This document shows, piece after piece, positions 1 to 28,531 of a stretch of 28,531 nt of DNA. Numbering within the stretch: position 1 is the stretch's first letter; every line of letters starts with the position of its first letter. A model generated the notes under the pieces. It made no database searches and was not told the origin of the DNA. It saw only the letters and a program-made list of their open reading frames with translations. A program made the position numbers and the translations under genes. Source of the DNA: a virus. Location: positions 1-28,531 of IMG/VR virus record IMGVR_UViG_3300010883_000302; one strand, given 5' to 3'.

Positions 1-90
1 GAACGACTCATGAACAAGTTCATCAAGAACGTGGAGAAGGGTGTATGGGAGACCGACAGGCAGCCACAGACGCTTTCCAGCGCATCGTAA
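1..90 (+). CDS. 3' end of a plus-strand gene cut by the window edge
   Basis: An open frame runs from the first base to a TAA stop at 88-90 and encodes 29 residues ending ETDRQPQTLSSAS. The visible part includes the basic stretch MNKFIKNVEKGVW. Its last 46 bases overlap the next plus-strand gene, whose ribosome-binding site (GGAGAAGG) lies inside this frame; such overlaps are normal in compact phage genomes. Too little is present to name a family, and a chance open frame cannot be excluded. Confidence 0.35.
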   Translation, partial: ERLMNKFIKNVEKGVWETDRQPQTLSSAS

Positions 91-398
91 AGGGCTGCGT
101 GGCTCTTCGACTGAACCGACCCTCCATGAGGCTCTCAGAGCTTCTGGAGGACGTTAGGACCATCGACCTGTACCTGACCGGGAAGGCCAACAACCGCAAC
201 CACGACGAAGCGGCTGCGGAGGATTGCCTGATCGGTGGTGAGTGGATGGTCTACCTGTCTGATGGGGGCTACACCCGCCTCGTCATCGACCCTGTCCACG
301 AGGAGCAGTCCTTGCGCCTCACAGGCGGCAGCGGCTCTTCGACCTGGGAGGGGTGTCTGGGGCGTTACCGAGAGATCGGCGGGCGCTTCATCGTCTAA
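45..398 (+). CDS. Hypothetical protein, 117 aa
   Basis: I do not recognise this protein. The ATG at 45 follows a GGAGAAGG ribosome-binding site at close spacing, and no later ATG has a comparable site, so this start is preferred. The N-terminal half looks helical (residues about 5-45, with LSELLEDVRTIDLYL). The C-terminal half looks beta-rich and contains GGEWMVYLSDGGYTRLVID and a Gly/Ser loop (GGSGSS). There is no signal peptide or membrane segment. It converges with the minus-strand nuclease gene: the TAA stop (396-398) and the opposing TAG stop (395-397) share bases, so the two genes overlap by four bases with no room for a terminator. It may belong to a plus-strand unit that begins outside the window. 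Confidence 0.6.
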   Translation: MGDRQAATDAFQRIVKGCVALRLNRPSMRLSELLEDVRTIDLYLTGKANNRNHDEAAAEDCLIGGEWMVYLSDGGYTRLVIDPVHEEQSLRLTGGSGSSTWEGCLGRYREIGGRFIV

Positions 399-742
399 TA
401 GGGCTCCGCCTTGCCTTCGTTCATCAGCACATCGCTGAGGTTCTCACCGTTGTCGAGCCATATCTCAACGATGTAACGCCCGAACTTGCCTGCCTTCGAG
501 GTTGAGATCGAGAACTTGAAGCCCGATGGGAACCGCTGGGTCAACTCTGCTTTCAGGTCAAGACCCGCCTTCTTCTCCGCAGGGGTGACGCCTCTCCTCA
601 AGGCGGTCTCTGGAGCGTCGATACGAGCCAAGCGGTAGTGTCCCCTGACAAGGACGCTCTGGCCGAGGTCCACAATCAACTCAACGGTGTCTCCGTCGAG
701 CCACCGTACCACCTCTGCACTGTACCTATTCGATTCGTACAT
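395..742 (-). CDS. Thermonuclease-like (SNase-fold) nuclease, 115 aa
   Basis: This is a compact staphylococcal-nuclease-like protein. By analogy with the family it would be a calcium-dependent phosphodiesterase cutting DNA or RNA. Key motifs are in order: LDGDTVEL (residues 15-22), YRLARIDAPE (36-45), GKFGRYIVEI (85-94) and the C-terminal LSDVLMNEGKA. By eye, D18, R37, D42, E45 and R89 match the catalytic and metal-binding residues D21, R35, D40, E43 and R87 of staphylococcal nuclease. The ATG at 742 is chosen because it follows GATTGGAGG, whereas the longer frame to 952 has no site and would overlap the divergent gene at 802. There is no signal peptide, so it should act inside the host cell. 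Only 59 bases separate it from the divergent plus-strand gene, so both promoters must lie there or further away. Confidence 0.85.
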   Translation of the reverse strand: MYESNRYSAEVVRWLDGDTVELIVDLGQSVLVRGHYRLARIDAPETALRRGVTPAEKKAGLDLKAELTQRFPSGFKFSISTSKAGKFGRYIVEIWLDNGENLSDVLMNEGKAEPY

Positions 743-801
743 CGAGCCTCCAATCACCTGTCCATAGACAACATAGGTAGACCACCGGAAAGGATTCCTT
801 G

Positions 802-1065
802 ATGCACCCCTGCACCCATTGCCAAGGATTTGGCTACGTTCAGGTCTACTGGACCGTGGTGTTCCGGGTGTACTGCGACTGCGAGGCAGGCTCCAAAAGA
901 ATCCAAGATGTGCGGGGGGCCTTAGAGGAAGTTGGGATTGACCCTGACTCACCTGAGTTCCGATGGATCAGGAAAGCGGATGTCCCTAACCCTTATCAAA
1001 GGGATGCCGCCAAGAGCCAAGAGCCCTCTTGCGCTGACGCGGTTTCAGACGACGAAGAAACGTGA
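802..1065 (+). CDS. Small cysteine-rich (zinc-finger-like) protein, 87 aa
   Basis: The ATG at 802 follows GGAAAGGA; an in-frame TTG immediately before it is less likely to be the start. The N-terminus holds C-x2-C-x-G-x-G (CTHCQGFGY, residues 4-12) and, about 15 residues later, CDCEAG. The first motif resembles one half of a DnaJ-type CxxCxGxG zinc repeat, so a small zinc-binding fold is likely. The C-terminal half is acidic and without a recognised domain. The last 80 bases overlap the 3' end of the convergent deformylase gene. The protein could be a small regulatory or chaperone-like zinc protein, but the role is unknown. Confidence 0.55.
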   Translation: MHPCTHCQGFGYVQVYWTVVFRVYCDCEAGSKRIQDVRGALEEVGIDPDSPEFRWIRKADVPNPYQRDAAKSQEPSCADAVSDDEET

Positions 1066-1480
1066 TGCCGTCCAGGTGGTCAAGCTCGTGTTGAAGACAG
1101 ACGGCCCCAAGGCCGTCGAGACGCTCCACGCACAGTTCACCTTGCTCGTCGAGGTACTCAACATCCACGAAGTAATGCCGAGTCACAGGAACCATAAGAC
1201 CAGGGAATGACAGGCAACCCTCACTGAACAGGATCTTACGCTTGGACCGATTCACGATGACGGGGTTGATGAGGGCGGTCAGGCTCTCGCCAGGGTAGAA
1301 CTGGACCAGACACACTCGCATGTCGAGCCCGACTTGATTGGCGGCCAGGCCGATGCCTTGGTCACGATCTGCCACCGCCCTCATCTGTTTGATGAGTTCC
1401 AGTATCTCTGAAGTGACTTTGGCGACCTCTACACAACGCTTCATCAAGCGTTCGTCCGGCCAGTAGACCAGGCGCATCAT
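986..1480 (-). CDS. def: Peptide deformylase, 164 aa
   Basis: This enzyme removes the formyl group from the N-terminal methionine of new proteins. All three family motifs are present: motif 1 GIGLAANQVG (residues 42-51), motif 2 EGCLSFPG (87-94) and motif 3 QHELDHLDG (130-138). The expected metal ligands are C89, H131 and H135, with E132 as catalytic base and Q49 also conserved. The length is normal for a compact deformylase. The start is taken at the ATG at 1480, six bases after the AGGGG of the ribosome-binding site; a TTG two codons upstream is less likely. The upstream gene's TAG stop runs into this AGGGG, which suggests translational coupling. Phage-encoded deformylases are known, notably in marine phages. 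Here the gene sits at the tail of the virion gene block. Confidence 0.95.
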   Translation of the reverse strand: MMRLVYWPDERLMKRCVEVAKVTSEILELIKQMRAVADRDQGIGLAANQVGLDMRVCLVQFYPGESLTALINPVIVNRSKRKILFSEGCLSFPGLMVPVTRHYFVDVEYLDEQGELCVERLDGLGAVCLQHELDHLDGITFLRRLKPRQRKRALGSWRHPFDKG

Positions 1481-1489
1481 CAACAACCC

Positions 1490-1849
1490 CTATTTTATGA
1501 ATCTCGCGGTCATACCAGCCGCTGCACCCGCTCCGCCACTGCCCAACTCATAGACATCCGAGATGTCCTCCACGAGGACGGTGAACCCAGAGTCCGGGTC
1601 CGTACCCTGCATCAAGGCGTAGATGCGAGAACCCAGGTTGTAGCCCGCGTCGATGAGGTAGGTGTAGGAGTAACGACCCACGTCGTCTTCCACAGTGCTC
1701 ATCACAGTCCCCGCGTCAACCAGGTCAACACGCTCGCCATCCTCATCGAACGTGAAGACTTCGATGGTGGCATCTTCTACCGCCACCCGTTCGTTCAAGG
1801 CATCCAAGAAGAGAACATGGAAGGTTACTTTTTCGCCCGCTGAGGCCAC
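1490..1849 (-). CDS. Beta-rich hypothetical protein, 119 aa, probably virion-associated
   Basis: The start is GTG at 1849, placed after GAGGAG. The sequence reads as one beta-sandwich-like domain: VTFHVLFLDALNERVAVED near the N-terminus, VGRYSYTYLIDAG in the middle and a flexible Gly/Ala tail (GSGGAGAAAG) before the end MTARFIK. The pattern of a modifier domain with a 'Y-x-Y-x-Y' strand resembles Ig-like or carbohydrate-regulatory folds in phage structural proteins, but I cannot name a family. It sits between a neck-like protein and peptide deformylase and is coupled to the latter. The leader carries two alternative hairpins (1866-1904). Confidence 0.75.
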   Translation of the reverse strand: MASAGEKVTFHVLFLDALNERVAVEDATIEVFTFDEDGERVDLVDAGTVMSTVEDDVGRYSYTYLIDAGYNLGSRIYALMQGTDPDSGFTVLVEDISDVYELGSGGAGAAAGMTARFIK

Positions 1850-1865
1850 TGCACACTCCTCGTCG

Positions 1866-1904
1866 GCGGGGAAGGTTGGTCTCCCCGCTCACAAAAGAGG
1901 GGAG
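1866..1904 (-). promoter_or_regulatory. Pair of mutually exclusive hairpins in the leader of the 119-aa gene
   Basis: On the minus-strand RNA, CTCCCC (1904-1899) can pair with GGGGAG (1886-1881). Alternatively the overlapping GCGGGGA (1888-1882) can pair with TCCCCGC (1872-1866). The middle arm is shared, so only one stem forms at a time. The second stem ends shortly before the ribosome-binding site GAGGAG. There is no T-run, so neither is a standard terminator. The arrangement resembles an attenuator or translation switch, but function is inference. Confidence 0.4.
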
Positions 1905-1956
1905 GATAGCCAAACAACTCAGACAGCTACTTCTTGCCCTTGCCGTCCAACCGGGC

Positions 1957-2853
1957 TTAGAGGAAGTTCCTGGGTCCCAGGACACCACGTCCCACATGAG
2001 GACCGAAGGCAGACCGGATCCCGATTCCGTACTTGGGCTGCTTCAAGCCCCGCATGATCTTGACCGTCCTGGACTTGGCTTCAGTGGCTATGTTGAACTG
2101 ACTCTCCGAACTGGTCTTGAGCATCTCGTACTTGCTCGACTTCTCCAGAGTCAGGCTCACACCTCCAATGGAGTAATCGAACTCATCCGCTGTCCAGTTG
2201 GCCATAAGGGCAAAGCAGGCGTGGCCGAGAGCTGACCAGAGCACGGCGGTTCTCCAAACGGGCTTGTACTTGACGAGCCTTCCTACCGTGTTCAACTCCT
2301 CGGTCTCGGGCGGGAACATGTTCCACCAATCAAGTGCTCTCTCGATGTACTCAAGCAGCTCAGCATCCTCCCAAATCTGACCGAAAACACGACTGTATTG
2401 GCCTATGGACCCTTCGTGCTCGGGCGGCCTGAAGTGGTAGAACTTGTCCGGGTTCTGGTCACGGAGGAGTAGCCGGAGCTTGTTGATCATCGACTGCTCG
2501 GAGTCTGAGTAGAGCGAGGCTTCCAGTGCGGACGACTCCACCACCGCGAACTCTTGAACGACCTGCTGGTCTGGACTTCCAGAGAACTCCTTGAACGTCC
2601 ATCGGATTCGGTATGCGCCGGGTGTGGCTGCGGGCGGCACCAGTAGCGCCGCGTAATACTCCCCGACTGACGGGTTCACAGGAACCCGCTCCGCCGAACC
2701 GATGAGGACTTCCTCTTCAGGGGGTCCAGGATCCACAAAGAAAATCCCATAGGAGATGCTCGCGGCGTTGGCAGCGTTCCCCGACGAGTTCGTCAAGAAC
2801 ATGTCCAAGTCTCCGCGACTAAGCTCGGTTCCGGGACTCCATGCAACAGCCAT
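1957..2853 (-). CDS. Virion structural protein, possibly neck/head-tail connector-like, 298 aa
   Basis: The ATG at 2853 follows AGGAGGTAGAT. Residues about 1-105 are beta-rich and look like a small Ig-like or carbohydrate-binding-like module (GTELSRGDLDMFLTNSSGN, then PSVGEYYAALLVPPAATPG and YRIRWTFKEFSG). The rest is helical: INKLRLLLRDQNPDKFYHFRP leads to a Trp-rich helical segment (RALDWWNMFPPETEEL), a hydrophobic segment (WSALGHACFALMANW) and a C-terminal SYSIGG-like turn with basic helices. The pattern of a helical body that begins with LRLLLRDQNPDKF recalls minor head or neck proteins of large phages, but this is a recollection rather than a search. The C-terminus is Gly/Arg-rich (GPHVGRGVLGPRNFL). 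Confidence 0.7.
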   Translation of the reverse strand: MAVAWSPGTELSRGDLDMFLTNSSGNAANAASISYGIFFVDPGPPEEEVLIGSAERVPVNPSVGEYYAALLVPPAATPGAYRIRWTFKEFSGSPDQQVVQEFAVVESSALEASLYSDSEQSMINKLRLLLRDQNPDKFYHFRPPEHEGSIGQYSRVFGQIWEDAELLEYIERALDWWNMFPPETEELNTVGRLVKYKPVWRTAVLWSALGHACFALMANWTADEFDYSIGGVSLTLEKSSKYEMLKTSSESQFNIATEAKSRTVKIMRGLKQPKYGIGIRSAFGPHVGRGVLGPRNFL

Positions 2854-2862
2854 ATCTACCTC

Positions 2863-3372
2863 CTACATCTTGATTCTGACATCGTTGCTCAGAATCATCT
2901 TGTCAGTGGCAACAGCAAAGCCGACCCGAAGCTCAACGTAGCCCTCGTCTTCGCTGGGTTCATGTGTCACCTCACCTGCCACATGAGAAAGGTAAACGTC
3001 TTCACCGGGTACGAGGTCCTCGTCGTCAGTGACCTGGGGGTCGGAAATCTGGGTTCCGCGCATGGTCATGACAATGGGCCGACCGCCTCCAGAGATGTCG
3101 TTGACCTGGAACCCAAGAAACATGCTCGGGTTCCCAGTCTCAACATGTGAGGAGCAGAGTTGGAACTCCTCATCGTCCTCTGCGTTGAGCACCAGGCAGA
3201 CGGCCTTTCCTGCACCGAAGACAACAGGGATCTCAATCTCCTCGCCAGTCTCAGGGTCAATGACCGTCTGGGTCTCCGGGATGGTGGTTGAAGAGGTGAT
3301 GAGGGTTCCTGTCCCACCGCCAACTCCGCCGCCGCCAGCACCGCCCCCACCTGGTGGTCTCGCAATCGGCAT
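2863..3372 (-). CDS. Capsid-fibre/decoration-like protein with DUF2190-like C-terminus, 169 aa
   Basis: The N-terminus is a glycine-rich linker (PPGGGGAGGGGVGGGTG), then a low-complexity Thr/Ile stretch. The C-terminal part contains VPGEDVYLSHVAGEVTHEP and ELRVGFAVATDKMIL, the pattern seen in DUF2190-like and other phage proteins that decorate heads or fibres: a value set on the virion, then V-G-x-A-x-x-x-x-K-I-x-L. The ATG overlaps the preceding stop as TGATG, with GGAG ten bases upstream, so it is coupled to the membrane protein gene. No membrane segment is present. It is probably a virion surface protein, though a tail-fibre accessory is equally possible. Confidence 0.7.
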   Translation of the reverse strand: MPIARPPGGGGAGGGGVGGGTGTLITSSTTIPETQTVIDPETGEEIEIPVVFGAGKAVCLVLNAEDDEEFQLCSSHVETGNPSMFLGFQVNDISGGGRPIVMTMRGTQISDPQVTDDEDLVPGEDVYLSHVAGEVTHEPSEDEGYVELRVGFAVATDKMILSNDVRIKM

Positions 3373-3680
3373 CAGTCTGACTCCAACCGTTGGATGGCTG
3401 TGTCAGCGGCGTAGCACCAAGCGGCTGAGCCTAAGGCTGCGCCGAGAACCTGGACTCCAGAGGCCCAGGTCAATGCCGGGGTCCCAGAGGCGGCCCAGAA
3501 CCCGAACCAGGTCAACCAGCCACAGTGGAAACCCATGCAGTACGAGCACGACAAGAGCCTGTCGAAGAACGAGGTCTTCTCCCCGCTCTCCATGAACGCC
3601 TTGCTGTAAAGGAAGGGCAGCTTGTTCACCAAACCGAAGCACAGGCCATAGGCTATGAACGCCCCATACAGAATATACAT
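3372..3680 (-). CDS. DUF1360-like small membrane protein, 102 aa
   Basis: Three hydrophobic segments are visible: YILYGAFIAYGLCFGLV near the N-terminus, a central one around CMGFHCGWLTWFGFWAA, and a C-terminal one around VQVLGAALGSAAWCYAA. The short motif LLSCSYCMGFHCGW matches the C-x-x-C-x-G-F-x-x-G/A-x pattern of DUF1360-type membrane proteins, whose function is unknown. The ATG at 3680 follows AGGAG at good spacing. A longer frame starting at 3716 would add a very basic leader without a site and overlap the upstream gene. It would insert in the host inner membrane, in a block otherwise made of virion genes. A lysis or superinfection role is possible but unsupported. Confidence 0.75.
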   Translation of the reverse strand: MYILYGAFIAYGLCFGLVNKLPFLYSKAFMESGEKTSFFDRLLSCSYCMGFHCGWLTWFGFWAASGTPALTWASGVQVLGAALGSAAWCYAADTAIQRLESD

Positions 3681-3690
3681 TGGTCTTCTC

Positions 3691-4005
3691 CTACTTCTTC
3701 CGCGCCTTACGGACACGGGGGGTGGACTTGGAGCGTGGAGGCTTATCTGAGCCGCCTGGGAGGATGCGACAGCACGAGGTGCTCGCTGACTTCTGGAAGA
3801 TTTCCACGGTGTCAGGAACCCCGTCTTCGTCGCAGTCCCAGCCGATGTCCAGCTTGATGTCGTCGAGTGCCGTCAGGAGCAGATTCCGCTCCGCCGTGAT
3901 CTCTTCACTCCGCATCCCTGAGTTGAACCTCTTCTCCACATCGAGAAGACGCCGGATGGCTGTTCCCAGGCCCATCTTTATGAACTTGTCAGACGTTTTT
4001 GCCAC
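3691..4005 (-). CDS. Hypothetical protein with a D-x-D-x-D-G calcium-loop-like motif, 104 aa
   Basis: The start is GTG at 4005, after GGAGG with five bases of spacing. Residues 1-50 are helical and charged (FIKMGLGTAIRRLLDVEKRF, then AERNLLLTALDDIKLDI). They are followed by DCDEDGVPDTVEIF, which has the D-x-D-x-D-G-x-x-D spacing of calcium-binding loops in thrombospondin type-3 or EF-hand-like repeats, here as a single copy. The C-terminus is very basic (PPRSKSTPRVRKARKK). I do not recognise a family. It is the first gene downstream of the fibre terminator and probably starts a new transcript or is reached by read-through. Confidence 0.6.
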   Translation of the reverse strand: MAKTSDKFIKMGLGTAIRRLLDVEKRFNSGMRSEEITAERNLLLTALDDIKLDIGWDCDEDGVPDTVEIFQKSASTSCCRILPGGSDKPPRSKSTPRVRKARKK

Positions 4006-4089
4006 TGTCGCCTCCGCTACTCCAAGGGGAAGATACCCGCTTCACCTGATGCTGTTGATAGGACCGCCAACGGAGGACAACTAATCAGA

Positions 4090-4129
4090 ACAAGAAAAGC
4101 CCCCCGAACCACAAGGGTCCGAGGGGCTT
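4090..4129 (-). terminator. Rho-independent terminator after the fibre gene
   Basis: On the minus strand, AAGCCCCTCGGACC (4129-4116) pairs with GGTTCGGGGGGCTT (4110-4097) as a 14-bp stem with two G-U wobbles and a 5-base loop, followed by TTTTCTT. The plus-strand version would have two A-C mismatches, so the signal is directed at minus-strand transcription. It ends the fibre transcript. Confidence 0.85.
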
Positions 4130-4160
4130 GAAAAGGTTTGAGACCTGCCCTCAAGGGGAA

Positions 4161-4186
4161 GGTTGTAGGACCGAAGCCCTACAACC
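4161..4186 (-). other. UUCG-tetraloop hairpin just after the fibre stop codon
   Basis: On the minus-strand RNA, GGTTGTAGGGC and GTCCTACAACC form an 11-bp stem (one G-U) closed by the very stable C(UUCG)G tetraloop. It begins about 11 bases after the fibre stop codon and has no T-run. It lies just before the terminator at 4090-4129. A 3' mRNA-stabilising or processing element is the likely role; that is inference. Confidence 0.6.
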
Positions 4187-4197
4187 ACCCAGAGAGA

Positions 4198-7100
4198 TTA
4201 GTTCTTGTAGTGGAAGTGCTTGCCCACGGTAATCTGAACCATGACAGCCACGGTAACCATGTTGCCGTTTCCGTCATCCTCCTGCCACGGGAAGGAAGCC
4301 ATGACCTGTCCGATCTCGGTGACGTAAGCCCCCGGAACCTGAGAGATCACATCATAGGTAGTCAGCGAACCAGGCTCGGAAGCCGAGATGTACATCTTGG
4401 TTCCTCGACCGGGCATGTTTGGCGCGGCGTAATCCCCACCAACAGACGCAAGGTCCACCCGAATCAATGCCTGCATTCCGTCCATCACCATAGCCTGAGG
4501 AGTAGAAGACATCGGTCCTTGGACCTCTGACTCCACCACCTGGCCGTAGCACATGTAGTCTGACTGGGCGTCCATCCTGTACACCTTGCCATCTTCCCGC
4601 AGTGAACTGAGTTCACCTTGACCAATGTTCTCACCAGCTTCAAGATCCGGTGATCCATCGAGGATGTTGATACTCCGCATCATCGGAGTATGCGGACCCA
4701 TCGGGTTCAGGATGATGTGCTCAGACGAGATCGACAGACCGAACTCCACCTGAGTGAGAGTAGACACCGAGTCCTGGTCGCCTCCACTATTGTCATGGAA
4801 GTAACGCAGTTCCAACTCAGCACCAGTCTGGGGTGTCGTGTACTCTTCCTGGAAGGTAACCTCAGCCTCGTAGAACTTGGTGATGTCCGACTCACCCAGG
4901 GTGAAGAGACGGTCGCCGTCCTTCGCTCTGAGCTTCCCATTCTCATAGAAGATGGAGCCTTCAACCACAGCGGCGTCAGAACCGTCATGCTCGTCCACTG
5001 CCAGCCGAAGCAGACCAGTGTTCACTCGCTGAGCGAAAGCATCCCGGAAACGAGTACCAGCCTCACCGAGATCCTGAGCGTCAGCGTTCAGCACCTTGAT
5101 GGTACGGTTGGTCCACATGTCAGCAGCGTCAACAGGGATCTGAAGGGCATCAGAGCCTTGGCTCAAGTCGTCCCGACCGTGGATGACTCCACCGTGGTTG
5201 ATCTCGAAGCCACCTTCAGCGTGAATCCCAGCGGATAGGCTGAGCTGTCCAGCATCAAGCGTTGCGTGAACGTCTCCGTCCCCGTAGCCTTCGCCTGCCT
5301 CGAAACCAGCGTAGAACTGGCTGCGTGCCCGAACCTCGCCAGCAACATCAAGGATACCGACTGCACGACCACCTGCCGAAATCACCATGTCACCATGAAG
5401 ATCAGCCTGTGGCGAGAAGTCGTCTGTTCCGGCAGCGTAGTTGCCATTGCAGTTCAAGTGGTATCGGTTATTCGGTGAATCCCAACCCCACTTGAACTCG
5501 TCACTTACCTCCAGGAAAGGCAGCTTACTCGTACCGCCAGCGTAGATAGCCTTCTCAGAGCGGATTCCGAGCGACGCGGTGTCCAAGGCCCACTGAGGCA
5601 CTGCGCCGATGTTGGCATCGCCAGCAACGTCCAGCTTACCACTGCTCTGGTCCTTGGCTTCCAAGGACACATCGCCCTTGATAGCCACCGTAGGCGTGTA
5701 GAGGTTTAGACCCGAGTCGAAACCAGCCTCCGCCTTGAAGACGTTCTGCATCCCCATTGCTGTGAGAGAGGAATCGCCCCCCACCGTGAGGGACCCAGTG
5801 ATGCCTGCATTACCATACAGGCCCGTGTTCCCATTCACATCCAGGTCACCAGTCAACTCAGTCTTACCCTTGTAGGTAAAGAGATTGTCGCCTGTGGTGT
5901 TACCCTGGTAGTTAGGTTGAGCAATCTTGAGGGCGTAGTCACCAGAGAAGGTGCCATCTCCATTGTCGATGGCCTCACTATCCCAGGCGACCATTGCACT
6001 CGCCTGAGCTTTGAGGCCCCTGCGTGTTCCGATGTGCCCATCAGCGTCGATACTATTGGAAGACTGCCCCTCACCGATTTTGACGGAGGCGTCACCATTG
6101 ACGACTTCTTGGTTGGTAGGAGAACCGAGTGTTGCGTCACCAGAGACACCCATGTCGCCAGTGAAGGTCGAGGCTCCGTCCATCCGCAAGGTAGCGGTGT
6201 TGTATCCCAGTCCACCGTCGTAGGTGCTCAGTACCTCGAAGTTGGTGGCGTCGGTGGTGGCGTTGTAACTTCCGCGAAGGCTTCCGTTAGCTTGAACAGC
6301 GTCCCAAGATCGGATCATCCCACCCGCAGTAATCTGACGAGCAGACACAATGTCCGCGCCAGTTTCCGTCAGGAGGTCACCCACGGCTGAGAAGTCACCA
6401 ACTCGGAGAGCAGCCTCATCGGCAGCATCCTTGTCAATGGTCACCTTGGCCTGGAACCCAGCCGCAAGTTCAGCAGTTAGCGACCCTTGGAGAAGGGTGT
6501 CTCCAGCCGTGACAGTCAGACCAGCGTCAAGCTGAGCCAAACCAGCCGTGACAGTCAGACCATCCTTAGCCGAGATGAGCTTCTGAGCCTCAAGAAAGCC
6601 TTGAAGCACTGTATCACCAGCAACGTCCAGAAAACCGCTCGCGTCCCGAGAGGCAGCAACCACAAGGTTACCCTTGAGGCTCACCTCAGGCGTGTAGTCC
6701 TGGTTCTGCTCGTCGTAGTTCTTCGAGGCAGTAAGAACATACTCGTCAGCCACCGTCTCAGTAAACTGGGCATCTCCATCAGCTTCGAGGCTGGCAGAGA
6801 AGTCAGCACTCTCGGCGACCATGTCACCCATCGCGATGATCTTTCCAGCACGCAGTTGCGTGTAGGAAGCGTTCGCCGCTTCCATGTTGCCAACCGAGTC
6901 CTCAGAGACATCACTTGCGATGATGTACTCCACCTCAGCAGCCGCCAGCCCGTCACCACCGATGACGTTGAACCAAGCACCACGCCACTTATCAGAAGCA
7001 CCGTCGTTGTACTTGGACTTCAGACCGGAGTCTTTGATGTCCGAAGCGTCCTGGTCCTTGAGCAACTCAATGATGCTGTCAGAAAGCTGGACCGTCTCGG

Positions 7101-8679
7101 ACTCAGCGATAAGCTGCTCCCCTGAAATCGTCATGTTTCCGAGAATCTCAACGTCTCGGAAAGTCGCTGTGCTTCCAGCCTCAGAAGCCGTGATGTTACC
7201 AGCAGCAGTCAGTGTAATCGTCTGAGCACTGTCAGGTCCGATCTGAACAGTACCAAGAAGGGCACTATCCTCATCGACCTTGAAGTCACCACGAGCCCGT
7301 GTCTGGATTCCTGCTGCTGCGAGGGCTACACCCTCGGCCACATCAAGACCACCTCGAACATTGGTCTGAACCTGGGTCGCTGCGAGGTCAACTTGACCTG
7401 CCACGTCCATCGTTGAGAGAGACGAGATGGCACCAGCGGTGTCTACCGCGAAGGCCGGGTTCTGGTCGTCTCCACCAATACGGAGCTTGGTATCGAACAC
7501 GACACCCCAGTTTTCTGGGTTGCCTATACCAGCGGCGGCACCAAGGACATGGAGGTCCTCGTTGATCAGAAGGTCCGAGCGGATCTCAACATCCTTGCCA
7601 GCGTTCTCAGAACCGAGCGTGATAGCACCGTCAGCCAGGAGAGCGGCTTTGAGCCATGCGTCCATTCCGACTTCGAGCTTACGAGCGAGCTTCAGACCAC
7701 GAGTAGACGTGATGTCATCAGCGTCCACCATAGCGAAACCATTGCCGTCAAACTGCGATGGGAAGGGCACAGAGAGCGCCATCTCACCCGTATTGGCGAT
7801 GTGGTTCGCGCCACCCTCGTTGGGGCGGACCTTCAGGGAGTAACCAGCCGAAAGCAGCCCGTCCGCGTTGACAGACTTAGAGGTAAAAACCTCACCGTCA
7901 GCCGCGACTGTGAACTCAGAAGTGTCACCAGTACCGATGCGAAGGTCGCCGTCAATACCGACAGCAGCATCGAACTCAGCGGCTGCTTCAGCGTTCAGGG
8001 GAGCCTTGAGACGAACTTCAGCAGCCGCCATCGAGTCGTCCTGGACAACCTGGAAGGCGTAAGCGTCTGCGGAGTCCTTACCAGCAGAGAGGTCCTGCGA
8101 GACAGCCGCCGTAGCGTTAGCCGCAAGATGTCCACCAGCCGTGACATCGACACTGAAGTCAGCAGCCCGCTCGACGAACAGGTCAGACTTGATGCGTACA
8201 TCAGCACCCGTCATGTCGTCGGCCTGGGTCACTACCAGCGCGTAGTTGTCCGTGGAGTCCTTACCAGAAGCGAAGAGTCCTTGGATGCGTCCACTGGACT
8301 CGGTCCACAAGGAGCCGTCGTTCAGGACCGAGAAGGTCGCAGCGCCGTCAGCGCCTACCAGAAGGTCGCCGCCAAGGGCTTTGAGGCTTCCGCCAGCCTT
8401 GAGGTCGCCCGTGTGGGAGAGTTCAGATGCGTCTGCGGAGAGACGATACGACTCTGCGGACTGGTCGTAAGAAACGAAGAGAGACTGCTTGAGCTGTGCG
8501 TCAGACTCAGCAGTGAGAATGCCCGAGACGTTGAGAACGTCCAGAGCTTGTAGGGGAGATGTGAGTTGAAAGTCGGCGAGTTGAAGCTGGAGAACATCAG
8601 TGGATGGCTCGTGGCCAACAACCTCGATCTCTCGACCAGAGTCAGTCCGACCGAAGATTTTAGTAAAAGTAGTAGACAT
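4198..8679 (-). CDS. Giant tail-fibre/appendage protein, 1493 aa
   Basis: The ATG at 8679 follows a strong AAGGAGG. From residue about 30 to 1200 the protein is built of many short Gly/Ala/Asp-rich units of the type 'GDLxVxGxxxLxG' (for example LDVAGDTVLQGFLEA, LTGDLDVNGNTGLYG), the hallmark of beta-helical or triple-stranded phage fibre shafts. Longer imperfect repeats also occur: AGKDSADAYAFQVVQDDSM is echoed by SGKDSTDNYALVVTQADDM, and DNA at 6503-6523 recurs at 6542-6562. Near residue 1200, DLGEAGTRFRDAFAQRVNTG matches the 'DLGs..KrFRdlY' element common just before fibre tips. The last about 250 residues form a distinct C-terminal domain ending VMVQITVGKHFHYKN. There is no S74 chaperone domain; one is encoded separately at 14873-15547. 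It probably contacts the host surface. Confidence 0.85.
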   Translation of the reverse strand: MSTTFTKIFGRTDSGREIEVVGHEPSTDVLQLQLADFQLTSPLQALDVLNVSGILTAESDAQLKQSLFVSYDQSAESYRLSADASELSHTGDLKAGGSLKALGGDLLVGADGAATFSVLNDGSLWTESSGRIQGLFASGKDSTDNYALVVTQADDMTGADVRIKSDLFVERAADFSVDVTAGGHLAANATAAVSQDLSAGKDSADAYAFQVVQDDSMAAAEVRLKAPLNAEAAAEFDAAVGIDGDLRIGTGDTSEFTVAADGEVFTSKSVNADGLLSAGYSLKVRPNEGGANHIANTGEMALSVPFPSQFDGNGFAMVDADDITSTRGLKLARKLEVGMDAWLKAALLADGAITLGSENAGKDVEIRSDLLINEDLHVLGAAAGIGNPENWGVVFDTKLRIGGDDQNPAFAVDTAGAISSLSTMDVAGQVDLAATQVQTNVRGGLDVAEGVALAAAGIQTRARGDFKVDEDSALLGTVQIGPDSAQTITLTAAGNITASEAGSTATFRDVEILGNMTISGEQLIAESETVQLSDSIIELLKDQDASDIKDSGLKSKYNDGASDKWRGAWFNVIGGDGLAAAEVEYIIASDVSEDSVGNMEAANASYTQLRAGKIIAMGDMVAESADFSASLEADGDAQFTETVADEYVLTASKNYDEQNQDYTPEVSLKGNLVVAASRDASGFLDVAGDTVLQGFLEAQKLISAKDGLTVTAGLAQLDAGLTVTAGDTLLQGSLTAELAAGFQAKVTIDKDAADEAALRVGDFSAVGDLLTETGADIVSARQITAGGMIRSWDAVQANGSLRGSYNATTDATNFEVLSTYDGGLGYNTATLRMDGASTFTGDMGVSGDATLGSPTNQEVVNGDASVKIGEGQSSNSIDADGHIGTRRGLKAQASAMVAWDSEAIDNGDGTFSGDYALKIAQPNYQGNTTGDNLFTYKGKTELTGDLDVNGNTGLYGNAGITGSLTVGGDSSLTAMGMQNVFKAEAGFDSGLNLYTPTVAIKGDVSLEAKDQSSGKLDVAGDANIGAVPQWALDTASLGIRSEKAIYAGGTSKLPFLEVSDEFKWGWDSPNNRYHLNCNGNYAAGTDDFSPQADLHGDMVISAGGRAVGILDVAGEVRARSQFYAGFEAGEGYGDGDVHATLDAGQLSLSAGIHAEGGFEINHGGVIHGRDDLSQGSDALQIPVDAADMWTNRTIKVLNADAQDLGEAGTRFRDAFAQRVNTGLLRLAVDEHDGSDAAVVEGSIFYENGKLRAKDGDRLFTLGESDITKFYEAEVTFQEEYTTPQTGAELELRYFHDNSGGDQDSVSTLTQVEFGLSISSEHIILNPMGPHTPMMRSINILDGSPDLEAGENIGQGELSSLREDGKVYRMDAQSDYMCYGQVVESEVQGPMSSTPQAMVMDGMQALIRVDLASVGGDYAAPNMPGRGTKMYISASEPGSLTTYDVISQVPGAYVTEIGQVMASFPWQEDDGNGNMVTVAVMVQITVGKHFHYKN

Positions 8680-9085
8680 AGCCTACCTCCTTATAGAGAA
8701 AATGGTTTGACGGAAGCTCACGACCATCGCGGCTTCCATGTCTTTGATTTGTTGATCTCTTTGGAGGTCAGAACGTGTTCAGCGGCGCAAGCGTCGCTCG
8801 GCCTCGTGGCCAGTCCTACGAATCCAACCTCATGTTGATGTAGCCAAACCAGCGGGGCGAGTTGGGTGGGAGCCTTGTCCTACCGTGTGCCCCTGGTCGG
8901 GTTTTTGACCCCAGAGGAGCCATCGAGATCGAGTTGAATCCTCGCATCTCCGGTGCCCCCCTGTATGGAGTCACCTATGGGGATTCGCTATCAAGGGACG
9001 ATTGGAAGGAAAAACACTTGGTCCGAAGCGATGGGGACAAGTTTTTTCAGCGTCCTCCAATAGAAGGTCGCGGGAGCCTGGTCTA
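8680..9085 (-). promoter_or_regulatory. 406-base gene-poor gap: structured leader of the fibre gene
   Basis: No convincing gene lies here. The stretch holds several short inverted repeats: GGAAGC/GCTTCC (8712-8717 with 8732-8737), GAAC/GTTC (8771-8780), GCGGCGCAAGCGTCGC (8782-8797) and GGCCTCGTGGCC (8800-8811). The strong fibre ribosome-binding site follows at about 8685-8692. A minus-strand open frame of 52 codons (GTG at 8974, stop at 8816-8818) ends SPRWFGYINMRLDS but has no good ribosome-binding site for the GTG. Its internal ATG at 8947 has only a weak GGGGGG eight bases upstream. I see no clear terminator and no clear -35/-10 pair, although a promoter for the fibre transcript would be expected here. 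Confidence 0.35.
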
Positions 9086-9418
9086 CTATTCAGAGGGCTC
9101 GGAGATGACGCCCTGAAGCTCTCGCAAGCGGGACGTGAGATACTGCTGAACGAACTGAGCTTTGCTCAGGTGCTCTCGAATCGTCTCCTGCTGGTCCTTG
9201 AGAGCAGCGTTTTCAGCAGCCTTGCGATTATTGATGTCGTTGACTGCATCAATGACACCCGCCTGCGCGAGTAGTTCTTGCTCCTCGCGGTGAAGGAGAG
9301 CCATCGCCTCCTGGTGCCGATGCCCCAGAGGTGTGAGGCCCGCTTGGAGTCTTTGAATATACGCCTGGAGGGTGTTCAGCTCTTCGAGGAGAACTGGAAT
9401 GTGGCTCTTGTCTGACAC
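9086..9418 (-). CDS. Coiled-coil hypothetical protein, 110 aa
   Basis: The start is GTG at 9418 after AGGAGGCCACC, nine bases beyond the stop of the DUF5659 gene. The whole protein is predicted helical from its heptad-like pattern: LLEELNTLQAYIQRLQAGL near the N-terminus, HRHQEAMALLHREEQELLAQ in the middle and QQETIREHLSKAQFVQQYL toward the end. There are no cysteines, membrane segments or signal peptide. Similar small coiled-coil proteins are frequent beside virion genes and could act as assembly or fibre chaperones, but none is specifically recognised. The stop at 9086-9088 is followed by the gap before the giant fibre. Confidence 0.75.
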   Translation of the reverse strand: MSDKSHIPVLLEELNTLQAYIQRLQAGLTPLGHRHQEAMALLHREEQELLAQAGVIDAVNDINNRKAAENAALKDQQETIREHLSKAQFVQQYLTSRLRELQGVISEPSE

Positions 9419-9427
9419 GGTGGCCTC

Positions 9428-9664
9428 CTACATGTGGGTAAGGGCCTTCATCGTGCGGATCTCATCGGCGTAGGTCAGAGCGGGAACATTGGCCTTGCGG
9501 TTGAAGTATTCGTTCTTCAGGTCGCGGATAGTAGGGCTGTGCTCAAACACGAAGAAGACACGACTTCCCTCACGGACAGTCTCGACCAGCGGCACACCAG
9601 CTACTCTCAGGTATGCTGCGTAATACAGGTCAGAGGTTCTGTACCTCTTTTCAGTCTCCTCCAT
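9428..9664 (-). CDS. DUF5659 family protein, 78 aa
   Basis: The protein matches the DUF5659 pattern from end to end: YRTSDLYYAAYLRVAGVPL (residues 7-25), EGSRVFFVFEHS in the middle, then LKNEYFNRKANVPALTYADE and IRTMKALTHM. Members are short, single-domain proteins of unknown function found widely in phages and mobile elements. The length is typical. The ATG at 9664 follows AGGAGGGATCA. It forms a coupled pair with the coiled-coil gene downstream (9-base gap). A strong hairpin (9699-9727) lies just upstream, between it and the 240-aa structural-type gene. Confidence 0.85.
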   Translation of the reverse strand: MEETEKRYRTSDLYYAAYLRVAGVPLVETVREGSRVFFVFEHSPTIRDLKNEYFNRKANVPALTYADEIRTMKALTHM

Positions 9665-9698
9665 TGATCCCTCCTATCCACGGACAGGCTTGAAGGTA

Positions 9699-9727
9699 GC
9701 CCCCGACCCCACAATGGGGCCGGGAGC
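9699..9727 (-). terminator. Strong GC-rich hairpin without T-run (weak terminator or processing site)
   Basis: On the minus-strand RNA, GCTCCCGGCCCCA (9727-9715) pairs with TGGGGTCGGGGGC (9711-9699) over 13 bp with two G-U wobbles and a 3-base loop. The plus-strand copy would have two A-C mismatches. It lies between the stop of the 240-aa gene (9761) and the start of DUF5659 (9664). No T-run follows, so it may only attenuate transcription or protect mRNA ends. Confidence 0.5.
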
Positions 9728-9760
9728 CGAAGCCGGAACCGGGTGTTTAGCTCAAAAACC

Positions 9761-10483
9761 CTAAAGGATAGAACCGTCGTCGCCGTAAACAACGAAGGCT
9801 GCCGCATCTGTTCCCGAGTAGGAGAACGTCGCAGCGGTGAACACCGAAAGCTGACCGTTCGCAAGCGACTCGGTCAGAGCCATGCTCGTAGTCACGTTGG
9901 ACTGGGCACGCTGGCTGGCGGTGGTGAACGCACCAGCAGCCGCACTCTTGGCTCCGCCGATGGCCGCAACCTCAGACTCAGCCGCGACGGTGTAAACCTG
10001 ACCCGCCAGAACCTGAAGAAGACCCGCTTCGAAATCTACGTTCAAAGCAATCGTGGCAGCCACGGTGATACCAGTGTCGCCAGCGCCAGCGGCGATGAGG
10101 GCGTCGATAGCAGCAGTGGTAAACGCACCACCGTTAGTCCGCATCTCGGCCAGCATCTCGTCAGCCAGGATGATGGCGTTTGCTGCGCTGAGCGCAGTAC
10201 CGTCACCACCGTCAACGCAGTTGTCGAGCAGGAAGGCCGCAAGGCCCGCATACTCGGCACTTGTGATGGTAGAGCCATCACCTGGATCCTCAGTGGCTAC
10301 GGCTTCAGTCGTAGCTGCTGCGGGGATAAAGGGGCTTTCCGCCGTGGAGCGATCCACGTTGTCGGCGTCGGCTCCGAGTTTAGGCATGGGCTTCCCTGCG
10401 ACAGGGAGCAAGTCCCCAACGTAAAGGGTGCCCTGAGCAAGGGCATCGCCCATGTCAGTTCGTCGTACACAGATGTAAGGCAT
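9761..10483 (-). CDS. Ala/Thr-rich structural-type protein, 240 aa
   Basis: The ATG at 10483 follows AAGGAG. The N-terminus MPYICVRRTDMGDALAQGTLYVGDL precedes a short Pro/Ala linker. From residue about 70 the protein alternates Ala-rich helical and Thr-rich segments (AEYAGLAAFLLDNCVDGGDG, ANAIILADEMLAEMRTN, TTAAIDALIAAGAGDTG). The C-terminal part is beta-like (QLSVFTAATFSYSGTDAAAFV). The composition, strong translation signal and the promoter-like motif upstream (10554-10572) suggest an abundant virion component, but I recognise no family. It could be a head decoration, tail or fibre-associated protein. Confidence 0.7.
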   Translation of the reverse strand: MPYICVRRTDMGDALAQGTLYVGDLLPVAGKPMPKLGADADNVDRSTAESPFIPAAATTEAVATEDPGDGSTITSAEYAGLAAFLLDNCVDGGDGTALSAANAIILADEMLAEMRTNGGAFTTAAIDALIAAGAGDTGITVAATIALNVDFEAGLLQVLAGQVYTVAAESEVAAIGGAKSAAAGAFTTASQRAQSNVTTSMALTESLANGQLSVFTAATFSYSGTDAAAFVVYGDDGSIL

Positions 10484-10553
10484 CGTCTTCTCTCCTTAGA
10501 GTTTCATTGGACCAACCAACACGGCAGGCCCGGCTTCCTTCGCATGAGCGAAT

Positions 10554-10572
10554 CTATAAACAACCTACCGTC
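10554..10572 (-). promoter_or_regulatory. Promoter-like motif, copy 1
   Basis: The minus strand reads GACGGTAGGTTGTTTATAG, which matches the copy at 19908-19926 at 18 of 19 positions. It sits six bases after the stop of the 247-aa gene and 70 bases upstream of the 240-aa gene. A small hairpin (TTCGC TCAT GCGAA, 10552-10539) follows at once. It is a candidate phage late promoter. The opposite strand reads CTATAAACAACC, so the direction is not certain. Confidence 0.5.
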
Positions 10573-10577
10573 AGGAC

Positions 10578-11321
10578 CTACGGTCCATTCTGAAGGGAAA
10601 TGACCATTGAAAACGCGACGTTGTTACCAGCACCGCTAATCAGAACTTCGGACATATTGGCATCGTAAAACGCCAGAGCGTCGGCGGCAGGCACCACAGC
10701 CATTGGATGGCCGACCCCGAAAGAGACGTGCAGCGGGTTCGCAGCGTCCAGGTTCACGAGGATGAACCCTGAGCTGTGAAGAGGTAGGTGAAAGTGCATC
10801 GCCTGCTCGGGAGCTTTCTCGCCCGCAGTAGACGCTGTATCTGGAGCGGTGCCCGCAAGCGTAAGCAAGGGCCGAGCTACTGTGAGGCTCGACTGAGGCA
10901 TGATGATGTTGATGGGGCCGTCATCGACCCAGCCGTCCGCTGCGTCCAGGAACCTCTGCACGCGCATGAAGAGAACATCGTTATCTTCAGGAACCTCTTG
11001 AAGCAGTGCGTCCGTCGGGTCGAAGAAATCCATCGGGTCCCACACGAAACGAGTCACCCGTCGATCACGACCAGACCCATGAGGGATGTCCACCGCGTGA
11101 TGCTTCCTGGTCCGAAGGGAACCACTGGTGAAGTACCCCCCAGAGGTCACGTCGAACATCTCGCTTCCACCTGCGCCACCGACACCATTGGTGCTGCCAT
11201 AGGAATCATTCAGCGTAGATGCTGCGGTGATCCGATACTGGGAAGTCCCCTTCTCAAGGGGAATGGTTGCGTCGATATGGTTCGGGAGTCGCTCCCGGAT
11301 ACTGGCAATAATGCCTCTCAT
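10578..11321 (-). CDS. Virion-type structural protein, 247 aa
   Basis: The ATG overlaps the stop of the FmdB-like gene (ATGA) and has AGGAGGTACAGC in front of it, so translation is coupled. The protein starts with a basic helix (MRGIIASIRERLPNHIDATI). It continues with a Gly/Ser-rich stretch (YGSTNGVGGAGGSEMFDV) and a long beta-type body that includes RRVTRFVWDPMDFFDPTD, MHFHLPLHSSGFILVNLDA and FGVGHPMAVVPAADALAFYD. No enzyme motif, signal peptide or membrane segment is visible. I do not recognise the family. Its place at the end of the tail/Ig-protein run suggests a baseplate, tail or fibre-attachment role. Confidence 0.7.
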   Translation of the reverse strand: MRGIIASIRERLPNHIDATIPLEKGTSQYRITAASTLNDSYGSTNGVGGAGGSEMFDVTSGGYFTSGSLRTRKHHAVDIPHGSGRDRRVTRFVWDPMDFFDPTDALLQEVPEDNDVLFMRVQRFLDAADGWVDDGPINIIMPQSSLTVARPLLTLAGTAPDTASTAGEKAPEQAMHFHLPLHSSGFILVNLDAANPLHVSFGVGHPMAVVPAADALAFYDANMSEVLISGAGNNVAFSMVISLQNGP

Positions 11322-11713
11322 GCTGTACCTCCTGCGGACTTCTCCTTACGGACGTGCGCTTCATAACTCGATGTGTCTTTGCCCTTGCTCCCGGCGAGCT
11401 TCTGAGCCTCTGCCCAGGAACCTGTCTGCTCTCCCTCTACATTGGGTGCCAAGGTGGCCACGGGGGCGTCGTGCTTCATCGCTGTCGTCCTCTGATCGAG
11501 GTGACGGTTCTTGGCAGCCATCTGGCTCTTGATGCGGTTGTTCTTGCCCGCCCAGCCGTCGCCCTTGAGTACGAAGCTCGTCATGCTTATCTGCTTAGCC
11601 GTCTGCGTCGAGCTACACTCGGGGCAGCTCTGTGGCTCATCGTAGTTCGAGATAGCCAGCCTCTTCTCAAAGGCTGAGCTACACGCCCCACACTGGTACT
11701 CATATACAGGCAT
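11318..11713 (-). CDS. FmdB-type zinc-ribbon protein, 131 aa
   Basis: The N-terminus MPVYEYQCGAC...CPEC is the classic FmdB-type single zinc ribbon, with C8, C11, C30 and C33 as the likely ligands. After it come FVLKGDGWAGKNNRIKSQM and a basic segment (KNRHLDQRTTAMKHDAP), then LAPNVEGEQTGSWAEAQKLA and an alanine- and lysine-rich end. The tail resembles phage versions of this family that carry a 'SWAEAQKLA..KGKDTSSYE' segment. FmdB proteins are usually called putative regulators, but the phage members are uncharacterised. The start abuts the SWIM gene stop (TAAATG), with GGAGTGGAG as the ribosome-binding site inside it. The stop overlaps the next start (ATGA). Confidence 0.85.
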   Translation of the reverse strand: MPVYEYQCGACSSAFEKRLAISNYDEPQSCPECSSTQTAKQISMTSFVLKGDGWAGKNNRIKSQMAAKNRHLDQRTTAMKHDAPVATLAPNVEGEQTGSWAEAQKLAGSKGKDTSSYEAHVRKEKSAGGTA

Positions 11714-13540
11714 TTAGGCTCCACTCCTTGCAAGATACCGCTCGGTCACCCTACCCACAGAAGGAAACAATAGGCCCACAAGCGCATCCATTGCTGCCGT
11801 CTTGGACCGCCTCAAACGACGCTGCTCATCGAGTTCCTTGGAACGGGTGATGGCCCGCTGCACTTCCTTGCGGCTCCTGAACGAATAGTCTTCTGCCTTC
11901 CTGAGTACCGCCAGGACGTGCTTACAGGCCAGGTGCTGTCCACCTGGGTCTCTGATGTCAGGACTCGACGCTGTGCCCCTGGGACGCCCGTATAGGTAGC
12001 CTCCGGCCTTGGCCCAATGCTCTGGGCCTTGCCATTGCCAGAAGTTGCAATCGCAGGAGATGCGAACGTCCGCCTTGGAGAGCGTCTTGTTGTTCCCCTT
12101 GCGAACGGCCTGGAGTCGAACTCGATGTGTGTTCTCTCCGCCAGAGACGTTGAACAACCACATGGCACTCTTTGGGACCACCCGGTTCATCTTGACGGTC
12201 AGGGTCATGGCCTTGGAGTGGACGTTGGGTCCGGTGCCTGACAGGATCTCAGCCATCTTCATGGCTACGATCTGACGGTTCGCCGTGCGGCCTGCGAAGC
12301 CTTGGCCTCGGGGGATAACTTTGGCAGAACCTGGTGCCCCTGGACGGTCTCTGTCTACTGGCATCCCATGTGCTGGAGTTGGGTTCTCGCGCTCGTCCTT
12401 GATGGGACCCATCCAAGAGGGAAGCCCCTCGTAGTCGTTCTTTGTCGCGTCATCTCCGTCAGGCACACCTCTGGGCTCACGACTGTCGTCGCTCCGTTGC
12501 GGGTTCCAGACCTGCTTGCGGTAGAACTCGGCTACGCGCTCTGGTGAAGGCTCTTCCATCTCGTCTTGTTCCGTTGCATCGGACAAGTATCGAGAAGCGA
12601 CCCCCTCAGGGTCCGGCTCGTACTCGAAGACCTCGTCCAGCATATCGAAGAAGTAGTTGAGGTCTTCCTCATCCAAGAAGGACGTACAAGCAATGAACTC
12701 ACCCAGGTCAAGGGTTTCCCTCCCGTCACCTGTATCAAAGGTCACCATGTCTGTGTCGTCGTCAAAACCACAGACCTGTCCGAAGGACCCCCCTTCTTCT
12801 CCAGGTGCGTCAGGAGGGTCGATGTAGATGGGCATTGGTGGGAAGTCGGTGGTTTCCGCAGTTCGTTTGAAAGGCGTGCGTTTTTTGTCGTTCCTCCAGT
12901 CCTTGGTCCTCTTTGCCGGAACGAGATACCCGCCGCCTGGACGCCGCATGTACTTCTCTGGGTACTTGTTACGGAACTTCTGGTCGCGCTTGAACCACCC
13001 TCGGTTCTTGACCCGTTTGTACCGCCTCCTTGCCTTCGCCTTGAGCTTCCCCCGATTCTTTTTGTAATCCTTGTAGTGGTAGAGCTTAGCCCTGGACTTT
13101 TGCCTACGCTGTCGATGACCTGCGGCAGGAACAGGTCTCTTCATTCCAGCTTCGAGTTCCTCGTCGCCTTCGCGGTCCATTGTGCGTCGCCGGAACTGGC
13201 CCTTGGGTTGGTCGATGGGTCCGGGGCTGTACTGGTCCCCCGGCAGACTCCTCGTGCGGACCTTATCCTTGTGGAGGTTCCCAGAGGGGCTGGAGTTCGA
13301 CGGACCAGGGGCATTGACTACGGGCTGAGAGGGTCTCTGAATCTCGTGGTCCTGGCCGTCGCTCTGAGGTAGGGCTCGCTCTCTTCTGCGGGTGGCTCCA
13401 GGATCCTGCGCCCCGCCGTCCTGTTGGACAGGGTCATAGCCTCCAGGGTCCCTGGGAATGCCTTTGGCATTTGCCTCGTCTCGGTAAGTGGTGACTCCTG
13501 GGAGACTATCCCGAGAACGGTATCCCTTGCGCCTTGACAT
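11714..13540 (-). CDS. SWIM zinc-finger protein with a long basic N-terminal region, 608 aa
   Basis: The C-terminal part contains a SWIM-type zinc finger: C496-x-C498 (VRISCDCNFWQWQG) and, 40 residues later, C539-x-H541 (HLACKHVLAVL), with GYLYGRPRGTASSPDIRDP in between as in other phage members. SWIM fingers bind nucleic acid or protein. Residues 1-130 are polar and disordered. Residues about 140-230 are strongly basic (RAKLYHYKDYKKNRGKLKAK, RRRYKRVKNRGWFKRD). A small acidic beta-type domain follows (FGQVCGFDDDTDMVTFDTGD) and then an acidic helix (DEEDLNYFFDMLDEVFEYEP). The ATG overlaps the upstream stop (TGATG). It may be a virion-internal, DNA-associated protein; the role is inference. Confidence 0.8.
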   Translation of the reverse strand: MSRRKGYRSRDSLPGVTTYRDEANAKGIPRDPGGYDPVQQDGGAQDPGATRRRERALPQSDGQDHEIQRPSQPVVNAPGPSNSSPSGNLHKDKVRTRSLPGDQYSPGPIDQPKGQFRRRTMDREGDEELEAGMKRPVPAAGHRQRRQKSRAKLYHYKDYKKNRGKLKAKARRRYKRVKNRGWFKRDQKFRNKYPEKYMRRPGGGYLVPAKRTKDWRNDKKRTPFKRTAETTDFPPMPIYIDPPDAPGEEGGSFGQVCGFDDDTDMVTFDTGDGRETLDLGEFIACTSFLDEEDLNYFFDMLDEVFEYEPDPEGVASRYLSDATEQDEMEEPSPERVAEFYRKQVWNPQRSDDSREPRGVPDGDDATKNDYEGLPSWMGPIKDERENPTPAHGMPVDRDRPGAPGSAKVIPRGQGFAGRTANRQIVAMKMAEILSGTGPNVHSKAMTLTVKMNRVVPKSAMWLFNVSGGENTHRVRLQAVRKGNNKTLSKADVRISCDCNFWQWQGPEHWAKAGGYLYGRPRGTASSPDIRDPGGQHLACKHVLAVLRKAEDYSFRSRKEVQRAITRSKELDEQRRLRRSKTAAMDALVGLLFPSVGRVTERYLARSGA

Positions 13541-13974
13541 CAGGTTCCCTGAAGACGTGCATACCGCGCTACTACCCTCTTAGGGTCAGGCTCATCCGAT
13601 GAACGAGAGAGACCAGGGGAGAAGCCCAGCGAGGACTTCACGGCTTCCTCTACCTTGGTGCGATCTTCAATAGGGATACGCCCTCGAAGGAAGTCCTGTC
13701 CCATCTTCGAGAGTGCATAGCTGGTACAATCAAGAACACGCTCAAGCTCGTCCAGGCGGGAGGGCAACCCTATGATGATGTCACCACCGAGTTGGTAGAC
13801 CTTCTCCTTCTCCTTGGCGCTCTCGACAAGGGTCTGGGCACGGTCTACCAGATGCCGAATACGGTGTGTATGCACACGAGCCTCGGCAACACCCTCGGTT
13901 AGGAGCGCCCAAGCTGCTTGACTGCTGGCCGACTTGTTCTTCAACACTCCCTCCATCCGGGCGTAGTTATCCAC
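13540..13974 (-). CDS. Helical/coiled-coil hypothetical protein, 144 aa
   Basis: The protein is almost wholly helical: residues 20-60 (AWALLTEGVAEARVHTHRIR, HLVDRAQTLVESAKEKEKV), then LPSRLDELERVLDCTSYALS, and a polar C-terminus with SSLGFSPGLSRSSDEPDPKR. There is no recognised domain. The chosen start is GTG at 13974 with a nearby GGGGTAG. An ATG six codons later has no visible site, so the exact start is uncertain. A partial copy of the promoter-like motif (GACGGTAG) lies upstream at about 14000-14007, directly after the preceding stop. The stop overlaps the SWIM gene start, so the two are translated together. Confidence 0.65.
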   Translation of the reverse strand: MDNYARMEGVLKNKSASSQAAWALLTEGVAEARVHTHRIRHLVDRAQTLVESAKEKEKVYQLGGDIIIGLPSRLDELERVLDCTSYALSKMGQDFLRGRIPIEDRTKVEEAVKSSLGFSPGLSRSSDEPDPKRVVARYARLQGT

Positions 13975-14007
13975 CTACCCCGTACAGGAGATAGAAGAGC
14001 TACCGTC

Positions 14008-14808
14008 CTAATCCAGGCGTTCGTCGATGAACTTGACCACGCTGGGGACTTCCACAGTCTTGATGGCGTTGAGAGCCTCAGTGTCATCTCCATACCTACG
14101 GACAGCGTCCCGAGCACGGGTACGCCAATGCCGGGCCATGTCCCAACTCTCTCCAGTGGCGAGCTTCACGGTCTTGTTTCCGCGTCGCCCCCGCGTCTTC
14201 TTGGCGGTCTTGGTGGGCTTGGGAACCCCGCTGGTGGCCGCATTGGGCAGGATGTCCGTCAGGGTCTCACCAACAGCCGCCACGGTGACATCTCCAGTGG
14301 CCGAGTTCTCAAACGTGGCCTTTGGAGGCGGAGTGCTGTCCAACCTGCTGATCTCCCGAGAGGCTGCACTGGCGTCAATCACCTTGGTCTTCTGGAAGGC
14401 CGGGGTGCTGATAGTGCCCACAGAGCGTGCGTCCCTGACCGTCGCGTCCTTGATTGCCGCCGTGGGACCCACGGTGCCTACCACACGGTCTTCAGCCGCA
14501 ATGTGCTCAAGAGGCATCGCAGCGCCCCGAGAGTTCATGTTGGCAGCCTGGGCTGGTCGAATCTTGATGTCGGCGGGCTGGGGGCGGTACTTGGTCGTCG
14601 TGTCCGCCTCGGGAACCAACCAACCGGACACAACCGCGCCTCTAAGCTGGGGCAACACATGCTTCTCACCACCGTAATCGAGGGTCTGACCATCGAACAT
14701 CACAACATCATCTTCCATGATGTACTTCTCGATCTTGCCGAGATGAATCTGGGTCGTGGCCCGGAATGCCAGGGGCTCACCCCTGGTAAACTTGTGTTCT
14801 TCTGCCAT
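14008..14808 (-). CDS. Structural-type phage protein, 266 aa
   Basis: The start is the ATG at 14808 because GGAGG lies five bases upstream; an ATG at 14820 has no site. The N-terminal about 75 residues form a beta domain: TQIHLGKIEKYIMEDDVVMF then DGQTLDYGGEKHVLPQLRGA and VVSGWLVPEAD. The 'LRGAVVSGWLVP' element recurs in uncharacterised virion-type proteins of large phages, as I recall. The middle is low-complexity (Ala, Thr, Pro) and probably disordered. The C-terminus is basic and helical (KPTKTAKKTRGRRGNKTV, then WDMARHWRTRARDAVRRYGD). It follows the S74 gene and precedes the coiled-coil and SWIM genes. No enzymatic motif is seen. Confidence 0.75.
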   Translation of the reverse strand: MAEEHKFTRGEPLAFRATTQIHLGKIEKYIMEDDVVMFDGQTLDYGGEKHVLPQLRGAVVSGWLVPEADTTTKYRPQPADIKIRPAQAANMNSRGAAMPLEHIAAEDRVVGTVGPTAAIKDATVRDARSVGTISTPAFQKTKVIDASAASREISRLDSTPPPKATFENSATGDVTVAAVGETLTDILPNAATSGVPKPTKTAKKTRGRRGNKTVKLATGESWDMARHWRTRARDAVRRYGDDTEALNAIKTVEVPSVVKFIDERLD

Positions 14809-14872
14809 GTTTTCCTCCATGTGGTCTATCTCCGAGGGGGGTCGGAAGTTCGTGAGATGATACCCTCGAACT

Positions 14873-15547
14873 CTACCCCTCCTTAGCCAGCACGTCGCGC
14901 AGCAGGCTTTTCATCTGGATGACCTCAGCCTCCAGCTTCTCGATATGTGCCTGTTGCTGTTGCACGGCCTTCACAAGAGGGGCGATGAAGTCCGTGTAAC
15001 GCAGACTATACGGAGTATCTCCACCAACAGACAAACCAGCGAAGGAGTGTCCTCGGAGGGCGGTTTGAACTTCTTGGCCAATGAACCCGTACTGCATGTC
15101 GTTCTTGGTGCTGGTGCTCTTCCAGGCGAAGGCCACAGGCCGCAAGTTCATGATGAACCCAATCCCAAGAGGGCTATCCTGAATGAACCTCTTGGCCTCC
15201 CGGTCTGAAACCTGGATGACGCCGTTGACCGTGTAGAGCGCGGCCCAGGGGCGGAGTTCAGTCCCGAGAGTGAACACGGATCTGTTGTCACCGCCCAAGT
15301 TCGCATAAATGGCATCAAACGCAGGGGTTACGCCTGTTCTCCCGACAGAAAAGGAACCATCGGTGGAACCGCGAGCGTCAAGAGACAGACCGTCCAGGAG
15401 GTGGTGGGTTGGTCGGGTCCCCTCAAAGATCGCGGCTTTCAAGGCACCTGTGCCAAGGTTCGCGTCCTCTGTTGTCTTTACGTCCTCTGCCGTCATTGCC
15501 TTCGCACCGACTTTGACGACGAGGTTGTCTGATGGCGGAGCGGCCAT
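14873..15547 (-). CDS. Stand-alone peptidase S74 (intramolecular chaperone) protein, 224 aa
   Basis: The C-terminal half is a peptidase S74 chaperone domain, which helps phage fibres and spikes trimerise and then cuts itself off. The sequence IQVSDREAKRFIQDS (111-125) carries S114 and K119, the Ser-x4-Lys spacing of the self-cleavage dyad, right after the usual LYTVNGVIQ strand. The rest is typical: MNLRPVAFAWKS, MQYGFIGQEVQ, YTDFIAPLVKAVQQQQ and a C-terminal coiled coil (HIEKLEAEVIQMKSLLRDVL). Residues 1-110 are a short beta-rich spike-like stalk. Normally the domain sits at the end of a long fibre; here the whole protein is only 224 residues. The ATG overlaps the upstream stop (TAATG) after GGAGG. 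It may chaperone itself or a partner protein. Confidence 0.9.
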   Translation of the reverse strand: MAAPPSDNLVVKVGAKAMTAEDVKTTEDANLGTGALKAAIFEGTRPTHHLLDGLSLDARGSTDGSFSVGRTGVTPAFDAIYANLGGDNRSVFTLGTELRPWAALYTVNGVIQVSDREAKRFIQDSPLGIGFIMNLRPVAFAWKSTSTKNDMQYGFIGQEVQTALRGHSFAGLSVGGDTPYSLRYTDFIAPLVKAVQQQQAHIEKLEAEVIQMKSLLRDVLAKEG

Positions 15548-18546
15548 TATTCGCCTCCTCTTATGTATATCACCGTGAACGCATCGGGATTAGAGAGTTC
15601 CGCGTCCCCACCCGCGTCCTCGGCGGCAGTGGAGGTCACCCTCATCTGCTTGATGGTGACGATGTGTTGGCTACTTGGGGGAACCTGGAGGAAGGTGATG
15701 ATGTGCAAGAGGGGTTGGGTCTCGATTTTGTAGTCCTCGGCCTTCATGTCCTCACTGTTGATAACCACCTGGTAGGTATCCTCGACGACTACGTCTGGGT
15801 CGTAGTTGTAATGGATGAAAATCTGGGTCCCTGGCTTTAGCTCGGCCCCCACTACCGATCCATTTTCCGGGACTACGTTGGTTGTTTGGAAGTCGATAGT
15901 TGGAGCCACTTCCTTACTGATGTTGACTGTATTGGACCGTCCCCCAACTCCAGCAAGGAAGCTGGGCATGGAGGGACTATCGGTGATGTCCAAGACCCCC
16001 ATCTGGGTCTGGCTCGTACCCTCGGTGCTCATCGAAATCACCCTCGCAATGTAAGACCCTTCAGGCGGCTGATCGGCCAGGACTGCCCCGTAGGTCTTGC
16101 CGTCTTGTGGCGAGGCCCACATAGAGTGCTTCATGATGACCCAAACCCCTGGAGTGTCCTCCACAAAAAGGCCGAGCTGATACTTTGGAGGCGGAGTACC
16201 CTGTGACTGCGTTGCGGTAGGGTCGGTCCACGAGACCATCAAGTGGTCAAACTCCGTAGAGTAGGTGAGAGTCGGGTAGACACCCTCGGTGTTGACACCC
16301 CACTCAGGGTGGTCTCGCAGTGGCTCGTAGAGGCACTGGATGGGCTTGGCGTCCACAAGGTTGCGAGTTGGCCCGTCCGCAGTCCAATAGAGGGGTTCAG
16401 AGTATTGAAGCGGTCCTGCGGACACCCCGTCCTTGTGCTCCGCAACGGCGGCAAGCAGGAACCTCGCTCCGAAGACAGGAGGTTGGTCCCACCAGTATCG
16501 AGGTCTCTCAGCCGCAAACTTCGAGGAATCAACTCCGAGCTGATCCACAAGGGCAGTCTCAAGACCCCTCCACTTGTTGTTGAAGGAACCGGGGAGGTCT
16601 TGGGACGCTGCGTAAGCACGGCCTACGGAATCAGACTCAAAGAAGTTCGTGCCGTCCTTCGTGGATTCTCCCAGGTACACCCAGTCGGCTACACCATTGG
16701 TGTTCGGAAGCAAGGTGTTGCCTACCAGGACATTATCTCGATAGTAGAAATGGACCGACTTGGCATCCGCAAAGTTGTCCACCTCCACTTGGAGGAACCA
16801 CCTCGCATAGGGGCTGCCACTCTGCCAGAGAGGGCCAACTCGCAACTCCTCAAGGATCACCTCGTTGGCTCCAACACTCATCAAGTACATGTCATTGATT
16901 ACTGGCTGTGTGTAGCCCACAGGAACTTGAACCGTTGCGGAGACGATCTCACTCTTCTCATCACCAAGCACAGACCGTGCGGAGACCGTGTAAGTGGTGC
17001 CAGAGGACCATACAACAGAGAAGGACTGTCCCGAGATGTGAGGGGAAGTCCACTCGTCAGGTTTGTCCATGAACTGACTCTCAATGTGCAACTCATAGTG
17101 ATTGGGGGTTGGGCCAGTTGATGGAGGACTCCACGTTGCCGTAGCAGCCCTCTTTCCATCATTGATGATGTCACCTGCGACTATGGCAAGGTTCTCGGGC
17201 GGCTGAAGCGCAACTGGACAAGCCTCCACATAGATGGAGACTGAAGAGGCCCCGCTCTGCACCATTGGGTTGCCTGCCAGGTCCGAGATGCTGGGCAGAC
17301 ACTTGATCCTCATGAGGTTTCCGGCGAACGACTCCGCATTCCCCGAAGGAATCGCACTGAGCAGGAATCGCACCTTGTTGCCTTCAACTTCGCCCGTATC
17401 GTAACCGTTCACGTCAACGAAGACGGGTTGGTTCACAATCTCGACCAGGTCGTTTAGGTTGCCGTCTTCGCCACTCATCGTTGAGAAGACGTAGGAGGAT
17501 TTGACCAGAGCACCTGCGTCAACCACTTCACTGAAAGTGATGGTGACGGCGGGGTTCAAACCAGCGGTGCAGAGGTCGATACTGCTTGGGTCGAGGAAGT
17601 CGGCGAAAGGCGGAGAGGAATCCGCGATCATCCAGCTTGCAATCCCAAGCTGGGCTTCGTAACCGTTCGTTCCCTTGAGGCCAGAGAGTTCGAGCGTAAA
17701 GTCCGAGCCAGCGGTCGTATCACCATCGAGATTGACTGTGACTTCGAAGGGGCCTCCGTCACCGTTCGTAATCTGATGCTGCAAGACAGAGACCCCCGCT
17801 GTGTTCGACAAGAAGGAGAACACAAGCGAAGACCCTTCAATCTCGGCGTCCCAGCCGAAGGTGACCGTTTGGAGGTTGTTCCAGGCGTAGGTTCCTGAGG
17901 GGGGGTTGGTATAGAGAAACAGAGGACCCGTAGTTACCTCGGGCTCAGGCACCCAATCGATCCAGTGACTGGGCTCAGGCACCCAATAGTCATGGTCGTT
18001 CGAGATGGGGTTTCCTGGCCCACCACAAGAATCTTCGGGGCCTTGGGGGAGGCTGACGAAACCACGAACCATCTTGGGCCAGCCATTGTCCGCATAGCTC
18101 AGATCGACCTCAGAGCGCAGAGTGAACCCGTCGATAAGCGGAACTCCGTTCTCGTGGGGGAAGCTATCGACACGGAAGGTGAGTTTGTGCCCCCAGATAC
18201 CATCCTGGTCTCCCGGATAACTGGCGTTCCCGATGATCTCAGTCACGCCCGTGGGCTTGATGACAAGCTCGTTCTCGCCCTCCACCATCACCGCAGACCA
18301 ACACTCAATCATATCGACATCATTCATCCGATGTACGCTCGTGCTGAACCCCACCTTGAGCACCCCGTCCCAATCATCCGTCAGCTTGGCTGGCTCCACG
18401 ATGCCGAACCTGGGGAAGTACGGCTCCAAGTGGTAAGTCAAGGAAACTCCAGAGAAGGGGTTCCCGTGAACATCCGTGATCTCTGACGTGTTCAACCTGA
18501 CCGTCAACTGGGGTCCACTGCGTGGACCAATGCTCTGATAAGCCAT
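15547..18546 (-). CDS. Large Ig-like/fibronectin-type virion surface protein, 999 aa
   Basis: The protein is a chain of beta-sandwich modules. Residues about 320-440 look like an SbsA-type Ig-like (Big_5) domain: VTITFSEVVDAGALVKSSYVF with the closing DLAGNPM. Residues about 447-545 are fibronectin type III-like (PPENLAIVAG, TATWSPPSTGPTPNHYELHI, YTVSARSVLG). A second possible module is at about 800-870 (HLMVSWTDPTATQSQGTPPP, YIARVISMSTEGTS). A short internal repeat occurs at about 187-202 (DYWVPEPSHWIDWVPEPE). There is no signal peptide. Such modules on phage tails and fibres are thought to bind cell-surface sugars or proteins weakly. The start follows GGAGGAGAAGCATA and overlaps the previous stop (TAATG). 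The next gene, encoding the S74 protein, is coupled in the same way, so the two products may form one appendage. Confidence 0.8.
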   Translation of the reverse strand: MAYQSIGPRSGPQLTVRLNTSEITDVHGNPFSGVSLTYHLEPYFPRFGIVEPAKLTDDWDGVLKVGFSTSVHRMNDVDMIECWSAVMVEGENELVIKPTGVTEIIGNASYPGDQDGIWGHKLTFRVDSFPHENGVPLIDGFTLRSEVDLSYADNGWPKMVRGFVSLPQGPEDSCGGPGNPISNDHDYWVPEPSHWIDWVPEPEVTTGPLFLYTNPPSGTYAWNNLQTVTFGWDAEIEGSSLVFSFLSNTAGVSVLQHQITNGDGGPFEVTVNLDGDTTAGSDFTLELSGLKGTNGYEAQLGIASWMIADSSPPFADFLDPSSIDLCTAGLNPAVTITFSEVVDAGALVKSSYVFSTMSGEDGNLNDLVEIVNQPVFVDVNGYDTGEVEGNKVRFLLSAIPSGNAESFAGNLMRIKCLPSISDLAGNPMVQSGASSVSIYVEACPVALQPPENLAIVAGDIINDGKRAATATWSPPSTGPTPNHYELHIESQFMDKPDEWTSPHISGQSFSVVWSSGTTYTVSARSVLGDEKSEIVSATVQVPVGYTQPVINDMYLMSVGANEVILEELRVGPLWQSGSPYARWFLQVEVDNFADAKSVHFYYRDNVLVGNTLLPNTNGVADWVYLGESTKDGTNFFESDSVGRAYAASQDLPGSFNNKWRGLETALVDQLGVDSSKFAAERPRYWWDQPPVFGARFLLAAVAEHKDGVSAGPLQYSEPLYWTADGPTRNLVDAKPIQCLYEPLRDHPEWGVNTEGVYPTLTYSTEFDHLMVSWTDPTATQSQGTPPPKYQLGLFVEDTPGVWVIMKHSMWASPQDGKTYGAVLADQPPEGSYIARVISMSTEGTSQTQMGVLDITDSPSMPSFLAGVGGRSNTVNISKEVAPTIDFQTTNVVPENGSVVGAELKPGTQIFIHYNYDPDVVVEDTYQVVINSEDMKAEDYKIETQPLLHIITFLQVPPSSQHIVTIKQMRVTSTAAEDAGGDAELSNPDAFTVIYIRGGE

Positions 18547-19856
18547 TATGCTTCTCCTCCGGGATCGCTGACGACGGTTGTCCCTGTGGTCTTCAGAAGA
18601 GCGCGGTAGACAGGAGTCTCGCCGCCAGAGACCAAGGTGACAGATTCCACCTCGTAGGCTTGAGTACCGTTCCCGTTACTGTTGGGAACCCCCTCAATAA
18701 TCCAGTTGGCGGAGTCGTAGATAGGGCCTGTGCCATCTTCATCATTGATAGGCTCATTGAACGAGACCTCCACCCAACGCATCCCGTCATAGATGATAGG
18801 GTCTCCGAGAGCGTCGAACCACTCGACAGGTTGCTGTACGGTGGGGCATTCGGGGCCTGGGTCAACGCTCGTCCAGTCCGGGCCAGTGGTGTCCTGGGCT
18901 CCTACCTGCCAGTTGTAGATTAGGGTGTCCGCCAGAAGGTCGTTTCCAGCGCGGTCCTGGAGTTGGTCCACGTCGTTCACCACGAGCGACAGACTCTTGG
19001 TGGCTTGCTCTGCGTTGTGGGCGTTGAAGTGGAGCCTCACCGTGAGGGTGCCGTCGTACTCCCCATACGAGTAGCCGTCTGAGTTCTCAACGGTGACAGA
19101 GTGGGGTTGCTGGGACGCAATGGGGTTACCGTTGTCATCGAAGTAGTTGAGGGTGTACCTGTCTGGGTTCACCCCAGGGCTTTCACTCTGCCCGAGGTTC
19201 CCCAGGAACTCGGAGAACTCGACAACGATTGACCTGTTGAAGTTCACATCGAAGTAGAGCACCTGCTCCTGAGGCGGAGTAACCGAGAGGATCTTGGGGA
19301 CGGTCAGGTCAATCCAGTAGTCCCAGGTTGTCAGCGGGAAGTTGTTGCCTGAGAGGTCTTGGATAAGGCTCGTTGCATCTGGGTTGAAGCACGGAGCCCC
19401 CTCGTCCAGGCACGGGTTCATTGTGACCTCGAACAGACCCTCTGTGTCGAACCAACCCGACAGGTAAAGGCGGTAGGTGTAGTCCCCTACAAGCGGGAGG
19501 ATGGACGAGATGTAAACCGCCCCACTCGCGCCCGCTGCTCCGCCCAGAGCCCAGTTCTCGTTGATGTCCCAGTTGATGATCTCCTCGGTCAGTACGATGT
19601 CGATGTAGAAGTTGCTGGGGTCCCAGGGAATCAACCCCCAAGGGAAAGTTCCTGGCAGGGGGGTGATGGCATCCAGGAGAGGCGGCTCGTTGTCTGGTTC
19701 ATTGAGGTTCGGGGGGACCACATTTCCGTAGAAGGTATGCTGCGGGTTGTCGTCGAGTGTCCGGTAATCGGAGTCAACACCCTGCGTACCCTGGCCCCTG
19801 ATCTGCACATCAAAGCCGGGGGCAGAGATGTTGCTATTGAATACTTTATCGCTCAC
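18546..19856 (-). CDS. Ig-like (Big_5-type) virion surface protein, 436 aa
   Basis: The start is GTG at 19856, seven bases after GGAGG; the open frame reaches further to 19877 but has no site there. The protein has three similar beta-sandwich units. The first runs to LIQDLSGNNF, the second (PKILSVTPPQEQVLYFDVNF, IVVEFSEFLGNLG) to QLQDRAGNDLL, and the third begins with GPDWTSVDPGPECP and contains WVEVSFNEPINDEDG. 'xFxExx...D-x-[SA]-G-N' is the SbsA/Big_5 signature, also found in the adjacent 999-aa protein. No signal peptide or membrane segment is seen. It probably forms part of a tail or fibre surface. The promoter-like motif at 19908-19926 lies 51 bases upstream. Confidence 0.75.
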   Translation of the reverse strand: MSDKVFNSNISAPGFDVQIRGQGTQGVDSDYRTLDDNPQHTFYGNVVPPNLNEPDNEPPLLDAITPLPGTFPWGLIPWDPSNFYIDIVLTEEIINWDINENWALGGAAGASGAVYISSILPLVGDYTYRLYLSGWFDTEGLFEVTMNPCLDEGAPCFNPDATSLIQDLSGNNFPLTTWDYWIDLTVPKILSVTPPQEQVLYFDVNFNRSIVVEFSEFLGNLGQSESPGVNPDRYTLNYFDDNGNPIASQQPHSVTVENSDGYSYGEYDGTLTVRLHFNAHNAEQATKSLSLVVNDVDQLQDRAGNDLLADTLIYNWQVGAQDTTGPDWTSVDPGPECPTVQQPVEWFDALGDPIIYDGMRWVEVSFNEPINDEDGTGPIYDSANWIIEGVPNSNGNGTQAYEVESVTLVSGGETPVYRALLKTTGTTVVSDPGGEA

Positions 19857-19907
19857 GGTGATCCTCCGGCTCTGCACGTTGGGTAAGAAGCCCTCATGAT
19901 GAGTCCC

Positions 19908-19926
19908 CTATAAACAACCCACCGTC
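19908..19926 (-). promoter_or_regulatory. Promoter-like motif, copy 2
   Basis: The minus strand reads GACGGTGGGTTGTTTATAG, differing from the copy at 10554-10572 at one position. It lies between the lipoprotein stop and the GTG of the 436-aa gene. A short inverted repeat (CTCAT C ATGAG) lies just downstream at 19893-19903. It is a candidate late promoter for the whole run down to 10578. Confidence 0.5.
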
Positions 19927-19942
19927 CCACCATACCGATGAG

Positions 19943-20227
19943 CTAAAGACAGGCTGACGCATAGGCACGGTTGTAGAGATAGGTCACATGCTGACGCAGC
20001 CTCTGTTCTGAGGCTAACCAGGACTGAAAGTTGGACTTTTGCTGCTGAAGAGTGACGTTGCCAGACTCGAAGGACCGAGTAGCGGTGCTCATCTCGTCTG
20101 CCAAGCGGTCTCGTTCCGCCTGTACGGCCAGGATCTCGGCCACCAGGGGCCTGCATCTCGTCTCGTAAGCGGAGGGTGCATGAGCACAACCAGTGAACAG
20201 GAACCCGATGATAAGGGCAGCTCTCAT
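19943..20227 (-). CDS. Small lipoprotein, possible outer-membrane spanin subunit, 94 aa
   Basis: The N-terminus MRAALIIGFLFTGCAHAPSA is a short lipoprotein signal: one Arg, a hydrophobic core and the lipobox FTGC, with C14 the likely lipidated cysteine. The mature part of about 80 residues is helical and coiled-coil-like (VAEILAVQAERDRLADEMST, then LQQQKSNFQSWLASEQRLRQ). There is no C-terminal membrane segment. In phages of Gram-negative hosts, small lipoproteins of this size are often o-spanins (Rz1-like) acting in outer-membrane disruption, but no i-spanin, holin or endolysin is visible nearby. It could instead be a surface or exclusion lipoprotein. Its ribosome-binding site is weak, and it follows the capsid terminator almost directly, so expression may rely on read-through. 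Confidence 0.65.
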   Translation of the reverse strand: MRAALIIGFLFTGCAHAPSAYETRCRPLVAEILAVQAERDRLADEMSTATRSFESGNVTLQQQKSNFQSWLASEQRLRQHVTYLYNRAYASACL

Positions 20228-20241
20228 ACTGGACTGTACCC

Positions 20242-20280
20242 AAAAGAAAACCCCTCCGAAGCCGGAGCCTCGAAGGGGTT
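20242..20280 (-). terminator. Rho-independent terminator after the major capsid gene
   Basis: On the minus strand, AACCCCTTCGAGG (20280-20268) pairs with CTTCGGAGGGGTT (20261-20249) over 13 bp with two G-U wobbles and a 6-base loop, followed by TTTTCTTTT. The plus-strand form would have A-C mismatches. It lies 28 bases after the capsid stop codon. Confidence 0.9.
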
Positions 20281-20308
20281 ATCTATTGGTCGATACCGAC
20301 TACTCGGA

Positions 20309-21181
20309 TTAGCGAGTGATCGTCAGTCGAGCCAAACCACGGGGGTTGTAGGCACCGATTCCGACGTTCTCGAACACCGAGAACCCAATGGTCCGCGCCT
20401 TCGGGTCGTCAGCGGAAAGCACGGTCAGCTCAGTACGGACAGGAATCCGACCGAACATCTCGGGCTCGCAGCAGACGTACACCGTGCCGACCGGAACCAG
20501 ACGGGAAACGATGATCTGGGCACCCCAGATCGTTCCCATCAGGCCCGTCTTCAGCAGAGCGGCCTGGCTTTCGATGTCAAGGATGTCGCGACCGAACTTA
20601 CGCAGATCAGCGTAGTCACGGGCATTCATGAACACGCGGGCTACCCGCAGGTCATGACGCTCGATCAGACTGAAAGCGTCAGCAAGGACAGCGCCAGTGA
20701 TCGGAGCAACAACGGGAATGTCCGCGTTGGTTCCGCCAGCGATGCTATCAAAGCCATCGGTTGCGATGCTGTCGAGAACCGCGAAGACACGCTCGTCTTC
20801 AGCAGCCTGAATCTGAGCGCGGGCCAGATCCTGGGCACGTTCGATAAGATCGAAACGACGCTCCTTGATCTGGGTCAGCGGGATCTCAGGGTTCGAGGCA
20901 ATCTCGAACAGCGGGAAGATCACACGACGGGGTTTGGTGATAGCCAGAATGTTCTGACCTTCCTCACCAACCACATACGCGGTCACGTCCGGGTCCTTGT
21001 CGTAAATAGGAAGAGCACCGTCAGGGAGCTGCTCGACCAAGAAGGTCTTGCGGCCCACCGCAGTATAGTCGCGCCGGGTACGGAGCGGCTGAGTCATGGA
21101 AGCAGCGAGCTTCGCACGACCCTGCGGGGTCTTGATGTACTCGGAAATGATTCGTTGCTTTACAGCATTATTGACAGCCAT
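20309..21181 (-). CDS. Major capsid protein, HK97 fold, 290 aa
   Basis: This is the shell protein of the phage head. The layout fits the HK97 fold: a helical N-terminal arm (residues 1-45), an E-loop-like segment (about 46-85), the spine helix with its lead-in (LTQIKERRFDLIERAQDLAR, 102-121, continuing AQIQAAEDERVFAVLDSI), and the A-domain. The motif SLIERHDLRVARVFMNARDY (171-190), then ADLRKFGRDI, and GTIWGAQIIVSRLVPVG (216-232) are typical of capsid proteins of large phages. The C-terminus closes with VFENVGIGAYNPRGLARLTI. At 290 residues it is on the short side. The ATG follows GGGAGGTGCATC. It is the last gene of a two-gene unit after the putative decoration protein and has its own terminator, as expected for the most highly expressed gene. 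Confidence 0.9.
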   Translation of the reverse strand: MAVNNAVKQRIISEYIKTPQGRAKLAASMTQPLRTRRDYTAVGRKTFLVEQLPDGALPIYDKDPDVTAYVVGEEGQNILAITKPRRVIFPLFEIASNPEIPLTQIKERRFDLIERAQDLARAQIQAAEDERVFAVLDSIATDGFDSIAGGTNADIPVVAPITGAVLADAFSLIERHDLRVARVFMNARDYADLRKFGRDILDIESQAALLKTGLMGTIWGAQIIVSRLVPVGTVYVCCEPEMFGRIPVRTELTVLSADDPKARTIGFSVFENVGIGAYNPRGLARLTITR

Positions 21182-21193
21182 GATGCACCTCCC

Positions 21194-21799
21194 TCAAATC
21201 CGTTGGTCGTAGACGATTTCATCTTGCGTCGCGTCAGCGGGCATCTTGCAAATCGCTACCACTTCGCCAGCCGCTTCACTACGATTAGTAACATCGTGTG
21301 CATCGGCTGCCGTCGTGCTGTTAGTAAGAAAGCCGTTCGAAGAAACGACCAGAGTCTGCCCCGTGGAATAGGTCAGGTCAGTGCCTGCGCCACCACCAGT
21401 AAGCTGTTCGGTCTCGAACAGGTTGTTGGCGTAGCAGCCCTGCGAAGAGACATAAGGTCCCTTGCCTGAAGCTGTTCCGGGGGTGTTCTCATACGAGTTT
21501 CCGTTGGCGGTGTTGATGAAGAAGCCGAGTACCTGGCAATCATCATTCACAATGGGTCCGCCAATGAAGTTATCCCCTGCATCGGGGCGGGTGCAAGCTG
21601 CACTTCCACTCAGAACACCAAGAACTGTGGTGTCCACCTGGGTGGAGGTTGTGCCTGCGGCTGTGACGGATACTGGATTTGCCTGAGTAAAAGCATCGTC
21701 GGTCAGCACTCCCACGGTGTTACGAACACCGAGGTGAAGAATGCGGAGCGCCGAGCTGCTCTCAGTAAATCCACCACTCGCCTGTCCAAGCATAGCCAT
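21194..21799 (-). CDS. Putative head decoration protein, 201 aa
   Basis: The start is the ATG at 21799 after AGGAGAAATATC; the frame is open further to 21862 but that part has no site. The protein is rich in Gly, Thr and Ser, with beta-type segments: ALRILHLGVRNTVGVLTDDA, TTSTQVDTTVLGVLSGSAAC, GGPIVNDDCQVLGFFINTAN and TDLTYSTGQTLVVSSNGFL. It lies 12 bases upstream of the major capsid gene in the same short unit, the usual place for a capsid decoration or stabilising protein. I do not recognise the exact family. Four cysteines are spread along the chain without a zinc-motif spacing. A structured leader of about 130 bases precedes it. Confidence 0.7.
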   Translation of the reverse strand: MAMLGQASGGFTESSSALRILHLGVRNTVGVLTDDAFTQANPVSVTAAGTTSTQVDTTVLGVLSGSAACTRPDAGDNFIGGPIVNDDCQVLGFFINTANGNSYENTPGTASGKGPYVSSQGCYANNLFETEQLTGGGAGTDLTYSTGQTLVVSSNGFLTNSTTAADAHDVTNRSEAAGEVVAICKMPADATQDEIVYDQRI

Positions 21800-21930
21800 G
21801 ATATTTCTCCTGACTTTGCTCCCTGTTCGGGAGTCGTGGTTACAATCCTGTGTCTTCACCATGAAGACCCAGGGTGGGACGGCCCGAAGGTCGGCCCTGA
21901 CTAATAGGTTGATGTATTGAGGGACTATTG
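21800..21930 (-). promoter_or_regulatory. Hairpin-rich leader of the capsid unit
   Basis: Between the terminator at 21931-21968 and the decoration gene the RNA can form a perfect 7-bp hairpin (GTCTTCA TGG TGAAGAC, 21868-21852), a perfect 5-bp hairpin (CTCCC GAACA GGGAG, 21833-21819) and a bulged GGCC-rich stem at about 21870-21895. The promoter should lie just after the terminator; TATTAG near 21900 is a possible -10, but no convincing -35 is visible. Leader hairpins like these commonly stabilise late mRNA. Confidence 0.45.
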
Positions 21931-21968
21931 AAAAAGCCCCGAAGGACGGGATGTCCTTCGGGGCTTTT
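21931..21968. terminator. Strong bidirectional terminator between core and capsid units
   Basis: AAAAGCCCCGAAGGAC (21932-21947) and GTCCTTCGGGGCTTTT (21953-21968) form a perfect 16-bp stem with a 5-base loop. The A- and T-runs flank the stem on both strands. For minus-strand transcription it ends with GGGGCTTTTTC, 26 bases after the stop of the acidic core-like gene. Confidence 0.9.
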
Positions 21969-21993
21969 AGACTAAAAACAGTGGACGGAAGCC

Positions 21994-23289
<1,296 letters not shown>

Positions 23290-23303
23290 GATTCTCTCCT
23301 TAG

Positions 23304-24716
23304 TTATCGGCGTGTCGCCGGAATCCGTGAAATGAGTGTGCCGAGGCGGGTTAGCGTCCGGGACTCATCCTTGTTGAGTTTCCTCCCAAGGATGTCTTCA
23401 GACGCCCTCAAGAACTTATTGCTGGTTTCATATTGTCCAGTGGACCCTACTCGAAGGGCCACACGGTAAAGCTCGACTGGGATCTCAATCCCAAAAGAAT
23501 AGTTGAACGCAGCGACCCTGTTTACCAGGTCTGCTGGGCTCGAAGAGGTCGTGAGCAAAGCTGCCAAACCCGCACGGTAACCCGTGATGAGGCCCTCTTT
23601 GATGACAGTGTCGTTGGGCTCAGCAGAGGACTCTTCAGGAGAAGGGTCCTGCTGGTCACCGCCAGACAGGTCATCGAAAATCTGTTGTTTAGCCCGCTGG
23701 AGAATCTGCTTCACAACCTTCTGTTGGAGGCCATCGAGCGGGCTCTCTTCCTCTTGGGCAGGTTGTTCTTCTTCGCCACCACCGCTGTCTTCTTCTTCTT
23801 CGTCCCAGCCTGCCAGGTTCTCAGAGGCAGCCATCGCCCGATTCCCCTGCACCCAATCCTTGGGAGGGCTGGACAAGATGTCCCGGATATTCTGGGCCGT
23901 TTTTGGGGAGACCTCTGCGGGCACAATGATGTTCCGCATCACCGCGCCAGCGAAAGCGGGTGTGGCAACCCAGGACGCCTCAATGAAGGTCACTCCACCT
24001 GTGGGGTCTACGGTGTGGTGTCCACACAGTTCAGCTACGCGGTGCTTGTTGTTACCATCATCGAAAAAGGTGTTCCCCTTCTCGTACTTGATGTGCTTGC
24101 ACATCTCCGTCTCATCAGCCGCAACGTGACCGCACTTCGTACAGAGCGTGAAGTCCACGGAGCAACCCATCGACATCGTGCCCATAGATCCGGCCTCAAT
24201 AGCGGCTACCAGGTCTTTGTGCTTCCGGTCTGTCGCAATCAGGATGTCAACGTAGACACTCTCACCAATGTCCCGAGCGACCGCGTCAATGATGCGGCCC
24301 TTGGAAAGGTCTTCGACCTGGACATGCTCTACGAAGTTGTGGGCTCCAACGAAGGTCCGGTAGGACTTCATCAGCACGTCCCTCGACCAGGCATCCATGT
24401 TGTTGTTGATGTACTTGTCCCCACACGCATCAATACGGAAATCGGTGTAGTTGCGGACAACCTTCTGCCCGTCCTCCTCCACTGACCCTGTCTTGACTCC
24501 CGGCTGATCGAGCACATCCACGGAACACACGATGGTGGCATGGGTGAGAAGATACTGGTCTGGTTTGAACTGTGAGCCAAGAATCCCAGTGGCTTGTTCG
24601 CTCAAACTGGCAGTGACTTCGCCCTTATGCACGGCAGCGGTACGGACCTTGTTCCAACCAGGACCATCAAGATGGGGATGGATGACTTGAGCGTATGCGT
24701 ACTTCATGAAAGCCAT
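23304..24716 (-). CDS. Prohead maturation protease with acidic C-terminal half, 470 aa
   Basis: The N-terminal about 270 residues match the herpesvirus-like prohead protease fold found in large phages. Visible landmarks are FVGAHNFVEHVQVEDLSKG (residues 122-140, with H126 and H131 as candidate catalytic His), then GESVYVDILIATDRKHKDL. Next is GSMGTMSMGCSVD (176-188), where S177, S182 or S186 would be the nucleophile. Right after this comes a zinc-ribbon-like insert, C192-x2-C195 and C206-x-H208. GGVTFIEASWVATPAFAGAV closes the protease. An acidic low-complexity linker (WDEEEEDSGGGEEEQPAQEE) and a helical C-terminal domain follow. The enzyme would cut core and capsid arms during head maturation. 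Start: TAATG overlap with the upstream zinc-ribbon gene. Confidence 0.85.
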   Translation of the reverse strand: MAFMKYAYAQVIHPHLDGPGWNKVRTAAVHKGEVTASLSEQATGILGSQFKPDQYLLTHATIVCSVDVLDQPGVKTGSVEEDGQKVVRNYTDFRIDACGDKYINNNMDAWSRDVLMKSYRTFVGAHNFVEHVQVEDLSKGRIIDAVARDIGESVYVDILIATDRKHKDLVAAIEAGSMGTMSMGCSVDFTLCTKCGHVAADETEMCKHIKYEKGNTFFDDGNNKHRVAELCGHHTVDPTGGVTFIEASWVATPAFAGAVMRNIIVPAEVSPKTAQNIRDILSSPPKDWVQGNRAMAASENLAGWDEEEEDSGGGEEEQPAQEEESPLDGLQQKVVKQILQRAKQQIFDDLSGGDQQDPSPEESSAEPNDTVIKEGLITGYRAGLAALLTTSSSPADLVNRVAAFNYSFGIEIPVELYRVALRVGSTGQYETSNKFLRASEDILGRKLNKDESRTLTRLGTLISRIPATRR

Positions 24717-25246
24717 TAGCCCGCCCCCTCATGTAGATGGATGTCCAAGTCCTTGATTAGGAACATGCAGTTAGGACAGCCCCAGAGCCTCTCACTGGCA
24801 CCCTCTCGGCGCTTGTAGATGGCCTTCTTGAGGCCAGGCTCCTTGCACTTGGGACAACCAAGAGCACCAGAGTCACACTCACCACGAGTGGCGTGGTACT
24901 GACGGTCCTTCTCTTTCCAGTAGAGGGCGACCTTGCTGGGGTCTGCCGCGAGCTTCTCCCCCGGACCACCTGGAACAGAAACCTGCCCCACGCCGCCTGG
25001 AACAGAATCATGCTCCAACTCAGGAAGGACGACCTTTCCGTCCTTCCAGCGATGCAACTCCTCTGCTGGATACCGCATCGTCCCATCAATGTGTTGAACG
25101 TCCACCATGCCGATGGCCGGATACACGGCAACCACGGTCCCAGCGGTGTCTGAACCTTCCCCCTTAGGGAAAGCTCCATCACCGACCTGGAACTCGGAAG
25201 CCCGTTCCTGCCAATCTGTATAGGCACTGGCGTTACGCTCAGACAC
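24716..25246 (-). CDS. Zinc-ribbon hypothetical protein, 176 aa
   Basis: The start is GTG at 25246 after GGAGGTCCTATC. Residues 20-66 form a small beta-barrel-like unit (GTVVAVYPAIGMVDVQHIDG, TMRYPAEELHRW), as in SH3- or KOW-like modules. A Pro/Gly linker with an internal repeat (SVPGGVGQVSVPGG) follows. The C-terminal part is a four-cysteine zinc ribbon: C131-x2-C134 and C157-x2-C160 (GCPKCKEPGLKKAIYKRREG, then LWGCPNCMFLIKDLDI). No family is recognised with certainty, but the same barrel-plus-ribbon arrangement occurs next to prohead proteases in some large phages, as I recall. It is coupled to the protease gene (TAATG overlap), so a head-assembly role is likely. Confidence 0.75.
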   Translation of the reverse strand: MSERNASAYTDWQERASEFQVGDGAFPKGEGSDTAGTVVAVYPAIGMVDVQHIDGTMRYPAEELHRWKDGKVVLPELEHDSVPGGVGQVSVPGGPGEKLAADPSKVALYWKEKDRQYHATRGECDSGALGCPKCKEPGLKKAIYKRREGASERLWGCPNCMFLIKDLDIHLHEGAG

Positions 25247-25260
25247 GATAGGACCTCCGA

Positions 25261-25887
25261 TCAGGAACTTAGGCTGTAACCATGATTGAAAGCCGTCTTG
25301 CTGGCCTCTTCATCTTCGTCAGCGTCATCTTCATCGTCATCGTCATCGTCGCCAGCCACGCGGAGGATCTGCTTGGCGAGGGCGACCAACTTGGCCTTCT
25401 TGCCAGCTTCGTCATCATCGTCAGCCTCTTCCTCATCATCGGCCTCTTCCTCATCATCGGAGGACTTGGCGGACTTCTTGGAAGCCTCTTCCTCATCATC
25501 GGCCTCTTCCTCATCGTCGGCCTCTTCCTCATCGTCCGCAGTCTTCAGCAACTCGGCGAGAAGGTTAGCGAGCTTCGCAGCAGCACCGAGCTGGCCGCCG
25601 TCAACGACATCACCCAACTCGTGAAGGTACTTCTGCTCCTTCATCGCATCGTCCATGTAAGCCTCATCGGGCTCTGTCTGGGTCACGACCGTGTCATCGG
25701 ACAGCTTGTTGTCGCGTTCGAGACCAGCGTTCTTCTCCACGAAATCCGCCAGGAGATCGCAACGATACGCGAAGTCAACGGCGACCTTCTTGGGGATGCC
25801 AAGGGTCGAGTGGTTCGCTTCGAACAGTTGAGCGAGACGGTCGAGATCAGTGGTGATGGCCTTCGCGGCCTGCTTGGAAAGGGACAT
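25261..25887 (-). CDS. Acidic repeat protein of the head-assembly block, 208 aa
   Basis: Residues 1-100 are an ordinary helical domain (SKQAAKAITTDLDRLAQLFE, VAVDFAYRCDLLADFVEKNA, QLGAAAKLANLLAELLKTAD). The remainder is Asp/Glu-rich with ADDEEE units and SKK/GKK modules, broken by one amphipathic helix (KLVALAKQILRVAG), and ends EEASKTAFNHGYSLSS. The acidic module is shared residue for residue with the 431-aa core-like protein on the other side of the protease gene. This points to a second internal core component or a protease substrate. The ATG follows AGGAGGATCCCAAC. It sits between the HAD-domain gene and the zinc-ribbon gene; an exposed acidic DNA-mimic is an alternative. Confidence 0.7.
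   Translation of the reverse strand: MSLSKQAAKAITTDLDRLAQLFEANHSTLGIPKKVAVDFAYRCDLLADFVEKNAGLERDNKLSDDTVVTQTEPDEAYMDDAMKEQKYLHELGDVVDGGQLGAAAKLANLLAELLKTADDEEEADDEEEADDEEEASKKSAKSSDDEEEADDEEEADDDDEAGKKAKLVALAKQILRVAGDDDDDDEDDADEDEEASKTAFNHGYSLSS
25300..25545 (-). repeat. Low-complexity acidic repeat region, second copy
   Basis: The region encodes three blocks of DDEEEA-type repeats plus an Asp run. The block at about 25479-25541 encodes the same 21 residues as about 22325-22390, although several codons differ synonymously. GAT/GAC and GCC/GCG changes account for the differences. Confidence 0.85.
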
Positions 25888-26032
25888 GTTGGGATCCTCC
25901 TAAGATTGTTGGGTTCGGCGGCCCTGCCTTCGGGTCCGCACATGTTACCGTGCAATGGATAGTCGGGCCGCAACACAACTACCTTCGACTTATATGACTT
26001 TGGTATAGACAGACCATTGAACCAAAGGTGAA
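25888..26032 (-). promoter_or_regulatory. Intergenic leader between HAD-domain gene and acidic repeat gene
   Basis: The 145 bases contain no gene. On the minus strand there is an A/T-rich stretch with TGTCTATACC and CATATAAG (about 25985-26010), which resembles the TGTTTATAG end of the promoter-like motif but is not a clear copy. Further down, GCGGACCC and GGGCCGC form a stem with one bulged A (about 25916-25938). The strong AGGAGG site follows. A promoter here is plausible but not demonstrated. Confidence 0.35.
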
Positions 26033-28531
26033 TCAGGCCGCAGAAAGAGGACTCACCAATGGAGGGTCAGTCTTCTTTGAGAGGTCGGCGGGGTCCCCGG
26101 AATCAACGAACGCCTGTGCATTGGCGGTCGCTGGCCCTCCAGGAAACTGACCAGAATCAGTTTCCGTCATGTCCTCGTAATCCTGCCTCCGTTGCTCAGT
26201 GATCTCCGCCTCGGCTGCCTTTTGGCCCCCTTCCTCATAAGCCGCTGTAATCGCATCGACATCAAACTTGGGGTCGGACTCAATCTTGTCCCAAGAGTCT
26301 GAGGGGTCTGAAGAACCTTCTTCCTTCCGGTCAGCCTGCTCCTTCTTGAGTGCGGGGACAATAGTGGCCTGGTCCAGCCCATAGTCGATTGCCAACTGCC
26401 TCATGGCCGCTGCCAACTCCGGTCGAGAAGGGATGGGGGGGTCTGCATCAGGGTCCCCTTGGTCGGCCAAGGCAGCGGATTCTGCAATGTTCCCAGCCGT
26501 GGAACCTGAGCCCCCCAACGCATTCACCAAATCGTCCCCCATCATCCTGTTCATGGCCTTGTGTACCAACATTCGGTTCTCGGCATGGTGCCACTCTTCC
26601 GCAGGCTTACTAAGAAAGTCCACACCGCCAGGAACCTTGGCCATGTGCTTGATGAGTGCCACTGCTTGGGCTGGAGGAGAGCCTCCGTGAGGCTCCTTGT
26701 CCCCATTTACAACAGATGCAATCGTGAGAGCCTGACTTACCCCCTTCAACTTGGCCTGGAATGGAGTCTGCTTCTTCTCATCTGGTTGCGCCTGGTGGGC
26801 TTGGAGACCCAACTCGTCAACACTCTCGTAAATCTTCTTCCGGGCCTTCTCGTCCAGGCCCTTGATGCTCTCGAAAACAGAGGTCGTCCACTTAGTTACA
26901 TCCTCCGGGGTGCCGGAGGCGTTGTCTGGGTCGAACAAGGAAGCCTCATCTTGGCCCCCCAGGAAATCGTCCAGCTCTTTGGTTATCCCCATCAACCCCT
27001 GCTTCTTCTCGTCGAAGGTCGCCCTTGCCTCTTCCTTCTTCTCGGCCTCGGCATCAGCGGCCTCTTCCTTCTTCACCTCTTCCTTCTTCTCGGCTATGTC
27101 CTTTCGGTACTCCCGAGCCATGTCCTGCTGAGCTTCCTCCGAAAGGTTGCCGTCCGAGTCTCGTTGGTCGAAATACTGCTTGTTGAGCTTCTCAACAAGC
27201 TCATCGGTGTACCTCTCCTCATCCGACTTGTCCTCCGGGAGCTTGACGACCCTGGGGTCAAAAGGTCGGTGGGCCTGACCAGAACCTGGGTCGCCTTCAG
27301 TATCTGCGGACTCTTCGTCTGCGGGCTCTTCGCCCTTAGGCTTAGCCGCATCCTGACGCTTCAGTAGCTCGTCCGCGAGCTGTTCGTAGGTCTCATCATC
27401 ACCTTCAGTGATGGCATCCCCGAGCTTCTCCCTTAGGTCATCGTCGGTCATCCCTCTTAGCTCTTCGCCCGTCACCTTCGGCCCTTCACTGTCCCCCTTG
27501 CCTTTGGGGTCGTCCTCCTTGTCCCCCTTGTCTCCCTTGTCTTTGGGGTCGCTCCCTTCTTCTTTCTTCTTCTTCTCTTCCCACTCCTCGAAGAGCTTGT
27601 GGAGAAGCGCCTGGGCCTTGCCGCCCTTGGCCCCATTCTGGAGACTGGGAACTTCCACATCACGGCCAGACTCTGGGTTCTTGACCTTCTCGTTCTTGAC
27701 CTCGTGCAGGAACTTCTTCCACCAGCCGTCGGCGTGGGACTTACCACCCGACCCCTCGTCTTCTTCCTCACCCTCGGCAACAGCGGGCTCACCTGCCAAG
27801 AGACTCAGCACAGCGGTCTTGCGGGTCTTAGCGAAGGCGTGGTGTCGATTGACTACGCTTGAGACCATCCACCCCACGCGCTTGAAGTTCCGGGAGAGGT
27901 CCTTGTCCCCCTCCTGACCCAGAGCCTCAACGTCCTCGTCGTCTTTGAGGTCCACCCTCTCCTTACGGAGGTCATTGCGTGGCGGCTTCTTCTTCGGGAG
28001 CCTTCGAACGAGACCCTGGATGGCCTCGTCTTCATTCTCGGCGTGGGACTTGGTAGCGAGACGAAGGACACGCTGGATGCTTGCGAGCTTCTCGATGTCC
28101 TCTTCTACACAATCAACGCTTCTCGAAACCTCAGAGATGGGGTGAGCAACGAACTCCAGTCCCCATCTCTCAACCATCGACTGGTACTCAGACATGTGTT
28201 GATCCTCCCACACATGCACAGACGTGAAGTTGTGTTTGCTGTGCAGCTTCGCAATGACCTTCTTCTTGTAGGTCGATGTACCTCCACCGGAGTTCAGATA
28301 GACCTCATCGAAGTTGAGGCCCGCAGACTTCAAGAGGGCCGGGACAATCCACCGGAACTTACCGTCGATGCGACCCGTGCAGCAGATAGCGAGGACATCC
28401 GAGTTCCCTATACTCCTCTTGGCCGCCGAAACGACTGAGCCGTTCCACCACGAGCCATCGGGTTTCAGAGGGACGCACGGAGGACTCAGAGACTGCTGGT
28501 TACTCCACCAGTCTCTCTGGCTCCACCAGGA
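26033..28531 (-). CDS. HAD (Swiss Army Knife RNA repair-like) domain protein with a very long charged tail, 5' truncated by window edge, 832 aa visible
   Basis: The frame stays open to the last base, so the start lies outside the window; the TTG at 28333 is internal. In-window residues 1-134 resemble the HAD-type Swiss Army Knife RNA repair-like family: SLSPPCVPLKPDGSWWN (14-30), VLAICCTGRID (46-56, motif II Thr), GLNFDEVYLNSG (71-82), TYKKKVIAKL (87-96, motif III Lys) and VHVWEDQHMSEY (105-116, motif IV acids). HAD motif I would be just upstream of the window. The following about 500 residues are highly charged and low-complexity (KKEEVKKEEAADAEAEKKEE). The last about 230 residues look helical and Ala-rich (PPAQAVALIKHMAKVPGG). 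It heads the head-assembly block. Family function in phages is unknown. Confidence 0.75.
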   Translation of the reverse strand, partial: SWWSQRDWWSNQQSLSPPCVPLKPDGSWWNGSVVSAAKRSIGNSDVLAICCTGRIDGKFRWIVPALLKSAGLNFDEVYLNSGGGTSTYKKKVIAKLHSKHNFTSVHVWEDQHMSEYQSMVERWGLEFVAHPISEVSRSVDCVEEDIEKLASIQRVLRLATKSHAENEDEAIQGLVRRLPKKKPPRNDLRKERVDLKDDEDVEALGQEGDKDLSRNFKRVGWMVSSVVNRHHAFAKTRKTAVLSLLAGEPAVAEGEEEDEGSGGKSHADGWWKKFLHEVKNEKVKNPESGRDVEVPSLQNGAKGGKAQALLHKLFEEWEEKKKKEEGSDPKDKGDKGDKEDDPKGKGDSEGPKVTGEELRGMTDDDLREKLGDAITEGDDETYEQLADELLKRQDAAKPKGEEPADEESADTEGDPGSGQAHRPFDPRVVKLPEDKSDEERYTDELVEKLNKQYFDQRDSDGNLSEEAQQDMAREYRKDIAEKKEEVKKEEAADAEAEKKEEARATFDEKKQGLMGITKELDDFLGGQDEASLFDPDNASGTPEDVTKWTTSVFESIKGLDEKARKKIYESVDELGLQAHQAQPDEKKQTPFQAKLKGVSQALTIASVVNGDKEPHGGSPPAQAVALIKHMAKVPGGVDFLSKPAEEWHHAENRMLVHKAMNRMMGDDLVNALGGSGSTAGNIAESAALADQGDPDADPPIPSRPELAAAMRQLAIDYGLDQATIVPALKKEQADRKEEGSSDPSDSWDKIESDPKFDVDAITAAYEEGGQKAAEAEITEQRRQDYEDMTETDSGQFPGGPATANAQAFVDSGDPADLSKKTDPPLVSPLSAA

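Follow-up and report, generated by a model that had tools for sequence, protein, structure and literature searches.

A jumbo-phage head-operon polyprotein joining 2H, CCA-adding-type nucleotidyltransferase and HAD domains to a conserved tail: a candidate virion-delivered tRNA 3'-end repair set

Introduction

Polyvalent proteins are multi-enzyme phage polypeptides that are encoded with virion genes and predicted to be packaged and injected into the host (Iyer 2017, PMC5512222). The enzymes of RNA repair are likewise familiar from jumbo phages, where 2H, HAD "Swiss-army-knife" and CCA-adding enzymes have all been listed (Iyer 2021, PMC7824862); in that account the HAD domain tends to be stand-alone and the CCA enzyme is listed separately. 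Polyvalent or ejection proteins are thus a known kind, with the concept set out in the first of these papers and the repertoire of repair enzymes in the second. Comparable in role are T4 Alt and the ejection proteins of SPN3US and phiKZ, non-structural proteins that are assembled with the head in phages that also have a prohead protease.

Here we describe a large head-operon protein in which three such enzymes are part of a single polypeptide. The window analyzed is the entire IMG/VR record IMGVR_UViG_3300010883_000302, 28,531 bp in length. An earlier note on this DNA, made from the letters alone, had reported a HAD-type RNA-repair-like domain at the N-terminus of a protein with a charged tail, encoded next to head genes, and had suggested an enzyme packaged in the head and delivered with the DNA. 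We confirmed the observation as real and found it to be understated.

Results

The frame at positions 26033-28531 (minus strand) is open to the window edge, as had been stated, with 832 codons without a stop. These are the 3' codons of a polyprotein gene of 1550 codons, the rest of which was recovered by scanning viral contigs with the visible part of the HAD domain. The contig found in this way, IMGVR_UViG_3300031623_000461 (11.5 kb, hereafter L002), shares 8.4 kb with the window at 99.8%; the alignment has a single mismatch and opens three gaps, and the contig reaches 2.2 kb past the window's edge. On L002 the complete gene is an uninterrupted ORF of 1550 aa (nt 89-4741) with a GTG start and in-frame stops upstream, and no frame break lies just outside the window. 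The first 718 codons, which encode an N-terminal domain, the 2H and nucleotidyltransferase (NTase) domains and HAD motif I, are outside the window and correspond to L002:89-2242.

On the full protein, the HAD domain extends from residue 702 to residue 850, with residues 719-850 encoded in the window at 28136-28531 (minus strand). Its identity is certain. The HAD_SAK_1 profile (PF10307) matches at E 4.5e-14 to 4.7e-14, with 53.1 bits against a cut-off of 25.6, and all four catalytic motifs are present. Motif I, which the earlier note proposed to look for beyond position 28531, was found on L002 just past the window edge as DFDGT (residues 706-710, with D706 and D708) in the context LFDFDGTLF; it is joined by T770 (motif II), K807 (motif III) and WED with the acidic D828 (motif IV), and these motifs are conserved in 88-100% of 62 sequences. 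The predicted structure matches the T4 Pnkp 3'-phosphatase (5uj0, Z 14.0) and Clostridium Pnkp1 (4xrp, Z 13.8). The "Swiss Army Knife" assignment is therefore upheld by a profile above cut-off, motifs I-IV and a T4 Pnkp-like predicted fold, and the searches did not give a different fold. The domain is indeed joined to a charged tail, but it is not the N-terminal part of the protein, being instead the third enzyme of a much larger polypeptide.

Among 55 non-redundant phage HAD domains, 41 are stand-alone, while eight are fused to a 2H domain, seven to a topoisomerase IB and three to an NTase; some phage HADs have an AAA_33 kinase domain as their partner. The partner of the HAD domain need not be tRNA, since fusions to topoisomerase IB are more frequent than fusions to the NTase. 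NTase-HAD fusions were seen in L002, L061 and L177. We also observed a second, divergent topoisomerase IB family whose gene adjoins a HAD gene (L003:2579-5074 and L004:8480-11491); in the L004/L098 record it is additional to the topoisomerase IB of the head polyprotein.

Residues 297-688, encoded on L002 outside the window, form a nucleotidyltransferase of the PolyA_pol/CCA-adding type, separated from the HAD domain by 14 aa. The PolyA_pol match has an E-value of 9.5e-16 (58.7 bits, cut-off 23), and the motifs GG.VR, DxD and RR[DE]..N are intact (residues 324-328, D338/D340, R434, N439 and R492). By sequence, the PDB matches include both CCA-adding enzymes and poly(A) polymerase; by structure, the prediction comes closest to CCA enzymes (Z 23.2 for 3h38, a CCA-adding enzyme). 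The signature that marks bacterial poly(A) polymerases was absent from all 32 of the NTases in which it was sought. No NCBIfam equivalog cut-off was reached on the NTase, for which the CCA and PcnB models score alike. At locus L130, a CCA-type NTase is split by an intein near the conserved RRE/D..N motif.

A 2H-type domain (residues 145-264, likewise outside the window on L002) ends 33 aa before the NTase. We assign it at the level of family profile and motifs. The fungal tRNA-ligase cyclic phosphodiesterase profile (tRNA_lig_CPD) matches seven of seven members of the 2H family, at best with 7.3e-6, and the domain of the window phage scores 26.1 bits against a cut-off of 23; the two HxT motifs, H176xT178 and H228xT230, are invariant in the family. 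The region was predicted at pLDDT <50 from an input in which the relatives were misaligned, and a profile search of the PDB gave no match. In seven non-redundant proteins a 2H domain is adjacent to the NTase, on either side and 16-33 aa away, and in L103 it is encoded by an abutting gene. Beside its NTase, the window phage has in this place a 2H domain of another subfamily, and hhalign found no relation between the two subfamilies. Because two unalignable subfamilies occupy the same place, this looks like non-orthologous replacement. The protein begins with a strongly conserved domain of about 100 aa (residues 26-128, L002:164-472, outside the window) that has Cys55/Cys58 (C..C) and KH motifs and matched nothing in Pfam. 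It is present in many head operons, either fused or as a separate small gene beside the HAD gene.

The tail had been described as some 700 charged residues. It is charged and close to that length, at about 680 aa (residues 872-1550) with a net charge of -53, but it is not mere low complexity, as it holds two conserved modules. The KPPR module (residues 875-935; 27881-28063, minus strand) has the consensus ATK..SE.EDEA..L.K.SPK.KPPR.DLR..RV. A charged, partly disordered linker follows (residues 936-1301; 26783-27880, minus strand; D+E 26%, K+R 16%) and leads to Ctail, a conserved C-terminal domain predicted by AF2 to be all-helical at a pLDDT of about 85 (residues 1302-1455; 26321-26782, minus strand). 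The weakly conserved C-terminal end takes up residues 1456-1550 plus the stop (26033-26320, minus strand). Models built without any sequence from the window phage still recovered KPPR and Ctail, at E 2.2e-22 and 4.2e-13, respectively; the best scores over 100 shuffles were 2 and 6 bits. The tail model had no fold match in BFVD or the PDB, which is not proof of a new fold.

The genes that follow on the minus strand are those of a head operon. The polyprotein gene is succeeded by one for a conserved acidic-repeat protein (25261-25887), which in L096, L103 and L106 is part of the polyprotein itself, as a C-terminal fusion, and by one for a conserved protein with four Cys in two CxxC pairs (24716-25246). 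The head maturation (prohead) protease comes next (23304-24716; PHROG 18299, E 1.7e-14) and matches that of Tunturi_5 at 40%. It precedes a second acidic, repeat-rich protein (21994-23289), a scaffold or core candidate by its position, and the phage G-like major head protein (20309-21181; PHROG 2522, E 7e-52; 39% to phage G gp27 and 88% to LR745208). The gene does precede those for protease and capsid, as had been reported, with the protease three genes downstream of the polyprotein and, in relatives, the portal upstream of it. Both repeat-rich proteins contain DDEEEA runs, and their lengths differ between the window and L002 (208 and 210 aa for the first, 431 and 429 aa for the second). The few differences between the two contigs over their overlap are gaps in all but one case, and together with the unequal lengths of both proteins this indicates that repeat length varies between near-identical phages. 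A gene for an FmdB-like small regulator lies among the window's structural genes (11321-11713).

To avoid selecting for HAD, we fetched 80 loci by the neighboring gene at 24716-25246, annotated them with iterated profiles and took counts from the 20 non-redundant loci with a portal gene in view. The conserved order is portal, cargo, KPPR/Ctail, acidic protein, Cys protein, protease, acidic protein and capsid. KPPR preceded the protease and capsid genes in every one of these 20 jumbo-phage head operons, and the enzymes in front of it were variable: topoisomerase IB in 17, 2H in 11, NTase in nine and HAD in seven. The arrangement 2H-NTase-Topo-KPPR-Ctail was found in L098, L123, L135 and L155, with NTase-Topo in L092 and L101, NTase-Ndom in L089, NTase-HAD-2H in L061 and HAD-Topo in L018 and L032. 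Pyrophosphatase is also among the variable cargo, the L061 polyprotein, which is syntenic, having an InPase domain (PF18823, E 1.5e-39). In L041 and L159-L161, no enzyme cargo was matched beside the tail modules; upstream, L041 encodes a HAD as an independent gene. In L096, L103 and L041, the C-terminal domain continues as a fusion into the head genes that follow. Since the enzymes vary and the tail is constant, the tail belongs to the head operon; the comparison strongly supports the view of the earlier note that it is a head-associated module and not junk.

In several relatives (L027, L097, L139 and L150), the gene for the prohead protease is split by inteins (Intein_splicing, Hint, LAGLIDADG), with two per gene in L097 and L150. 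The split pattern alone was seen in L095, L143 and L176.

A short motif marks the domain junctions of these proteins. In 47 non-redundant polyproteins, we counted 42 instances of the RVAxRY-like pattern [RKHTQN]VAx[RK][FWY]; local shuffles gave 1.07 +/- 0.92, with a maximum of 4 over 200. Some of the 42 stem from the topoisomerase and KPPR modules, whose edges are conserved. The density of the pattern is 0.63 per 1000 aa in the polyproteins and 0.09 in the other ORFs of the same loci, and the portal, protease and capsid proteins are free of it. Only one of the 42 occurrences is inside a modelled domain, where 17.8 were expected, and the motif is also found at protein ends (L018, L022, L072 and L074). 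It is a candidate cleavage or docking signal. In SPN3US, a related system, the protease cleaves after AXE (PMC10052503), and no known cleavage-site rule ties the RVAxRY motif to the protease of this phage.

Across phages, NTase genes are concentrated near HAD genes, at 4.1 per 100 kb within 3 kb and 0.16 per 100 kb at 3-10 kb. Genome-wide, among 23 relatives, HAD (10) and NTase (15) were found together in six, where about 6.5 would be expected; this co-occurrence does not exceed chance, which speaks against the repair reading, and many of these records may be fragments. RNA ligases of the PF09414 and RtcB families were present in only five and three, respectively, of 18 relatives, two of which are near-identical copies of one phage. 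We therefore dropped a ligase-centered repair pathway as a general explanation. The L061 KPPR-Ctail had no match in the Phages collection, so that no annotated or cultured close relative was found there; virion proteomics for a close relative did not turn up either, and a search for hosts of these phages returned three MAG contigs only.

Discussion

The protein shares with the polyvalent proteins of PMC5512222 its many domains in one polypeptide (N-terminal domain, 2H, NTase, HAD, KPPR and Ctail), its place among the virion genes of a portal-terminase phage and, across the family, the 2H and InPase domains. It differs in having its own tail modules and junction motif; a Pfam search of the window ORF for ART-PolyVal, MPTase, ArdC-N, InPase and other polyvalent hallmarks found none. 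Neither a CCA enzyme nor a topoisomerase turned up in the text of that paper, whose three counts of "HAD" include the verb "had". Relative to the list in PMC7824862, the distinction is that 2H, NTase and HAD are here a single head-operon protein. The HAD domain is predicted to have the fold of the T4 Pnkp 3'-phosphatase, but unlike T4 Pnkp and the bacterial Pnkp/Rnl/Hen1 systems, the protein has no kinase or ligase domain, and CCA addition would take the place of ligation. The likeness to T4 Alt and the SPN3US and phiKZ proteins is one of role, with an RVAxRY-like motif here instead of cleavage after AXE. Bacillus phage G and Tunturi_5 have a related protease and major capsid protein, and phage G a portal match, but their head regions, when fetched, gave no matches to the KPPR, Ctail, NTase or HAD models. 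Tunturi_5 has an ART-PolyVal/2H/GNAT protein instead. This is gp321 (L008:2790-6878), annotated as a MutT/NUDIX hydrolase, which by Pfam contains ART-PolyVal (in three stretches), 2H, GNAT and SprT-like domains and is thus a typical polyvalent protein. In the papers searched we found no account of this combination of enzymes, of the tail modules or of the junction motif, all of which appear to be undescribed; other papers could contain one.

Because the HAD domain is one of three enzymes in a single ORF, its likely function is in tRNA 3'-end repair and not that of a lone phosphatase. The activities are linked in three ways: by the 2H domains next to NTases, by the NTase-HAD fusions with the clustering of NTase genes near HAD genes, and by the fusions of other phage HADs to 2H or AAA_33 kinase domains. 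In our preferred reading, to which we give a probability of about 0.5, a jumbo phage whose capsid is phage G-like encodes here a polyvalent head-operon polyprotein that delivers a ligase-independent tRNA 3'-end (CCA) repair set. After a cut by a metal-independent RNase, the 2H domain would open the resulting 2',3'-cyclic phosphate. The HAD domain, as a Pnkp-like phosphatase, would take off the phosphate that remains, exposing a 3'-OH on which the CCA-adding-type nucleotidyltransferase would restore the CCA end. No ligase or kinase would be needed, as these steps would rebuild the cut 3' end. KPPR and the helical Ctail may form a shared head or core module by which the enzymes would enter the prohead, where the protease may free the domains at the RVAxRY-like junctions. 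The enzymes could then be ejected with the DNA, ready before phage gene expression to undo host attacks on tRNA. All findings are consistent with a packaged enzyme delivered with the DNA, as had been suggested; packaging, cleavage, ejection, activity, the substrate of each enzyme and the order of the pathway are what we infer.

The same domains might be put to other uses. The protein could be a repair enzyme that is merely encoded in the head operon and active late in the infected cell, with the tail as an assembly or solubility module. Phage HAD_SAK genes are mostly stand-alone, CCA enzymes are usually free genes, as in Tunturi_5 and Myrna, and the NTase is outside the head operon in G004, G005 and G007. 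However, the KPPR/Ctail modules and their position between portal and protease are kept while the cargo changes, which is hard to explain without a role in the head, and we regard this possibility as unlikely. A role in DNA is a serious rival for the HAD domain itself, since its fusions to topoisomerase IB, the commonest cargo of the surveyed loci, outnumber those to the NTase. Pnkp-type phosphatases act on DNA too, and the domain may be a DNA 3'-phosphatase that works with topoisomerase IB on the ejected genome, with the NTase and 2H as unrelated cargo. Yet the window ORF has no topoisomerase, only short spacers separate its HAD, NTase and 2H domains, and other phage HADs are fused to 2H or to the AAA_33 kinase domain; as an account of this protein, a kit for DNA ends and topology is decidedly unlikely.

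The 2H domain might alternatively destroy cyclic or 2'-5' nucleotide alarms in the manner of Acb1, with HAD clearing phosphates and the NTase acting separately on tRNA. Such quenching has been suggested for the 2H domains of polyvalent proteins (PMC5512222), and that of Tunturi_5 gp321 has a weak Acb1 match (E 0.002). The 2H domain of the window phage, however, resembles the tRNA-ligase phosphodiesterase family and sits beside a CCA-type NTase, as 2H domains do in six other lineages, so we give this explanation little probability. Very improbable, finally, is the maturation of CCA-less tRNAs encoded by the phage, the reading given for phage RaK2 (PMC3622015), even though relatives carry up to 67 tRNA genes. 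It does not explain the NTase, whose presence is not tied to tRNA number (eight of 15 NTase records have zero or one tRNA gene, and two records with 36 and 40 have no NTase), and in G002, where the NTase is fused in the head operon, CCA is already encoded in 41 of the 44 tRNA genes examined. Nor would tRNA maturation need fusion to a head module.

Returning to virion-delivered tRNA 3'-end repair, antiphage immunity commonly targets tRNA. One defense that such a protein could counter is Cas12a3 (PMC12851939), one of the immune systems that strip or block the tRNA CCA end, and the toxSAS and MenT toxins likewise target the CCA end (PMC11559606, PMC11541572). A broader proposal, that KPPR/Ctail, exchangeable enzymes and the RVAxRY motif make up a modular head cargo of jumbo phages, used here as an injected tRNA repair machine against CCA-end immunity, is tentative, and we put it clearly below even odds. 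A virion-delivered CCA-adding-type enzyme coupled to end-cleaning enzymes is a concrete, testable candidate. With the tail and junction motif as a sequence rule, head cargo could also be recognized in jumbo phages that are uncultured, and the large head-operon proteins that these phages encode would become easier to explain.
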